Positions 1 through 64,000 of a DNA stretch of 64,000 nucleotides are shown in pieces. The stretch lies in contig JARLGU010000053.1 in assembly GCA_031292625.1 (NCBI GenBank), forward strand, positions 62,001-126,000, in the 5' to 3' direction. The position numbers were made by a program, and so were the translations under genes. Source of the stretch: Capsulimonadaceae bacterium. GTDB lineage: Bacteria > Armatimonadota > Armatimonadia > Armatimonadales > Capsulimonadaceae. Numbering within the stretch: position 1 is the stretch's first letter; every line of letters begins with the position of its first letter. Under the pieces are notes generated by a model that did no database searches, was not told the origin of the DNA, and saw nothing but the letters and a program-made list of their open reading frames with translations.

Positions 1-637
1 TGCTCTGCGAGGGATAACTATTGATGTATACGTTATCGTATCCCGTTATCACTGGAATCGTGGTTGAGCCCTCGTCCAACGTGACGGGAATATACAACGT
101 ATAGTTGCCGTTGTCGTTGGTGTACGCAGACCAGTACAATCCGGTGTTCACCGAAGTGTCGGCCGTTACGAACCGGACCTCATAATTTTGCGCGGCGCTT
201 CCGTTGTTCTGCAGAACCGTGCCGATGACCGTATCGAACGGAGGCAGTGAAACGTTCACGGTCACGTAATCCTGGTTAACCGAAAGCGATGCATCATACC
301 AAACGTTGCCAGAAGGATCGGCGACGGAAAGCTTGTCGTGATTCGTGAGCACGCTCGTTGGCAGCGATATCGAATATTGACCTGCAGAGTTCGTAGCTGT
401 TTCGTACCGCGATGTTTGCGCCACATCGAACCCAACCGACCAGTTCGACACCGGGGATCCGCTGCTCGTAACGATAGTCCCGGCAACGGTTACGTACGAT
501 GCGCCCGAACCTCCTGAGTTACCGTTATCTCCTCCACCGCCGCATCCCGCTACAAAAATGACGGCCACGGCGCTCAAAACCGCGATGACCTTGTCGCCAT
601 GGATCCGCGACCAAAAGTTGTTTTGAATTGTTGACAT
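1..637 (-). CDS. Exported lipoprotein with Ig-like / carboxypeptidase-regulatory-like repeats (C-terminus outside window)
   Basis: Reading on the minus strand from an ATG at 637, an open frame runs without stop to base 1, so about 212 residues are visible and the C-terminus is missing. Residues 16-32 are a hydrophobic signal segment ending in the lipobox VAGC, followed by a Gly/Asp/Asn/Ser-rich linker, so a lipid-anchored protein is expected. After the linker come at least two beta-sandwich-like modules of the type 'VAGTIV.SSGSPVSNWSV...TNSAGQYSISLP', which resemble carboxypeptidase-regulatory or Ig-like folds. An AGGT sequence lies about 7 bases before the ATG. The exact binding function is not recognisable; a surface or periplasmic structural role is inferred from composition. 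It resembles, in module type only, the repeats of the giant proteins in the centre of the window. Confidence 0.75.
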   Translation of the reverse strand, partial: MSTIQNNFWSRIHGDKVIAVLSAVAVIFVAGCGGGGDNGNSGGSGASYVTVAGTIVTSSGSPVSNWSVGFDVAQTSRYETATNSAGQYSISLPTSVLTNHDKLSVADPSGNVWYDASLSVNQDYVTVNVSLPPFDTVIGTVLQNNGSAAQNYEVRFVTADTSVNTGLYWSAYTNDNGNYTLYIPVTLDEGSTTIPVITGYDNVYINSYPSQS

Positions 638-935
638 GTTTTACCTGCCTGCTGAGAGCGCTCCCATTTAAACCGCCGGCACGCGAAAACGAATACCGGC
701 ATCGATCGACATCGTTGGATCCTCGCTGGAAGATGTTCTTCTCGTTACGGCTCGTTGCCGCGAGATCGCACGCCTCTTGTGAGGGCCTCTTCGCCGCAAT
801 GCCAACGCCTGTAACGTAACGCGCCGTCCGAACGTGTCATCCGCGCCCATTATGACACGAAAGATGATATTTTTTTATAATACATGGCAATTAATCGCGT
901 TGCCGGCGAGCTTGCTCGCGGCGAATCGAAGGAAG
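638..935. other. Gene-free stretch between the lipoprotein and the DUF5131 gene
   Basis: No convincing reading frame is present. The stretch has an AT-rich patch around 862-895 (a run of seven T and TATAAT on the plus strand) just downstream of the DUF5131 stop. A short perfect inverted repeat GCGAGC/GCTCGC lies near 908-921. No clear promoter for the lipoprotein gene could be assigned. Confidence 0.4.
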
Positions 936-1673
936 TCAAGGAGCGTCGAACAGCGCAAGCTGCCGATCTTGTGGGACGCGCGCGCGGGATGGCTCTCGAT
1001 GCTGCCTGCGATCGAAGCTGCCGCCCTTGAAGGAGCAGCGGACACCTGCCTCGTCGCATTGGCGGCGAATGCTGTCTGCCCATTCCTGTTTCATTGGGCG
1101 AGCATACGGACCGGACTCCGCGCCGCCAAAGATCCAGTCGATGCCGAGGAGCGGGAGGTCATCGATGGGACCAATGAGCGGTTCGACACTTAGGAAACGC
1201 TCATGCGCCGGCACAGCCGTTAGGATTGCGACGCGCCCGACCACGCGCGAATCTTCGACGGTGGTCCCTAACGCGACGTTGGGGTAGCCGTTGCCCCAAT
1301 CAGCGGGCAAACTGTCCGCGATCCGCTGCGGCCGCTTCGTCAGCAACATCCAATCCAAATAAGGCGTCACCCGGATAAGACGCCAAAGGCGCTCCAGCTG
1401 GCCTTCCGGCGCTTCCAGATCGAAGACGTCCGCCATCGACGCGCAAAAGACCTGGTGGCGGATGCCCAGCAACCTGGCGTCACTGTTCCAACGCAACGGC
1501 TTTCGCCAGTTGTCGTCGCTCATCAACCGCCGGGGAGCTTTCGGCCCCCAGAGATCCTGACCGTAGCGGATCGCAAGGGCCTCCGCGTAGCAGTGTTTGC
1601 ATCCCGCCGAAACCTTCGTGCATCCCCACCACGGGTTGAACGTATGAAATGTTCCGTCAACAATCTTGCCCAT
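936..1673 (-). CDS. DUF5131 (phage Gp37/Gp68 family) three-cysteine protein, predicted SOS-regulated
   Basis: The 245-residue product opens with a conserved aromatic stretch, FNPWWGC, and a cysteine cluster C18-x6-C25-x2-C28. This spacing is characteristic of the DUF5131 / Gp37-Gp68 family, often called the three-Cys-motif protein and thought to be related to radical SAM TIM-barrel proteins. Downstream motifs such as 'LLTKRPQRI' and 'FLSVEPLIGPI' also match the family. Length is normal and the ATG start is the only one in the conserved N-terminus. No strong ribosome binding site is seen. The gene stands alone with its own promoter (1688-1716), and a LexA-type box lies between the -35 and -10 elements. 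This suggests damage-inducible expression. The biochemical activity of the family is not established; a link to DNA repair or defence is inference. The usual partner TcmP is not seen nearby. Confidence 0.85.
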   Translation of the reverse strand: MGKIVDGTFHTFNPWWGCTKVSAGCKHCYAEALAIRYGQDLWGPKAPRRLMSDDNWRKPLRWNSDARLLGIRHQVFCASMADVFDLEAPEGQLERLWRLIRVTPYLDWMLLTKRPQRIADSLPADWGNGYPNVALGTTVEDSRVVGRVAILTAVPAHERFLSVEPLIGPIDDLPLLGIDWIFGGAESGPYARPMKQEWADSIRRQCDEAGVRCSFKGGSFDRRQHREPSRARVPQDRQLALFDAP

Positions 1674-1687
1674 TTCGTTACAGGCTT

Positions 1688-1716
1688 ATTCTATCACCAG
1701 AACATTTGTTTGTAAA
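1688..1716 (-). promoter_or_regulatory. Sigma70-type promoter of the DUF5131 gene
   Basis: On the minus strand TTTACA (1711-1716) and TAGAAT (1688-1693) are separated by exactly 17 bases. Each hexamer matches the consensus at 5 of 6 positions. The -10 lies 15 bases above the ATG at 1673, so the leader is very short, which fits the absence of a good ribosome binding site. Confidence 0.65.
1699..1712 (-). promoter_or_regulatory. LexA-type operator inside the DUF5131 promoter
   Basis: The minus strand reads CAAACAAATGTTCT. This matches the three perfect CAAAC-N4-GTTTG boxes of the lexA region (47222-47315) except for the last two bases of the right half. It lies between the -35 and -10 hexamers, a classical position for repression. 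Confidence 0.6.
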
Positions 1717-1788
1717 GCAAGGAAGTGAAAATGCTGTTCGCGAAGAGGCTGAACCTTGCCCTCGCGAAAACCGCCGTCTCCGGCGCAA

Positions 1789-1843
1789 GAAAAACGGCCC
1801 GCCGGTTCGGCAAGCTCACCGCCCTGAGAGCGCCGAAGGGCCG
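1789..1843 (-). terminator. Putative intrinsic terminator after the M48 protease gene
   Basis: Minus-strand CGGCCC (1838-1843) can pair with GGGCCG (1795-1800), enclosing further GC-rich pairing, and the stem is followed directly by a run of five T. It begins 15 bases past the TAG stop of the protease gene. Confidence 0.45.
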
Positions 1844-1857
1844 GCAGCGGAGGGCTC

Positions 1858-3072
1858 CTAGTTCCTGGTGCGCTCCGGGAGCATCGGCGGGATCGGCCAG
1901 AGCTGACTGGGCTTTCCGTACAGTGCGTACTCGGCGCGGGAACGCAGCGTCGGATGGTCCTCAAGCAACGCAATCCACGCGGGCGGGTCTGGTAGCGAAA
2001 GGTTGTCGCGAGAGAGGCCGATGAAGGCGCGGGCCATCGCTGTCCGGTCCCGGCACAACGCGAGGCCGAAAGAATCCGCGCGGTGCTCGATCATCCGCGA
2101 TGCGGCGGCATTGATTGGCGCAGCCGCGATGCCGAGGACGCTTACGACCAACAAGACGGCCGGGATCGCAGTGGGATCGTGCAGCACGCTCGCGCCCCAC
2201 CGTTCGCCCCAGCGGGCAAGCAGGGCAAGGCTCAAAAACCGTATCAAGGGCAGCACAAGAAAGAACGCCGCCGACATCACGACGAAGCCGATCAAGACGT
2301 GGCGTTCCACATAATGGCCAATCTCGTGAGCGACGATCGCGTCGAGTTGGTCTTGCGGCGCCTTGCGAATCAGCGTATCCCAGATAACGATCCGCTTCGT
2401 CGAGCCGAGACCGGTGACGTACGCGTTCGTCTCGTTTGTTTGGCGGCTCTTATCGACGACAAAGATCGTCGCGTCCGGAATACCGGCGCGCCTCGCAAGG
2501 CTTTCGATACCCGGACGAAGCGGACTCGTTAACGGCAGCGGCGTAAATTTATTGAACATCGGATCGATTGCGATAGGCGTAACAAACACGAGAAACGCGC
2601 TGAGTACCGTCGCGATAGCGGCAAACACAAGCGGCCAGCGCACCGGCCAGCGGCGCACCGACCAGAGGAACGCGCCTGCAACAACCGCGCCAATCGCCGC
2701 ATCCGTCAGCAGGCCCTTGAGCCGATCGCCAAACCATGCAAGCAAGGGCTGATTCGACAAACCGTAGAGGTGCGGCATCCGGTAATTCGCATACAGCGCA
2801 AGCGGAAAGAAGACAAGCCAGCGGATGCCGCGGTAGACGATCCAGAACAGCGCGCCGGCGACGAATGTCTTGCGACCGCACGTTGTCGCCCAGCGGCCGA
2901 TGCGACGCGAGAGGCCCGAAGCGAGGAGCGCCCACGCGAGCGCCAGGCCGAGCATCTCCGCAACCATGGAAACAGCCGCCATCGTCAGCGTATATCGGGT
3001 CATCGAAGGCGTCGAATGGATCGATGCAAGGATGCGCGCGGCTTCGGCTGGAGCGGCAAGGGGCGGGTCCAT
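1858..3072 (-). CDS. M48 family zinc metalloprotease, Ste24/CAAX-protease-like
   Basis: The 404-residue integral membrane protein carries the zinc motif HEIGH at residues 249-253 and the third ligand Glu329 in 'MIEHRADSFGLAL', with the family's late 'EDHPTLRSRAEYA' motif near 371-383. Five or more hydrophobic segments (about 30-52, 68-95, 124-137, 148-167, 260-287, 303-320) surround the catalytic part, and 'MPHLYGLSNQPLLAWFGD' matches the Ste24-type N-terminal region. This places it with M48A (CAAX prenyl protease-like) rather than the shorter HtpX type. The ATG at 3072 overlaps the TAA of the upstream SRPBCC gene by one base (TAATG), so the two are translationally coupled. The frame continues upstream of this ATG, but that part is only antisense-like overlap with the SRPBCC gene. 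Role: membrane protein or peptide processing; the substrate is unknown. Confidence 0.87.
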   Translation of the reverse strand: MDPPLAAPAEAARILASIHSTPSMTRYTLTMAAVSMVAEMLGLALAWALLASGLSRRIGRWATTCGRKTFVAGALFWIVYRGIRWLVFFPLALYANYRMPHLYGLSNQPLLAWFGDRLKGLLTDAAIGAVVAGAFLWSVRRWPVRWPLVFAAIATVLSAFLVFVTPIAIDPMFNKFTPLPLTSPLRPGIESLARRAGIPDATIFVVDKSRQTNETNAYVTGLGSTKRIVIWDTLIRKAPQDQLDAIVAHEIGHYVERHVLIGFVVMSAAFFLVLPLIRFLSLALLARWGERWGASVLHDPTAIPAVLLVVSVLGIAAAPINAAASRMIEHRADSFGLALCRDRTAMARAFIGLSRDNLSLPDPPAWIALLEDHPTLRSRAEYALYGKPSQLWPIPPMLPERTRN

Positions 3073-3692
3073 TAGCTTCGCTCCTCGCCCCCTCGGTTGC
3101 CCATCCACTTGAGCAACAGTGAGCCCGGCACGACAACACTCAGCCCCACGGTTACGATCATGGCCCACGATGCGCGGACCGACATTGGCGGAGGCGGAGG
3201 CGGCACGGCGTCCCTCTCGGCATCGTTCGACGCCAGGCGGCGACGGATCTCGCGGCTCAGGCTCTCTTCTCCACGCGCCATAATCCACCGGAAGTTCGCA
3301 ACGTAGAGCGGCCAAAACAACAGAGAGGCAAGTTTCGAGGCCAGACTGCCTGGTGCAACATGCGTCTCGATGCTGACGACGACAGCGGCGCCATCCTGCT
3401 GCAGGCGGCACTCGCTGCAATCGGCGGAATTATCGACAAACTCGAACCGCAGGGTCGAAGACGGGGGAAAGGATGCGACGCGAAACCGGCGGCGAACGGT
3501 GTAAGGCATCCAGCCCTTCGCCGTCGCTTCGTATATGTCATCGATGCCCGCTTCACGAACCGGCGCAATCGATCGAAAAAGCGACGGCCACCAGCCGGCC
3601 AGACCGGGCGCATCCAGTAGGATTGCCGACACCAGATCGACCGTCCCGGGCACGCGCCAGCGGGAGACAAAGCTGTTCTCGCGAGAAGGCAT
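3072..3692 (-). CDS. SRPBCC-fold protein with C-terminal membrane anchor
   Basis: This 206-residue protein has the layout of a START/SRPBCC (polyketide cyclase-like) domain in residues 1-135: an N-terminal 'SRWRVPGTVDLVSAILLD' strand-helix, central 'YTVRRRFRV' and a closing long helix ending in ESLSREIRRRL. A Pro6 linker and one transmembrane segment (about 'SWAMIVTVGLSVVVPGSLLL') form the C-terminus, so the lipid- or ligand-binding domain is probably tethered to the membrane. I chose the ATG at 3692, where the domain begins; a GTG at 3731 with GGAAGG some 12 bases upstream would add 13 residues and cannot be excluded. The stop overlaps the start of the M48 protease gene, which suggests joint function at the membrane. 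The ligand is unknown. Confidence 0.75.
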   Translation of the reverse strand: MPSRENSFVSRWRVPGTVDLVSAILLDAPGLAGWWPSLFRSIAPVREAGIDDIYEATAKGWMPYTVRRRFRVASFPPSSTLRFEFVDNSADCSECRLQQDGAAVVVSIETHVAPGSLASKLASLLFWPLYVANFRWIMARGEESLSREIRRRLASNDAERDAVPPPPPPMSVRASWAMIVTVGLSVVVPGSLLLKWMGNRGGEERS

Positions 3693-3785
3693 GATTGATT
3701 CTACCCCACGCTTGCCGCCGGGAGCGGACACATTCTCATGCGCCTTCCGCGCAAAACACTGGCGGCGCCGGAGTCCCTCCGGCGA

Positions 3786-5105
3786 TCAAATCGGCCGGAT
3801 CGTGAAGCGATGCGCGGATGGCTGGGCAAGAACGCGAATGTGGGCAAGGGCGGTATCCATCACCGATTTAACGTGCGCGCGGCGCGCGAGAACCTGGTCG
3901 AACGAATCGCCGTTTGATTCGCCCATCAACTCGATATTGCGCCAGAGGTCGAAGTGGAGATGGTCTACGTAGCGAATCTGGCCGAGGATCTTGTCCGCAC
4001 GCGCGGACATCGGCGTATGCAGCGCCGCAAGGTTGACGCCCTTATTGAGGTCGTCCGCCGAGAACACGCCCGCCGGGATGCCGTCGATCCACAGCCGGTA
4101 CGAACCGGCGCCCAAGCCCTTGACCGTCAATGTGTCGTGATCCAGATCACGCTCAAGATAGGTGGACGCGAGCAGGAACGTAACATCGGGATAGCGCGCC
4201 GGATCCCGATCGAAGGGCCACGGCAATAAGCAGTCGTCCGCCGTAAACGTCACCCCGCTCGCATCGGCGTGGAAACCGCTGACGCGGTTTGCGCCAAGCT
4301 CTGCCCCCGTTGCGCAGTCAAGAGCCACGTCGAACACGGTCGACGGCGCGTGCCATGCCTTCAGCACCGCAGTCGCGATCACGAGATGCCCTGCCTGGCG
4401 CGGATGAACGCGGTCCGGCAGGAGCGACGGCGCTAAGGCGGGGTTATTGCGGTTCGCGGCGCGCAGAAACCACGCGAGCGGCCGGTTGCAATCCGCAAAT
4501 GTCGCCCGGTATTCTCTCGCCAACTCGCCGATGCCCTCGCCGTATTTTTGCAGCACGCCGTTGACGCCGCCCGAAAAGTGCTTTGGACGAGTGTAATCGT
4601 CGTAGGCGGGAGGCGAGATCAGAGTGAGGCGGACGCCGGGCATCGCCTTCGTAAGCGCGTCAAGAATATGCCGATAGCCCACGATGAAACGATCGAATCG
4701 CCCTCGGTCGAAAGGCTTGTCCCCGGCATCGTTAGCGCCGAGGCAGATGACGACGACCGTCGGATGGTAGCCGATAACGTCGCGGTCGAGCCGCGTGTCG
4801 ACGTCGCCCCCCGGACCGCCGTCGACCGTCTCATAGCCCCAGCCGGAGTTGATAAACGAGTAGCGGCAAAGGGGAAAGCGCGTCACGCAGTAGGATTCAA
4901 TGTACTCGGTGAATCGGCGCTGCTCGGTGATACTATCGCCATAGAAGACTACCGTGTCGCCGTCGCGCAAATAGAACGGCGCCGAGGCAGCAGGCGGCTG
5001 AGATGCGGCCAATGCCGCCGAGCCCCAAAACGCCACAATCGCCAGTGTCGCAGCCACCGCATAAGCGCAATGGACACGAGCAGGGAACGCGAAGCGAAAC
5101 AACAC
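3786..5105 (-). CDS. Secreted SGNH/GDSL-family hydrolase
   Basis: The 439-residue product begins with a signal peptide (hydrophobic 13-33, likely cleavage after AALA). Block I GDSIT is at 56-60, the glycine block GG near 98, block III GAND at 123-126 and block V DRVHP at 231-235. These give a catalytic Ser58, oxyanion Asn125 and the Asp231/His234 pair. A family esterase or deacetylase acting on carbohydrate or lipid esters outside the cytoplasm is expected. A C-terminal region of about 190 residues beyond the SGNH core ('VSGFHADASGVTFTADD...') looks like a beta-sandwich, as in rhamnogalacturonan acetylesterase-like proteins that carry accessory modules. Start is GTG at 5105 with GGAG seven bases upstream. 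It lies 61 bases below mqnE and may be cotranscribed, though no functional link is evident. Confidence 0.85.
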   Translation of the reverse strand: MLFRFAFPARVHCAYAVAATLAIVAFWGSAALAASQPPAASAPFYLRDGDTVVFYGDSITEQRRFTEYIESYCVTRFPLCRYSFINSGWGYETVDGGPGGDVDTRLDRDVIGYHPTVVVICLGANDAGDKPFDRGRFDRFIVGYRHILDALTKAMPGVRLTLISPPAYDDYTRPKHFSGGVNGVLQKYGEGIGELAREYRATFADCNRPLAWFLRAANRNNPALAPSLLPDRVHPRQAGHLVIATAVLKAWHAPSTVFDVALDCATGAELGANRVSGFHADASGVTFTADDCLLPWPFDRDPARYPDVTFLLASTYLERDLDHDTLTVKGLGAGSYRLWIDGIPAGVFSADDLNKGVNLAALHTPMSARADKILGQIRYVDHLHFDLWRNIELMGESNGDSFDQVLARRAHVKSVMDTALAHIRVLAQPSAHRFTIRPI

Positions 5106-5166
5106 CCACGATCTCCAATCGATGACCTGCCTGAAGGCACGTCACCTGGCCTCGCGGCGCTTACAA

Positions 5167-6318
5167 TCAGGCGACCGGCAATGCGATCTTCGTCCGTCTG
5201 ACCGGGTCGTCCAGTTCCCGAGGCTTGACTTCATTATACAGGCTATCGCGTTCGATCGGTTCGCGGCCAGCGGTAACAATCAGATCAATCAATTGGCTCC
5301 GGGTCAACACCTGGCGCTTATTGCCAATCTCGTCGTCCTTATACGTGATCTCATATTCGTGAATGGTGCCGTCTAGATCGTCCGCTCCATACCACTGAGC
5401 GACCTGGGAAACCTGAGCCGTGTTCATGATCCAGAACGTCTTGACGTGCTGGAAGTTATCGAGCATCAACCGCGACACCGCGATCGCGCGTAAATCGCCG
5501 TCGCCCGTCGGATGCGGCAAGTCTTCGAGCTTCGTCCCCTCCGGATGAAACGAAAGCGGCGTGAACGTCACGAAGTGCCCCGTCTCGTCCTGCAGTTCCC
5601 GCATGCGCACCAGGTGCTCGATGCGCTCGGGCACCGTCTCGATGTGCCCGTAAAGCATGGTCGCGTATTGCGTCAAGCCAGCCTTCGCCGCCGCCCGGCT
5701 AATCTCCATCCACTGGTCTCCGGAAAGCTTGCGGCCGAACAGCGCCATGTGTACGCGATCGCTCAGGATCTCGATTCCGCCGCCCGGCAGAGAGTCCAAG
5801 CCAGCGTCGATCAGCTCTGCGAGCACCTCATCGAGCGGCTTGCCGGCCTGTCGCCAGATTTCGGCAATCTCGACACACGTGAACGCCTTAATATGGACGC
5901 CAGGCCGCACCTCCTTAACGAGCCGCAGGAGGTCCAGGTAATACTGATAAGGCAACTTCGGATTGATGCCAGCCACCATGTGCACCTCGGTGATCGGAAT
6001 ATCGAGGTATTGCACAAGCCGTTCGCGAACCTGTTCGAGGGAAAGGGTATAGGGATCGGGGCCGCCCTTCTGTGCATAGAACGAGCAAAACTTGCAGCCC
6101 TTGTTGCAGACGTTCGTGTAGTTGATATGCTGATTGCGGACGTAATACGTCTTGCCGCCGTTCTTGCGCTCGCGGACGATATTGGCCATCCAGCCGACAA
6201 CGTTCAAGTCCGGCGCTTGCCACAGCCTGAGCCCATCTTCAAAGGAAAGCCGCTTCCCATCCAGAACCTTATCATACACGTCGGCCAATCCGGCCGCCTC
6301 GACAGCTTGCATTCGCAT
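5167..6318 (-). CDS. mqnE: Aminofutalosine synthase (radical SAM), futalosine menaquinone pathway
   Basis: The 383-residue protein has the radical SAM cluster C71-x3-C75-x2-C78 within 'INYTNVCNKGCKFCSF'. It also has 'GLDSLPGGGIEIL' and 'HVKTFWIMN', and the late pattern 'GADDLDGTIHEYEI', all typical of MqnE. This enzyme joins SAM to 3-(1-carboxyvinyl)oxybenzoate to give 6-amino-6-deoxyfutalosine. The close relative MqnC lacks this combination of late motifs, so MqnE is favoured. The ATG at 6318 was chosen because GGGGGAG lies about 10 bases upstream and family homology starts here; the frame remains open for another 31 residues. A promoter with TTGACG-17-TACACT sits at 6383-6411. No other mqn gene is visible in the window, so the pathway must be dispersed. 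Confidence 0.9.
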   Translation of the reverse strand: MRMQAVEAAGLADVYDKVLDGKRLSFEDGLRLWQAPDLNVVGWMANIVRERKNGGKTYYVRNQHINYTNVCNKGCKFCSFYAQKGGPDPYTLSLEQVRERLVQYLDIPITEVHMVAGINPKLPYQYYLDLLRLVKEVRPGVHIKAFTCVEIAEIWRQAGKPLDEVLAELIDAGLDSLPGGGIEILSDRVHMALFGRKLSGDQWMEISRAAAKAGLTQYATMLYGHIETVPERIEHLVRMRELQDETGHFVTFTPLSFHPEGTKLEDLPHPTGDGDLRAIAVSRLMLDNFQHVKTFWIMNTAQVSQVAQWYGADDLDGTIHEYEITYKDDEIGNKRQVLTRSQLIDLIVTAGREPIERDSLYNEVKPRELDDPVRRTKIALPVA

Positions 6319-6382
6319 TCCGCCACTACTCCCCCCGCCCGCGCGCACAACCTGGCCAAACGCCCATTGCACGAGCGTCCGT

Positions 6383-6411
6383 AGTGTACCAAACACGACG
6401 CGGCGCGTCAA
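6383..6411 (-). promoter_or_regulatory. Sigma70-type promoter of mqnE
   Basis: Minus strand TTGACG (6406-6411), 17-base spacer, TACACT (6383-6388). Transcription would start near 6376, giving a leader of roughly 58 bases with the GGGGGAG ribosome binding site in it. This promoter supports the ATG at 6318 over the longer frame, whose 5' part would lie upstream of the transcript start. Confidence 0.6.
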
Positions 6412-6577
6412 GGTTCCGAGAAGAGATACGCGGGGCGAGAGGGTGGCGCCGGAATTAGGAGCCCTGCGGCCTGGCGGGCCGTCTTTCGCGCGCCGCGAAC
6501 GGCGATCTGCAACATTGCGCCGAAAAGAACTGTGTTGAGCCCTTGCCGTTTCGAGAGGAGGTCTTACGCACGGAGAT

Positions 6578-6604
6578 GCGCCTATCCTACGGTCGAATAG
6601 GCGC
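6578..6604 (-). terminator. Hairpin after the cytosine salvage genes, possible terminator
   Basis: GCGCCTAT (6578-6585) and ATAGGCGC (6597-6604) form an 8-bp perfect stem just past the deaminase stop codon. There is no obvious T-run on the minus strand side, so termination is uncertain. Confidence 0.35.
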
Positions 6605-6618
6605 GTCCCGCACTTCGC

Positions 6619-7083
6619 TTACCCGAACGCCGGAGCCGTCTCGCCTTCGCTGAGCTCGCCGATATCCTCGTTCCAGAGGGTCGGATTTGCGGCGATGAAG
6701 TCGTACATGAGCTTCTTGCACTCGTCCAGGTCCAGGTCGATCACCTCGACGCCATGGGACTCCATAAATGGGCGCGTGCCCGGAAATGTCTCGGACTCGC
6801 CGACGATCACCTTGCGAATGCCGAACTGGACAACCGCGCCAGCGCACAAGTAGCACGGCATCAGCGTCGAATACAAGACCGCATCGCCGTAGTACCCTAC
6901 CCGTCCCGCGTTTCGCAGGCAGTCGATCTCCGCGTGAACGATCGGGTCGCCATCCTGAACGCGTTTGTTGTGTCCGGATCCGAGCAATTTACCGCCCCGC
7001 GCAAGCGCCGATCCGATCGGGATGCCGCCCTCGGCTAATCCCTTGCGCGCCTCATCAATCGCCAGACGCATGAATTCATCCAT
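6619..7083 (-). CDS. Nucleoside/base deaminase, yeast-type cytosine deaminase (Fcy1-like)
   Basis: This 154-residue zinc deaminase has the metal and catalytic motif HAE (His50, Glu52) and P76-C77-x2-C80. The overall pattern is closest to the fungal Fcy1 type of cytosine deaminase rather than to bacterial CodA, which is an amidohydrolase. The same Gly-rich 'GIPIGSALA' lead, 'GHNKRVQDG', 'VVGE'-like 'VIVGESE' and the C-terminal 'W.EDIGE' are all present. The reaction expected is cytosine to uracil. It sits 75 bases after a nucleobase permease of the NCS1 family, which supports a salvage role. Guanine or isoguanine deaminase activity is an alternative within the same fold. Start ATG at 7083. Confidence 0.83.
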   Translation of the reverse strand: MDEFMRLAIDEARKGLAEGGIPIGSALARGGKLLGSGHNKRVQDGDPIVHAEIDCLRNAGRVGYYGDAVLYSTLMPCYLCAGAVVQFGIRKVIVGESETFPGTRPFMESHGVEVIDLDLDECKKLMYDFIAANPTLWNEDIGELSEGETAPAFG

Positions 7084-7158
7084 AGTCTATCTCTTTCCTA
7101 GCTCCTCCCGCCATCTTCAGCGAGAACATTTACATACCTGCGTACCGAGCTATTCCCA

Positions 7159-8529
7159 TTATTCCGGGTCGGACTTGCGCTCAATCGGCCGCAGGATCAG
7201 GTAGACGATCGCCGCAAGCACCATTCCGAGCTCAAAACCGACATCCATATTCAACGCCTTCGCGATGGGACCGGTAAATGCTTGCTGGTTCGCCCCCAAA
7301 TAAACGCCGGCGAGACCGGCGACCATGGCAGCGATAGCCGCCCAGCCAATCGGCAGCTTGCCCTGCGTGTTCCAATCCTCCGCATTGTAGACGCCCTTGC
7401 GGAACACGAAGTGCTCGAGGATCAGGATGACCGACCACGGACCGAGCCAGTAGGCGATCAGCAGCAGGAAGTTTTCCATCGTCTCATAGAAATGCGCCGC
7501 GGCTGGGATCGCAATGGCCACGTAGATAACCGCGCCGATCACGGTCCACACCGCCCGGTTTACCTTCTGAAACCCTCGGCCGGGAACCTGCATCGAAAGA
7601 CCGAGACTGTAATCGTTGGGAATATTGTTCGCGACGATGCTCAGCGCGAGCAAGCCGAGAAGCACGGGACCGAACGCGCCAAGAGGCGCGGCTACGTGCG
7701 CGAGAATCGCGCCGGTCGAATCTCCGGTGAACGCAATCGAGATGAGCACGCCGAAGGTCTCCAGAAGGATGCACGGCACGGTCACGCCAATGAACGTCAA
7801 CCAAAAGACGCGGCGGGCGGGCGTATCCTCCGGCTGATGGACATTGTAATCCGCCGCGTACGAACTCCAGCCTGTCGCGAAACCATAAACAGCGCCGCCG
7901 AACGAAATGATCGCGGCAAGCTCGGCGAGGTTGAACACGGGCGTCGCAACCAGATGGTAGTGAGGACCGGCGACAGCCGCGAGAAGTCCGAAAATCAGCG
8001 CCATCGGGATCCACGCGTAACGCTCATACTTGTGGACATAGCTGTAGCCATAGAGGCTGACGAACGTCGTAATCAGGGCGATGACGACGATCCCCACCCA
8101 GTTCGGCGCATGCGTGATCTGCGTGATGAGTTGCGCGCCGACGATGACGTTGACGGCAGACCAGCCCAGACACGCGGCGACGTTGAACAACGCCATAATC
8201 GCGGCGCCGATCCAGCCGAACGAGAAGCGGGTGATGGTCATCTGCCGCAAGCCGAGCTTGGGGCCAAGCGTCGCAAAGAAAGCAACGGGAAGAACACCCA
8301 GCGCATTGAACAGGACGATTGCTAGAAAGCTGTCCCAAAAACCCATTTTAAAAATGGGCACCGCGAGCGTCCCGACCGCAATCGTCGAAATGACGAGATT
8401 AGCAGACAGCCACATCGTGAGATTGTCGAACACCCTCACGTGCTTACGATCCGCTGCCGTCACTCGTTCAATGCCGAGCTTCTCGATCCCAGCCTCTGAT
8501 TGAGCCGGAGAAGTCGTATCAATTGCCAT
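7159..8529 (-). CDS. NCS1 family nucleobase permease (cytosine/purine type)
   Basis: A 456-residue polytopic protein with about 12 hydrophobic segments. The N-terminal NCS1 signatures 'DNLTMWLSANLVISTIAVG' and 'MTITRFSFGWIGA' and the mid 'GWSSYAADYNVHQPEDTPA' are clear. The last of these is a CodB/PucI-like substrate region. It imports a nucleobase coupled to a cation. The ATG at 8529 was chosen because GGAGG precedes it by nine bases and homology begins 30 residues later; the frame is open for 52 more codons upstream that look non-coding. The deaminase gene follows after 75 bases, so import and deamination of cytosine are probably co-expressed. A 150-base structured leader lies upstream. Confidence 0.88.
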   Translation of the reverse strand: MAIDTTSPAQSEAGIEKLGIERVTAADRKHVRVFDNLTMWLSANLVISTIAVGTLAVPIFKMGFWDSFLAIVLFNALGVLPVAFFATLGPKLGLRQMTITRFSFGWIGAAIMALFNVAACLGWSAVNVIVGAQLITQITHAPNWVGIVVIALITTFVSLYGYSYVHKYERYAWIPMALIFGLLAAVAGPHYHLVATPVFNLAELAAIISFGGAVYGFATGWSSYAADYNVHQPEDTPARRVFWLTFIGVTVPCILLETFGVLISIAFTGDSTGAILAHVAAPLGAFGPVLLGLLALSIVANNIPNDYSLGLSMQVPGRGFQKVNRAVWTVIGAVIYVAIAIPAAAHFYETMENFLLLIAYWLGPWSVILILEHFVFRKGVYNAEDWNTQGKLPIGWAAIAAMVAGLAGVYLGANQQAFTGPIAKALNMDVGFELGMVLAAIVYLILRPIERKSDPE

Positions 8530-8689
8530 CGCTATAGGCCTCCAGATTGGTTGGCGGAAAGCAAGCCGCATAACAGAATAGTCGCCCGCTATAGGACGAC
8601 GTTCGCTTGCTTCGGCCGGATGGGGAAAGTAGAACGCGCACGCCGGCCTGGTTTCCCAGGGGCAGCGTTGCCGTGGTAAGCTCATTATA
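8530..8689 (-). promoter_or_regulatory. Promoter and long structured leader of the nucleobase permease gene
   Basis: A perfect TATAAT lies on the minus strand at 8684-8689; no equally good -35 could be fixed. The resulting leader would be about 145 bases. It holds a 5-bp stem CCTGG/CCAGG closed by a GAAA tetraloop (8647-8660), flanked by GC-rich segments. It ends with the GGAGG ribosome binding site. I could not match it to TPP, purine, cobalamin or guanidine riboswitch consensus by eye. Confidence 0.4.
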
Positions 8690-8866
8690 CTCTCGCTCTC
8701 CAGGATCTAATCGAAAACAGCAGAAATTCGCGTTATGAAGATTCTTCGGACTCCTCTCTCGATGAACGGAAAGCCGTACAAACCGTCACAACGAACAACG
8801 CGCAGCATCGCCAGTTCGGAGTTCGACAGCGCCCATTTACTTGAGTCTATTTTCTTCAAACTTCGC

Positions 8867-8895
8867 TTGACGAATGCTTTACCATATGATAACAT
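8867..8895 (+). promoter_or_regulatory. Sigma70-type promoter of the beta-helix protein gene
   Basis: TTGACG (8867-8872), 17-base spacer, TAACAT (8890-8895). Transcription would start near 8902, leaving about 85 bases of leader that ends in AAGGTGG before the ATG at 8988. The remaining gap between the two divergent genes (8690-8866) shows no convincing gene. Confidence 0.6.
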
Positions 8896-8987
8896 GGAGG
8901 AGTGTACTGCGTAAGCGTATGACCATATGACAACTATTATCGCTCCCCCGGTGCGCAGCCTGATGCTACAAGGTGGTAATCTTTCTC

Positions 8988-11654
8988 ATGCGACTTAAGA
9001 ATTTTGGACTATTTGCCTCTATTGCACTTCTGTGCGTAAGCGGCGCGCAAATCCCGGTGCTTGCCGCCGCCAACGCGGCGACGCCCGCGCTTTCCTATCG
9101 CATCGCCCATTGTCGCTATCTTGCTAGCGACCTCGTCGTCGCCGCAATCACGGACGCCGATCTCAAGCTGGATCGAACCGGCGCAACGGATTCTTCGGCG
9201 GCCATACAGAAGGGGCTCGATGCCATCGGCGCCGCCGGAGGAGGGACCCTGTTCCTATCCGAGGGCATTTACCGGCTGGATGCGCCGCTCGTCCTGCCCA
9301 GCGCGGTCACCCTGCGCGGCGAACTTGGCCGCACAAGCGATCCCTACCGGTACCAGGGTACGATCCTGGCCGCCTATACCGGCGAGGGCGCTCCCGACGG
9401 CCCGCCGCTCATTACGTTGGGCTCGTGCTGCGGCTTACGCGACTGCATGGTCTGGTATCCGCGCCAGAGCGCCGAGAGCGTCACGCCGTATCCCCCAGCC
9501 GTGGTACACAACACGAGTTCCACCTGCATAGACAACGTCGTGTTTATCAACGCCTATCAGGCTTACCGTTCCGGCTATAAGATGAGCGGGCGCGCCTACG
9601 TACGCAACCTGCGCGGTACGGCGCTTTCCGTCGGCGTCGAAATCGATGGCCTTGCGGATACGGGGCGCGTCGAAAATGTCGATCTGTCTCCCCAATATTG
9701 GATTCACTCCGGCCTGCCCGGCGCGCCGAAAAGCATCGACGCCGGCTTTGCTCGCTTCATGCAATCGAACGGCGTCGGCGTTCTCGAGCGACGGATCGAC
9801 TGGACCAACACGGCGCATGTCTCGATTGACGGCTACAACAAGGGGTATGCGACCGACTACTCCAAGAACGAGCAGGACCTGAAGAAGGGTCACGTTAAGG
9901 TGAGCCCGAACGGCGAAAACTTCGACTACAAAATCGCCAATTGCGTCTACGGCGTGTACCTGCTGGACACCGCAAACGCCGGCCTCATCTTCACCCGGTT
10001 TAACATCAAAGCGACGACGGCGGGGTTCTACATGGGTGAAAAGAACTCAAACGTCGCGACGCTGCTTGACAGCGTCGTCGACTGCCCGATCAACACGCTC
10101 GACATTCATGGCGCTGGCCGCTTGCTTATCCGCGACTGCGAGTTCAGGTCGGGCTCGACGGCTCTCGGCGGCGGCGTCATCGCGTGCTCGAACAGCAAGT
10201 TCGGCTCCGCCTCGTGCCAAATCGTTGCGGGCGACGGCCTTATTAACGCATCGTTGTTCGGCAACTCGTTCGCCAGGCCAATCGAATTAAGCGGAAGCGA
10301 CACGGCAAAAGCGGCCGTGCACGTCGATGCGCGGCCGGTCCCCGCGAAGATCGCGTTCGATGCGCCGCAGATCGACTACCTGACCCCGAGAGGCGCATCG
10401 GCGGAAAGGCTGTGGGTGATTACAAATGCGCCTTTCTCCGCCGTCGCGGACGGCACGACGGACTGTGCGCAGTCGATCCAAGCAGCGCTCACGACGGCGG
10501 GAAAAGCGGGCGGCGGCATCGTATACGTTCCGGCGGGCGTTTACGCAATAGCCGGATCGCTCACAATTCCGCCGGAGGTCGAGCTGAGAGGCGCGTTTGG
10601 CTCGACGCACGACGCCAACACGGCAGGGTCATGCCTCATGATCCAAAACGAGAAGGGCGACCCGAACGGCCAAGCATTGATCGACATGGGTACGCGGAGC
10701 ACGCTTCGCGGCCTGAACTTCCACTATGCAAAGCAAGATATTCGGGAGATCGTCGACTTCCCGTTTCTCATACGGGGCAATGGTGCGGGGATCGTCATCA
10801 CGCACATTGCGTGTGCTAACGTCTCGCGCTTCATCGATCTGATGACGCACCGGTGCGACGGCGCTTTTGTCGATCACATCGAGGGCCAGCCGATCCACAT
10901 CGGCGTGCGCGTCGGCGGAGGTTCGCGCGATGTCGTCATCTCCGACTGCCAATTCAACCCATCGAACTGGACATTCTCAAGCCTCTTCAACGCGCCGAAA
11001 GTTCTTTACCCAACCGATGGCGCAAAGCGCGGAGCGCTTACCAACGCCTTTATCAGCGGCTTGCAGCAAACGGGTGACCAGTTCGTCCTCGGCGACTGCA
11101 CCGGACTGCGGTTCTATCGCGACTTTGTGTTCGCGGGCCGCTACGGCATCCATTTTGTCGCCGAAAACGGCCGGGGCCCCTCGGGCGTTTGCCTCGAACC
11201 CGGAGTCGACGGTTCAACCTGCGCGCTGCGGATCGATGCGATCGGTCAGGGCGGCTTCCCGGTGGCCAATAGCCAGCTTGTCGTCACGAACGGTTCGATG
11301 GAAGGGTCCCGCCACGATATCGAGTCGACGGCAGGTTCTTCGGCGAACGCGTTCTTCTATGGCGTCAACGCCTGGGGAGCGCATACGGACAGCTTCGCGC
11401 AGGCGCTCGGAGGGACGTTGCGCGTCGATGGCGCGCATTTGCGCGATCCCGGCGCCCCGGCGTTCGACATCCATGGCGCGACAGTGGCGTTCACCGCCTC
11501 TTGCGTCCGCCGCGACCTGCCGCTCTTTACGGGCGCCGGCGCGAACATCGTTAGCGCGGGAAACATACTCCCGGACAGCGCCCCTGCCGCATTGGCGTTC
11601 CCCGCCAATCTGATCTTCACGGACCCCGAAAAACCAGCGCCGGCGAGGAAGTAG
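8988..11654 (+). CDS. Secreted protein with two tandem pectate-lyase-3 type right-handed beta-helices
   Basis: The 888-residue protein has a signal peptide (hydrophobic 8-27, cleavage near the Ala-rich 'VLAAANA'). It carries the Pectate_lyase_3 / GH28-related entry motif twice. The first copy is at about 65-115 ('GATDSSAAIQKGLDAIGAAG...GIYRLDAPLVLP') and the second at about 484-530 ('DGTTDCAQSIQAALTTAGKA...GVYAIAGSLTIP'). Each is followed by several hundred residues of short repetitive strands typical of a beta-helix. The family contains lyases, hydrolases, epimerases and phage tailspikes, so the enzymatic activity cannot be named; polysaccharide binding or cleavage outside the cell is the likely role. 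The ATG at 8988 is preferred over a GTG at 8973 because the AAGGTGG ribosome binding site at 8970-8976 lies 11 bases before it and overlaps that GTG. Confidence 0.82.
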   Translation: MRLKNFGLFASIALLCVSGAQIPVLAAANAATPALSYRIAHCRYLASDLVVAAITDADLKLDRTGATDSSAAIQKGLDAIGAAGGGTLFLSEGIYRLDAPLVLPSAVTLRGELGRTSDPYRYQGTILAAYTGEGAPDGPPLITLGSCCGLRDCMVWYPRQSAESVTPYPPAVVHNTSSTCIDNVVFINAYQAYRSGYKMSGRAYVRNLRGTALSVGVEIDGLADTGRVENVDLSPQYWIHSGLPGAPKSIDAGFARFMQSNGVGVLERRIDWTNTAHVSIDGYNKGYATDYSKNEQDLKKGHVKVSPNGENFDYKIANCVYGVYLLDTANAGLIFTRFNIKATTAGFYMGEKNSNVATLLDSVVDCPINTLDIHGAGRLLIRDCEFRSGSTALGGGVIACSNSKFGSASCQIVAGDGLINASLFGNSFARPIELSGSDTAKAAVHVDARPVPAKIAFDAPQIDYLTPRGASAERLWVITNAPFSAVADGTTDCAQSIQAALTTAGKAGGGIVYVPAGVYAIAGSLTIPPEVELRGAFGSTHDANTAGSCLMIQNEKGDPNGQALIDMGTRSTLRGLNFHYAKQDIREIVDFPFLIRGNGAGIVITHIACANVSRFIDLMTHRCDGAFVDHIEGQPIHIGVRVGGGSRDVVISDCQFNPSNWTFSSLFNAPKVLYPTDGAKRGALTNAFISGLQQTGDQFVLGDCTGLRFYRDFVFAGRYGIHFVAENGRGPSGVCLEPGVDGSTCALRIDAIGQGGFPVANSQLVVTNGSMEGSRHDIESTAGSSANAFFYGVNAWGAHTDSFAQALGGTLRVDGAHLRDPGAPAFDIHGATVAFTASCVRRDLPLFTGAGANIVSAGNILPDSAPAALAFPANLIFTDPEKPAPARK

Positions 11655-11709
11655 CGCGAAACGAGACCGAGGGTTGAACGGGAGGCTTATGCCAGGCAAG
11701 TAGGCTGAA

Positions 11710-12447
11710 TTAAGGCTTTCTGGCTCTGACGAGCAAAAACGGCGGACGCCGCCTTTCATCGAGCAGAGACGGCCGCTCCCGTTCCGCGGACTCTATTGCG
11801 TGCGGCTCGAGCACTCGATCCACGGAGAGACCGCTCTCGATAACCATATTGAGTACGCTCGCCATCGTTCGGTGGTACTTAATGACGTCATCGACAAACC
11901 AGTGGCTCCTTCGGACGCCCTCGTCATGGTAGCGGTCGAGGATCCAGTGTTCGCGGTCGCCGCCGGCGTTGGTCTGCCATCCTGGCTGAATGCCCTGAGC
12001 AGCCGTGCAGACGGGATGTTCCATAGAGAAAACCAGGTGCCCGCCGCTCCTCAGCCATTTCGCGATCTTGACGATTACTTTGTCGAGATCGCGAATGTAG
12101 TGAAATGCGAGCGAGCTCGTGATCAGGTCGAAGCTTTCGTCATTGGCGACAAAATCCTCGATAGCGCAGTGCTCGAACGTTACATTCGCATTGTCGTGGC
12201 TCCGCGCTAGCTCCAGCATCCGCTCCGAGATCTCGACGCCAACCACCGCCGCGGCGCCGCATTCGATCAGCGTACGGCAGAACTGGCCATCTCCGCAGCC
12301 TAAATCGAGGACGGTCTTGCCGTGAACGCCGGGAAGCAGCGAACGCATCGCCGGCTGTTCGAGAACGTCGTTCAGGCCCGCCTTTCGATCACGAAGCGAT
12401 GAGTATCCCGCGAAGAATTCCGGATTGTCATAGATATTTTGCGGCAT
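11710..12447 (-). CDS. Class I SAM-dependent methyltransferase
   Basis: The 245-residue protein has motif I 'VLDLGCGDGQFCR' near 50-62, an acidic end of strand 2 ('VVGVEISERML'), 'FDLITSSLAFHYI' as motif post-II/IV and 'LRSGGHLVFSMEHP' as motif V. All are typical of the Methyltransf_11/25 group of small-molecule methyltransferases. The substrate is not deducible. The ATG at 12447 fits the family's usual start; a TTG four codons upstream is possible. No strong ribosome binding site is seen for either. It converges with the beta-helix gene, and its downstream neighbour is 55 bases away. Confidence 0.85.
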   Translation of the reverse strand: MPQNIYDNPEFFAGYSSLRDRKAGLNDVLEQPAMRSLLPGVHGKTVLDLGCGDGQFCRTLIECGAAAVVGVEISERMLELARSHDNANVTFEHCAIEDFVANDESFDLITSSLAFHYIRDLDKVIVKIAKWLRSGGHLVFSMEHPVCTAAQGIQPGWQTNAGGDREHWILDRYHDEGVRRSHWFVDDVIKYHRTMASVLNMVIESGLSVDRVLEPHAIESAERERPSLLDERRRPPFLLVRARKP

Positions 12448-12844
12448 GTTTTTAACCAATCTCAGCCTGCGCAGTTGCTGGCGGCTTCTCTAACAAAGGC
12501 GACGAGCGGGATCGGCGTCGAGCAATGCAAGTATTCTGTAAACGAAAACTTGCTCTAATTGCATTCAGTTGTAAAGTCCCTCTCCCTAACCTGTCCCATC
12601 GGAATGGGCGAGGGAATTCGGGCTCCCTCGCCCGGCATTGCGGGAAAGGGGCGGGGCGAGGGTTTACACAGCTAATATTGTCGAGTCTTATTAACTGAGT
12701 ACTAGTCTCGCTAAACGGCTGTCCGTCCTGCAGGCAGATCGGCGCATATTCCCGGCCTATGGCGAGCCGCACGCGTCTCTCTATCGAAGCGCCTCGAAAG
12801 ACATACGCCCCAACTCTCCCGCGCGGCTGTTCCGCAGTGCGCCG
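12448..12844. other. Gene-free stretch between the methyltransferase and the LptD-like gene
   Basis: No credible reading frame. The stretch holds the imperfect palindrome listed at 12570-12668; nothing else was recognised. Confidence 0.4.
12570..12668. repeat. Imperfect palindromic element, REP/MITE-like
   Basis: The element begins TGTAAAGTCCCTC and ends GAGGGTTTACA, so its ends are inverted repeats. The core contains a 10-bp perfect stem, GGGCGAGGGA against TCCCTCGCCC, around a GAATTC-like centre. The composition resembles the CTCTCCC/GAGGG palindromes that are dispersed in many GC-rich genomes. Short CTCTCCC hairpins of similar flavour occur at 46228-46247 and 55035-55057, but they are not full copies. 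Confidence 0.45.
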
Positions 12845-14932
12845 TCAGAAGCGGCTGGCGTCGAGGTTGAAACGGATGTGGTGGTCGATGACCGAGTACG
12901 AGAAATCACCCTCGCGCTGACCGATGCGGATACCGAGCAATGTGCCCCAATCTCGATACCAAATCCCAGTCGTCCGGTTAACCGTATTCGTGACGCCTAT
13001 TCTAAATGTCGGGCTGAAATGGTAATTGAAGCTCGTCGCCGCGTCCATGTCGTCGGTCGGCTTGCTAATATCGCCGCTCATCATCATGTCCCACTTCGAG
13101 CTTGGCGCGGCGCTCGTCAGCGTCGCCCCATAACGATGGATGTCCGGCACTTTCGTGATCGACAATATCCCGTTATTGATCGTCAGCGCCTGGTTCAACG
13201 GGTTGTGGGTCCAGTTGTAGGAGAGGCTTCCGAATGTCGTCTTCCCGAACTTTTGGCCAAGCCCGAGGCTTGAGTTCATCGTGACCGCCGAGCGGTCTTG
13301 ATATCGATCATATGTGTCCGCGGCATCGAAAGAGTCCGTAAACGTCGTCGTGCGGCTCAAGTGCTGCGCCGGAGTGAACAACCTGAGGCCGAGCGCACGC
13401 GTATCCGTAGGCGACTTAATCGTTTGATCCTCGTAACGTTCCACGATCTCGCTAGTGTTTACGCTAAAAGTCGAGGTTGCCCTAATCCCGGAAGCGTTCG
13501 AGCCAATGAGTTTGCGTTCCGTCGTGGTCACGTAGTAGCTCGTTCCCCGAGTCTCCGTCGTCGTCGTATCACCCACAACATGCGAGTACGTATTCGTAAC
13601 GTTCGTAGAAAAGCCCCGAAAGTCGTGGGTTACGTTGACGGTCGTAAACAGATTGTTGCGCGTCGGATATTCCACCGCCGTGTAGGTGCGAGTATCTTTG
13701 TCGAGCACCAACATATTGTTTCGCCACCGATACCCCATCGTCGCGCCCTTTTGCACCCCAAGCAGATCGATGGTTCCATTGCCGGTGTCCGATGCAAACT
13801 TATAGCTATGCTGGTAATCGAGAGCGACCGCGGCATTGCCGTTCAGCGCTATGCCAGCCTCGCGCTGCGCGGACTGGCTTTGCAGCGACAAGGTGTCCAT
13901 CGTATGCGACGACGCGGCCAGGTAGTACGGCAGGTTGATATACGCGCCATCCGTACCGTATCCCAGCACCTGCTGTCCGAATATTTCCGTGCTGTTCACC
14001 GGCAGAACCTCAAGCGGAACCGACATCACCTTCTTGCCATCCACGTACACCGTCGATCGGCGCAATTGCACGGTCTGCCCTGGACGGACGCTCACCGAAG
14101 ACGCCGTAACCTGTACGTGATCGCTGGACAGGTCCACGAAATCGTAAATTGAGCTGCTAGGAGCGTCGTTAATCGAAAGCACCGTAGCGACGGGTACTGC
14201 GCCGCTGATCTTGACCGTCCGGATCGTCGTCTCGCCGGCCATGTCGGTAACAATCGCCGTCCCCTGGTGGCTGATGAACTCGTATCGAAGAGAATCCGCA
14301 ACGAAAAGCTGAGTTTGATTGTGCCGGAAGACCGCGTTTCGTGCCCGGATGACGTTGCCGGAGAGATCGACCTGCATCGCCTCCGCCTCAATGACGATGC
14401 CCCGATAGGAAAACCGAGCGCCGCGGTTCTTTGCGAACGCTTCGAGTATGCGGCTGTCCTCGCTGTACGACATATAATCCGTACACGCGACATGGACCCA
14501 ATCCTGCTCGCCCTTGTCGCTGTTTGCAATCGTTTTATCCGACGTGAACTCAACGGAAACGCGCCCGCTGGCTCCCACGCCGGCGGTCAGGAAGCTGCCG
14601 GTAACTACTGCCGGTCCTTCGATGCCAGCACTTGTCAGGATAACGCGAGCGACGCCAGCCGTTGTAACGACGGACGTCGTTGATAGTGTGCCTGCCGTCG
14701 TGGAGAAGCGAATCACGGAGCCGTCCGCGACATTCCCGCCGCCGATCCCGGTCGCGAGGGCGGTAATCGTCGTCGTACTCTTACCGTCGGCAAGGATAAT
14801 GCTCGGGGAGGCGCTCAAGACGAGACTTGCGGGAGTATCTGCGCGAAGCGGCGCGCAACATCCAGCCACGAGGAACGCGGCAAGAGCGCATACGATCCAC
14901 AGCTGGCCGCATCCCAGCCGCGTGTCCCGCAT
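12845..14932 (-). CDS. LptD/OstA-like outer-membrane barrel protein with N-terminal invasin-type Ig domain
   Basis: The 695-residue product starts with a hydrophobic segment (about 9-25) that ends either in a lipobox LVAGC or in a signal-peptidase I site after LRA. Residues about 35-135 form a Big_1/invasin-like Ig module ('IILADGKSTTTITALATG', 'FSTTAGTLSTT'). Next is an OstA-like jellyroll ('GIVIEAEAMQVDLSGNVI..ARNAVF', 'VVRPGQ'-like 'VSVRPGQTVQLRRSTVYVDG'). The last 330 residues are amphipathic strand pairs rich in Thr, Asn and aromatic residues, ending in 'HHIRFNLDASRF' with a C-terminal Phe as in outer-membrane barrels. An LPS- or surface-protein export role is inferred from the LptD-like order. 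The ATG at 14932 has GGAG ten bases upstream, inside a long hairpin. It is the last gene of a same-strand series from 38120. Confidence 0.7.
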   Translation of the reverse strand: MRDTRLGCGQLWIVCALAAFLVAGCCAPLRADTPASLVLSASPSIILADGKSTTTITALATGIGGGNVADGSVIRFSTTAGTLSTTSVVTTAGVARVILTSAGIEGPAVVTGSFLTAGVGASGRVSVEFTSDKTIANSDKGEQDWVHVACTDYMSYSEDSRILEAFAKNRGARFSYRGIVIEAEAMQVDLSGNVIRARNAVFRHNQTQLFVADSLRYEFISHQGTAIVTDMAGETTIRTVKISGAVPVATVLSINDAPSSSIYDFVDLSSDHVQVTASSVSVRPGQTVQLRRSTVYVDGKKVMSVPLEVLPVNSTEIFGQQVLGYGTDGAYINLPYYLAASSHTMDTLSLQSQSAQREAGIALNGNAAVALDYQHSYKFASDTGNGTIDLLGVQKGATMGYRWRNNMLVLDKDTRTYTAVEYPTRNNLFTTVNVTHDFRGFSTNVTNTYSHVVGDTTTTETRGTSYYVTTTERKLIGSNASGIRATSTFSVNTSEIVERYEDQTIKSPTDTRALGLRLFTPAQHLSRTTTFTDSFDAADTYDRYQDRSAVTMNSSLGLGQKFGKTTFGSLSYNWTHNPLNQALTINNGILSITKVPDIHRYGATLTSAAPSSKWDMMMSGDISKPTDDMDAATSFNYHFSPTFRIGVTNTVNRTTGIWYRDWGTLLGIRIGQREGDFSYSVIDHHIRFNLDASRF

Positions 14933-14940
14933 AAGGACGA

Positions 14941-14974
14941 CACTCCTGCCGGCAAGATGTTGCCGGCAGGAGTG
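14941..14974 (-). promoter_or_regulatory. Perfect 15-bp hairpin covering the ribosome binding site of the LptD-like gene
   Basis: CACTCCTGCCGGCAA (14941-14955) and its exact complement (14960-14974) flank a 4-base loop. On the minus strand the 3' arm contains the GGAG used for the ATG at 14932. The hairpin lies between two genes of the same strand. It could attenuate transcription, stabilise the upstream message or hide the ribosome binding site. No T-run follows it. Confidence 0.6.
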
Positions 14975-15012
14975 CGAAGATATTAGCGCCGCGGGAACCA
15001 TAATAGACGCCG

Positions 15013-15906
15013 CTATAAGCTAGGAGGGCTAGGCGGCCCTGTCGTAGTGGTAGTGGTTGTCGTTGTGGTTGTCGTCGTGGAAGATGACGACGATGAACCG
15101 GACGACGAATTGCCCGTATGAGTCGCGGCAATAATGACGGCAGCCAGCAAACCAACAAGAAGGATCGTCATCAGTTTGACGCCGCCCATTTTTTTCGAGC
15201 CGGCGGCCGACGCGATCGAAGTCGCGCTCGACGTCTGAGCAAAGCTTGGGGAAATCGCGGCGACGATCTTCGACGCCGCATTCTCGACCGCTCGCACCTC
15301 CACGCCGGAGAGCGGATCGGTCGTGCCTGAAGACACGGCCTTGCCCGTAACGGTCACTGTCAACAACGGATCGTCCGAGGCGATACTGTAAACCTGTGCC
15401 GTCGCGGTTAACTGCACTGTCTGGTCAACGGTGTTGACTGTCCCGTTATCCAAACTAATCAACAGATAGCCGTCGGTCCCAACAGCCAGAGCAACCTTCC
15501 GCGCCTTCGCGGGATTAATGAATGGCGGCGTCAAGTCGGCTTTCGTGAGCGATTCGTCGACCGTGTACGCGCGGTCGATGGGCGACAAGGTTGGCGCATA
15601 TCCTACAGCGTGGTAACGGCCGACTCCGTTAATCTTGAGCTTCACCGAAACCGCGAGACGCGTCGCACTGTCGTCGAAATCAGCGCCCGCTTGGTTGGTA
15701 GCGGGAAAAACCAAAATAGAGCTCAGCTGGTCCAGGGTCTGAGAGCGAATTGCTGACGAACCTCCGACCGACGCAACCGGTACTGCCTTCCCTTGCGCAC
15801 TTTGCGCAAGCGCATTACCGCCGCCGAACGTAAAAGCAATCAGGAGCGCCACGCAAACGGCCACGAGCCGCACTCCCCCAGAAGGCCGGTTATGCAAGTA
15901 TGCCAC
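15013..15906 (-). CDS. Exported membrane-anchored protein with poly-Thr tail, function unknown
   Basis: The 297-residue protein has a signal peptide (hydrophobic 13-30, cleavage after ALA) and a central domain of about 180 residues with no family I recognise. The domain has strands such as 'LAVSVKLKINGVGRYHAVGY' and 'DGYLLISLDNGTV'. A transmembrane segment follows (about 'LMTILLVGLLAAVIIAA'). The tail has a Ser-rich stretch, 13 consecutive threonines and a Pro/Ser end. The Thr run uses all four ACN codons, so it is kept at protein level and is not a slippage tract. Start is GTG at 15906 with AAGGA seven bases upstream. Its position between the CsgG-like and LptD-like genes suggests a shared envelope role; this is inference. 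Confidence 0.7.
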   Translation of the reverse strand: MAYLHNRPSGGVRLVAVCVALLIAFTFGGGNALAQSAQGKAVPVASVGGSSAIRSQTLDQLSSILVFPATNQAGADFDDSATRLAVSVKLKINGVGRYHAVGYAPTLSPIDRAYTVDESLTKADLTPPFINPAKARKVALAVGTDGYLLISLDNGTVNTVDQTVQLTATAQVYSIASDDPLLTVTVTGKAVSSGTTDPLSGVEVRAVENAASKIVAAISPSFAQTSSATSIASAAGSKKMGGVKLMTILLVGLLAAVIIAATHTGNSSSGSSSSSSTTTTTTTTTTTTTGPPSPPSL

Positions 15907-16106
15907 GAAATATTCCTTTGCTCATCATCACTGGGCTCGCAAACCAAGCCCGAACGAAGCGCTCAATCCACTCATCTTCATAAGGCCACGGTATTCTGCC
16001 AGGCGCTTCGCCTGCGCGGATATCCAGCGGCTTGCTTGCTCGCCGGAAGCTCCGCCTGGTTCCCCGGATACCGTGCTCCAGGGAACGTTTTCTTCTTGAA
16101 GGCAAC

Positions 16107-18092
16107 CTACGATCCCGTAAAGTACCCCGTCGTCGCAGCGTAAAGGTAGCTGCCGCCATTCGGATTTGCGTCAGGATTGGTAGCGTGCTGCGTATCCTTA
16201 TACGGTCCCGGAACGTCCGCCGAATGCCGGCAGCCAATGCGATAATAGATCACGTGGCTGGACGTCGAGGATAGCCCGAAATGCGACCGCAGGTTGGCCG
16301 TCACCGATATCCCCGTGCCGAGCAGGTTTCCAGTAGGCGACAGGGTGTACTTGTTGGCGAACGTCGGAGTCGTCGAATAGTCTACAACATAGTCGTCGGC
16401 CGTCGACCCCACCGTATTCCACGACAGGATCACATTCGACAACGTTACGCCAGTTGCACTGTATGCAGTCACCGACGAGCCGCCGGAGTTTACCGTGGTC
16501 GTCTTCGCCGTAGGATCGACGGCGAGTTCAGGAGTCGCGTAGCCCTTTGCGACGCCGACGTTCAGCGGCGTCTCTTCGTAGCCAATCGTGCCGGACGTCG
16601 CATCCTCCTGGGCGTAGACCGCGGTGACTTCATAATTGTGGACGTGGTTGTAGGTTACTCCCGGTACGTTTTGAACGACGCCGCTGCCGAGACTGCCGAT
16701 CGCGACGCTAACGGTCGATGTCGAACTCGTACTCGACGTGCTGCTCGTACCGCTGCCCGCGCCGCCGGTCACCGCGTACTTGAAGTACACCGTGCGTACC
16801 TGGCCATCGTCGATGACCCAGTATGTGCCTTGCGGCGCGACGATCTCGGGACCATCCGCGAACAGGGTCGTGATTGTAACAGACGACGTGCTCGAGGTGC
16901 CGCCGCCCAAACCGACGCCGCCTACCGGGGAAGAGTTGTCGCGGTAAACGTTCCATTCCACGATCTTCAGAGGATTAATGTTGCCGTTAGCCCATTGGAC
17001 CCTGACGCCGTAGTTACTCGGATCCGAAATCAACGTAGCGGAACCGAAATTGTTAATCGCTTGAGCCACGACGGAGCCGATTGTCGCGCCGCCGACGTTT
17101 GCGGACGACGCGCCTCTGTTCACAAGGTAGATCAGGAACGCCGCGGCAAGCACAGCCAGAATGATGCCGCCTATGCCGGCGAAGTTACTTTTCTTGTGCG
17201 AATAGTTTGTCGGTCCGCTCGCGATATCGTCTGTTGTGACCACCTGACCGTTGCGCACCGTGTAGGAGGGCATGGTAAAGAGGGCGTGACAACGGTCTTG
17301 CGGGCGTATGCCGGTTCCCCTGTCCTCGATGCCTGCAATCGCGCTATCTTGATCGACGGTGCCGACCTTAATTCGTCCTGTCTCCGCGCCGTTTCGCAGC
17401 ACGATCATGTTCATGCCTACGAAGTAACCGTCACGGGATCCCTTGTTAATCAAGACCTGATCCGGCCCCTGATAATTAAGAACCGTTGCGATCGGCAGGT
17501 TAAACCTCTTGATGCGCTCGACCGCGGCGAAGGCCGCCTTGCGGATTGCTTCGCCGACGTAGGCATCTTCGTCGACCGTCCCGTAGCGGGGCGCTGAAGT
17601 GCCCTGAGCCAGCGCGCCGTTGATCAACTCGCCAGAGGCGACATCGGTGACGCGCACGGCGACAACAACCTGCACCTGGTGCTTATCGTTGCGAGTGATC
17701 GACAATACGTCTCCCGAGACCACTGCGCGAGCGTCCAGGTTCCGGCCCAAGCGCTGAATGTCGACGACGTCCAGGGGGAACTGAAGACCAAGGCTGCTTA
17801 CCGAAGACGCAATCTCGGAGCGCTTGAGCACCTCGATCTTGCGGCCGTCGTTTAGGGTCGTGTTAAACAAGTCTACGTCAAGGGCGTCGGCGGCCTGGCG
17901 GCCAATTTCCGATCCCCCGTATCCCGTATTGTTGTTAAAATCGAGAACGGCCCACAGAATGCTGTTAGATGCACTCTGGGCTTGCGCTATGCGCGAAAGC
18001 CCCAATGTGAGATAGCTCGACGTGAGCACCACCAGTATGGCCAGCACGTAACCGAGAGGTCGAGCCAGCATGTGGGTCTTAATATTGTTCAC
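16107..18092 (-). CDS. CsgG/FlgT-like envelope protein with transmembrane segment and fibronectin-III-like C-terminus
   Basis: The 661-residue product has a signal peptide (hydrophobic 12-35). Residues about 45-190 resemble CsgG/TolB-N-like proteins: 'WAVLDFNNNTGYGG', 'IEVLKRSEIASSVSSLGLQ', 'LGRNLDARAVVSGDVLSI', 'VAVRVTDVASGELI'. Residues about 205-260 resemble the FlgT C-terminal module ('VLINKGSRDGYFVGMNMIVL', 'RIKVGTVDQDSAIAGI'). A transmembrane helix lies near 300-325, and the remaining half has fibronectin-III-like strands ('VILSWNTVGSTADDYVVDYS') with Ser/Thr-rich linkers. CsgG proteins build export channels for curli, but the lipobox and the extra domains differ here, so a secretion role is inferred. 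Start is GTG at 18092 with AGGAGG 11 bases upstream. It lies 189 bases below the smaller giant-protein gene. Confidence 0.72.
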   Translation of the reverse strand: MNNIKTHMLARPLGYVLAILVVLTSSYLTLGLSRIAQAQSASNSILWAVLDFNNNTGYGGSEIGRQAADALDVDLFNTTLNDGRKIEVLKRSEIASSVSSLGLQFPLDVVDIQRLGRNLDARAVVSGDVLSITRNDKHQVQVVVAVRVTDVASGELINGALAQGTSAPRYGTVDEDAYVGEAIRKAAFAAVERIKRFNLPIATVLNYQGPDQVLINKGSRDGYFVGMNMIVLRNGAETGRIKVGTVDQDSAIAGIEDRGTGIRPQDRCHALFTMPSYTVRNGQVVTTDDIASGPTNYSHKKSNFAGIGGIILAVLAAAFLIYLVNRGASSANVGGATIGSVVAQAINNFGSATLISDPSNYGVRVQWANGNINPLKIVEWNVYRDNSSPVGGVGLGGGTSSTSSVTITTLFADGPEIVAPQGTYWVIDDGQVRTVYFKYAVTGGAGSGTSSTSSTSSTSTVSVAIGSLGSGVVQNVPGVTYNHVHNYEVTAVYAQEDATSGTIGYEETPLNVGVAKGYATPELAVDPTAKTTTVNSGGSSVTAYSATGVTLSNVILSWNTVGSTADDYVVDYSTTPTFANKYTLSPTGNLLGTGISVTANLRSHFGLSSTSSHVIYYRIGCRHSADVPGPYKDTQHATNPDANPNGGSYLYAATTGYFTGS

Positions 18093-18281
18093 TCTGACGA
18101 AATCCTCCTGAGAGTCCCGAAACCTTACGCGCTAACAAGCAGCCGCGAATTGCCGCCGCGTGCCATACAAGCCTCCGCCGAAGCTAACCGAGATCATCCA
18201 TTCACGATCCGCATCCGGTTTTCCTGCTTGATGCGCAGCGGTCCAATATGCTTTCTTTATCGATCAATTCATTGCGATCTA

Positions 18282-21200
18282 CTAGGAGCCCGGATTTGGG
18301 ATCTGCAGCGTGCAGGGGCTTGTTGCGTAGAGCCAGTATCCAATGAACGGTTTAAAGGGTGTGACGTCGGAGCCCGCCGTGTCCAACACAGTCGTCACGT
18401 ACTGCCAACTGCCCGTATCGAACGTATAAATGTACGGACTGATGAGCCCAACTCCGTCTGACGTCGCAGACGCCCAGGTGACCTGGTTGCTGTTGCTGTC
18501 AAGCACGGAGATATGCTCGCCGAAGACATTCGCGGCCCATGGGCTGCCGATCAAGTTCCAACCAGCGTACAGTTGGATCGTCGCCGGAGTCGCTTCCGCG
18601 CTGAGCGCCGTATACGTCCCGAGAACCGGGATCGTAGTGGTCTCATAGGTCGACGTGCTGAACGGATTCACGAAACGAACCCAGAAGCCGTGCCCGCGAG
18701 CCGTGCCGCTGGACGTCGAGACCCACGCCTGACTCGATGCATCCCACATGTCGATGATCTGCGTCGAAGTAAACGCGCCGCCGAACCTGTCTCTTAAGAG
18801 CAGGCTATCCGTAAAGTCGTACGGCAGCGCCAACATCTGCAAGCCATAGGGATTTGAGGTGGCGGACGGATAGTTCGGATTGGTAGCCGTCGAGAAGCCG
18901 CTAAAGCCCGTATCGTACGACGGCGTCAGTGCAAGGTCCGCATTGTATGTATTCGAGGAGCTAACCGTCACCGTCGCGCTGGGCGCTGTCGTGTAACGGA
19001 ACGCAGGCGAAGTCACCGTAAGCGTATAGGCCGTGCCGCTCGACGTAAACGGCACATTGCTGATCATATAATTGTATGTGCCGGTCCCCGTCCCGCTGGC
19101 GTACGTTCCTTCGGGCGAGACCCACGTCAAGTTACTCGCGGCGTAGTCGTTGCCGCTCGCATCCGTAAACGTCACGGTCGGCTTCGGCAGCTTGCTCGTG
19201 CCGCTCGAGTCGAGCAGTCCATGGTCGCTGTTATACCAAGTCGTCGCGGAAGAGATGAATCCGTAGACCGTTCCAATACTGGTCGACGATGTCGGCGTCA
19301 TCACAACCGCCACCGGGTAGGTTTCGATCGTGCCGTTGAGCGAGTATCCGGACGACGTAATGGTAACGTTGCCGGAAACAGTCTGGTAGCCAGTCGCCTT
19401 CGCCGTAAAGGCATAGGTGTTTGGCGCAAGCTTGATCGACCCGGTGAGCCCGTCGGTTGTCCCGTCTGGCGAGAACGTGTTGGAGCCGATCGTCACGCTG
19501 TAGCCGGAGGTCAATGGAATGGCGGCATCGCCATTCGTCGAGTCTTCGAGTTGGAACCACACGGGGACCGACGCCGTCAACGCGACCGGGATCGGCATCG
19601 TCAGCCACTGGCTGGTCGTGATCGCATTGTACTGCGCCTGCGTCAGGACCTTATCCGAGCCGATGTAGTAGCCAGCCGACGGCGAGACCGTATAATACTG
19701 GGGCGTTGTCAAAGCCGATGAGTCGTATGTCGCGTAGTTTTGCGTCGTTGTCACGACGACCGTGTAAGTTCCCGGGACCACGCCGGTTGCGGTCGCGAGG
19801 CCGGAGACGTTCGTAACGGCCGAATAGAGCGGATTCGACTCTGTGGTGTCCGTGCCGAGGTAGAGCGTGACCGTCGCGCCATTCACTGCGGCTTTTGTCG
19901 AACCGTCGGTAATCGTGAAGCTAACCGAAACCTCGGGCTCGTAAATCGACGCGCTATATGTCCGGTAGTCGCCGCCGTGCACCGAATAAGTGGTACCAGA
20001 GGCCTGGCTCAGCGTATTCAGGTAGCCGAGTTTCTTAACCGCTCCAATCGCATATTGTCCCGGTGGCAACCCGCTGATTAAATAGTTGCCGCTGCTATCC
20101 GTCGTCGCGGTATAGTACGTCCCCGAGGTGGAGACGCCGCTCGAATTCGTGGCGGCCGGCGACAAAGTCGCACGCACGGTTGCCCCGGCGATCGGCTGAG
20201 CGCCCGTTCCGGAGCTCGTAATCGTGCCGCTAATCCGGCCCGTGCGCAAAACGCAGACTAGATTATGAAGGATCCCCGTCCGGACGTTATTAGACTCGAA
20301 AGCAGGCTCGCGCGCCGCGCTCGCCATCGGTCCGCGCTGCATGGCCTGTGATAGGTCTTCAAGGCCGAATGAGCTGTAGACCGCGATCTTTGCGCCGGCT
20401 GGATTCGTAACGCCGTTGCCAAGGAAGTTCGCCAGCGGATCGCCCGTATAGACAAGCGCCACATGCCCGCCGGCCGAGCCCGCCGTCGCCGTTTCAATTT
20501 CCACCGTGGTGCCGGAGCCGACCGTGAACTCGTCCTGATAATCGACGTTGCTCGGATCCGCGCCAAAACCGTTTAGACTGCCGTCGGCGTAAGCATCGCC
20601 ATCAGAGGCGCTTATAATCCCGTGGTAATTGTACCAGTAGTTGCTAATAACGTTCGGAAGCGCCGACGGCGCAACATATGTTGTGCTCCAGGAGCCAGAG
20701 TTTTCAACGCTCCGGTCAAAGCCGGAGTGCACTTGCCCGCCGAACGCAGAATTAACGAACGCATCCGTACTGATATAGTGATACTTGCCAGTGCTTGGCG
20801 TCAGAGCGAACGCCCCGCTCGTGCCGCTCGTTGTATCGGACTTGAACGTCGCGCCAAGATACGAGTTGTAAAGAGTGTTCGACGCAGTCCCCGCCGTGGT
20901 CAACGAATTACCGACATCTTCACCTTCGACCAGCAGCCGTCCGCCGCCCTGAAGGAACGTGATCAGATTCGTCTGAACGCTCATGTCAGCAAGGGTGCCG
21001 GACTCGACGAACTCATCCCCCGTAAACGGCGACACCCAGAGGACGCACGCGTTGGACACGACTACGTTGTTGCCAGCCGTGTATGCCGGCGCCGCGGTGC
21101 TCGTTCCCGCCGCTAGCGTAATCGTCGTCGACAGCGTTGTGGTCGCCCCCGTTGTAACAACGACCGATTGGGTAACCGTCGCATAGCCCGTCGCGACAAC

Positions 21201-24200
21201 GGAGAGAGATGTCGCCTCGATCGGCACGTTGTTGAGCGTGAATGCTTGCGCCGACGTACTGCTTATCGAAACCGAAGTTGAAACGCCGCCCATGGAGATC
21301 GTCACGGTCGTCGCGCTGGTAGGCGCTGAAGCGAGGGCGACAGACCCCGTAACCGTGCCGACGGCGGTCGGATCGGGGAACGGTTGCGTCACGACGCTTG
21401 GCGCATAGGCGCTCAGGACGTCCGACGTGACCGGGCCCCTGCTCAGGATGCGCCAGAGGTCATACAGCTGCGAGTCGATAACCGGCGAGCCAGGCTGCGA
21501 GTTTACGACATCGTCGTAAACGTTGTCGGAATACGTATCGCTTGACGTGCTCCCATTTCTCGCGACCGATGTGATCGCCGACATCTGATTGAGCCCGTAT
21601 ACGCTCCCTTCATTCGTCTTGTCTACATACGAGTTGACCCCGAGGCCGTTCGCGTAAGGCGGGCTAAACACGTTGTCGGCCATAATATCGCGATAAAGAT
21701 ACACTATTTCCCCGGCCGCGATAGCGCCAACCGTATCGTTGCACGAATCCACCAATGGCGTAACGGTCGGCCACACCGCCGCGAAATTAACACCTGCGGT
21801 ATACGTCATTCCAAAGTCCGGCAGGTTTGCCGGCGGGCGCATCGTGATTGGGAAGCCATTCGGAAAGTTAGTACTGTCGATGTTCGTGTTGCCGTCGTAG
21901 AAGCCGCCGGCCGGGAACGAGTTCGAACGATAAAGTTGGGTTGTGTAGAGCTTGTCGTTGAAAGTTGTTTCGATGTCCGTAAAGTAGGACTCCGCCCCAA
22001 AAATCTTCGACGGAACGTTTAGCAGGCTCGTGCTGGTCGTCGTCGAGCCAAATCGGCCGCCAAAGAACTTCTGCGGCAGCATATGGTCGTTGACGACCAG
22101 GATCGAATTCGTCGGCGAGAACGACGCCGTGGTAAAGCCGCTGACGTTGTCATAGATTCGCCAGTCAAGCGCCGCGCCTTGATAGCCAGCCCCGGTGTTG
22201 TAAATGGAGACCGGATATTTCGCGTTGTTATAGGCGATCAGGTCAAGATAGAAATCACTGGGCGTCGGAGGAGTCGCGAGCGTCGACATGTACAAGACGC
22301 CGCCGCCCACGCTCTGCTTTTCGTATAGGGTGATGGTTGTCGCGGATGGATCGTAGGTATGGTTCGTCGCGACCGTGCCATCGAACTGAATCATGATCGT
22401 GCCATACCCGGCCGCCGTAGACGTCTGCGGCGTGTAGTAGGGCTCCGGATACGTTGAGGTGCCGATCACCTGAACGTAGTCGGCGTTTGTGCCATCGGTA
22501 ATCTGAAGGATATCTCCCGTCCGGAAGCCGGTTATCGTGTTGACGTACAGGACCCCGGTATTGCCGACACTCGTCTTGAACGCGCTGCCAACCGGAACGA
22601 TCCCGCTTGTGCTGGCCTGCAAGGGATACATGGGCGCCCAGTAGGACGGCGGCGTGTTGGACCGGCCGGACCAGAGTCCGGCATCGCTCTCGCCCGGCCA
22701 ATAATCAGGCGTGACATAGTTGTAAATATTGGTGCTATCGAAAGTCGTCGATGCCGAGGCCGTCTCCAGGTCCGTCTCTTCAGTAAGGTCTGGTCCCTCC
22801 GTGGGATTGCCGCTCGAATCAAACGATTGCTTTAGCGAAAGGTTGGCGAAATTCGGCCGCGATGTGCCGCTGCCCGTTGCAGAGGCATTGCTCAGCTTCG
22901 CAATAATCGGATTGTTGATATTAAGCGCCTGGCAGTCGATTTCGTTTCCAGTCCAGTCAAACGTGCGACTGAAGATCCGGTACAGCGTGACGACGGGCGC
23001 CGTAGTCGAACCTGGCGCTCCGAACGCTTCCCACGTCGGATCATAGATCGAAACGAAGTTTCCGGCCGTACTGTAGCTGACGGTCGTGACGAGGCTAACC
23101 ATGAGCGCGCCGGTGCCGCTTGCGCCCACTGGCATGATGGCGATGGTATCGCCTGGCCGGAAGATCGTGCCAACCACCGTGAGCTTCGTAGAGCCCTTGC
23201 CGGCGTCACTCTTCAGACTATCGCTATAAGCCTTAGGACCGCTCGTATAGTCGGTCAGGCTGCACAATCTCGCCGTATAAGAGCCGAGCGGATGCACTGT
23301 GAGGCTTGTTCCTGCATTGGACGTGTTGGAGCTTATATCCTCGCCAGCACCCGAGTTCCAGTACATTGATCCTACGAGAGTCGCTTCATCGTCCTCACCC
23401 ACGATAATCCGCTCATCGTTGGTCCCGATCGCATCTTCAAGGCCGTAATACCACCGCGAAAACACCTTGTGCTCAAGATGGGACGCATCCTGGTATTTGC
23501 TGTCCGGATCCTTAATCTGCAACCAAACGGAATTAATGCCGGTCTGGCGTTCGCTCAAGCGAGCGACGATGTTGATCTTGCTTCCCGGCAGAGCGTACTT
23601 CGTCGCGGAGCCTTGCGCGTTTGCGCTCTCGATCCGGAAGATCTCGGACGTCGACTCATCGTAGCGGAGCAACGTCGGGGGGTTCGTATCGAACAAGCGC
23701 GAAACGCTAATTTCGAGGTTGCTGCTTTCCGTCGTGCCCGCCGCGGGAACCTGATCGACGCCCGCAGGAGACAGGAAAGTGCTGGCAATCGACCCCGTCG
23801 GGTAGTTGTCCGGGCCGTTGTCGATGTGAACCTCGGCCGGATTGGACGGCGTGCCGGCGAAGTAGTCGAGCGCATTATTCGTATTGTTATAGCGCACGAG
23901 GCCGTTGACCGGATTGTCGAAGTTATTGTTCGAGATAAAGCGATCCGACGAATAGACGACCATCGGATACGTCACGAGGGTCGAAACCGACGGCTGAAAA
24001 TGATTGTAGTCTTGCGGCGCGACGGAGGTCGCGGAAAGGATCGTAGACGACGAAGTCACCGATTGACTGAAATACTTGTTCGTGTCCAGCGGGTCACTCG
24101 AGTCTACTTGCGTGGCCGCATTCGTGCCATAGCTATAGTTGCCGTTTGAATCGCTGTTGTTCTGGTTCTCGGTGCTGACAATGGCGCGGTACGAGGTAGA

Positions 24201-25439
24201 GTCGGCGCTATTGACCTGCGAATCGCTCGATTCATCGGCGCGCACGTAGTAAATGTGGTACTTGGAGCTGCCGGATGTCGCCAGGCGCAGAGACGAGAAG
24301 AAGATGTACAGCCGGTAGCCATCGGAGTTGAGCAGCGAGTTCGTCGTACTCCTGGACCACGAGGGAGTGATGTTGCTGTTCGCCGTATAGTTCGTGGTCG
24401 TATTGTCGGTGAGCTGGCTCCAGCGGCTCCCGCCCAGGTTCATCACGTAGACCTGGCGTATCGTCCCTGATCCGGACGCCGTGAACTCTCCGTTCGAGTG
24501 CGTCCAGCCGGTCGACGTGCTGTCAAAGGCGATAAAGTTGCCGTCGGGCGAAAACGAAGGATCCAGGTCGTCGGACGGGGTCGTATTGTTATCGTACGTG
24601 AGCTGCGTAACCGCGCCGGATCCGGAAAGCGATACAGAGTAGAGCTGCCGTCCCGTCGTAACGCCCGACGCCGCGCCAGAGAAAACAATCGTCGTACTGG
24701 ACGCCGTGGGATGCTGAACTGTCAGATTGGCACTCGCGCCAAACGGAGTTGGGATCTGCTGTACGCCGGAAAGAACGTAGCCTGACGAAGTAGACAGAGT
24801 TGCCGAGTAGAGAAAATAGTCCCCCGTCGCAGTCGGCGACTGGGCAAAAATGAGGCGGCTAACATTGCTGCCAACAAACGCCGGATAGCGCTGGCTGCTC
24901 GTACTATACAGCGACGGAGTAATCAGGGTTAAGCTGCTCGCATCTCCCTGCGCATCGATCGCGTAAAGGTGAAATAGCGCGCTAGGCGTCGCGTTGGTCG
25001 CGCTCGTACGGTTCGATGCAAATACGATAAACGATTCATCAGGCGACCAGACCGGATCCAGATTGGTGGGCAGCGTCGACGCATTCGTGTATGCGGCCAG
25101 GGCTGTTGAATAGCCGTACGTCGCCAGGGTGTAATCAGAGCTTTGGACAACCGAGTTAAAAGTGGTATTGGACGAGGGATCGTAAGGATTGCGAAGTCCA
25201 TTGGACGTCCTGCCGGGCGTCGCCAGGGCATCGCTTGCGATCGGCGCCTGCGTCGCGCGGATCGCCCTGCTCGCCGCCGCATCCGCGATCACAGGGTTGA
25301 GATCGGAAACGAACGGAGTCTTGAGGCGATTGTAGTCCTTTGCCCAAACAGCCTCGCCGCTGACGGACATTGCGGCAAGCATCAGGCAAATCAACCAAAC
25401 AACTCGTTTGACGACGTTATCAAATCCGACGAAACTCAT
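18282..25439 (-). CDS. Giant exported repeat protein, smaller paralogue (about 2385 residues)
   Basis: After a signal peptide the mature protein begins with DYNRLKTPFV. Residues about 100-560 hold WD40/TolB-like propeller blades ('DPVWSPDESFIVFASNRTS', 'DPSFSPDGNFIAFDS'). A middle part carries Ig-like strands ('IVARLSERQTGINSVWLQI'). Next is a GATase/ThuA-like domain ('CVLWVSPFTGDEFVE', 'FLQGGGRLLVEGEDVG') without an obvious catalytic triad. From about nucleotide 20250 to 18900 come roughly four carboxypeptidase-regulatory-like modules ('TDSSGNYLISGLPPGQYAI'). A C-terminal domain of about 195 residues has 'LYAGWNLIGSPW' and 'PFKPFIGYWLYA'. The ATG at 25439 begins the signal peptide; a frame extension of nine codons is ignored. 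A promoter lies at 25655-25683. It is paralogous end to end with the next gene upstream. Function is unknown; a cell-surface or matrix role is inferred. Confidence 0.85.
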   Translation of the reverse strand: MSFVGFDNVVKRVVWLICLMLAAMSVSGEAVWAKDYNRLKTPFVSDLNPVIADAAASRAIRATQAPIASDALATPGRTSNGLRNPYDPSSNTTFNSVVQSSDYTLATYGYSTALAAYTNASTLPTNLDPVWSPDESFIVFASNRTSATNATPSALFHLYAIDAQGDASSLTLITPSLYSTSSQRYPAFVGSNVSRLIFAQSPTATGDYFLYSATLSTSSGYVLSGVQQIPTPFGASANLTVQHPTASSTTIVFSGAASGVTTGRQLYSVSLSGSGAVTQLTYDNNTTPSDDLDPSFSPDGNFIAFDSTSTGWTHSNGEFTASGSGTIRQVYVMNLGGSRWSQLTDNTTTNYTANSNITPSWSRSTTNSLLNSDGYRLYIFFSSLRLATSGSSKYHIYYVRADESSDSQVNSADSTSYRAIVSTENQNNSDSNGNYSYGTNAATQVDSSDPLDTNKYFSQSVTSSSTILSATSVAPQDYNHFQPSVSTLVTYPMVVYSSDRFISNNNFDNPVNGLVRYNNTNNALDYFAGTPSNPAEVHIDNGPDNYPTGSIASTFLSPAGVDQVPAAGTTESSNLEISVSRLFDTNPPTLLRYDESTSEIFRIESANAQGSATKYALPGSKINIVARLSERQTGINSVWLQIKDPDSKYQDASHLEHKVFSRWYYGLEDAIGTNDERIIVGEDDEATLVGSMYWNSGAGEDISSNTSNAGTSLTVHPLGSYTARLCSLTDYTSGPKAYSDSLKSDAGKGSTKLTVVGTIFRPGDTIAIMPVGASGTGALMVSLVTTVSYSTAGNFVSIYDPTWEAFGAPGSTTAPVVTLYRIFSRTFDWTGNEIDCQALNINNPIIAKLSNASATGSGTSRPNFANLSLKQSFDSSGNPTEGPDLTEETDLETASASTTFDSTNIYNYVTPDYWPGESDAGLWSGRSNTPPSYWAPMYPLQASTSGIVPVGSAFKTSVGNTGVLYVNTITGFRTGDILQITDGTNADYVQVIGTSTYPEPYYTPQTSTAAGYGTIMIQFDGTVATNHTYDPSATTITLYEKQSVGGGVLYMSTLATPPTPSDFYLDLIAYNNAKYPVSIYNTGAGYQGAALDWRIYDNVSGFTTASFSPTNSILVVNDHMLPQKFFGGRFGSTTTSTSLLNVPSKIFGAESYFTDIETTFNDKLYTTQLYRSNSFPAGGFYDGNTNIDSTNFPNGFPITMRPPANLPDFGMTYTAGVNFAAVWPTVTPLVDSCNDTVGAIAAGEIVYLYRDIMADNVFSPPYANGLGVNSYVDKTNEGSVYGLNQMSAITSVARNGSTSSDTYSDNVYDDVVNSQPGSPVIDSQLYDLWRILSRGPVTSDVLSAYAPSVVTQPFPDPTAVGTVTGSVALASAPTSATTVTISMGGVSTSVSISSTSAQAFTLNNVPIEATSLSVVATGYATVTQSVVVTTGATTTLSTTITLAAGTSTAAPAYTAGNNVVVSNACVLWVSPFTGDEFVESGTLADMSVQTNLITFLQGGGRLLVEGEDVGNSLTTAGTASNTLYNSYLGATFKSDTTSGTSGAFALTPSTGKYHYISTDAFVNSAFGGQVHSGFDRSVENSGSWSTTYVAPSALPNVISNYWYNYHGIISASDGDAYADGSLNGFGADPSNVDYQDEFTVGSGTTVEIETATAGSAGGHVALVYTGDPLANFLGNGVTNPAGAKIAVYSSFGLEDLSQAMQRGPMASAAREPAFESNNVRTGILHNLVCVLRTGRISGTITSSGTGAQPIAGATVRATLSPAATNSSGVSTSGTYYTATTDSSGNYLISGLPPGQYAIGAVKKLGYLNTLSQASGTTYSVHGGDYRTYSASIYEPEVSVSFTITDGSTKAAVNGATVTLYLGTDTTESNPLYSAVTNVSGLATATGVVPGTYTVVVTTTQNYATYDSSALTTPQYYTVSPSAGYYIGSDKVLTQAQYNAITTSQWLTMPIPVALTASVPVWFQLEDSTNGDAAIPLTSGYSVTIGSNTFSPDGTTDGLTGSIKLAPNTYAFTAKATGYQTVSGNVTITSSGYSLNGTIETYPVAVVMTPTSSTSIGTVYGFISSATTWYNSDHGLLDSSGTSKLPKPTVTFTDASGNDYAASNLTWVSPEGTYASGTGTGTYNYMISNVPFTSSGTAYTLTVTSPAFRYTTAPSATVTVSSSNTYNADLALTPSYDTGFSGFSTATNPNYPSATSNPYGLQMLALPYDFTDSLLLRDRFGGAFTSTQIIDMWDASSQAWVSTSSGTARGHGFWVRFVNPFSTSTYETTTIPVLGTYTALSAEATPATIQLYAGWNLIGSPWAANVFGEHISVLDSNSNQVTWASATSDGVGLISPYIYTFDTGSWQYVTTVLDTAGSDVTPFKPFIGYWLYATSPCTLQIPNPGS
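21080..21370 (-). other. Extra beta-sandwich module found only in the smaller giant protein
   Basis: About 90 residues ('GTVTGSVALASAPTS...VVATGYATVTQSVVV') of carboxypeptidase-regulatory type interrupt the boundary just before the GATase-like domain. The larger paralogue has only a short linker at the equivalent place ('PVPGDANNPDQNYNN'). Edges are approximate. Confidence 0.6.
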
Positions 25440-25654
25440 GTTATTGTCTCTCAACGGCCGAGGCACGCAACAGATGAGCCCTTTGGCCCAAGGGGAAGCT
25501 GCAGCATTAGATACGTCAGGGAGGTTATGGCTTCAATCAAGCATCGGCCTATGCGCGACTTCGTTCCAGTTTGGGACCGCCGCTAAGACGATCGAGCGAC
25601 ACACAGCCCAAAACGGGCTGCCTTTCATCTCGCGGTTACCAGGCATCCGCAATC

Positions 25655-25683
25655 ATTATAACACACGGACAAATGTAAGGCAA
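25655..25683 (-). promoter_or_regulatory. Promoter of the smaller giant-protein gene
   Basis: Minus strand TTGCCT (25678-25683), 17-base spacer, perfect TATAAT (25655-25660). The -35 overlaps the outer base pairs of the terminator hairpin of the upstream gene. The leader to the ATG at 25439 is about 210 bases and shows no other gene. Confidence 0.7.
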
Positions 25684-25710
25684 GCCCCTCGCGTCATGGC
25701 GAGGGGCTTG
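25681..25710 (-). terminator. Terminator hairpin of the larger giant-protein gene
   Basis: CAAGCCCCTCGC (25681-25692) pairs perfectly with GCGAGGGGCTTG (25699-25710) around a 6-base loop, 26 bases after the stop codon at 25737. Only a weak T-rich tail (CCTTACATTTG) follows. Confidence 0.65.
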
Positions 25711-25736
25711 AGCATCTTGTCAGCTATGCAATTGCG

Positions 25737-28700
25737 CTACGGGCTTTTCACCAATAGCTTGCAATACGTGTAAGCATAGACCCAGTAGCCGACCCAAGGA
25801 GCGAGCGTTCCTGACGTCATGTCCACCGTCGTATAGTCCGGAGAACTTCCAGGGAACGTATAGAACGTCGGCGACACCAGATTGGATGTGCCAATTGCGT
25901 CTGACCACGTGTGGATCGTTCCGTACAGATCGCTTACCGTGAAGCCGCTGCTTGCGGTTACGCTCTTGTCCCACGGACTGCCGATCATGTTCCAGCCTTC
26001 GTAGAGCGTAATCTGCGCCGGAGACGTCTCGCTTGAGATCTTGGTATAGGTCCCCAGCAAGGCGATCGAAGCAGCCGAGTAGCTCGTAAGCGAGTTCAGA
26101 TTTTGCAGCCGGATCCAGAACGCCTCCCCACGCGTCAGGGTTGTCGGGAAGACCCATGACTGAGAGTAGCCATCCCACCAAGCGATCTTCTGTCCAGACA
26201 CTAAATTGGCGCCGAAGCGATCGGACAGGCTCAAACCGTCCGTAAAGTCGTACGGCTCGGACAGCATCTGCATCGTGTACGGGTTAGAACTCGAAGCCGG
26301 GTAATTGGGATTTGCCACGGTCGCGAAATTATAGACCGGCGTCAATGTGGCATCCTGCCGGGTAGCGCCCGTGACGGTCAGGCCAGTCGATGCCGTCAGC
26401 GGCGAGTTGCCGACGTAGTACGGATCCGTTACGGTCACCGTATACGCGGCTGGCGCGGTTCCGTTCTGGGAGCCCGTCAACGGCACGGTGATCGAGTAGT
26501 TGCTCGCGGAGCCGTCCGGGCCGGTCGTCGCTGCGGTCGTCGTCGTCGAATACGTAATCGCATTCCCCAGGTCGTCGGTCGACGCCAAGGTCACCGTCGC
26601 CGCCTGCGTCGCCGGTACCGCGTGGCTCGCGCTATACAAGGTAGTCGGGCACGAGACCAGCCCAAAGACCGTCGCCGTCGTCGCCGCCGATAGCTTCAGC
26701 GTCACCGGCAACGGATTCGGCGTCGTAGTGCTCGTGTTTGCAACCCCATTGGTTGAGCCAATGTCCGTTAACGTCACCGACTTCGACGCTGCGGCATAAG
26801 GCGTAAGCGGCGTCGCGGTCAACGTAAACAGTGTATTCTTAGGCAATCGGCTTGCGGTGGTCGCTCCGCTGTAGAAGCTGACAACCCCGGTCGATCCCGT
26901 CGTAACCGTGCGCGTCGTTACTGATGTCGACGTGCTCGAGAGCACGAGCTTCACGCCGCTGATTGGCGTGCCGGATGTCGATTCGACGGTCACCACCATG
27001 CCCAGTTCGACCAGCGACACGGCGTGCGTGATCGGGGTCGACAACGTCGTATAGGTGAACGTCGATGTATCGGTCAGGTACCCAGTGTCGCCCACCGTGA
27101 CCGTGTACGTCCCGGATACGACCGGAACGGTCGCGACGTAGGAACCGGCAGTTGTGCTAGGCGTCGCCTGGATGTCGCTCGTGCCTCCGAACGTCGCCCC
27201 TGGAGGAGTAATCGTAACCGTCGCATCGCTGAGCGCCGTGCTGCCGTCCTTTACCGTCACCGTGACGGTCTGACTGGCCGGCGTGAGCGTAATCGGGTTC
27301 GGTGTCGGATAGTTGATATTCTGCCCCACGGTCGTCGTCGAACCGGTCGGCGTGTACGTGTTCGGCGCCTCGTTCGTCGATGTTGGGCTCGACACCGTCG
27401 TAACGCTCGCGGTCGCGGAGGTGTAGTTCGTCGCGGTGACCGTCAGGGCGTCGCTGTTTGCCGCGCTGTAAGTTACGCTGGCAGCTATGCGGCCGCCCGC
27501 GGGCAGCGACTTCAGCACGAACGATCCGCTCGAGTCCGTCGTAGCCGTCAGCGCCGTCGGCGACGCGGCTGTGAGCAGGCTTACCGTCGCCCCGCTGACC
27601 GCCTGACCGGCAAGCGGCGAGGTCGACGCGTTGGTCACCGTGCCAATGATCTCGGACGGAATCAAGGTGACCGTTTTGCTGTACGGCGTCCCAACCGTCG
27701 CGAACATATTCGGAATGGTTTCCGTGTCCGTCAGGTAGCCAGCCGTATTGTCCACGAGGATGGTATACGTTCCAGCCAACACGGGAACGCTCGCCACGTA
27801 GACGCCGGACGTAAGGGCCGCCTTGTGTCCCGCGCCATTCGGATCCGTTACGGTAACGGTCGTGGTTGAATCCGTCAAAACCGTAGAGCCGTCCACGACG
27901 GTCACGTTAACGTTCTGGTTGCCCGGACTGATGGCGATCGTAGGGGGCGCGGTATAGTTGATATTCTCGGGTCCTGTGCCGTCCGTATTAGCCGTACCCG
28001 AATTAGATGTGGGCGCCGGGCGGATTGTTGCGCTCGCCGTCGTGTTCGTCGCGTACCCCGAAGCCGTAATCGTCACGGTGTACGTCGCGCCGGCGAGAAT
28101 GCGTCCCCCCGCCGGGGCCGAGCTTAGGACGAAAATGCCGCTGGCATCGGTCGTTCCTGTCAACGTGCCCGTCGTCGTCGTCACCGTCGCGGTCGCTCCG
28201 CTGATGGGGCCCGAGACGAGCGACGTTGCGCTATTCGTTACGGTGCCCTCGATCTCGGATTCCACCAGACTGACTGTCCCGGTGTACGAGGATGTAGTAA
28301 GCGAAAACGTGCTGCTGTCGGTAAGATAACCGGCATCGGCAACTGTCACCGTGTACGTTCCGCTGACGCCTGGGATATTGGCCACATAAGCGCCGACGCT
28401 TGAGCTGTATTTGGCGACGATGTCATTCGCGCCTCCAACCGTATCGTTCGGCGGCGTGACCGTGACCGTCGCATCCGTCAGCGCGGTCGAGCCGTCCTTG
28501 ACGACGAACGTCACCGTTGACGAGACGCTCAGGGTAATCGGGTAGCTGGCGGTCGTACTCGTCGACGTATCGGTGTAGGTGCTTCCATCCGAGTTGATCG
28601 TCACCGTTCGCGTCGCCGACGTATGATAGCTCGGCGTCGTGGCAACCGTGTACGTCAAGTTCGTGTACGGCGAGCCCGTGTAGGTGCTCGGAACGACATA

Positions 28701-31700
28701 GGTAAATGTCGCGATCCCCGATGAGTTTGTCGTCGCCGACAGTGCGGATGGCGTCGTCAGATCCGATGCCGACGTCGTCGCGGTGCTGGATGGCGTCAAC
28801 GTCACCGTCGCTCCGCTGATTCCGTCCGATGTCGCGCTGTCGACCACCTGGGCCGTCACAGTGGCCGTCGATGTCAGCGTAACGCCAATCGTCGGCGTCG
28901 TCGACGTGATCGCCGGCAAGGCGGGAGTCGTCGAAGACGTAATATAGTACGGCGCGTAGCTCGGAACGTCGATCACTTCCAACGCATAGGAGTACGAACT
29001 AGCAGCCCCCAGGTAGGGCACGTTCGTCAACGTCGCGTAGCCGTTGTAGCCGCCGGCTCCGCTCACCGCCGAGTATGTCACGCCGTCAACCTTCCCGCTG
29101 CTATTCAATTCCCAGAGGGTGACGACAGCGCCGTTAACCGGCGCTCCGGACGAGTTTGTCACTTTGACCTGTGCCGAATAGAGCGGCGACAAAAGTATCG
29201 TCGCGTTTGCCGAAGTCGTCACGCTTATCGGGCTCGAAGAGCCTGACTTATAGCCGGTCGCGCTGGCATACAACGAATACGAGCTACCCACGGGAACGTT
29301 CGAGATCGTCGCGATGCCTGAAGCATTCGTGAGGACAGAGCCAGTCGATGGGTACGTTGTTCCGTCAGCGCCGGAAAGGAAGACGCTCGCACCGGAAATG
29401 GTCGCGCCAGAGTCCAGGTTCTTAACCGTAATCGTTACCGTCCCGACCTGGGTCAGACCAATCGAGAAGCTGTAATTGCCGGCCGACGCCGCAATGGACT
29501 TCGACGAAAGCGTTACCGAGCCGTAGCCAGCCAGGGATGCCGTAATGTTGTAAGTGGCGCCGAACGGCACTCCTGTAACAGTCGCGTAACCGGGGTAGCC
29601 CGTCGTTGCGGTCGTGCCGGTGTAGTTCGTCCCCCCAGCGGTCGGAGCGATGGTAATGGTTGCGCCTGGCAAGGCCGCGTTGGTCGACGCGTTGTAGACG
29701 TACACGCTAACATACGGCGTCAACGTATAGTTGAGCGTAACCGACGTCGTTCCCGTGGGAAGCGTCGGCAAGGTGTAGGCAACTGGCGTAAACCCGACGT
29801 AGCCCATTCCGTTGGAGCTAATGGAAACCGTGTACGCGGTGGCCATCGTGACGCCGGTCAAGGTAACTTGCCCGCTTGTGGTTTCGCCGCTGTACGATAT
29901 GCCGGTGGCGGCTGTCAGGGTCACGATCGCGCCCGTGATCCCGGATCCCGTCGCCGAGTCCGTCACGTTAACGACGACGGAGGCGGTGCTCACGGGATTC
30001 GTCATGGCCACGGTGTGGTTCGGAAGCGCCTGACTGATCGTCACGCCGGTCACCGGGTAAGTCGTCGACGGATCCTCGGAATAGCCGGGAAGGCTAACGC
30101 CGATATTGTACTTACCGGAGGCCACGTTGCTGAAGTCGTACTTGCCGTTGACCGTATCGGCGGTTCCCGTGTAGAAGTTCGTCCCCAGCCCATCGCTCTC
30201 GGTGAGCGTAACCGTCGCGCCGGTTAGCGCATTCGGCGGGAACGCCAGCTGCTTCTCATCGTACAGACTGATCACGGCGGAAGGAACCAACTCTTGCATG
30301 TAAATTGAGATCGGGAAGGCCGTGCTCGAGTTCACATACTGCGTCACGGTCGCCGGCGTCTGGTAACCGATCGTAAGCGCGTTCGTTACATTGACGGTGT
30401 ACGTGTCATCGGACGGAATAAGCGGCGTACTCGAAGTGCCGAAGTCATACAATCCGGTCACCGTAGAATCGGGAGTCCCCGTGTAGACGGTTCCGTCGCT
30501 TCCCGTCATCGTCACGTTGCCGCCGGCGATACCGGCATAGTTGTTGTTCGCGTCAAGCAGTTGCACCGTCGCGACGAGAAGCGGCTGCAACGCAATGAAC
30601 AGAGTGCTCGTGCTCGTGCTGATCGTGACGGTGGCCGTGTAGGTCTTGTAGTTCGCCAGTGACACGGTCAGCGTATAGGTGCCCACCTCCACGCTAGAGA
30701 GGGCAAGCACGCCTGACGACGTGTTGCCGCTGTAGGTCGCGGGGGCTCCCGTGCCGCCGAGCGAAATAACGGCGTTAGACAGGAGAGCCGCCGTGTCCTT
30801 ATTGGACACGTTGAACGTAACCGGAGTCGTCACCCCGACGCGCATCGCGAAGTTAAGCGTCTCGGCGCCGGTAATAGAAACGGCGCTGACGGTATCCGCC
30901 GGATCCATCGTGTAGCCGGTCGCCGTGATTGCAATATTGTACGTCCCGGCGGGCAGGTTCGCGAAGGTCGCGTAGCCCAGGCTAGTCGTGCTCGTTGTCT
31001 GCATAAACGTTGCGCTGCCGTCTGTCGCAGTCAGCGTGACAACGGCCGCTCCGACGCCGGTCGAGTTGGACTCGTCAAAGACGTACGCCTTAAACGTAAA
31101 TGTAGGTGCAAGCTTTACGGTAATCTGACCGTTTGTCGAGATCACCTGAGTCGCCGGCGTGGAAGTGGCGTTCGACGTAAAGCTAGCATAGTTTGTCGCC
31201 GACGCCGTAATCTGGAACGTGTCGCCCTTCGGTACGCTGGCGATACTGGCGATGCCCGTCGCTGCGGTTGTCGCGCCGCCCGACGGATACGTGACGGCGG
31301 GCGTAACGGACGTATCGATCAAGGAGACGGTCGCTCCCGCGATCGGGTTAGACGAAACGCTATCCTCGACAAGAATGGGAACCGTCAAGATTGGAACAAG
31401 GGCAATCGGCAGCGGAAGCGCCAGTTCCGTTCCGGAAGCGGCTGTACCCAGATAGTAATTGCTTCCATTGCCGGCAAGCGTAATGGCGTACGGACTTGGC
31501 TGAGTGGTGTTTACCAGCTGCGCATACGCAGCGAGGCCGGTCGCGGTGACGTTAAAGCTTCCCGTCAAGGGAGCTCCGCTGATCGTCGCATAGCCGGTTG
31601 CGTCAGTCGTGCCGGTGTACGTGGTCGTGGTGGCCTTTCCGCTGCTATCGAGGAGCGTTAAGGTTACCGCCGCGTTTGCGAGGCCGGTATTGTTAGTGCT

Positions 31701-34700
31701 ATTGTAGACGAACACAGTCAGCGGGCGGTGCACCTTGATGACAAGCGGGCTGGTCGTTGTCGACGCAATCGTGAAGTTGTTAAGGTTAACCGATGAATCG
31801 ACGACCAAATTAAAGGTCGACGTCAGGTTCGGCAGCGTAATGTTGTACGTTCCGGGCACGACAGCGATCGTGCCGCTGAAGTCCGCGGGATATGGCGTCG
31901 ATCCAGTAGTCGTCGCCGTGTATGGCCCAACCAAGGTCGTTTGCGTATTGGTCAAAGTAACCGTTACGCCTGTCTTAAATGTGCCGTCGTCCTCGTCCTC
32001 GATTTCCACCTGGAAGTCAGAGAGCGGCGCTTGCCACATTGTGATCGGGATCGGCATCGTCGAGAACGTCGCAGCGGCAAGATCCGCGGCGGTCGGGGCG
32101 GGAGTGTTAGCGAAGAAGCAATAGCCGCTTGGGCTGATCGCCACATAAGTGGGCGTGTTCAGAGTGCTCGAATGGTATCCAACATAGGTCGTGTTGTTGA
32201 TGGTTACCGTGTTGTAATTCGCAGCGGACGAGTTGCTCGTTGGAATGTCGACCTGGTAGGTTCCCGGGACAACGCCGGACATCGTCGCCACGCCGGTCAC
32301 ATCCGTCGCGGCCGAGTACGTGTTCGGGTTGGTATTCGCGCCGTCGCTCTCCGTCAAAATGACGTTGGCTCCGCTGATCGCATTCCCGTAGGTATCCGTC
32401 ACTTTGACCGTCGCCGTGACGGTCGGCTCGTCGATGCTAAAGGTGAGCGACCGGCTGTCGCCGCCGTGCAGCTCAACGTCCAGATCGGTTTGGTGATTGT
32501 AAGTATTCAGCGTACCAATTTTCGCGGTTGCCGTGATGTCCCACGATCCAGTGGGAAGACCGTCGATCTCGAAGTTGCCGGAGCTGTCCGAAGTCCCTGT
32601 AAAGGACATCTTGGTCGACGACAGGCCGGAAGGCCCGGTCACGCCGCCCGACATTTTGGCCGAGACGGTTGCGCCTTGGATCGGTTGGCTACCGGTGTTG
32701 TTGACGAGAACGGTTCCCGTGATCTTGCCCGTCCTCAGGAAGCACACAAGATTGTGCAGCAAGTTGGTTCGCTGGTTATTGGAGTAAAACGAGTACGCAT
32801 GCGCTCCCGTCCCCAGGAGGCTAACGTTCTGCGATATCGTCTCGAAGCCAAACGAGCCGTAGACCGTGATATATGCCGACGACGGATCCGTGCCGGTGCC
32901 AAGATAGCCGGCCAGCGGGTCGCCCGTGAAGATGACCCCATTGTTGACCGATCCATTGTCGCCTTGAAGCTCTTGGTGCGAATTGGTTGTCGACACCAGA
33001 GAAAATTGATCGATCAGGTTGTTGGTGTTGCTCGTGGCTCTCAGGTAGGTATTGGGGCTGCCGTCCGAAAAGTCCGTAAACGCGCCTTCATAGTCGGCGT
33101 TATAATTGTTCGAAACGTAGGTGCCAATGGCTGACGGCGCTGTGTATGTGTAGGTCACCGTCCCACCGACGTTGCCGTTCGACACATAGAAGCCGCTGTG
33201 TTTATAGTTCGGCCAGGCGTCGTTGCTCAGATAGTCGAACGCATTGGCGCTCATCTTCGCCTGATAGTCGAGAGTTGCCGCATTTGGGCTGACATCGGAC
33301 GTGTAGGAGGCTCCGAGATATGTATTGTAAAGCGTATCCGAAGCCGTTGTAGAGCCGCCGGTCAGCGCGTAGCCGACGTCCTGTCCGGTCACCATGAGGC
33401 GACCGCCTTCCGCGAGGAAGTTCAATAGGCTCGTCTGCGTGCTCGAATCCGACAGCCCGCCGTTCTCGACATACTGGTCGCCGGTAAACGGAGACAGCCA
33501 GAGAACGCACTTGTCGGCAACAACAACATTGTTGTAGTTCTGGTCCGGATTGTTCGCATCGCCTGGAACCGGCGGCTGCTGTTGGACGCGCGGCGCATAG
33601 GCATTGAGGACCGCATCCGTAATTGGTCCACGAGACAAGACGCGCCAAATGTCGTACTTCTGAGAAGGAGCGAGCGGCGACGAGTTCTGATCGATTTCCT
33701 CGTAGTTCGAGTTGGTGTATAAGGCCGGATTCGCGTTCCTCGTTACATATTGAACACTCGTCTGATGTGATCCGCTCGGCGATTGCGGATAGTCGACATA
33801 GGAGTTGACTCCTAAGCCGTTTGCGTAGCCTGGGCCGTAAATATTGTTGGCCGCAGCCGCAGCCGGATTAGCCACTGTCGCGAAGCCGTCGTTTGACGTA
33901 TCGACGATCGGAGTAACGAACGGCGGCTTGCCGGTCCCGAGCGCGTAGTTGATCGCCCAATCCGGCAGGCACGCCGGCGGCCTCAAGGTAATTTTGTTGC
34001 CTACCTCGTCGGTATATCCATTCGGGGAGAGACCGTTGCTGTTATAAAGGGTCTTATTCGTGTACGTTGCGTCGTTAAAGGACGTGTCGATGTCCGTAAT
34101 GTACGATTCAGCGCCATAGACAAGCTGCGGAATATTTCTGGTATTGTTCGCTCCGAAGGTTCCGCCAAAGAACTTCTGGGGCAGTGCGTGATCGTTGACG
34201 ACGAGTATTCCGTTAACCTGACTAAAGGCCTGCGTAGTAAAGCCGTCGACGTTGTCGTAGATCCTCCAGTTGTACAACCGGTTTGTGGAGGACAACGTCG
34301 CGTTGGCGGCGTCTTCGACATTATAGGGCGCCGGATAATACGAGTTGTCGAAAGCAATCAAATCCAAATAGAAGTCACTGCCCGTTGACGGAGTTGTCAG
34401 CGTCGTCATAAACTTGACTCCGCCGCCCGCGCTCTGCTTTTCGTAGAGCGTCGCGCCGCTCTGGAACAAGCCTCCGCCAGACGTACCGGTATTCACGACG
34501 GTAGCCGGAATTACCCCGGTAGACGTCGTGGAATTGTAAGCAGTGGAGGCGTCAAAGGACGAGCTGATCTGCAGTTCGACAAATTCGTTTGTCCCGCCGG
34601 AGCCATTGTCCTTCAGGACAACAATGTCGCCCGGCTCAAAGCCGGTAATGCCCGAGACCGTAAGCGAAATGCTCGAACCGGCAAGCCCAGGAGTACAGGT

Positions 34701-37700
34701 GGTGGTCGTCGTAGTTTGAAGCGGCCACATCGGGATCCAATACGCCTGGCTCTTCACATTGAAGTTCGGCTCGTTGCCGTCGTAGCCGCCCCAGTTTGTA
34801 TTGTCGCTCTTTCCCGGAGCCCATCGAGGCGTGACATAGTTATACGGGCTGGACGAATCGAAGGCATATGTTGTTCCCTCGGAACCGGTTCCCGCCAGGT
34901 CCACGGTACCGGCAGTGTCGAAACTCGATGTCGTCGGACCGCCGAGGATATAACCTCTCGTGGTATTGGCTGGCGGCCGCATGGCCGTGCGGGAGACTTC
35001 GGCGACGCCGTCCGTAACTGTCGCGTTGTATATGTTGAGAGCCTGGCAGTCGATTTCGTTGCCGGTAAAATCGAAGACGCGCTGGTAGTTGCGGGTAATC
35101 GTCGCCGTTGGGACGGTCGCCGCGGTTCCGCCCGCAGCCGGGTTGCTATTGGCATAGAAGCCAAGCCCATTGATAAAAGCGGGGATCACCGTGCCGCTCG
35201 GAATTGGGTCGTAGAGGGTAATCGTCGCAGTGGGAGTCGTCCCCGTGTCCGTCGTATAGTCGACGCTGACGACCAGCGTGGTAAACGATCCGCCGCCCTG
35301 GGTAATCGTGATCGTGTCGCCCGGCCTGAATGCGCCATAGCCATCGCCCGCGACCGGCAACGTCGTGGAGCCGGTTGCAACGGTGCCCTGAGTCACTCTG
35401 TCGTTTCCGAGGTATTCCGTGTTGGCGTTAGGCTGAGTCACGTAGGCGTTGGCAAGCATGATCGGCTCAGCGGCATTGACGCCCGCGCCATCGTAGAGCG
35501 GGCCGCTGTATCCGGTGCCATTTCCGCCCAAGTAACCGTTTGCCGGGGAAAGGAGGGTCGCCTCGTCGTCTTCGCCAATGGTCGCTCGCTGGTTCGTTCC
35601 GCCAGCGAGCGACGCTTGCGTGTGCGAAAAGACCTTGTGCTCAAGGCCAGCCGCATCCTGATACTTGCTGTCCGGGTCCTTCATCTGAAGGTAGACCGCA
35701 CGAACGCCGCTTTGACGATCGCTTAGCCTCGCTACGATCGAGACCTGCCCGCCAGCGCCGATATACTTTGTGGCGACGCCTTGCTTCGTCGTGTCTTCGA
35801 TCCGGAAGATCTCGGCCGTTGTATCGCTGAAACGCAATAAGGAAGGCGGCGACACATCCGCAATTTGGGATGTGGCAACTTCATGGTTAAGCGATCCCAA
35901 CGTCGAAGAACCGCTCGCGTATGTGGCGCCGGCGATGAGATCGTACGGCAAGGAGTCTGAGCTCGCAAGCGCATTCGCGCTCGTCGGCTCGCTATCGGAC
36001 TCGTTGTCGGTCCAACTGCCCGAGATTGCGGTAAACGATGCGGATGCCGATCCGGTCATGAACTCGATCGGGTTGGTATCTCCGAGGCTTGCCCCGTTGA
36101 GGATTGTATCGTCAGATACGAACCGCGCCGTCGAATAGGCCACCATGGGATAGGTTTGCATGGTGGAAACGGACGGCTGGATGCAGTCATATTGATAATG
36201 GCTGGATGGAGGGATCGTCCCCGCGGTAGCCGGATCGTTCGCATCCGAAGGCTGGCTGGTATCCACCTGCGTCGCGCCGTTTACACCGTAAAACGCCGAT
36301 GTCAGGGATACAGTGCGGTTGGCGCCAGTGAGGCTCCCCGTAAGTGTCATTGATCCGACAACCGTATAGAGACTATTCGGAAAAGTAATCGTGTACGGTC
36401 CGCCAGCGTTGCCGGTAACTGCAACATTCCCCGTCCCAATTGTAGAGAGAGCGGCCAGAGCAGTTTGCACGGTCGCAGCAGTTGCGTTATACGCAATCGC
36501 GCCCGTGGTCTGTCCGCCGAATGTAAGAGTATAAGTCCCCCCCGTCACATTGGTCAGAGTAATCAGCTTGACCCAGCCCCCGGAGTCGCTCGTGTAATTT
36601 TCGGACGCCTGAGAATTATTCTGGCCCTCGCAGTCCAGGATCGCCGCGGTTGCCGGGGACGATGCGCAATTGCTGGGCAGCGCCGCAGTGACCGTCAGCC
36701 CCGGACTGGTTTCATCGGCGCGCAAGTAGGAGATGCCGAAAGGACTGCCCGAAGATGCCTGCCTGGCAAAAAATAGATACTGCCGGTTGGCGGAGACGTT
36801 TAGAGTCGAATTGGCGGATGTCAGCGACCACGCCGGCGTAATATTGGAATAGGAGTTCGCGGCGGATGTAAGCTGCGAGATGAGCGTGCCAGTTTGATTG
36901 GTGACGTAAACCTGACGCGCTCCCGTCGTTGCCGCGGCGTTGGTCGATAACTTACTATTTGCATAGCTCCATGCACTAGCGCCAGGGGTCACGTTGGAAT
37001 CGAAGGCAATGAGATCGCCCTTGGGAGACAATACGGGATCGTACTCGCTCGTTCCATTCGTCCCAGCGCCGCCGGCATCATAGGTAATCTGAGTAACCAC
37101 CCCTCCGCTCAGGTTTCCGTAGTAAAGATGATAGGGACCGTTTGCGCTCGTCGCGCCGGCGAAGACGACGATGGAAGTCGACGCGACGGCGTGCTGGACA
37201 TAGAAATCCGAGTTCGGCTCGACCGAGCCTGAGCTCGAAGATGTCGCGATCGTCGTAATCGTTGAGTACTTGCCGGCAGGGATGACCGGATAGCCGGCAC
37301 TCGTGCTCAAGTAGGCATTTACGATATGCGAATAGGCGGTTGCGCCGCTCGCCGCGCCGGTCTTCTGGTCGCAATAGACGATCTCGGTCGAGCTAGTTCC
37401 AACAAAGGCCGGCCACCGCTGGCTTGTGCCGATCCCAGGCTCGCCTGACAAGCCGGTAACTTGCACAAGCGTACTACTGTCGCCGCTGGCGTAGCCCGAA
37501 GCCGAAATTGCGAACAGGTGATAAAGGCTGGTCGGCGTTGAGATCGAGACGCTCGTGCGGTTCGACGCGAAGATAATGAACTGCTCGTTCGGCGACCAAA
37601 CCGGATCGATGTTTGTCGGAAGCGGAGCGTAATAGCTTGAGTAGTCGGAAGAGGCCGACGTAAGCGTCGTAAAGTAACTGGCCAACGATGCCGAGGTCCA

Positions 37701-38120
37701 AACCTTGTACGCGGATGTGCCGGAATTCAACGAGGCCGCGCTTGGCGGATTTGGCGCATGCAGCGAATCGGGCGACGACCACGTGCTTGGAAGCGTAACG
37801 CCGTAGGTCGGCAGCGTAATGTCCGTCGTCTGCGAAGTTGCGTTATTGACATTGGGCGCGGAAGTCGTCGCCATCGAAACCACGCGTCCATCCGATGTTC
37901 GCGTCAGGTGGCGATTATTCTCGGACGCGTAACGCGCCTGGCTCCTGTGCACGGCCATTAACCTTGCGGTTGACGCTGGCATATTGCCGACAAAAGGAGT
38001 CGCGAGCCGGTTGTAATCAACGGCTTCCGCTACGCCTGAAACAGACGCGGCGGCAATGAGGACCGTAAGCAGAAGACGAGCGGCTCGTTTAAAAATCGAG
38101 AAGGGCGGACAAGAGCGCAT
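25737..38120 (-). CDS. Giant exported repeat protein, larger paralogue (about 4127 residues)
   Basis: The ATG at 38120 begins a signal peptide ('LLLTVLIAAASVSGVAEA') followed by DYNRLATPFV, the same mature N-terminus as the smaller paralogue. Propeller blades ('DPVWSPNEQFIIFASNRTS'), Ig-like strands ('VSIVARLSDRQSGVRAVYL') and the GATase-like domain ('CVLWLSPFTGDQYVE', 'FLAEGGRLMVTGQDVG') follow in the same order. From about nucleotide 32735 to 26340 there are roughly 21 successive beta-sandwich modules of carboxypeptidase-regulatory type, each near 70-110 residues with endings like 'G.YN[IV]...GY'. The C-terminal domain (25737-26330) has 'LYEGWNMIGSPW' and 'APWVGYWVYA'. An additional domain interrupts the propeller at about 36285-36575. 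Composition is dominated by Thr, Ser, Gly, Ala and Val. Its own promoter lies at 38273-38301. The role is unknown; a long fibrous surface protein or adhesin is inferred. No frameshift is seen over 12.4 kb. Confidence 0.87.
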   Translation of the reverse strand: MRSCPPFSIFKRAARLLLTVLIAAASVSGVAEAVDYNRLATPFVGNMPASTARLMAVHRSQARYASENNRHLTRTSDGRVVSMATTSAPNVNNATSQTTDITLPTYGVTLPSTWSSPDSLHAPNPPSAASLNSGTSAYKVWTSASLASYFTTLTSASSDYSSYYAPLPTNIDPVWSPNEQFIIFASNRTSVSISTPTSLYHLFAISASGYASGDSSTLVQVTGLSGEPGIGTSQRWPAFVGTSSTEIVYCDQKTGAASGATAYSHIVNAYLSTSAGYPVIPAGKYSTITTIATSSSSGSVEPNSDFYVQHAVASTSIVVFAGATSANGPYHLYYGNLSGGVVTQITYDAGGAGTNGTSEYDPVLSPKGDLIAFDSNVTPGASAWSYANSKLSTNAAATTGARQVYVTNQTGTLISQLTSAANSYSNITPAWSLTSANSTLNVSANRQYLFFARQASSGSPFGISYLRADETSPGLTVTAALPSNCASSPATAAILDCEGQNNSQASENYTSDSGGWVKLITLTNVTGGTYTLTFGGQTTGAIAYNATAATVQTALAALSTIGTGNVAVTGNAGGPYTITFPNSLYTVVGSMTLTGSLTGANRTVSLTSAFYGVNGATQVDTSQPSDANDPATAGTIPPSSHYQYDCIQPSVSTMQTYPMVAYSTARFVSDDTILNGASLGDTNPIEFMTGSASASFTAISGSWTDNESDSEPTSANALASSDSLPYDLIAGATYASGSSTLGSLNHEVATSQIADVSPPSLLRFSDTTAEIFRIEDTTKQGVATKYIGAGGQVSIVARLSDRQSGVRAVYLQMKDPDSKYQDAAGLEHKVFSHTQASLAGGTNQRATIGEDDEATLLSPANGYLGGNGTGYSGPLYDGAGVNAAEPIMLANAYVTQPNANTEYLGNDRVTQGTVATGSTTLPVAGDGYGAFRPGDTITITQGGGSFTTLVVSVDYTTDTGTTPTATITLYDPIPSGTVIPAFINGLGFYANSNPAAGGTAATVPTATITRNYQRVFDFTGNEIDCQALNIYNATVTDGVAEVSRTAMRPPANTTRGYILGGPTTSSFDTAGTVDLAGTGSEGTTYAFDSSSPYNYVTPRWAPGKSDNTNWGGYDGNEPNFNVKSQAYWIPMWPLQTTTTTTCTPGLAGSSISLTVSGITGFEPGDIVVLKDNGSGGTNEFVELQISSSFDASTAYNSTTSTGVIPATVVNTGTSGGGLFQSGATLYEKQSAGGGVKFMTTLTTPSTGSDFYLDLIAFDNSYYPAPYNVEDAANATLSSTNRLYNWRIYDNVDGFTTQAFSQVNGILVVNDHALPQKFFGGTFGANNTRNIPQLVYGAESYITDIDTSFNDATYTNKTLYNSNGLSPNGYTDEVGNKITLRPPACLPDWAINYALGTGKPPFVTPIVDTSNDGFATVANPAAAAANNIYGPGYANGLGVNSYVDYPQSPSGSHQTSVQYVTRNANPALYTNSNYEEIDQNSSPLAPSQKYDIWRVLSRGPITDAVLNAYAPRVQQQPPVPGDANNPDQNYNNVVVADKCVLWLSPFTGDQYVENGGLSDSSTQTSLLNFLAEGGRLMVTGQDVGYALTGGSTTASDTLYNTYLGASYTSDVSPNAATLDYQAKMSANAFDYLSNDAWPNYKHSGFYVSNGNVGGTVTYTYTAPSAIGTYVSNNYNADYEGAFTDFSDGSPNTYLRATSNTNNLIDQFSLVSTTNSHQELQGDNGSVNNGVIFTGDPLAGYLGTGTDPSSAYITVYGSFGFETISQNVSLLGTGAHAYSFYSNNQRTNLLHNLVCFLRTGKITGTVLVNNTGSQPIQGATVSAKMSGGVTGPSGLSSTKMSFTGTSDSSGNFEIDGLPTGSWDITATAKIGTLNTYNHQTDLDVELHGGDSRSLTFSIDEPTVTATVKVTDTYGNAISGANVILTESDGANTNPNTYSAATDVTGVATMSGVVPGTYQVDIPTSNSSAANYNTVTINNTTYVGYHSSTLNTPTYVAISPSGYCFFANTPAPTAADLAAATFSTMPIPITMWQAPLSDFQVEIEDEDDGTFKTGVTVTLTNTQTTLVGPYTATTTGSTPYPADFSGTIAVVPGTYNITLPNLTSTFNLVVDSSVNLNNFTIASTTTSPLVIKVHRPLTVFVYNSTNNTGLANAAVTLTLLDSSGKATTTTYTGTTDATGYATISGAPLTGSFNVTATGLAAYAQLVNTTQPSPYAITLAGNGSNYYLGTAASGTELALPLPIALVPILTVPILVEDSVSSNPIAGATVSLIDTSVTPAVTYPSGGATTAATGIASIASVPKGDTFQITASATNYASFTSNATSTPATQVISTNGQITVKLAPTFTFKAYVFDESNSTGVGAAVVTLTATDGSATFMQTTSTTSLGYATFANLPAGTYNIAITATGYTMDPADTVSAVSITGAETLNFAMRVGVTTPVTFNVSNKDTAALLSNAVISLGGTGAPATYSGNTSSGVLALSSVEVGTYTLTVSLANYKTYTATVTISTSTSTLFIALQPLLVATVQLLDANNNYAGIAGGNVTMTGSDGTVYTGTPDSTVTGLYDFGTSSTPLIPSDDTYTVNVTNALTIGYQTPATVTQYVNSSTAFPISIYMQELVPSAVISLYDEKQLAFPPNALTGATVTLTESDGLGTNFYTGTADTVNGKYDFSNVASGKYNIGVSLPGYSEDPSTTYPVTGVTISQALPNHTVAMTNPVSTASVVVNVTDSATGSGITGAIVTLTAATGISYSGETTSGQVTLTGVTMATAYTVSISSNGMGYVGFTPVAYTLPTLPTGTTSVTLNYTLTPYVSVYVYNASTNAALPGATITIAPTAGGTNYTGTTATTGYPGYATVTGVPFGATYNITASLAGYGSVTLSSKSIAASAGNYSFSIGLTQVGTVTITVKNLDSGATISGASVFLSGADGTTYPSTGSVLTNASGIATISNVPVGSSYSLYASATGYKSGSSSPISVTTSANATILLSPLYSAQVKVTNSSGAPVNGAVVTLWELNSSGKVDGVTYSAVSGAGGYNGYATLTNVPYLGAASSYSYALEVIDVPSYAPYYITSSTTPALPAITSTTPTIGVTLTSTATVTAQVVDSATSDGISGATVTLTPSSTATTSASDLTTPSALSATTNSSGIATFTYVVPSTYTGSPYTNLTYTVATTPSYHTSATRTVTINSDGSTYTDTSTSTTASYPITLSVSSTVTFVVKDGSTALTDATVTVTPPNDTVGGANDIVAKYSSSVGAYVANIPGVSGTYTVTVADAGYLTDSSTFSLTTSSYTGTVSLVESEIEGTVTNSATSLVSGPISGATATVTTTTGTLTGTTDASGIFVLSSAPAGGRILAGATYTVTITASGYATNTTASATIRPAPTSNSGTANTDGTGPENINYTAPPTIAISPGNQNVNVTVVDGSTVLTDSTTTVTVTDPNGAGHKAALTSGVYVASVPVLAGTYTILVDNTAGYLTDTETIPNMFATVGTPYSKTVTLIPSEIIGTVTNASTSPLAGQAVSGATVSLLTAASPTALTATTDSSGSFVLKSLPAGGRIAASVTYSAANSDALTVTATNYTSATASVTTVSSPTSTNEAPNTYTPTGSTTTVGQNINYPTPNPITLTPASQTVTVTVKDGSTALSDATVTITPPGATFGGTSDIQATPSTTAGSYVATVPVVSGTYTVTVGDTGYLTDTSTFTYTTLSTPITHAVSLVELGMVVTVESTSGTPISGVKLVLSSTSTSVTTRTVTTGSTGVVSFYSGATTASRLPKNTLFTLTATPLTPYAAASKSVTLTDIGSTNGVANTSTTTPNPLPVTLKLSAATTATVFGLVSCPTTLYSASHAVPATQAATVTLASTDDLGNAITYSTTTTAATTGPDGSASNYSITVPLTGSQNGTAPAAYTVTVTDPYYVGNSPLTASTGLTVTGATRQDATLTPVYNFATVANPNYPASSSNPYTMQMLSEPYDFTDGLSLSDRFGANLVSGQKIAWWDGYSQSWVFPTTLTRGEAFWIRLQNLNSLTSYSAASIALLGTYTKISSETSPAQITLYEGWNMIGSPWDKSVTASSGFTVSDLYGTIHTWSDAIGTSNLVSPTFYTFPGSSPDYTTVDMTSGTLAPWVGYWVYAYTYCKLLVKSP
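26340..32735 (-). repeat. Protein-level array of about 21 carboxypeptidase-regulatory-like modules
   Basis: Counted by eye in the translated sequence. The modules are diverged from each other, so this is not a DNA tandem repeat. Three late modules of the type 'VKDGSTAL[TS]DATVT[VI]TPP' alternate with two of the type 'SEI[EI]GTVTN', which points to duplication of a two-module unit within the array. Confidence 0.75.
36285..36575 (-). other. Inserted phage-virion-type repeat domain in the larger giant protein
   Basis: Roughly 95 residues with 'GGTYTLTFGGQTTGAIAYN', 'VQTALAALSTIGTGNVAVTG' and 'GGPYTITF' sit between 'SENYTSDSG' and 'VNGATQVDTS'. The smaller paralogue reads straight through this position. 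The module type is common in phage tail and bacterial surface proteins. Edges are approximate. Confidence 0.65.
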
Positions 38121-38272
38121 ATTTTTGTGTTCCAACGCCGATAAACTAAAGAAATGCGAGTCAGAGGACCGCGCAGCGCGTCCAGGATAAGATGGCGCCT
38201 GCAGGCAGTGGAGACTTTGGCCCATCTTTGGGTTGACTCAGATCACGGATTTGACATTTTTTGAACGATGAC

Positions 38273-38301
38273 ATTATATCACGCAGCAACCGGGTAGGCA
38301 A
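38273..38301 (-). promoter_or_regulatory. Promoter of the larger giant-protein gene
   Basis: Minus strand TTGCCT (38296-38301), 17-base spacer, perfect TATAAT (38273-38278). Both hexamers, the spacing and the preceding GGC are identical to the promoter of the smaller paralogue. The leader to the ATG at 38120 is about 145 bases. Confidence 0.7.
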
Positions 38302-38373
38302 GCCCCGCCCCGCTGCACCAACCAATCACCAAATCCCTATTCCATGATAGACGACGAAATCCAGCCCAATGTT

Positions 38374-39924
38374 TCATGCCGGCTTTTGTGAAAGCGTCGC
38401 CGGACCGTCGACGCGCAACAAGACAAACGATAACACGGCAGACAACGTGAGCAGAATGGCGCTCGCGCAGAACGGACTAATGTGCGAGATATGCGGCGCG
38501 GCCGAGAAATGATCGTACAGCCAACCGCCGATTAAACTTCCGGTCAAAACGCCAATTCCCTGCGCCGTACTCACCGCTCCGATCACCGTGCCTCGCTGGT
38601 TCTGGCGGCAGACTGTCGTCAGCAGCGCCATCCATGCCGGAAACGCAATTACGAAGCCGAGTCCGAGCAGAGCGCCTGCCACCGCCATCGACGATTCCTT
38701 CATATGCGGCTGCCCATACATAATAATGAGCGCCCACATCCCAACCGTACACAACACAAACCCCAGCCGGACCGAGCGCACCTTGCCCCAGAAATCGGCG
38801 ACATACCCCAGCGGCACCGCAAGCGCGCCAACGACGAACGCCGGCATCAAAATAAGCTTGCCGAATTCCGTCTCAGATACATTGAGTTCGTCCAGCGCGA
38901 ATATCTTCACGAGAAGTGCAATACATCCGATGCCGAGGAAGGCCGTGAATGCAAGCACGAGCATCTCCGGCACCGTCTTGATCGCGTCGACGAACGACTT
39001 CCACGTCACGGGAGCCGCGTGCGCGTCGAGATCGTCCGCGTCATCGCCTACCTCTAGCGAGTTCGTTGTCGATCGAATCGACAGAACCGCGACGATCGTG
39101 GCCAAACCAAAGAGCAGCGATGCGAAGTAGAACGACGGGTAGTAGTGGCTGGGCAAGAAAATAGAGATGTCTGGGCCGCCTACATGCGCATGAAACGTAT
39201 TGACGAGTGCCGAGTGCGTCGTATGGTGATCGCGGATTGCCTCGAATTGGCGCGCAATCCTAAGGGCGTGTTCTTGAAACGCCGTTCGCAAGCGCCGGCC
39301 GATCGCCAAGAGTTGATGCTTTAGTCCAGCCTCCCCGGAAAGGATCGGGCCGAACGTGTCGTTTGCCCACCCGCCGACAAGAAAGCCAAGGGCGAGACCA
39401 ATGATATACGTGACGTTCAACAAGCTCATCGCCGACGCCCGCTTCTCTTTGCGGACCACGTCGCCGACGTAGGCGAACATTGCGGGCCATAGCGCCGCCG
39501 CTCCCGCGCCGTCCAGCAAACGCAGGAACGCAAACATGCAGAGGTAGCCAACATTATAGCTGTGCGGTTTGTAGGGAATAAGGATCGTGATGATCGGCGT
39601 AATGATCGTCACCGACGGGCCAATCACCATCAAGGCTTTACGGCCCACGCGATCCGCGAGCACGCCGAACGGCCCCTTGAAGAAAATCTCGCTCACAAAG
39701 AACGGCACCATGACCCATGTCATGACAATCGCGCTGATGCCAAGACCGTTCTTGCAGTAAACCTGAAACGCCGAATTGTTGATAACTGCGTAGCCGAGTT
39801 CCGCGAACGCCGCGATTGCCGCTACAGGCAACGTCAATGCAAGCCACCCGGCTTCTTTCGCGCGCGCCTTTTGCGGCGCGGGGCCGTCGGCGACCACAAC
39901 GTTGGACGTCTCATATGCTTTCAA
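38374..39924 (-). CDS. MFS transporter with enlarged central loop
   Basis: The 516-residue membrane protein has about 12 hydrophobic segments and the MFS loop motif 'GVLADRVGRKALM' after the second helix, with the matching 'GYVADFWGKVR' in the second half. A loop of about 70 mostly polar residues interrupts the first half after 'FLVGGWAND' ('EHALRIARQFEAIRDHH...'), and a second acidic stretch (DDADDLDAH) precedes helix 7. The substrate cannot be assigned. The start is a TTG at 39924 that directly follows the TAA of the upstream oxidoreductase, with AGAGGT about 11 bases before it. No ATG occurs until after the first helix, so TTG is well supported. Coupling to the oxidoreductase suggests uptake of a sugar-like compound that it oxidises. 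Confidence 0.85.
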   Translation of the reverse strand: MKAYETSNVVVADGPAPQKARAKEAGWLALTLPVAAIAAFAELGYAVINNSAFQVYCKNGLGISAIVMTWVMVPFFVSEIFFKGPFGVLADRVGRKALMVIGPSVTIITPIITILIPYKPHSYNVGYLCMFAFLRLLDGAGAAALWPAMFAYVGDVVRKEKRASAMSLLNVTYIIGLALGFLVGGWANDTFGPILSGEAGLKHQLLAIGRRLRTAFQEHALRIARQFEAIRDHHTTHSALVNTFHAHVGGPDISIFLPSHYYPSFYFASLLFGLATIVAVLSIRSTTNSLEVGDDADDLDAHAAPVTWKSFVDAIKTVPEMLVLAFTAFLGIGCIALLVKIFALDELNVSETEFGKLILMPAFVVGALAVPLGYVADFWGKVRSVRLGFVLCTVGMWALIIMYGQPHMKESSMAVAGALLGLGFVIAFPAWMALLTTVCRQNQRGTVIGAVSTAQGIGVLTGSLIGGWLYDHFSAAPHISHISPFCASAILLTLSAVLSFVLLRVDGPATLSQKPA

Positions 39925-40992
39925 TTACAGATAGACCTCTTTGCCAGTTTCCGAAGATTCATACAGCGCATCCAGAATTCGCGCCACAACGAGACCCTCT
40001 TCGCCAGGAACCGGCGACGGCTTGCCGGACGCGATTGCATCGATGAAGGAACGGATCTCGCCCTCGTGCCAGACATTCGGCTTGAGCCCAAATTGCGTCG
40101 TATCCGTGAGCATGCCCGATTCTTCACGATAGAGCCTGGTTTCGGCGATGTCCCGAGGGTTCAGGTACGCCCCGCCCTCCGTGCCAACAAGCTGCGTATA
40201 AAACTCATCCTTCGCAATATTTGCCGCGAATGACGATTCCAGCACGATGGTCGCCCCGCTTTTGAACCGGATCAGCCCCACCGCATAATCCTCGACCGTA
40301 AACTTTTTCGGGTCCCACTGGCCAAGAAGGCCGACGACGCCCTCGCGATTTCCAAACTTAACGAACGTCTGTCCACTGACGCTGGCCGGCTCCGGATGCC
40401 CCATCAGCCACAAGGTCAAATCCAGAATGTGCACGCCGATATCGATAAGCGGACCGCCGCCCTGCTTGTCCTTCTGCGTGAACACGCCCCAGGAAGGAAT
40501 TCCCCGCCGGCGCAACGCGTGGCAACGAGCGTGGTAAATCTCGCCCAGCTTGCCGTCGTCGACCATCCGCTTAACCGCCGTCGCCCCCGTGCTGAAGCGC
40601 ATGCAGTAGCCGACTTGCAGTTTCTTTCCCGCTTGATGCGCCGCGTCAACCATTGCCGCGCCTTCAATGGCGTCGAGCGCAATCGGCTTCTCCACAAAGA
40701 CATGTTTGCCGGCCGCAAACGCGTCTATCGCGGGCTGCTTGTGCAAATAATTGGGCGTGCAAACGACAACAGCATCCAGGTCATCGAGAGCGAGGAGATC
40801 GCGGTAGTCGTGAAAAGTGCGCGGAACCTTGAAGCGCTCCGCCGTCGCCTGCACGGAAGCGTCGTTGACATCGGCCAGCGCCAAGATGTCGACCAGGCCT
40901 TCATCGCGAAGCTTCTGATAGACGGGAAGGTGATGGTTCTGCGCGATCGCTCCAGCGCCGATAAACCCGATGCCAATAGGACGCGTGCTCAT
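39925..40992 (-). CDS. Gfo/Idh/MocA family NAD(P)-dependent oxidoreductase
   Basis: The 355-residue enzyme begins with a Rossmann motif 'IGFIGAGAIAQNHHLP', has 'EKPIALD' (the family's EKP with catalytic-site Lys) near 95-102 and 'GGPLIDIGVHILDLTLWLMG' in the second domain. These features are typical of dehydrogenases of myo-inositol, glucose derivatives or other sugars. The exact substrate is unknown. Start ATG at 40992; length normal. The gene ends one base before the TTG start of the MFS transporter, so the two are co-translated. pgk lies 95 bases upstream on the same strand, separated by an inverted repeat. Confidence 0.9.
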   Translation of the reverse strand: MSTRPIGIGFIGAGAIAQNHHLPVYQKLRDEGLVDILALADVNDASVQATAERFKVPRTFHDYRDLLALDDLDAVVVCTPNYLHKQPAIDAFAAGKHVFVEKPIALDAIEGAAMVDAAHQAGKKLQVGYCMRFSTGATAVKRMVDDGKLGEIYHARCHALRRRGIPSWGVFTQKDKQGGGPLIDIGVHILDLTLWLMGHPEPASVSGQTFVKFGNREGVVGLLGQWDPKKFTVEDYAVGLIRFKSGATIVLESSFAANIAKDEFYTQLVGTEGGAYLNPRDIAETRLYREESGMLTDTTQFGLKPNVWHEGEIRSFIDAIASGKPSPVPGEEGLVVARILDALYESSETGKEVYL

Positions 40993-41014
40993 GAGAAGTT
41001 TTCTCTTGGCCGAA

Positions 41015-41053
41015 AGGACCTGCCCCGCGCAAATCGCGTACGATGCAGGTCCT
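41015..41053 (-). terminator. Long hairpin after pgk, possible terminator
   Basis: AGGACCTGC (41015-41023) pairs with GCAGGTCCT (41045-41053); the loop has inner CGCG/CGCG pairing. It lies 35 bases past the pgk stop. No T-run follows, so read-through into the oxidoreductase gene is possible. Confidence 0.4.
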
Positions 41054-41087
41054 CGGCGTAAATCGAATGGACTAGGCCATCCGTATC

Positions 41088-42299
41088 CTACTTGTCTTCC
41101 AACGCCGCGACGCCCGGAAGGACCTTGCCTTCCAGGAACTCAAGGGATGCGCCGCCGCCGGTCGAAATATGCGAGATGCGATCGGCAAAGCCCAGCTTTT
41201 CAACCGCAGCCGCCGAGTCCCCGCCGCCGACGATCGACGTTCCGTTGCCATCGGCCAACGCCTGCGCAATGCCGCGAGTGCCGACCGCGAACGCATCGAT
41301 CTCGAAAATGCCCGCTGGACCATTCCAGATGACCAGCTTGGCCGTCTTAATGATGCTGGCGAACTCCACGATCGTCTTCGGGCCGATATCGACGCCTTCC
41401 CAGTCGGCCGGAATCGCATCGATTGCCACGGTCTTCGTGTTCAGCTTCGATGTATCGGCTTCAAACGGATTACCGTCGACCACGACTACGTCCACGGGAA
41501 GCTTGATCTTGCCGCCGGCCTCCGCCAGAACGCGCTTGGCGAAGTCGATATTGGTTGAATCAAGCAAGGACTTTCCGATTTCGTACCCCTGGGCCTTCAG
41601 GAAAGTGTACGCCATTCCGCCGCCAATAATCAACGTGTCTACCTTGGGCAGAAGGTTCTCGATTACCGCGATCTTGTCCTTCACCTTCGCGCCGCCGAGA
41701 ATGGCGACGAACGGGTGGGCGGGATTCTCTAACGCGCCGCCGAGATAGACGAGCTCTTTCTGCATCAGGTAGCCCGCCACGGCCGGCTTGCCCTGAGCTT
41801 CGAGGACCTTCGCAATGCCTTCGGTGGATGCGTGGGCGCGGTGGGCGGCTCCAAACGCATCGTTAACATAGGCATCCGCAAGCGCGGCAAGGGCCTTGGA
41901 GAACTCGGGATCGTTCTTTTCTTCTTCCGCGTGGTAACGGAGGTTCTCAAGCAAAACGGCCTGGCCTGGCTTGAGGGCGTCAACCGCTTTTTGAGCCTCT
42001 GGGCCAATGCAGTCCGCCGCGAGCGCGACCGGTTGGCCGAGCAACTCGCCAAGGCGCGCGGCCGCTGGAGCCAAAGTGTATTTGGGATTGACGGTTCCCT
42101 TGGGGCGTCCGAGGTGAGATGCCAAAATGACCTTGGCATTCTTCGCCAACAGCGACTTGATCGTCGGCAGCGCGGCCCGAATGCGACGGTCGTCAGTTAT
42201 CGCGCCGGTGTCGTCCTGCGGGACGTTGAAGTCGACGCGCACGAATACCCGCTTGCCCGTGAGGTCGACATCGTCTACGGTCTTCTTGTTGAAACCCAT
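41088..42299 (-). CDS. pgk: Phosphoglycerate kinase
   Basis: The 403-residue glycolytic enzyme converts 1,3-bisphosphoglycerate and ADP to 3-phosphoglycerate and ATP. It shows '[13 protein letters not shown]', 'ASHLGRPKG', '[12 protein letters not shown]', '[13 protein letters not shown]', 'WNGPAGIFE' and the nucleotide-binding end '[14 protein letters not shown]' with '[14 protein letters not shown]'. Every catalytic signature is intact and length is normal. Start ATG at 42299 with AGGAG ahead of it. Neither gap nor tpi is adjacent; the neighbour upstream is a small hypothetical gene 206 bases away. Confidence 0.98.
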
Positions 42300-42505
42300 C
42301 TATCTCTCCTATGGTAGACCCTGAGACGTCCTTGAGACGTTGATCGCCTCTGGACGAAGGGGAAAATAGCCGCCAAAAGTATACCCGATCAGGCGCCCCA
42401 TCATACTCAGGGCAACCAGGCGAGACGAGGCCGGCGTTGGGGAGAACGGTCCGGCGGCGCGCGCCGCGAACACGCATCGGAGAGAGCAAGCCGGGAGGGC
42501 GAGGC

Positions 42506-43027
42506 TCACGCCACTGGATCCACCGAATACACGGCCTGGCTGATCCTTGAGATGAGGCTGATCAAGGTGCCGTCGTCATGAGCCAGCAACTCTTGAATCG
42601 TTCTGGGGAGAAAAACGGCCTCAAAGCGGTCCATCTGACACGATGCATCCGCGGCGACGTCATAGACCAGCGCCGCATCCTCGCCCAAACTCGCGCGGAT
42701 CGTTGGCGCGTGATCGTAATAGTGGGCTAGGAACCAGGCGCGCAAGGCCAGATACTCGAGCTCAATCGTGCTGGTCGCGCCATACTGAGCCGCGGAACAG
42801 AGCAGGTGAGTAAACTTTTCAAACTTCTCAACGAACACATCCCACGACGCGCTCCGCGGATTCGCCTTACGAAGCAGCCGCTCGCGGCGAGCCCTGGCGG
42901 ATGCCGGCGCCGCGCCCAGGATTCCCCGGCGGCCCAGGCGGCCGTTGCGCAGGGGCCGTCTTGCCGATTCGACGAAGGATATGCCGTACTTCACGCCTTG
43001 TTCGGAAATATCGCCTTGCTCGCTCAT
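42506..43027 (-). CDS. Hypothetical protein, cotranscribed with a DUF1844 gene
   Basis: The 173-residue protein is not recognised. Its first 60 residues are basic and Arg/Ala-rich (likely disordered). The rest is helical, with 'WDVFVEKFEKFTHLLCSA' and a last helix 'DDGTLISLISRISQAVYSV'. There is no signal peptide or membrane segment. Start ATG at 43027 has AGGA seven bases upstream and lies only nine bases below the DUF1844 stop, so the pair form an operon. Confidence 0.65.
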   Translation of the reverse strand: MSEQGDISEQGVKYGISFVESARRPLRNGRLGRRGILGAAPASARARRERLLRKANPRSASWDVFVEKFEKFTHLLCSAAQYGATSTIELEYLALRAWFLAHYYDHAPTIRASLGEDAALVYDVAADASCQMDRFEAVFLPRTIQELLAHDDGTLISLISRISQAVYSVDPVA

Positions 43028-43036
43028 GAGTTGTTC

Positions 43037-43480
43037 CTAGGCGCCATCGCCAGAAGCCATTTGGGACTGCGTAACGAAGTTCAGGCGAAGATCGGTCAGC
43101 ACCCGTCGCACATCCTGCTTGATCCGATCGTCCAGCGCCGCTCCCGGCGTGTCGAGCACGCCAGCCAGCGCGGCAACACAATCGATCGCGACTCGTGCTT
43201 GGGCGAGATCGCGAACCGCCTTGCCAGTGCTCGGATCGGAGATCAGGCCGAGCTGTTGGAAGGCGTTCATTTGAAGCAGGCCCAACGCGTACAAGGCCAA
43301 CTGATAGGTGGTATGCGGTTCGCCGCCCGTACCCTCGCTCGGCAATGCGCCGTCGCCGGTTTCCTCGGGCGTTTCGGACGGATCCACAACGGCGGCATCG
43401 TCCTCGACAGCGGCGCGACGCTTGTCAACGAAGGTGAAGCCTTCTTCTTGCGATTGGTCTTTGGCGGATTCTTCCGGCAT
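43037..43480 (-). CDS. DUF1844 domain protein
   Basis: The 147-residue product has an acidic, Pro/Glu-rich N-terminal 50 residues. Its C-terminal half has the DUF1844 pattern: 'FQQLGLISDPSTGKAVRDLAQARVAIDC' then 'LDDRIKQDVRRVLTDLRLNFV'. The family is small, cytoplasmic and of unknown function, seen in Acidobacteria, Planctomycetes, Armatimonadota and relatives. The ATG at 43480 is chosen over an upstream GTG because the N-terminal part beyond it has no family support. Confidence 0.82.
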   Translation of the reverse strand: MPEESAKDQSQEEGFTFVDKRRAAVEDDAAVVDPSETPEETGDGALPSEGTGGEPHTTYQLALYALGLLQMNAFQQLGLISDPSTGKAVRDLAQARVAIDCVAALAGVLDTPGAALDDRIKQDVRRVLTDLRLNFVTQSQMASGDGA

Positions 43481-43860
43481 GTTGTCGGTGTCCCTATGTC
43501 CGATTGCTTGGGAAAGTCCCAGCACAATTCTTAATGCTTAGCGAAAACCGGCACGCCGCAACGCGCCTCGTTTGTGAAAATATCTTGCCGCATCCAATAC
43601 ACGATGGTTCCGGTTAATGCAGCATGGCGATTAGCGCCGCAAGTGCTGCTCGACAATAGCCGTGCCAGGCGTTCAGAGGGAAGAACGCATCTCGCGCGGC
43701 CCGTCAAGCGGGCGCGAGGTCATTGTATCACAAGTCGGCGCGGTGATTCAATATAACGAAGACGATCTTTCGCAAGGAAAATTATGACGACCTCTTCGCA
43801 GTCAGACTCATGTGCATTGTCCGCCGCGCACCGGCGAGCCCTTCGCCGGGAGCTTGGCGC
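43481..43860. other. Gene-free stretch before the DUF1844 pair
   Basis: No convincing gene. It contains the hairpin at 43831-43849 at the downstream side of the alpha-galactosidase-like gene; the promoter for the DUF1844 gene should lie here but no clear hexamer pair was found. Confidence 0.35.
43831..43849 (-). terminator. Hairpin after the GH36-like gene
   Basis: CCGGCGA and TCGCCGG form a perfect 7-bp stem around a 5-base loop, 12 bases past the stop codon. No T-run follows. Confidence 0.4.
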
Positions 43861-46179
43861 TTAAGAAGTCGTCACCGAGATCTTGATTCGCACTGAAGGC
43901 GCAAGCACCTTACCCACTTTCACAAGCAGGACGCGGCCGCCTTCCTGGTTCTCCAACGAAACCTTCACTTCGCTCGCCCCCTCCACGCCGGTAAGATCCG
44001 CGCCTTCAATATCCGGCGCATAGAAAGTGAGCGCGCCCCCTCGCCCGACCCAATAGGGCAGTGACAACGAAAGATTCATCGACTGCTGCGCCCATTCGTA
44101 GCCCACGAGTTCAACCGCCCCCTGTCCGATGTGAAACGTGCTGCCAACCAGCATCGGCTTCGAGCTGCTCGGAGTTAGCGCGAAGTGAATCAAACGCACG
44201 CAATGCGGAGGAAGCAAGCGCCCTACCCACTCGCGAACCAGATGGTTCGACACGAGATACTGCTCCTTGACATCGTACACGAGGTGCCGCAAGTTGCGAT
44301 TCAACCCCAAATCCCCGAGGTCGATCGTCGCCTGCTCCGGCATATCGCCCCAGTTGTAAACCGCGACGACGCATCGGTTGTTCTGTGCGATCACATTGAA
44401 ATTGGGCGCGACGGCTCTCAGCATCGGATGCGGCACGATGGCGGGAGGAGTCAGCGGCGGGAACACGAAGCGAAGCGCGTCAATCTCGGCGCACGACGCA
44501 GCTCCCAGATCTCCGGACAGCATCGTCGCGCCTCCAACCAGTCCGATAAAGGTCGTTAAAGTCTCCCGCTCGTCGCGTTCCGTCCCCTCGACCGGTCCAT
44601 TGTACCGAGCCGGGATAAAGTCCGGATCGCTCTGAAACCACCGGCTATTGAGATTGGATCGCACCATGGCATTGCGCGCGGGCAACCGGATGCCGTCGCT
44701 TACGCCGGTCGTTTCCCAACTCGGACGCACGTCGGCGTCAATCCGGCACGAATCGAGCACGCCGACGCTTGCCGCCAGGGGCGCGGCAATTCCGGCAAGA
44801 TAGACGTTATCCCCCGCCGCCGCGCGGATCGTCTCTATTCCCTTGCGATAAGCCTGGGCGCGCGTCAGATGCGCATCGGCTCGAACGACTCCTTCGACCA
44901 CGGCGCACGCCAGATGGTCGAGGCGCAAATATCGGAAGCCCCAATCGGCGGCGATCGTTTTAATAGTGCGTTCAAGCCACTCAGTAACCGCATCGTTCGT
45001 CAGATCGAGGGCATGGCAGGCGCCCCCCCACCGATCCAAAACGTTGACCGGCTTCCCGGTCGCATCGCGCAAGAACCAATCCGGATGCTGCTCGTACAGC
45101 GCTGATGTCGCGCGCGCAATAAACGGCGCAAGCCAGAGTCCGGGGACGAAACCGGCCTCGGCGATCTTTGCGGCAACTCCCGCAAGCCCTTCCTTAAACC
45201 GGCCGCGGTCGATGGTTTGCCAATCGCCAACGCCTGTCTGCCACCCGTCGCCGATGACGGCGTACTGTAGCGGAAAGTCAGCCTTGTGGGCTGTCATCCA
45301 CGCCAGCTTTTCGTCAATCGAATCGGCGCTCAGCGGCTCGTCGACGGTGGGTGCAAACGAGCATCCCGTAGGAGGTCCAGCAGGCTTTGCCGCACGCGCG
45401 CCGCCGCAGGATGCCGAGGAAAGCGTAAGATACCGATTAACCTGCTCGTTCTCGCCATCGGTTACACGAAGCCAAAGGGTCTCCGAACATAGCGACTGAC
45501 CAGGCTCGATTCGCACATCGTCACAGTCGCAGATGGCGCTCAGGTGCATTCCATCGGTATCAGGGCTCGCGACGATGCGGCCAAACTGGTCTTTCAGCGT
45601 GATAAAGCCAATTGCGAGATTGCGCTGAGAAAACAAGTGGTGGAAGAGCGCGAAAGCGTGTGAGTCGTATAACGTCCCGTCCGGCTTGCTGAAGTGTTCG
45701 ATCGTGCAGTCCGAGCCAGACGCAAAGCCGTTGCGCAGCATCGCGCCATGGCTCCAAACGCCGCCCAGGTCAATGCTGCCGTCGCGCTGGGGATCAATAT
45801 AAAGCGGGAGAAGCGCACGCAGTCCAAACGCCTTTTGGCCAAGGTTGTCGAATGCTACGCGCACCCGGAGTTCGCCGGTTTCGTCTTCCTCAACCTTCCA
45901 CTCAGCGGTCAGGCCAATGGGAAACTTCTTGTGCTTGTAGACGAGGCGGGCATAGCTCTGATTGCCTTCGCTTGCGTCCTGATCGAGGCTAAGATCATCC
46001 CCCGCGAATAACAGGTTGCGCGAGGCCGCAGGACCGGGCGCTTGAATTGCAAGCGCGCCATTTTCGATCACGAATTGGTTCTTGAGGACATCGTAGAGCG
46101 AATAGACGCCGCTTGCCGCATCAATGCGACAGGCGAACCGCTCCGTGGAGATCATATGCTTGACGTTAGCGAGCGACAT
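43861..46179 (-). CDS. GH36-type alpha-galactosidase homologue (melibiase clan)
   Basis: The 772-residue protein has an N-terminal beta-sandwich (about 1-270), then a TIM barrel starting 'YAVIGDGWQTGVGDWQ'. 'GFVPGLWLAPFIA', the probable nucleophile Asp in 'FRYLRLDHLACAV' and a probable acid/base region 'CRIDADVRPSWETTG' match the GH36/GH27 clan pattern (normally K.DF and R.G.DV...W). A C-terminal all-beta domain closes it. There is no signal peptide, so a cytoplasmic alpha-galactosidase or related exo-glycosidase is expected. The Lys of the usual nucleophile motif is replaced by Arg, so the exact specificity is open. The ATG at 46179 has GGGAG seven bases upstream; the frame extends 14 codons further without support. 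Confidence 0.83.
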   Translation of the reverse strand: MSLANVKHMISTERFACRIDAASGVYSLYDVLKNQFVIENGALAIQAPGPAASRNLLFAGDDLSLDQDASEGNQSYARLVYKHKKFPIGLTAEWKVEEDETGELRVRVAFDNLGQKAFGLRALLPLYIDPQRDGSIDLGGVWSHGAMLRNGFASGSDCTIEHFSKPDGTLYDSHAFALFHHLFSQRNLAIGFITLKDQFGRIVASPDTDGMHLSAICDCDDVRIEPGQSLCSETLWLRVTDGENEQVNRYLTLSSASCGGARAAKPAGPPTGCSFAPTVDEPLSADSIDEKLAWMTAHKADFPLQYAVIGDGWQTGVGDWQTIDRGRFKEGLAGVAAKIAEAGFVPGLWLAPFIARATSALYEQHPDWFLRDATGKPVNVLDRWGGACHALDLTNDAVTEWLERTIKTIAADWGFRYLRLDHLACAVVEGVVRADAHLTRAQAYRKGIETIRAAAGDNVYLAGIAAPLAASVGVLDSCRIDADVRPSWETTGVSDGIRLPARNAMVRSNLNSRWFQSDPDFIPARYNGPVEGTERDERETLTTFIGLVGGATMLSGDLGAASCAEIDALRFVFPPLTPPAIVPHPMLRAVAPNFNVIAQNNRCVVAVYNWGDMPEQATIDLGDLGLNRNLRHLVYDVKEQYLVSNHLVREWVGRLLPPHCVRLIHFALTPSSSKPMLVGSTFHIGQGAVELVGYEWAQQSMNLSLSLPYWVGRGGALTFYAPDIEGADLTGVEGASEVKVSLENQEGGRVLLVKVGKVLAPSVRIKISVTTS

Positions 46180-46599
46180 GAACACACTCCCGGGCCAGGA
46201 CCGTCTGGCATGTATCGGCACGAAATTCTCTCCCCGCTTCGGGAGAGGCTCTCAAGGATCGGAAATCGATCACAGGAGCAGCAACGAGAACCGTTTCTTT
46301 TCGTATGCAATTACAAGGTACACGCGCATTCTATAGCTGACTGCGGTTCTTGCCTTCCTCCCTACGGCCGATTCTAGCGAATGCGCACTCTACCATTATG
46401 GAGCAGAGCAGACATTCCTCCACGCGTTCATTAAAATCCCGCACAATTCCCGGCGCCGGGCAATTAGGCGGATGACCTGGCCGGCAACCGGCGCCCAGCG
46501 GAGCAATCGCCCTACTGCGCTCAGAGTGACGGCAAAGGCGCGCGGCAAGATCTGCCGCGCGCCGGAGGTTCCACGATTTGCAGGATAAGATGCGCCAGG
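46180..46599. other. Gene-free stretch between the GH36-like and LysM genes
   Basis: No convincing gene. A 7-bp hairpin CTCTCCC/GGGAGAG lies at 46228-46247; nothing else recognised. Confidence 0.4.
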
Positions 46600-47178
46600 T
46601 CAGCTGCCGGACACGCCGCCGGAGCGACGCTGCCGGCCAGTGCGCGCGTGATGGCGGCGATGGTGTTTGTTGCCGGCGGACGCCCCGGTGGTTCGAGCGG
46701 CCACAACATCTGAACCAACCGGCAGGCAAAGCCTCATGCCGGGCTGAAGCGGAGCGGACGTATCCAGCGAAGGATTAAGAGCACGGATCTGTTCGAGACG
46801 TTGGTCAATCGACGCGACGCCGGGAAGATAGTGATCCGACAACGACCAGAGAGTGTCCCCAGGCGCCACGTTGACGACAATCGTTCGAGACGGCGTCGCG
46901 TCAACCTCGAACGGCCCCGTATGCATCGCCGCGGCGACAGCCAGGTACGTCAGGACGAGAACCGCGGTCATCGAGAACAGGAGCGCCTCCCAGGCCCTCC
47001 AGGATGCCGGCGAATCCCAAGCCCCAACCTTTGAGGCCGCCCGCGCATTCGCGCCGACGCGCTTAGCCGCGACAGGGCTGTTGGTTTTCGCTGCCGGCGC
47101 GGCCGAAAGCGGCCAAGAATCGATGAACTTCAACGAGCACGGCGTATGGACGGATCTTAATGCAACAGGTATTGTCAT
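46600..47178 (-). CDS. LysM-domain single-pass membrane protein, YneA-like SOS protein
   Basis: The 192-residue protein has a basic N-terminal region, one transmembrane segment (about 66-86, 'LLFSMTAVLVLTYLAVAAAM') and a LysM domain ('VNVAPGDTLWSLSDHYLPG...LQPGMRLCLPV', about 100-152). It ends in a basic tail of His, Arg and Ser. The layout of TM plus extracytoplasmic LysM, and the position divergent to lexA under shared LexA boxes, are those of YneA in Bacillus, which halts division during the SOS response. The homology is of arrangement rather than of clear sequence, and the transmembrane segment is more internal than in YneA. Start ATG at 47178 with AAGGAG five bases ahead. Minus-strand TACAAT at 47253-47258 is the likely -10, so boxes at 47222-47252 cover the transcript start. 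Confidence 0.75.
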   Translation of the reverse strand: MTIPVALRSVHTPCSLKFIDSWPLSAAPAAKTNSPVAAKRVGANARAASKVGAWDSPASWRAWEALLFSMTAVLVLTYLAVAAAMHTGPFEVDATPSRTIVVNVAPGDTLWSLSDHYLPGVASIDQRLEQIRALNPSLDTSAPLQPGMRLCLPVGSDVVAARTTGASAGNKHHRRHHARTGRQRRSGGVSGS

Positions 47179-47221
47179 GACAACTCCTTATACAGGCTCA
47201 CAACGGATCGCTTCACACGAG

Positions 47222-47235
47222 CAAACTTTTGTTTG
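47222..47235. promoter_or_regulatory. LexA box A
   Basis: Perfect palindromic halves CAAAC-TTTT-GTTTG. It lies downstream of the probable start of the LysM transcript, four bases from box B. Confidence 0.75.
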
Positions 47236-47238
47236 CTT

Positions 47239-47252
47239 CAAACACCTGTTTG
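47239..47252. promoter_or_regulatory. LexA box B
   Basis: CAAACACCTGTTTG, adjacent to the minus-strand TACAAT (47253-47258) of the LysM gene, so LexA bound here would block that promoter. Confidence 0.8.
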
Positions 47253-47301
47253 ATTGTACCACGCCTCCTCCCCGCTATTGAAATACCTTTTGAGATTTTT
47301 T

Positions 47302-47315
47302 CAAACACTTGTTTG
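47302..47315. promoter_or_regulatory. LexA box C, autoregulation of lexA
   Basis: CAAACACTTGTTTG overlaps the first three bases of the lexA -35 hexamer (47313-47318). Confidence 0.8.
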
Positions 47316-47342
47316 CGGTCTGATTCCCATATCCGGTATAAT
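47313..47342 (+). promoter_or_regulatory. lexA promoter
   Basis: TTGCGG (47313-47318), 18-base spacer, perfect TATAAT (47337-47342). The leader to the ATG at 47393 is about 45 bases and contains GAGGA. Confidence 0.7.
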
Positions 47343-47392
47343 GCTGTTAGCAGTCAAACTGCCTTGTTTTCACTCATCCCCATGAGGAACCC

Positions 47393-48064
47393 ATGCAACA
47401 ACCCACCGACAAACAACGCCAGATTCTGAATTTCATCCGCAAACACATCGCCTTGACCGGTCAAGCCCCCACGGTTCGCGAGATTGGGCTAGAGGTTGGC
47501 CTCAGTTCGAGCTGCAGCGTCCAGAAGCATTTGGATACGCTAGAGCAGATTGGCAAGATCCGCCGCGGCAGTTTCAAGTTTCGCGGCATCGAGATCGTGG
47601 ACGAAAACGGCGAGGTGAGCCGGCTTCAAGCACAGCCGGTTCTGGCCCCGCTACTCGGGATCGTCGCTGGGGGCGCGCCGATCGAAGCGCTGCAGGAAGG
47701 CGATCCTGAGATGCTGCCGATTCCGGCGTCGTTGATCGGCCGCGGGGACCGCGAACGTCAGGCGGCCGCGTGTTCGGCGGGCGAGTTCAATGAAGCGCCG
47801 TATTTCGCGCTGGAGGTTTCGGGGGAGTCGATGAAGAACGCCGGGATCGGCGACGGCGACTGGGTGGTCGCGCGCCGCCAACGCACCGCCGAGAACGGGG
47901 ATATCGTCATCGCTTTAGTCAACGGCGGCGAGGCAACCGTCAAGCGGTTCTTCAAAGAAGGCAAGTCGGTGCGCCTGCAGCCGGAGAACGAAGCGTTTGA
48001 GCCACTCATCACGCGCGACGTGGAAGTGCTCGGCCGGGTCACGCTCGCGATCAAACGGTTTTAG
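47393..48064 (+). CDS. lexA: SOS repressor LexA
   Basis: The 223-residue repressor has the N-terminal winged helix ('RQILNFIRKHIALTGQAPTVREIG', recognition helix 'SSSCSVQKHLDTLE'). The self-cleavage site is Ala92-Gly93 in 'GIVAGGAP', and the catalytic dyad is Ser146 ('SGESM') and Lys184 ('ATVKRF'). Cleavage upon RecA activation would release the DNA damage response. It is longer than the usual 200-210 residues because of about 18 extra residues ('IGRGDRERQAAACSAGEF') between the cleavage site and the catalytic serine. Its own promoter overlaps LexA box C, so it is autoregulated. It diverges from the LysM gene and converges on a coiled-coil gene. The operator consensus CAAAC-N4-GTTTG can be read from the three nearby boxes. 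Confidence 0.97.
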   Translation: MQQPTDKQRQILNFIRKHIALTGQAPTVREIGLEVGLSSSCSVQKHLDTLEQIGKIRRGSFKFRGIEIVDENGEVSRLQAQPVLAPLLGIVAGGAPIEALQEGDPEMLPIPASLIGRGDRERQAAACSAGEFNEAPYFALEVSGESMKNAGIGDGDWVVARRQRTAENGDIVIALVNGGEATVKRFFKEGKSVRLQPENEAFEPLITRDVEVLGRVTLAIKRF

Positions 48065-48066
48065 CA

Positions 48067-48083
48067 TGGGGCGCGTTGCCCCA
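48067..48083. terminator. Bidirectional hairpin between lexA and the convergent gene
   Basis: TGGGGC/GCCCCA, 6-bp stem and 5-base loop, in the 23-base gap between two convergent stop codons. Confidence 0.45.
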
Positions 48084-48087
48084 ATAC

Positions 48088-48513
48088 TCAATCCGCAGAC
48101 TTCGTCTCGGCCTTCAATGCCTTGCGAACCCGCTTTAGATCGTCGATGCTTTGGGCGACCTCTTCGTGAAAGCTCTCGGAAAGAATGAGGGCGTCGGCGG
48201 CCTGCTTTTTATCGAGTTCCTTGAGGTAGTGCTTGATGCTCGAGTGCATCCATTCCGCCTTTTTGAGCTTCTCGCGATCGTGAGCGGCAGGAACGCTTCC
48301 GTGCTCGTGCTTGGCCTTCTTAAGGACATCCTTATAGCGCTGCAATTCCCGGCGCAGATCGTGTTCACCATCCTTGAGACGCTTCTTCGCCTTTTTCGCG
48401 GAAAGCAGACGCGCGGATTCGGATCCGGTCTGATCGGAATAATCGCCATCCTGCGACCGCAACGTTTCATCCGCGCCTTGTTGCGAGCCCGCATCATCGG
48501 ATTGCATGTTCAT
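48088..48513 (-). CDS. Small coiled-coil protein, function unknown
   Basis: The 141-residue, highly charged protein has an acidic Gln/Asp-rich start (about 1-35). The remainder is predicted helix with repeated Lys/Glu/Leu ('AKKAKKRLKDGEHDLRRELQ', 'SIKHYLKELDKKQAADAL', 'DDLKRVRKALKAE'). No signal peptide, membrane segment or known domain. The ATG at 48513 has GGAGG eight bases upstream, so it is likely translated. It converges with lexA. Confidence 0.65.
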   Translation of the reverse strand: MNMQSDDAGSQQGADETLRSQDGDYSDQTGSESARLLSAKKAKKRLKDGEHDLRRELQRYKDVLKKAKHEHGSVPAAHDREKLKKAEWMHSSIKHYLKELDKKQAADALILSESFHEEVAQSIDDLKRVRKALKAETKSAD

Positions 48514-48903
48514 CTCGCCTGCCTCCTGTGCGCAACATCGTCGCCTCGTCGCACCCGATCCCTTCTACACAACCTATTTCACCGTCAGCGCGCGCAATGC
48601 CTCCCCTCTCCAACTGGACGAGTGCGATTCACGAGCAAGGCAAGCAGCCGGGTTATCATAAACCGCCTGTAAATAATCGGGGCGCCGGTGGCTTGCCTAT
48701 TTGCCCGCACCTCGTTCACGGAGGCGATCGACGAACGCACGTCAATACGCGTACGGCGTTTTGCCGCCCTGCACTCACATACATTCGGCGTCGCGAGCGG
48801 CCGAATAATGACCGGATTCTCATATCTCACGCACGGATCGTCAGGTCAAGAAGGAATTCACGGTTACGATGCGAAATAGAGCCCTCGGGTGGATGGAAAA
48901 CGC
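48514..48903. other. Gene-free stretch between the coiled-coil gene and the HTH gene
   Basis: Divergent intergenic region of about 390 bases. No persuasive reading frame or consensus promoter pair was found; several short frames here overlap each other on both strands. Confidence 0.35.
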
Positions 48904-49191
48904 ATGGATCCCGAAGTCTTATATACGCCTTTAGAAGTCGCGGTTGAATGCAATATCAGCCGCCGACGCATTTACGACTGGATTGCCGCAGGATGGCTGC
49001 GTGGACGCAGGATCGGTGGACGATGGGTTGTCACCGCGGAGGATCTCGAATTTTTCCGCGAAACCTGTCGCGGCGCCGAAGGTCGACTCATGCCCCAGCT
49101 CTGGGACTGGGACCCGATCTGGCAAGATCGTCCCACGCGCATCCGCGAATGGAACTTGCCTCGTCGCAAACGTAAGGCCAAGCCCCAATAG
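48904..49191 (+). CDS. Excisionase/MerR-type helix-turn-helix protein
   Basis: The 95-residue protein has an HTH_17 pattern: 'LYTPLEVAVECNISRRRIYDWIAAGWL' followed by the wing 'RRIGGRWVVTAEDLEFF'. The C-terminal 35 residues are rich in Trp and basic residues ('WDWDPIWQDRP', 'RRKRKAKPQ'). Such proteins act as small DNA-binding regulators or, in mobile elements, excisionases. No integrase is near, so a regulator is more likely. The ATG at 48904 is preferred to a GTG five codons earlier. It converges on mutY with a 10-base gap. Confidence 0.78.
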   Translation: MDPEVLYTPLEVAVECNISRRRIYDWIAAGWLRGRRIGGRWVVTAEDLEFFRETCRGAEGRLMPQLWDWDPIWQDRPTRIREWNLPRRKRKAKPQ

Positions 49192-49201
49192 CCATACGCG
49201 G

Positions 49202-50305
49202 CTAGGCAAAGAGCCCCTGATCCAGCCGCGTATTCAGCAAGGCACGCTGCGGCGATGCAAGCGCGAGATCGGCAAGTTCTGACGGTTTCGCGAGAACAAC
49301 GTCCGTCCGGCGCGCCAATAGTTTCAGCGCCTCATGATCGGCGCTGGCGGCGAATCCGGCGAGCGTAATTCGCCGGTTCATCACGGTGTGCCGGATCTCC
49401 CCAAACAAATCGCCTATCGTCGCAACAAGACCCGCGCGCTCGCTGCAAGCGCGGCTGGCGCACGCCTTGCGCGTCTCGCCTTCCGCGAGAGTCGCGCGCG
49501 GCAACTCCCACAATCCGCCCCATACGCCGCTGTCGGGACGGCGGATCAACAGGATACGTCGTTCGACCTCCAGCAATGCCGCACAATCGACGACCTGCAC
49601 CCAATGCGTCTTACGCAAGCGCACCGGCAGCGCGGTCGGATCCCCGCTCGCATGCGCGGCGCACGGCATTTGGAGCGGGCAGATGGGGCAAGCCGGCGAC
49701 GCAGGAGAGCAAACGAGCGCGCCGAGCTCCATCATCGACTGGTTGAAGTCCCCTGCCCTGCCTTGCGGGATCGCGCCCTCGGACAGCCGCCACAGATCCG
49801 CGCGGACGAGAGGCGAATCGATGTCGCCATCCAGGCCGTACAGCCGGCTCAAGACCCGCGCCACATTGCCGTCTACGACCGGCGCATCGACATCATACGC
49901 GATCGACGCGATCGCCCCCGCCGTGTAGCGGCCGATCCCGGGCAGCGTCAGAAGCTCCTCGACTGACGAGGGAAGCCGACCGTCGTACTTTGAGACAATG
50001 AGGTCCGCGGCGCGCTTGATGTTGCGCGCGCGCGCATAATAGCCGAGCCCCGCCCAGTGCACCAGGACATCGTCAAGCGACGCATCGGCGAGGGCATGGA
50101 CATTGGGAAACGACGCCATCCATCGCTCGAAATACGGCACAACCGCCGCGACCGTGGTCTGCTGCAGCATGATCTCCGAGATCCAGACGGCGTAGGCGTC
50201 TCCCTTCCGATCCCTCCACGGCAATCTACGCGCGTTGACGGCGAACCAGTCAAGCAGCAAACGCGTCCACGATGAGGAGGGTAAAAGAGCTAAGTTTGGT
50301 GTCAC
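49202..50305 (-). CDS. mutY: A/G-specific adenine DNA glycosylase
   Basis: The 367-residue enzyme removes adenine mispaired with 8-oxoguanine. It has the HhH-GPD core with catalytic Glu44 ('ISEIMLQQT') and Asp145 ('PVVDGNVARVLSR'), the hairpin 'LLTLPGIGRYTAGAI' and the iron-sulphur ligands C199-x6-C206-x2-C209-x5-C215. A C-terminal NUDIX-like domain ('VWGGLWELPRATLAEGE') recognises 8-oxoG. Start is GTG at 50305; no strong ribosome binding site is seen and no later methionine precedes the domain, so this start is the best available. Length is normal. Confidence 0.95.
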   Translation of the reverse strand: MTPNLALLPSSSWTRLLLDWFAVNARRLPWRDRKGDAYAVWISEIMLQQTTVAAVVPYFERWMASFPNVHALADASLDDVLVHWAGLGYYARARNIKRAADLIVSKYDGRLPSSVEELLTLPGIGRYTAGAIASIAYDVDAPVVDGNVARVLSRLYGLDGDIDSPLVRADLWRLSEGAIPQGRAGDFNQSMMELGALVCSPASPACPICPLQMPCAAHASGDPTALPVRLRKTHWVQVVDCAALLEVERRILLIRRPDSGVWGGLWELPRATLAEGETRKACASRACSERAGLVATIGDLFGEIRHTVMNRRITLAGFAASADHEALKLLARRTDVVLAKPSELADLALASPQRALLNTRLDQGLFA

Positions 50306-50500
50306 GGTAGGCGGATTCTACCCGGCGATGGGTTGATGAGAATAGGCTAAGACATGAACCAGATTACGAACAAGCGATGCGGACCGTGACAACGTTCGAT
50401 CGTTTCACGGCTGCGCCCTCCTTCCATGACACAGGCTCAGCACACTGAACATAGCCCTGGAATGCCAAATCAAAGCGCAGTTCCCTGTTCCTCGACATGC

Positions 50501-53146
50501 CTAGAACTTCGGCTTATCAGTGCCGTGCGGCGTGAACGGGGCTCGGGTAAGGACGACGGCATCGAGGCCGAGGGTGTACCGGTTGGTTCCCGATGCACGC
50601 CCCGTCAACGAGATAAGCACCTTGTGCGGACCGGCGTTAAGCTGCGCGGAGCCGAGGTTGCACCACGTAAACGCCCCGCCCGCCGGAGCGCTCGGAAACG
50701 GCAGCGTACCGTACCGGTCGCCGGCAACGATGGGGCGGACGACATCCATGGACGGTTGCTCATCAACCCTGACAACCAGCGGGGACGTCGTTGACGAACC
50801 CGGCGCGCCGGGAGCGATGGCGGCCCAAATGGCATATTCGCCGGGGGCGTTGACGATCATCTTATACATCGCGTAAAAGCTGCCGGACGTGCCTCCTGGA
50901 GGATCGCGCAGGGTGTCCACCCACAAAAATGACTTCCCGCTTGCATCGGGCGACGACACCACCGACTCGAAACTCTGCTGCGAGGCAGCCTCTCCCTCGA
51001 CCCACGTGTAGGGCAACAGGACCTCTTGAAGCTGACTGACTATGGTTCGCACCATGGAATAAGTGGGACCAGGATCCACGTTCTTGGACGACACAATCGT
51101 ATTGTTGATGTAGAACAGACGCTGAGCGTATGTGTCAACGGGGACTTTCGATTTAATTCCCAAATTGATGAGCCGGGTCGCCTCTTTGATCTCATCGGTA
51201 ACAGCGCCGTCCGGCAAAGGCAAGTCGGTCAAGTTCGAGATCAAGCGCGGATCGGGACCGAACGTGATCGTCGTCAAATCCTTGCCCTGATTAAACGCGA
51301 CCGGCTGCCCCGACGGATCGCGAACATCCACGTCGGTCCCTTTCGGGATTCTAAACTTTGCTTCCGTCAGCGAACCGTCAGCGGACCAGACAACGTACGT
51401 CTTAATCCCGGCGGAGTTTGCCAGCGAATAACCGTTCAGCTTGCGGCCGAGGCCGGCTTCCTCGCCCTTCTGGAATGTCGGCAGCCACCACACTCCCTGG
51501 GCCAACGCGGCCACTTCAGGATGCGTGAGCGGGATGTTGACAGGGTAAAAAATCACCCGCGGCTTGCTCGACGCGAACGAGTCCGCATCGACGGTGCGCG
51601 AGGCGGCGTCGGCGCGCACCCACTTCAGCCACGTGCCATCGCCGGCGCTCGGATCATCCGCGGAGGGCGCGTCCACAAAGACAGCCTTGGCGCCCACCGA
51701 CTCCACGGCAGCACGGTCCTTCGTGAGCGCCGCGCGCCCGGCGTCCACCCCGCTGATGACCGCAGTGCCGACCGACGCAGCCGGTACGATACCAAGCCGC
51801 GCGACAAACCATTGGGTGCGCCGCGACTGTTCGAGCGTTCCAAACGCGTCGCCAGCGCCATTCTGGACGATATCGCCGCCGCGTCCATTCGCCGAAACGC
51901 AGAGACCGTCGAACCCGCCGGGACCCTGGTTGACAAACACGGGGCTCAGTTTGCTCCAGGTATACAAAACCGGGACATTCGCAACGCCTTGCTTGAGGGC
52001 ATCCGCGACGCCGTTCATGGCTCGTTGCACCGCCGACGTCTCGAAATCGTGAACATCTTGCCAGTAATGCGAGCTTGCCGGAAGCACCTCATAGGTGCGC
52101 GATGTCACGGGATCCATCAGCAACGCAATCCCGCGCGACTGGAACCAAAGAGGCTCGCACCTGGCGCCGACGGCGTAGTCGGTGATGTCGTTGTTCTTGA
52201 TGCCCCACGACGCTCGAAGCTGCACCAGGCTGCCGGAGTACTTCTTAACCAACCACGCCTGGAATTGGATGCGAAAGTTCTCCGAGACCGGAAGAATGCC
52301 GCCATCGGCTTCCGTGAACAGCGCCGAGCCAACCTGGAGGGGATCGAGAAAGAAACGAAACCCTTTGCCGAATCGGATCCGGTTCAAGTAAAGCAGGAGC
52401 GCGTCGCGATAGCTGTCGCCCTCTGACCAGATATCGGGGGCCCGGCGGCCTTCGACGCCGTCGGGCGACATCCGCGCTTGCGGATAAAGCAGCAGAACCG
52501 TCCCGTCGCCGCCCAAACCGGCCGGCAGCGTCACGGATACTGTCTCTTTGTCCAGGACCGTAGCCGAGCCTCTTGCAATCACGCGGGAGTCGGACGAGCT
52601 CACGAGGAAATAGTCGGCGGCTACGATGTCAGGCACGTTGCGGAAGGTGACAGTCGATCCTTGCGCGGGGGCGGGAGAGCGGTATACGGCAGGATTGATC
52701 AGCGCCGCCGTCCACGCGCTGCCCGATGAACCCGAAAGGTCGATTCCGTAGGTAAAGCCGGACGAGTCCAAGACGTCCAGCAAGCCCTGAATCGTCCCGG
52801 AAGGCATGTCGTCGAGAGTGCCCGACGGCCCGCCTGGCTGGAGCAAGATCTGCGTGACGCCTGCCTTTTTCATTTGACGAAGCGTCGCGACATCGGCCTG
52901 CCAGTTATCGTCAGTTGGCTCGGTCGAAAGGAACTTCGACTGAAACACCGTGCCAATCGGCGTATACGGGCGGCCGTTCCAGATTAACGCATGATTGTCG
53001 TTGATCTCCCACTGTTGCTTCTGGCCATCGGAGTCGAGAAACGTCCCCGACGACGTGGTACGCACCGCTCCCAGAACAGGGCGCGCGAACGAGACCAACG
53101 TAATGGCCACGGCAATCGCGGTGATCGCGATCCGGCGTGAATTCAC
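50501..53146 (-). CDS. Secreted TIM-barrel glycosidase-like protein with C-terminal carbohydrate-binding-like domain
   Basis: The 881-residue protein has a signal peptide (hydrophobic 6-22, 'ITAIAVAITLVSFARPVLG'). It then shows a beta-strand opener ('ALIWNGRPYTPIGTVFQS') and a barrel-like 'LRQMKKAGVTQILLQPG', as in clan GH-A glycosidases. The rest of the barrel is too diverged for me to assign catalytic acids. The last 150 residues ('LPYTWVEGEAASQQSF...', 'GEYAIWAAIAPGAPG', 'YTLGLDAVVLTRAPF') look like a CBM6/35-type beta-sandwich. The start is GTG at 53146, with GGAG five bases upstream. It overlaps the argS stop as GTGA, which shows translational coupling and rules out the longer frame. A polysaccharide-related role is inferred; the family is not recognised. 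Confidence 0.78.
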   Translation of the reverse strand: MNSRRIAITAIAVAITLVSFARPVLGAVRTTSSGTFLDSDGQKQQWEINDNHALIWNGRPYTPIGTVFQSKFLSTEPTDDNWQADVATLRQMKKAGVTQILLQPGGPSGTLDDMPSGTIQGLLDVLDSSGFTYGIDLSGSSGSAWTAALINPAVYRSPAPAQGSTVTFRNVPDIVAADYFLVSSSDSRVIARGSATVLDKETVSVTLPAGLGGDGTVLLLYPQARMSPDGVEGRRAPDIWSEGDSYRDALLLYLNRIRFGKGFRFFLDPLQVGSALFTEADGGILPVSENFRIQFQAWLVKKYSGSLVQLRASWGIKNNDITDYAVGARCEPLWFQSRGIALLMDPVTSRTYEVLPASSHYWQDVHDFETSAVQRAMNGVADALKQGVANVPVLYTWSKLSPVFVNQGPGGFDGLCVSANGRGGDIVQNGAGDAFGTLEQSRRTQWFVARLGIVPAASVGTAVISGVDAGRAALTKDRAAVESVGAKAVFVDAPSADDPSAGDGTWLKWVRADAASRTVDADSFASSKPRVIFYPVNIPLTHPEVAALAQGVWWLPTFQKGEEAGLGRKLNGYSLANSAGIKTYVVWSADGSLTEAKFRIPKGTDVDVRDPSGQPVAFNQGKDLTTITFGPDPRLISNLTDLPLPDGAVTDEIKEATRLINLGIKSKVPVDTYAQRLFYINNTIVSSKNVDPGPTYSMVRTIVSQLQEVLLPYTWVEGEAASQQSFESVVSSPDASGKSFLWVDTLRDPPGGTSGSFYAMYKMIVNAPGEYAIWAAIAPGAPGSSTTSPLVVRVDEQPSMDVVRPIVAGDRYGTLPFPSAPAGGAFTWCNLGSAQLNAGPHKVLISLTGRASGTNRYTLGLDAVVLTRAPFTPHGTDKPKF

Positions 53147-54873
53147 ATCTTCTCCGGAGCGGACAGGCCAAGAACCCCCAGTGCGTTCCGAAGCACGGTT
53201 CGCACCGCCGAAACCAGCACGAGCCGCGCATCGCGCACGGCGGCGTCCTCGCATAAGACACGCAGGGCCGTGTCATTGTTGCCCGCATCGTAAAACGTAT
53301 GGAACAGAGCGGCAAGCTCACGCAGATAATGCGTGATGTGATGCGGCTCGTACTGACGCGCGGCATACGCGATTTCGTCCGGCAGATCCCTGAGCTTCTT
53401 GACCAGGTCGGCTTCCGTCTGCTGAGTCAGCAGCGAGAGATCGGCCGCCGCCGGCACGGCGATGCCGAGCTGCGATGCCTTTTCGAAGACGCTGCAGGTT
53501 CGTGCGTGGGCGTACTGGACGTAGAATACAGGGTTCTTCGCGCTCTGCTCCTTCGCAAGATCCAGATCGATGTCCAGGGGGACATCGCTTGATCGCATCA
53601 GGAAGAAAAACCGCGCCGCATCCTTTCCGATCTCATCAATCAGGTCCGCCTTCAATTCAAGGATATTTCCCCGCCGTTTCGACGACCGAACCATCTCGCC
53701 ATCCTTCAGGATGCGAACAAGTTGGAACAACAGAACTTTCAGGCGACCGGCATCCGTGCCGAAAGCGGACAACGCCGCCTTCGTCCGGGCCACGTAGCCG
53801 CCGTGGTCCGCCCCCCACACATCGACGAGCAGATCGAAGCCCCGGTGAAACTTCTCGCGGTGGTAGGCAATGTCGCCGGCGATATACGTGTACGATCCGT
53901 TGGAGCGCCTGAGCACGCGGTCTTTGTCGTCGCCGTACTTCGTGGAACGGAACCAGAGCGCGCCCTCATGCTCGTACGTTTCGCCCCGTTCAACCAGTTC
54001 CGAGATAGCCTCGCGAACCTTGCCGCTCTCGTAGAGCTGGCTCTCGAACACCCAGCTGTCGAAAACGATCCCGAACGCCGCGAGGTCCTCTTTCTGCTGA
54101 TCGATCGTGCCGTTCATAACATGCTCGCGCAACTTCGCGATCGCCTCGTCATTGTGCAGATCGACTCCCTCATACTCCGCGCCGTAGCGCTCTCGAAACT
54201 CGATCGCGATATCGCGGATGTAGTCGCCGCCATACAGCCAGTCTGCGTCGCCGTAAGGATCGTCCTTGGCGAGCTGCTCATCGAAGAGTTGCTGGTAGCG
54301 GTAGAAGACGGAACGCGCAAAGTTGTTCATCTGGGTCGAGTTAAGCGCGTCGTTCACGTAGAACTCCCGCGTAACATCGTAACCCGCATGCGCCTGCAAC
54401 GACGCGACCGCGTCGCCGATCGCTCCCCCGCGACCGTGAGCGACCGTAATCGGGCCGTTGGGGTTCGCGGACACGTACTCGACCAAGACTTTGCGGCCTT
54501 CGCCGGCGTTCGAGCGGCCGTACTGCTCGCCCTTGGCCACGATGTCCTCGATCACCTGCGGCAGCCAACCGCCCTGCAGCTTAAAGTTGATGAAGCCGGG
54601 TCCGGCGATCTCGATCGCGTCGATGGACGGCTCGGACGACGCCGCGTCGAGCGCCTGGATATGCTTCACGACAATCTCGGCAAGTGAACGCGGAGGCATC
54701 TTGAGCGGCTTCGCGAGAATGAGCGCGATGTTGGACGCATAGTCGCCATGGGCGCGGTTCTTGGGAACGTCGATAACCAGCGGCGGCAAGGATTCAACCT
54801 GCCCAATTTCGCCGGCCTCCTGCGCTCGCCCAATGGCAAGCGCGATCAAGTTGATTAGCTGTTCTTTAGTCAT
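53143..54873 (-). CDS. argS: Arginine-tRNA ligase
   Basis: The 576-residue class I synthetase has the N-terminal additional domain (about 1-115, 'DVPKNRAHGDYASNIA'). The HIGH-type motif is in 'VEYVSANPNGPITVAHGRG' (His146), the KMSKS-equivalent is 'DGEMVRSSKRRGN', and a DALR anticodon domain ends the protein. Mid motifs 'RSNGSYTYIAGDIAYH' and 'DVWGADHGGYVAR' are typical. The ATG at 54873 starts 'MTKEQLINLI', matching the family; the frame runs 45 codons further upstream without support. The stop overlaps the start of the secreted glycosidase-like gene by GTGA, an unusual partner for a tRNA synthetase. Confidence 0.96.
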   Translation of the reverse strand: MTKEQLINLIALAIGRAQEAGEIGQVESLPPLVIDVPKNRAHGDYASNIALILAKPLKMPPRSLAEIVVKHIQALDAASSEPSIDAIEIAGPGFINFKLQGGWLPQVIEDIVAKGEQYGRSNAGEGRKVLVEYVSANPNGPITVAHGRGGAIGDAVASLQAHAGYDVTREFYVNDALNSTQMNNFARSVFYRYQQLFDEQLAKDDPYGDADWLYGGDYIRDIAIEFRERYGAEYEGVDLHNDEAIAKLREHVMNGTIDQQKEDLAAFGIVFDSWVFESQLYESGKVREAISELVERGETYEHEGALWFRSTKYGDDKDRVLRRSNGSYTYIAGDIAYHREKFHRGFDLLVDVWGADHGGYVARTKAALSAFGTDAGRLKVLLFQLVRILKDGEMVRSSKRRGNILELKADLIDEIGKDAARFFFLMRSSDVPLDIDLDLAKEQSAKNPVFYVQYAHARTCSVFEKASQLGIAVPAAADLSLLTQQTEADLVKKLRDLPDEIAYAARQYEPHHITHYLRELAALFHTFYDAGNNDTALRVLCEDAAVRDARLVLVSAVRTVLRNALGVLGLSAPEKM

Positions 54874-55107
54874 AAATTGGTCTATCGCCGCCACGATTGG
54901 CGACGGATCTCTCTTAGTTTCCCGCCCTGGAACGTATCCGCTTCGCATCACGAGGCTCCGCGGCGCCAAGACATCACGGGCGTCCTTAACAACGAAGGGT
55001 AAGCGCAATAGGCGATTTCTATTGCCTCGCTGTCGCCCCTCCCTGGGGAGAAGGGGCCTCCATCGCGCAGAACAGAGGCATGCTCTCTGCGAAAATTGTT
55101 ATGCGTT

Positions 55108-56346
55108 CTAAAATAACGATGACACGTACGGTCTCAGTGCGGGTACGCAATAAGCGATTCCCGACAGAAAAGCCGATACGGCAATCACTCCGCCCATCGT
55201 CTGCAGCAGGCCCATCCGCCAGATGCGGGTCCGCACCGTCGGAACCGCCGTCACATCGGCCCGGAACTTGCTCAGCAAATCCTCCGCCGCGAAAATACCG
55301 CTGCGAAGCTGCCGCACGGATGCTGGCCGCGTCGTAAAGTATTGTTGCACGAAAGCCCCCATCGGCCGCCAAAACGCTACAGTTAATACGAGGGCGGGCA
55401 TGACGGCTCCGACGATCGTCTTCCAGCTGATCACGCCGATGCACAATGCGGCGCTGAAAAGCACAACAGCGGTCGCAATGTTCGTTCCGCATCGCGGATG
55501 AACGCGCGGCATCGTCTTTACGGCATCAACCGTCAACAACTCGCCCCGCTCGACGCAATGAACAACCTGATGCTCGGCTGCATGATACCCCGCCAAAGGG
55601 ATCAGTCGAATCAAAATCATCACTAGAGGCAGCAAGATAAGCGACCCGAGCTCCGACGATAACCGCCCCTCGTCACCCCCCAAACGCGCCGCGATAACCG
55701 CCATCGGGTCCGAGTGAACGTACAGCGACGCCAACGTGCCTAACCCCGTCAAGGCCAAACTCGCTACAATGCCCAATACCGCAAGCGTCACGCCCGATAG
55801 AAACAGACCCCAATCCCCCGCGCCTCCGGAGTGTATGCCATCCGTGAGGTAGACGCCAAGCGGAGTCGCCATCCCGCCGATGCGCGCCGGCGCGAGCGTC
55901 CGCAAGCGGCACGCGGCAAGATCCGCCCTGGTTACGACGCCCGCATAGCCGCCGGGAGGGTCGATAACGGGAACGACCTGGTGAGTCGGATTCTCGTGGA
56001 AATAGGCATCGATCTCAGCAAGCGGCGTCGCCGCGCCCGCCACGTAAAGCCCGGTATGCAGGTTGCGCCATGACCGCTCGTCGGTCAAGACCTGCCCGAT
56101 CGGAGCGCTCCTCGCCGCAACGGCGTCGCCCGCCGCCGCAATGGCATCGGTTAGCGCGGAAAGCGTCACGACGCCGGCGATGTAGCCCCCGGACATGACG
56201 GGAAGCTCCGTCAAACCGCCCAGCCGCATCGTCTCTATGGCAACGGCGATAGGCGTGCCAAACCACACACAACGCACCTTGCGGCAAATGGACCTGGCCA
56301 ACGCGCGCTGCAAATCGGCATCGATTGTCGTTACACTTTCAGCCAT
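55108..56346 (-). CDS. DUF1385 (YqhQ-like) membrane protein with N-terminal CBS pair
   Basis: The 412-residue protein joins two modules. Residues about 15-150 are a CBS-domain pair ('ELPVMSGGYIAGVVTLSALTDAI', 'VVPVIDPPGGYAGVVTRADLAAC'), normally an adenosine-nucleotide sensor. Residues about 155-412 are DUF1385, with 'RIGGMATPLGVYL' in place of the usual GGQAVIEGVM, 'YHAAEHQVVHCVERGE' and 'MPRVHPRCGTN', and about four transmembrane helices. DUF1385 proteins are widespread, but their function is not settled. The CBS fusion suggests control by energy charge. Start ATG at 56346. It lies 234 bases above argS and 134 below the PDH genes. Confidence 0.82.
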   Translation of the reverse strand: MAESVTTIDADLQRALARSICRKVRCVWFGTPIAVAIETMRLGGLTELPVMSGGYIAGVVTLSALTDAIAAAGDAVAARSAPIGQVLTDERSWRNLHTGLYVAGAATPLAEIDAYFHENPTHQVVPVIDPPGGYAGVVTRADLAACRLRTLAPARIGGMATPLGVYLTDGIHSGGAGDWGLFLSGVTLAVLGIVASLALTGLGTLASLYVHSDPMAVIAARLGGDEGRLSSELGSLILLPLVMILIRLIPLAGYHAAEHQVVHCVERGELLTVDAVKTMPRVHPRCGTNIATAVVLFSAALCIGVISWKTIVGAVMPALVLTVAFWRPMGAFVQQYFTTRPASVRQLRSGIFAAEDLLSKFRADVTAVPTVRTRIWRMGLLQTMGGVIAVSAFLSGIAYCVPALRPYVSSLF

Positions 56347-56480
56347 CTTCGATGTCCGATCCGAAAGAAGAGCTTCGACCGTTTCGCTGTCTCAAACCGC
56401 CCGGCGTCGACGCTCTCCGAACTTTTTTCTCAGGTCCTCGCCCTAGAAACAGCGCCAACGAAACGCAACGATAGGCTGCT

Positions 56481-57764
56481 CTACTCCAACAAGCTGAGCG
56501 GATTCTGAATGAGGCGTTTCACCTCTTGCAGAAACCGCGCGCCGGAAGCGCCGTCCATTATACGATGGTCGCCGCTCAGGGTCACGTTCATCCGGCGGCG
56601 CGCCACGATCTGATCGTTGTCCCAAACCACGGCTCGCTTGGCAATCGTCGACACCGCCAGGATCGCCCCCTGCGCGGGATCGATGATTGCGAAAAAGTTG
56701 TCAATTTCGAACGTTCCCAGATTGCTGACCGTGAACGTCCCGCCGCTGTATTCATTTGGCGCTAGCTTCTTGCCGCGCGCCTTGATGGCCAGTTCGCGGC
56801 TTCGTTTGGCAACTTCGCGCAAGCTGATCGTGGATGCGTCGCGCACGACTGGCACGATCAAGCCGTCGTCCAACGCCACCGCAATGCCCACATGCTGGCC
56901 CGTCGCGCGGACAATCTTTCCATCGCGATACGCTGCATTCACTTCAGGGTGCCTTACGAGCGCTTTTCCTGCCGCCTTGACCACCATGTCGTTCAGGGTG
57001 ATCTTCGGCAGACTGGTATCGTAGGCGTTCAGCTTTTCGCGCAGCGCGACCATCTCTTCGACATCGACATCCGCCGTCAGATAAAAATGCGGGATCGTCG
57101 TCTTGCTGTCCACCATGCGCTTGGCGATAACCCGGCGCATCTGACTGAGTTCGACGACATCGCCCTCCACGGCCGGAAGCGAAACTTTCGGCGCAGGCGG
57201 GGCCGGCGCGGCCGCCGGAGGCGCTGGCGCGGCGGGAGCCGTCGCTGGCAAAATGCGCGGCGCGGCGGGAACGGTCCCTGCCGCGGCAACGACATCCGCC
57301 TCGATGATACGTCCATGCGGTCCGGTTCCGCGAACGAGCGCTATGTCGATGCCGCGCTCGCGCGCGATGCGGCGGGCAAGCGGCGAAGCTTTGACGCGCT
57401 CGACATCCGACGCGCCTGAAGGCGGCGACGACAGAGCGGACGGCTCGGCGAGCCTCGCAGCGCCCGGAGGACGCCGGCTACTGGTTTCGATCTTGGGAGC
57501 CGCGGGGCCAGAGGCCGGCTGTGCAACCGCGGACGCATCGCCAATCGTGGCGATCACGCCGCCGACGGGAACGGCGACGCCTTCCTGAACCGAAGCGTGA
57601 AAAATACCGGCGTCTTCGGCTTCAATCTCGACATTGGATTTATCCGTTTCGATCTCCGCCAGGACATCGCCCGGCTTCACCGGATCGCCGTCCTTCACTT
57701 TCCACGCCAGCAGCGTTCCCGACTCCATTGCGTCGCCCATCTTGGGCATGATTACGTCAACCAT
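56481..57764 (-). CDS. pdhC: Pyruvate dehydrogenase E2, dihydrolipoamide acetyltransferase
   Basis: The 427-residue core enzyme has one lipoyl domain with Lys42 in 'ETDKSNVEIEAE' and an Ala/Pro linker. A peripheral subunit-binding domain follows ('KASPLARRIARERGIDIALV'), then a second Pro/Ala linker, and the acetyltransferase domain ends with His400 and Asp404 in 'DHRIMDG'. It moves the acetyl group from E1 to coenzyme A. The ATG overlaps the TAA of the E1 beta gene (TAATG). Branched-chain or 2-oxoglutarate complexes share this layout, but the E1 subunits and the lipoyl-bearing E1 beta favour pyruvate. No E3 gene is in the window. Confidence 0.93.
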   Translation of the reverse strand: MVDVIMPKMGDAMESGTLLAWKVKDGDPVKPGDVLAEIETDKSNVEIEAEDAGIFHASVQEGVAVPVGGVIATIGDASAVAQPASGPAAPKIETSSRRPPGAARLAEPSALSSPPSGASDVERVKASPLARRIARERGIDIALVRGTGPHGRIIEADVVAAAGTVPAAPRILPATAPAAPAPPAAAPAPPAPKVSLPAVEGDVVELSQMRRVIAKRMVDSKTTIPHFYLTADVDVEEMVALREKLNAYDTSLPKITLNDMVVKAAGKALVRHPEVNAAYRDGKIVRATGQHVGIAVALDDGLIVPVVRDASTISLREVAKRSRELAIKARGKKLAPNEYSGGTFTVSNLGTFEIDNFFAIIDPAQGAILAVSTIAKRAVVWDNDQIVARRRMNVTLSGDHRIMDGASGARFLQEVKRLIQNPLSLLE

Positions 57765-59110
57765 TACGCGGTTCGCTCCACTGTCTTCCGAACAGCCGCG
57801 ACGATGTGCTCTTCATTCGGCACGGCGAGGTTTTCCAGGACCTTGGCATACGGCATCGGGACGAATGCCCCGGCGACGCGAGTCACCGGCGCATCGAGCT
57901 CATCGAACGCCTCCTCGCCGATTCGCGCGGCAAACTCCGCGCCAATGCCATAATCCAGCCACTGCTCTTGCACGACCACCGCGCGGTGGGTCTTGCGGAC
58001 ACTGGCGAGCACCGTATCCCAATCGATCGGCTGCAGGCTGCGCAAGTCCACGACCTCGACGTCAATCCCGTCCTTCGCCAGCGTTTCCGCCGCCAGCAGC
58101 GAGAGGTGAACACCGCGAGAATAGCTGATGATCGTGACATCCGCGCCGGTGCGCTTGATATCGGCGACGCCGATCGGGATCAGAAAATCGGGATCCTCTG
58201 GCACTTCCGCGCGCATCCCGTAAAGCCGGGCGTGCTCGGTAAAGATGACCGGGTTGTTGTCGCGGATCGCGGACTTCAGCAATCCCTTCGCGTCCGCGGG
58301 CGTGGACGGCGCAACCACCTTGAGCCCCGGTACATTCGCGTACCAGTGCAGCAGATCCTGGCTGTGTTGTGCGCTAAGCTGTCCGCCGACGCCGGCCGGA
58401 CCTCGCATAACGAGAGGAATGTTAAACTGGCCGCCGCTCATATAGAGGATCTTCGCCGCGTGGTTGATGATCTGATCCCACGCAACGAGCGCGAAGTTGA
58501 ACGTCATGAACTCCAGGACCGGCCGAAGGCCCATCATCGCGGAGCCGACGGCCATGCCAACCATCGCGGCCTCGCTGATCGGCGTGTCGACGATCCGCTC
58601 CGGACCAAATTGGTCGAGGAAGCCTTCGGTGATCTTGAAAGTGCCCTGATACTGGCCGATCTCCTCGCCAAGCATGTACACATCCGGGTCTCGCTCAAGC
58701 TCCTCGCGCAACGCCATTTGGACGGCCTTGCTGTACGAGATCGATACCGTCGGGCCGCTGTACGCAGGCGCGGGCGGCCTAACGGCCTCCACGGGCGGTC
58801 GCGGCTCCTCGCGATGCGCGGCGACGGTTGGCTGAGCGCCGTTGGACGGCGGTGAGAACTGCGCCGCGGGCTGAGCGTCTGCGTCGCCGATACGGGCGAT
58901 GATTCCGCCAACCGGGATCGCGTCCCCCTCGGCGGCGAGCCGCTGAAAAACGCCGGTCTCCTCCGCTTCGATCTCGACGTTTGACTTATCCGTCTCAATC
59001 TCCGCGATCGGATCGCCTGCTTTCACCTCTTCGCCGTTCTGCTTCAGCCAGGCAACGAGCGTACCCGTCTCCATGGCGTCTCCCATTTTCGGCATGATCA
59101 CGTCTGCCAT
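57764..59110 (-). CDS. pdhB: Pyruvate dehydrogenase E1 beta with N-terminal lipoyl domain
   Basis: The 448-residue subunit begins with a lipoyl domain very close to that of the E2 gene (Lys42 in the same ETDKSN context), then a linker. The transketolase-like beta subunit follows: 'LREELERDPDVYMLGEEIG', 'RIVDTPISEAAMVGMAVG', 'QLSAQHSQDLLHWYANVPG', 'DLRSLQPIDWDTV'. Such lipoyl fusions to E1 beta are known in other bacteria. The start ATG at 59110 has AGGAG some 15 bases ahead. The gene is 247 bases below E1 alpha and overlaps E2 by one base. Confidence 0.93.
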   Translation of the reverse strand: MADVIMPKMGDAMETGTLVAWLKQNGEEVKAGDPIAEIETDKSNVEIEAEETGVFQRLAAEGDAIPVGGIIARIGDADAQPAAQFSPPSNGAQPTVAAHREEPRPPVEAVRPPAPAYSGPTVSISYSKAVQMALREELERDPDVYMLGEEIGQYQGTFKITEGFLDQFGPERIVDTPISEAAMVGMAVGSAMMGLRPVLEFMTFNFALVAWDQIINHAAKILYMSGGQFNIPLVMRGPAGVGGQLSAQHSQDLLHWYANVPGLKVVAPSTPADAKGLLKSAIRDNNPVIFTEHARLYGMRAEVPEDPDFLIPIGVADIKRTGADVTIISYSRGVHLSLLAAETLAKDGIDVEVVDLRSLQPIDWDTVLASVRKTHRAVVVQEQWLDYGIGAEFAARIGEEAFDELDAPVTRVAGAFVPMPYAKVLENLAVPNEEHIVAAVRKTVERTA

Positions 59111-59357
59111 GTGTGTGACAACTCTCTCCTAACCTAACCAGGCTGAACCTGGACCATTGTCGCGCTTCGCACGGTTCTGCTCCAAACACTCACGGATCGA
59201 TCCGCGACGGTCCCATGCGTAGCCTAAACCAAACTCCGCACAGCTTGTACGGGACGTCACGGACAACGACCAAGCCCCCACCCGTCCGCTCCCTGGGCTT
59301 CTCCCCGGACTTCACGGCAAGCAAGAATTGCTGGCGGCGCGCTCTGGACGACCCAGC

Positions 59358-60437
59358 CTATACAACATATACGTCGCGCGTGAGATCTTCCGGCGTACAC
59401 AACGGGCTGCTGTCGGCGTAATCGATCGCGGCATGAGCGTAGTCGATGCCAGCACGGTCCATTTCGTGCACCCGGGCATCGTCCACGAGATGCCGGGACC
59501 GCAGAACCGTCTCGATCACCCCGAGGGGATCGCGCTGACGCCACTCCTCGACCTCGTCCTGGTTCCGGTATGTCGCCTGCGTTTTGGCGTCGTCCGCCGC
59601 GCCGTGCCCCACATACCGGTAGGTAATGCACTCCAAGAAGTGAGGATACGGGGTCGTGCGCATCTTTCCCACAATCTCCGAAGTCACTTTGCGCACCGCA
59701 AAATAATCTTGCCCGTCGACGCTCGTGTGCGGGATCGCATACGAGTCCGAGCGCGACGCGAGGTTCGTGTTCGCGTGCGAACGGTCGATGCTCGTGCCCA
59801 TCGCATACAGGTTATTTTCGAGCACGTACAGCACGGGCAGCTTATAAAGCGCGACCATGTTCAGGGCTTCGTGAAACGCGCCGGCATTCATCGCGCCGTC
59901 CCCCACGTAGCAAACGCACACGTTGTCCGTCTTCTGATATTTGAGCGCCCAGCCTATCCCCAGGGCAAGCGGAACGTTGCCGCCGACGATGCCATAGCCG
60001 CCCGCGAAGCCGTGCTCCTTGTCGAACAGGTGCATCGAGCCGCCCTTGCCGTGCGAAACGCCGTTCGAGCGCCCCATGATCTCGGCCATCACGGACCCCG
60101 GATCGCTGCCAAGGGCAAGGCAGTGAGCGTGATCGCGGTACGAGGATAAGACCTGATCGCCCTTCTTCAGAACGTCGATCACTCCCATCGACGTCGCCTC
60201 CTGCCCAATGTAAAGATGCAAATATCCGCCGACTCTACCGGAACGGAATGCGCGGTTGCATTGCTCCTCGAAGTGGCGGATATTGAGCATCTTCTGATAA
60301 ATATTGAGCAGGTCCTGATCGGAGAGTCCAAGGCCCTTAATTGCGGCGCTGGCAATCGCAAGCTGGTCTTTCTCGCTCTTAACGTTCTTTCCAGCGGCCT
60401 TCTCCTTGGATGCCGCCGCGCTTGCTACTGCTGCCAT
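59358..60437 (-). CDS. pdhA: Pyruvate dehydrogenase E1 alpha
   Basis: The 359-residue subunit binds thiamine diphosphate through 'GDGAMNAGAFHEALNMVALY' and shows 'NIRHFEEQCNRAF', 'GYLHLYIGQEATSMG', 'YRDHAHCLALG', 'HGKGGSMHLFD' and 'RYVGHGAADDA'. With E1 beta it decarboxylates pyruvate and loads acetyl on lipoate. The first 25 residues are Ala/Lys-rich and not conserved. The ATG at 60437 has GAGGAAG directly upstream. The promoter at 60485-60514 heads the operon. Confidence 0.95.
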   Translation of the reverse strand: MAAVASAAASKEKAAGKNVKSEKDQLAIASAAIKGLGLSDQDLLNIYQKMLNIRHFEEQCNRAFRSGRVGGYLHLYIGQEATSMGVIDVLKKGDQVLSSYRDHAHCLALGSDPGSVMAEIMGRSNGVSHGKGGSMHLFDKEHGFAGGYGIVGGNVPLALGIGWALKYQKTDNVCVCYVGDGAMNAGAFHEALNMVALYKLPVLYVLENNLYAMGTSIDRSHANTNLASRSDSYAIPHTSVDGQDYFAVRKVTSEIVGKMRTTPYPHFLECITYRYVGHGAADDAKTQATYRNQDEVEEWRQRDPLGVIETVLRSRHLVDDARVHEMDRAGIDYAHAAIDYADSSPLCTPEDLTRDVYVV

Positions 60438-60484
60438 ATCGCTTCCTCTACTAAACAAGAAATGTGATTTACAAACACCGCGTC

Positions 60485-60514
60485 ATTATACCGATTTTCC
60501 GCGCATGGGTTCAA
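60485..60514 (-). promoter_or_regulatory. Promoter of the pyruvate dehydrogenase operon
   Basis: Minus strand TTGAAC (60509-60514), 18-base spacer, perfect TATAAT (60485-60490). Leader of about 40 bases to the ATG of E1 alpha. Confidence 0.65.
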
Positions 60515-60678
60515 GGCGGGCATCAGATCGCGTTAGCGCCGTTTAGGCGCAGCCATGTCCGTACAGGGATAACAACAGATGACCTTTAAGCGTTCCTCGC
60601 GGCAAGCCCAGAAGCGAGCATTTAGACGAGCGTTATCGCCTGACGCGCACGCTTGCGGCCCTAATCAAACGGCGGCAA

Positions 60679-60707
60679 GGCCGGGATAGCCAATCGCCAT
60701 CCCGGCC
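60679..60707 (-). terminator. Terminator hairpin of the prepilin gene
   Basis: GGCCGGGAT (60679-60687) and ATCCCGGCC (60699-60707) form a perfect 9-bp stem 30 bases past the stop codon, followed by a weakly T-rich stretch. Confidence 0.55.
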
Positions 60708-60737
60708 CAGCACTGGTAAAATATGGAATGAGCTGTA

Positions 60738-61652
60738 CTAGAATACGCTCCACGTCGCCGCAATGTTCGGGTAGCTGCCGCATGCCGTTCCCATTGCGCC
60801 GCCCGATGTCGCGCTCGAACACGATGTCGCGGACGACGGCATTTGACCGGCAAAGACCTGCGTTCCCATCAACCACTTCGCGTGCCCATCCGCCATGATG
60901 TAGCACGAGCCGCCGTTGTGCCGCCCCGTCGCCCCCGTGTACATGTTCTGTGCACAGTTGGACGGGACGCAGTTATACGGGTACCCGGTCGCATACATCA
61001 GTGTGAACGCCCCTACCGCACACGCACCGCCAGCAGTGTAACATCCAACGTTGGTCGGGATACTGCCGCTGTTCGACGTAAAAGGATCGTACTGCCCGGC
61101 AAGCCCGTAACCGGTGGGCGAGTAGCCATTCGGGTGATAATCGCTCGTGACGTCAGCCGGATTGGAGTCGCTCACATCGTATCCCGCGCTGCCAACGATT
61201 TCCGCGAACAAGACCGTCTTCGACGGAGAGCCAAACTGGCTCAATGGATAGGCCCCCCAGAGCTTTCCCTGGTAGTACCCAGGGTTCGGGTTCAAGATTT
61301 GGATATTCCTGTTGTAGACATATGAACTTGACGGCGACACGGTCAGATCAGACGGGCATACGTAGGCGTTTTTTGCCTTGATGTAAGGATATATCTGCCC
61401 CGCCCAACCAAGGGGCTGATTGGACTGCGACAGTCCGCATGGCGGACATTCGTCGTAATCCTGCATGTACTGCACGACGCCTAAACCGAGCTGCTTCATA
61501 TTACTGAGGCACGCGGTCTGTCTGGCCTTCTCCCGGGCAGTCGCGAACACGGGGAACAATATTGCGGCCAGTATCGCAATAATTGCAATAACAACGAGTA
61601 ATTCAATAAGAGTGAACGCCCCACGTCGGTTGACCGAGCTCTGGGAAATCAT
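60738..61652 (-). CDS. DUF1559-type prepilin-like exported protein
   Basis: The 304-residue protein has a type IV prepilin leader: basic 'SVNRRGA' then FTLIELL, with cleavage expected after Ala12 so that Glu17 is +5. A long hydrophobic helix follows, then '[22 protein letters not shown]', the armatimonad/planctomycete signature of the DUF1559 family. The C-terminus has the H-x-DG signature '[17 protein letters not shown]'. Such proteins form pseudopili or surface filaments; the exact role is unknown. The ATG at 61652 has GGGAGG eight bases upstream. A strong promoter lies at 61717-61745 and a hairpin terminator follows the gene, so it is monocistronic. Confidence 0.93.
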
Positions 61653-61716
61653 TGTCCTAACCTCCCTGCGCAACGCAGCGCCTTGCCTCTACGAACAGCT
61701 ATTATCTTATAAATGT

Positions 61717-61745
61717 ATAATAGGCTGAAACGACCCCATTGTCAA
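61717..61745 (-). promoter_or_regulatory. Strong promoter of the prepilin gene
   Basis: Minus strand consensus TTGACA (61740-61745), 17-base spacer, TATTAT (61717-61722). The best -35/-10 pair I found in the window; leader about 58 bases. Confidence 0.8.
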
Positions 61746-61906
61746 GCGCTATTTATTCTTCATAGCGTGAACAATACGGCTGAAATAATCGTTCCGAATG
61801 GCGGACAAACAGGTATATGCGCGAGGCACGGAGAAGCCGACGACGAGCCGGCAAAGGGCGCCCGGAAAGCTTGCTGACATCGCGGACGCCGGAGCACGGT
61901 ATCTAG

Positions 61907-62914
61907 CTAAACCAAGATTTCCACGGTCAGTCCCGGCGACGGCGCAGGGTATACGATCGCGTCGGCGCCTGCGTCCGTGAGCGCCGCGACGGTGCGTTCC
62001 GGCTCGTAGGATACCACGACGATTGAGCCGCCGCCCCCGGCCCCCGCTAGCTTTGCGCCGATTGCGCCATTGCCAAGGGCGGCCGCGATGAGCGTCTCGT
62101 TAGTCTCCGAGCTGCAGCCAAGATCGCGTACGATCTCATGGTTTTGGTTCATTAGCGTGCCAACGACTTCCCATTGGCCGGCTAAGATGGCCTTCTTGGC
62201 GAGGCGAGCTAGGCGAGCGATGCGCGCGTGCCCGTCGACGACCGTCTTTTCGCCTTCCAGCCAACGGGCGCGGAGGGGCGAGTGGACATCGCCGGAGTGA
62301 TGCTTGTCGCCCGTGTGCGCAACGACGATCGGGAGCGCGCTTTCGAGAAACGGTTCGAGGGGCTCGACCGTCGCGAACGGCGCTCCCGGATCCTGCGCGG
62401 CATCACTGCTCTTGTCGCGGAAATCCATGTAGTTGAGGCCTCCGAAGACGCACATATAGTGGTCCTGAAAGCCGCAAACGATCTCAAGGACATCGTACTC
62501 GATCTTTCGGATCAGTTCCGCGGTTTCATAGAGGTTAAGACGAAGGCCAATGTGGCTAAGCACGGCGCCAACGACCGTCGCGATCATTGCCGTCGATCCG
62601 GCCAGGCCGGCGCACATCGGGATATCGGTCGTGACATCGAGGGAAAACGGCCGGGCGTTCGCGGGATCGACGTCGAGCGCACTCAAAACGCCTCGAACAA
62701 TGTCCAGGTGGTCGCCGCGCAGGACCAGATCCCCCTGCGTTTCGAGTCTTTGGCGAACTCCGGAAACCTGGATGAGCACGCCCGGCCCTCCCCAAGCCGC
62801 GTCAAGCACGCAAAAGGCGTGCTCGCGCGTGGAGCAAGAGACCACGGAGCCCCCATACATATCCGTCGGATTGCCGACGAGACCGCAGCGCCCCGGCGCC
62901 GATACCTTAATCAA
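61907..62914 (-). CDS. GHMP-family sugar kinase
   Basis: The 335-residue kinase has the family's N-terminal 'APGRCGLVGNPTDMYGG', the ATP loop 'MCAGLAGSTAMIATVVGA' and the C-terminal 'GAKLAGAGGGGSIVVV'. The GNPTD.YGG form resembles sugar-1-kinases of the glucuronokinase/fucokinase type. The GmhB-like neighbour could instead point to D-glycero-D-manno-heptose 7-phosphate kinase (HddA). The start is a TTG at 62914 that overlaps the upstream stop as TTGA, with GGAGG seven bases before it; an earlier TTG would overlap more. The gene is therefore translationally coupled to the phosphatase. Confidence 0.85.
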   Translation of the reverse strand: MIKVSAPGRCGLVGNPTDMYGGSVVSCSTREHAFCVLDAAWGGPGVLIQVSGVRQRLETQGDLVLRGDHLDIVRGVLSALDVDPANARPFSLDVTTDIPMCAGLAGSTAMIATVVGAVLSHIGLRLNLYETAELIRKIEYDVLEIVCGFQDHYMCVFGGLNYMDFRDKSSDAAQDPGAPFATVEPLEPFLESALPIVVAHTGDKHHSGDVHSPLRARWLEGEKTVVDGHARIARLARLAKKAILAGQWEVVGTLMNQNHEIVRDLGCSSETNETLIAAALGNGAIGAKLAGAGGGGSIVVVSYEPERTVAALTDAGADAIVYPAPSPGLTVEILV

Positions 62915-63471
62915 GGATGTTCCTCCAAGACCCAATCCACCAGGTCATTCATGTCGCGGAACACAAAATCCGGAAGCACGGCAAACCGTGACGCGTCGTA
63001 GTATCGGTTCGCTCCGGTTAGTACGAGCGCCTTCGACCCGACGCCGGCAGCGGCGGCCGCCTCAATATCCGTCCCCGAATCGCCCACGAAGACCGTCAGA
63101 GCGGCGTCCATTCCGTGCCGCGCCAACGAATCGAGAATCATTCCAGGACGCGGCTTACGACAAGCGCATCCGTCATGGCGAGAGTGAACGCAATAGTTGA
63201 TCTCGTCGAGATGCGCCCCCGCTTCGTCGTATAGGCGGCGCTCGAGCTCTTTCGTGACGATGTCCAGAGCCGCGCGCGTCATAATGCCCCGTGCGATGCC
63301 CTGCTGGTTCGAGATAACAATGGTCAGAATACCCGAATTATTAAGCCGTCTGATCGCCTGCGCGACGCCGGGCAACACGACCAACTGTTGCGTGTTTTCA
63401 ACGTAGCGTCCTGGAAGGTGGGTGTTCAACACCCCATCGCGATCCAAAAACACAGCCTGGATTGAACTCAT
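62911..63471 (-). CDS. gmhB: HAD phosphatase, GmhB-like (heptose bisphosphate 7-phosphatase)
   Basis: The 186-residue HAD-IIIA enzyme has the nucleophile motif DRDGVLN (Asp10, Asp12) and 'VISNQQGIARG'. It also has a zinc loop 'CVHSRHDGCACRKPRPGM' and 'FVGDSGTDIEAA'. These match D-glycero-D-manno-heptose-1,7-bisphosphate 7-phosphatase; histidinol-phosphatase is the main alternative but has a different context. Start ATG at 63471. It sits between glmM and the GHMP kinase, so an activated heptose or related sugar for envelope glycans is a reasonable pathway. Confidence 0.83.
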   Translation of the reverse strand: MSSIQAVFLDRDGVLNTHLPGRYVENTQQLVVLPGVAQAIRRLNNSGILTIVISNQQGIARGIMTRAALDIVTKELERRLYDEAGAHLDEINYCVHSRHDGCACRKPRPGMILDSLARHGMDAALTVFVGDSGTDIEAAAAAGVGSKALVLTGANRYYDASRFAVLPDFVFRDMNDLVDWVLEEHP

Positions 63472-63552
63472 TGGACTCTCTTATGCGACTTTCGCTTCAG
63501 CAGGAATTCGCCCGCAAGAAAGAAAAGGGAAGCGGTCCCCAAACGCTCGGCG

Positions 63553-64000
63553 CTACACGCCCCACTTCTCTCGCGCGACGCCCGCGACTCGCTCCGCCAA
63601 TGAGCGCACCTGATCGGGATCCGGCGCTTCCACCATGACGCGAAGCAGTTTCTCCGTACCCGAAGCGCGCACGTTGATGCGTCCTTCGCCTTCGAGAAGC
63701 TTTTCCGCCTCCGCAACCACCCTTTGAAAATCGACGTCCTTCTCCCACGCCTGCCTGTCCGTGACGCGGATATTGACAAGTAGCTGCGGATACTCCGTCA
63801 TGAACGACGCCAGGCTAGAGAGCTTCTTGCCGGTCCGGCGCATGACCTTTAGGATCTGCAACGCCGTAACGATTCCGTCGCCGGTCGTCGTCAAATTGCC
63901 GAAGATAAGGTGACCCGACTTTTCGCCGCCGATTACGTAGCCGTCTCTGCGCATTCGCTCGCTGACATACCGGTCGCCGACATTTGTTCGCACAAGCGCA
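63553..64000 (-). CDS. glmM: Phosphoglucosamine mutase, C-terminal part (N-terminus outside window)
   Basis: About 149 residues are visible and the frame is open to the window edge. They show 'GYVIGGEKSGHLIFGNLTTTGDG', the sugar-binding loop of the alpha-D-phosphohexomutase family in its GlmM form, then 'YPQLLVNIRV', and the phosphate-binding 'RINVRASGTEKLLRVMVEA'. GlmM makes glucosamine-1-phosphate for peptidoglycan and LPS. ManB/PgM relatives share the fold, but the GEKSGH.IF and YPQ..VN pattern favours GlmM. It precedes gmhB by 81 bases on the same strand. Confidence 0.88.
   Translation of the reverse strand, partial: ALVRTNVGDRYVSERMRRDGYVIGGEKSGHLIFGNLTTTGDGIVTALQILKVMRRTGKKLSSLASFMTEYPQLLVNIRVTDRQAWEKDVDFQRVVAEAEKLLEGEGRINVRASGTEKLLRVMVEAPDPDQVRSLAERVAGVAREKWGV

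Follow-up and report, generated by a model that had tools for sequence, protein, structure and literature searches.

Can an SOS division checkpoint of the type that Bacillus keeps beside lexA also operate in a bacterium with two membranes? This question is raised by a gene pair in the window, which here means the whole 64 kb stretch of DNA that was analysed. In the window, lexA and a gene for a small membrane-anchored LysM protein are divergent, with start codons 214 bp apart and three palindromes between them. We consider it rather probable, judging from sequence comparisons, that the LysM gene encodes a LexA-repressed division inhibitor of the YneA/ChiZ kind, and that the pair forms an SOS checkpoint module in a probable diderm. 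Control of the LysM gene by LexA is very likely on the evidence of the boxes. Given such control, inhibition of division by the LysM protein is likely too, by analogy with known systems. The features of the locus are as follows.

46600–47178, minus strand: LysM-TM gene, 192 aa (open reading frame, family profiles, AlphaFold2, hydropathy and charge)
47222–47235: LexA-type box 1, CAAACTTTTGTTTG, exact CAAAC-N4-GTTTG palindrome
47239–47252: LexA-type box 2, CAAACACCTGTTTG, exact CAAAC-N4-GTTTG, directly downstream of the LysM −10
47253–47258, minus strand: predicted −10 of the LysM gene, TACAAT, with a weak −35-like TTCAAT 18 nt upstream
47302–47315: LexA-type box 3, CAAACACTTGTTTG, exact CAAAC-N4-GTTTG, overlapping the lexA −35
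47313–47342, plus strand: predicted lexA promoter TTGCGG-18-TATAAT (from reading the sequence)
47393–48064, plus strand: lexA, 223 aa (TIGR00498, PF01726, PF00717)

About 1.1 kb past lexA lies mutY, encoding an A/G-specific adenine glycosylase (49202–50305, minus strand).

An earlier, sequence-only reading of this DNA had described a divergent lexA/LysM-TM locus with three near-identical palindromes at 47222, 47239 and 47302. All three are exact copies of CAAAC-N4-GTTTG, and the 64 kb of the window contain no further exact copy; when one mismatch was allowed, four sites were found where 1.69 were expected. The 5.77 Mb genome contains the exact form at eight places, three of which are at the lexA/LysM locus. 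The one-mismatch form showed no excess across the whole genome (144 sites versus 170 for the reversed control), and hence only near-perfect sites are informative. A genome-wide regulon based on the relaxed motif was dropped on the same count.

In line with the sequence-only reading, one palindrome overlaps the lexA −35: box 3 shares 3 nt with TTGCGG (47313–47318), which lies 18 nt from TATAAT (47337–47342). The other two, which had been placed over the start of the LysM gene, are instead located 44–74 nt upstream of its ATG (47178), at the transcription start. These boxes 1 and 2 are spaced 17 nt apart. Box 2 abuts the predicted LysM −10, so that the two boxes cover the expected LysM transcription start, and a repressor bound there would block initiation. 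A generic promoter scan listed neither the lexA nor the LysM promoter.

Comparison of lexA neighbourhoods across the Armatimonadota, as the sequence-only reading had proposed, bears out the pairing. The LexA query found a match in all 19 genomes of the order (a distant one, with 40% identity, in G134), and the LysM profile found a match in 18; G134, which is 69% complete, is the sole genome of the order in which the LysM profile had no match. Coordinates place the LysM gene next to lexA, in divergent orientation, in 11 of these 18 genomes, namely in all six members of the window's family that have the gene and in five of the 12 members of family f2. In the other seven f2 genomes, the LysM gene lies on a different contig from the detected LexA. 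The divergent arrangement is also found in four genomes of family f20 of the same phylum (G048, G109, G103, G023), and in G083 of this family the LysM gene is 1.8 kb from lexA. The relatives' LysM proteins have 21–30% identity to the window protein, which implies that the lexA-LysM pairing outlived most of the sequence. At E 1e-5 the LysM profile matched 120 of the 201 genomes of the phylum, many of the matches being in long frames and some frames having several LysM matches. Two genomes of one genus (G118, locus L297; G041, locus L296) have recA, the LysM gene and lexA within about 3.4 kb, forming a compact SOS cluster.

The boxes were followed across the phylum at promoters of short LysM genes. 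For this promoter test, LysM-profile matches were accepted at E 1.5e-11 or better if their open frame did not exceed 231 aa; together with G106, which has a 360-aa frame containing Ns, these are 44 genes. Six matches with longer frames are not among them (G016 C209, G053, G081, G135 C9, G042 and G183). Removal of G037, at a contig end, gave 43 genes from 39 genomes. Weaker short LysM matches, for instance in G055, G043 and G194, were left uncounted. A hydrophobic 19-residue window of 1.6 or more is present in 41 of the 43 LysM reading frames.

In 22 of the 43 genes, the 400 nt preceding the aligned part contain an exact CRAAC-N4-GTTYG. In dinucleotide shuffles, 0.115 genes had a box on average and never more than 2, and spacers of 2, 3, 5, 6 or 7 nt gave 0–2 genes. 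By context, the box is present at 10 of 15 LysM genes adjacent to lexA and at 12 of 28 non-adjacent ones, whose loci, of about 1.8–3.4 kb each, contain no lexA frame. The 12 non-adjacent cases, four of which come from one genus (g8), provide the cleaner test because some of the LysM genes counted are those at which the motif was originally recognized. Promoter stretches, although only 17.2 of the 143.9 kb, hold 35 of the 39 box matches. Of the other four matches, two are at recA (G118, G041), one lies at a distance of 1.5 kb in G052, and one straddles the stretch edge at the G103 LysM gene. Control regions, 38 of 247 with a box, were replaced by this count of matches inside and outside the stretches and by the shuffles; with 35 of 39 matches in LysM stretches, the controls must have contained largely the same boxes in overlapping frames. 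The exact box is absent from 21 of the 43 promoters, including all five adjacent f2 cases, and some of the box-less promoters show degenerate sites, as judged by eye.

Box positions are similar among close relatives. In the window's family, G079, G118, G041 and G129 have boxes at the LysM promoter as well as the lexA promoter, 149–187 and 76–106 nt upstream of lexA. In G052 the form is clear only for the tandem pair on the LysM side, which is spaced 17 nt apart as in the window and has one mismatch in each site. A sigma-70-type LysM promoter with a box 0–12 nt after the −10 was found in 11 of the 17 relatives' loci scanned, and these promoters are clearer than that of the window; a twelfth promoter-plus-box match, that of G052, is located elsewhere. 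In G171 (95% complete), a genome with no TIGR00498 match, one of the LysM genes (L289, contig C387) has two exact boxes flanking its −10.

The same class of box occurs at other SOS genes. It is found upstream of recA in G118, G041 and G129, and upstream of a Y-family polymerase gene in G118. In the window genome it precedes the likely start of uvrA by about 68 nt, this start being inferred, as the mechanical frame runs through the box. The window genome's own recA promoter contains an imperfect site, CGTACAGACGTTCC, recognized by eye. The class also resembles CGAAC-N4-GTTYG, which is present at many lexA genes of Bacilli. The exact form CRAAC-N4-GTTTG exceeded the reversed control in three of seven family genomes (G079, G129, G118), with no clear excess in the remaining four, and many inspected exact sites (22 loci of the seven-genome scan plus L008) were inside open reading frames. 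In view of this inconsistent excess and these intragenic sites, the comparison was restricted to sites at known SOS genes.

The LysM-TM protein consists of four parts.

Residues 1–56: N-terminal segment with net positive charge (7 K/R, 2 D/E)
Residues about 57–86: TM helix (AlphaFold2, hydropathy)
Residues 104–153: LysM domain (family profile)
Residues 155–192 (46603–46716, minus strand): basic His/Arg-rich tail of 38 residues

The LysM profile PF01476 matched with 34.9 bits (cut-off 20.9), and hydropathy showed one hydrophobic segment at residues 62–86. AlphaFold2 predicted a helix at 57–86 and a strand-helix-helix-strand LysM fold at 98–154; its block pLDDT values were 92–97 for residues 61–80 and 89–95 for residues 101–150, and confidence was low over most of the N-terminus and the tail. 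Pfam and NCBIfam detected no domain besides LysM. A Foldseek search against the PDB returned nothing at E 0.001 or better, and its weak matches included many LysM proteins. The TM helix and the LysM domain of the sequence-only reading both stand; the extracytoplasmic location that it gave the domain is argued from a single point, the charge bias of residues 1–56, which would place LysM outside the inner membrane. In the other 18 aligned LysM proteins, the tail is shorter than the His/Arg-rich tail of the window protein, or absent.

How close is this protein to YneA? The proposed resemblance to the Bacillus lexA-yneA arrangement is supported by synteny, by the boxes at LysM promoters, by profile similarity and by a YneA match below cut-off. 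The NCBI YneA model NF010723 covered the protein over model positions 7–86 of 87 with 25.3 bits, below its cut-off of 60, and we therefore propose that the protein is YneA-like in action and do not class it as YneA. Across the phylum, this model gave some match in 97 of 201 genomes and none above cut-off; it also matched proteins in seven of 14 control genomes, so a match to it is weak evidence by itself. The SafA/ExsA spore coat model TIGR02899 scored 22.2 bits, below its cut-off of 67.85.

Among the 80 lexA loci listed, at least seven have a profile-found LysM frame near lexA. Of those seven, two belong to Armatimonadota and five to Bacillota, Clostridia and Coriobacteriia, which we took as Gram-positive by name. 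The LysM gene is divergent in four of these five and tandem in one (L346), and two of the five proteins exceed the YneA cut-off. A comparison of profile versus profile with the five lexA-linked LysM proteins gave a probability of 99.3 and E 5.2e-20 over 91 columns, including the TM region, a result that is partly circular because the five were picked with the same LysM profile. The LysM domain alone would give much of this score, and the TM region adds layout rather than proof of descent.

According to the available parts of the sources cited here, SOS-controlled division inhibitors beside lexA are a Gram-positive trait (PMC6851548). YneA of B. subtilis is lexA-linked, SOS-controlled and built as one TM helix followed by LysM (PMC13396833, PMC6851548); its TM segment targets FtsW, and binding of LysM to peptidoglycan is needed (PMC13396833). 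The window protein differs from YneA in its longer N-terminus, its basic tail and its probable diderm host. ChiZ (Rv2719c) of Mycobacterium tuberculosis is likewise encoded beside lexA, damage-induced and composed of a TM segment and an extracellular LysM (PMC6851548, PMC3989709). Like the window protein, it has a long N-terminus ahead of the TM segment, a likeness seen in the layout; published work on residues 1–64 of ChiZ deals with them as a disordered segment (PMC7355643). Two further SOS-controlled single-pass division inhibitors encoded beside lexA, SosA of Staphylococcus aureus and DivS of Corynebacterium glutamicum, have no LysM domain, as far as the available text of the source tells (PMC6851548).

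The LexA of the locus has unusual traits of its own. It matched TIGR00498 with 170.7 bits, above the cut-off of 110.95, and its Ser146 and Lys184, which we take to be the catalytic Ser and Lys of the S24 protease, are invariant in 15 aligned sequences. The recognition-helix region reads SSCSVQKHL (SCSVQKHL type). Its scissile position is Gly93-Gly94 and not Ala-Gly, and one Ala-Gly pair lies one residue upstream. For comparison, 137 of the 143 LexA-like sequences scored have Ala-Gly as their scissile pair, and all six window-type LexA proteins of the window's family (the window and L049–L053) have Gly-Gly. Eight sequences that misfit the motif were left unscored; L028, L057, L060, L115 and L155 show Ala-Gly by eye. 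The LexA sample comprised 30 loci from the listed TIGR00498 matches plus 92 selected by place, omitting some near relatives and contig-end cases. Of 167 loci, among them duplicates and some further S24 proteins, 163 contained a lexA-like frame; eleven duplicate sequences were removed before the recognition helices and scissile bonds were compared. Cleavage of a Gly-Gly LexA may be slower or shifted, and induction by autocleavage is thus not assured. A literature search for a Gly-Gly LexA cleavage site found no paper with that term.

These differences in recognition helix and scissile bond might point to a different repressor, particularly since this LexA is not the only one in the genome: a second, more canonical one (contig C12, 13781–14398; 224.6 bits) has a VHAHL-type recognition helix. 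On this account, the palindromes would be bound by, for instance, the second LexA and not by the neighbouring one. The promoter of the second lexA has a different box, CGAACATCCGTTGC, a similar form of which occurs in three relatives and is absent in a fourth (L071). Several recognition-helix subtypes of LexA coexist within single Armatimonadota genomes. As far as the sequences tell, either the adjacent or the second LexA may act on the boxes. Yet, the motif class stands at lexA, recA, uvrA and Y-polymerase promoters, it resembles the class at lexA genes of Bacilli, and LexA proteins with the SCSVQKHL-type helix often have CAAAC-N4-GTTTG-like sites upstream, so we regard binding by another repressor as improbable. 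A more radical alternative is that the LysM gene is a bystander that happens to share the divergent intergenic region, with the boxes serving lexA alone. The short distance between the start codons fits this explanation, as does the location of the LysM gene on another contig than the detected LexA in seven of the 18 genomes of the order. However, two of the three boxes are at the LysM promoter, and exact boxes are kept at those 12 of 28 LysM genes that are not beside lexA; a bystander role is therefore very improbable.

If LexA does control the LysM gene, the product could still serve another purpose. Possibly, it protects or remodels peptidoglycan, for example as partner of a hydrolase or as wall anchor, instead of inhibiting division. 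LysM is a generic wall-binding domain, and ChiZ is a cell wall hydrolase whose LysM is apparently dispensable for its function, in the available account (PMC3989709). In contrast, the TM plus LysM layout, the linkage to lexA and the profile match to lexA-linked LysM proteins elsewhere favour a division inhibitor, and Pfam and NCBIfam found no further domain. Hence, we think a role in peptidoglycan protection or remodelling unlikely, but less so than the two regulatory alternatives, and we continue with the LysM protein as a putative division inhibitor under LexA control.

The host of this gene pair is probably a diderm, on the evidence of a BamA-like protein in the window genome that was found in two pieces of 170.8 and 80.7 bits, neither of which reaches the cut-off of 297. 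Seven of 14 control genomes also gave matches in this search; E. coli, Thermus and Thermotoga are among these seven, and B. subtilis is not. SulA of Escherichia coli resembles the proposed inhibitor in being a LexA-controlled division inhibitor in a diderm; it differs in belonging to another family and in acting on FtsZ (PMC6851548, available part). SulA (PF03846) had no match in the window genome or in any of the 201 Armatimonadota genomes, with E. coli as positive control. The sequence-only reading had noted a YneA-like partner where diderms usually have SulA. Its premise was too broad: SulA is not the general inhibitor of diderms, as Caulobacter uses an inhibitor other than SulA according to the part of the source available (PMC4211646). 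Among the papers listed by literature searches, mostly without subscription journals, none combined Armatimonadota with lexA, and no title or opening of an abstract described a YneA/LysM-type inhibitor paired with lexA in a diderm.

Gene layout, the boxes and their conservation, domain order and the similarity to lexA-linked LysM proteins of Bacillota and Coriobacteriia are seen in the sequence; repression and induction, topology and division inhibition are what we infer from them. LexA would repress its own gene via box 3 at the lexA −35, and the divergent LysM gene via boxes 1 and 2 over the transcription start. Upon DNA damage, LexA would be inactivated and the single-pass LysM protein would be made. 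The helix of this protein would reside in the inner membrane, with the LysM domain on the periplasmic side. There, LysM may bind peptidoglycan at the division site and stall septal wall synthesis, the action known of YneA in Bacillus. As gene pair, boxes and domain layout recur across a phylum in which SulA is not detectable, and the window genome has an outer-membrane assembly protein, the locus is a direct candidate for a damage-induced pause in division in such bacteria. It would extend the YneA/ChiZ kind of inhibitor beyond the Gram-positive bacteria in which, in the available text, it has been described (PMC6851548). Whether such a LexA-LysM checkpoint is an old feature common to Armatimonadota and the Gram-positive phyla is a tentative thought, and we lean against it. 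If true, the YneA/ChiZ-type SOS brake is not bound to a single-membrane envelope, and arose before the outer membrane was lost or gained in this region of the tree. The finding makes the age of the checkpoint testable.

One further box in the window genome deserves mention. On contig C19 (L231), a box at 85937 lies just upstream of the likely start of a protein without a Pfam match. A protein that appears similar by eye is encoded in G118 (L297, 1870–2715), between recA and the LysM gene. The gene of the L231 protein is a candidate SOS gene.
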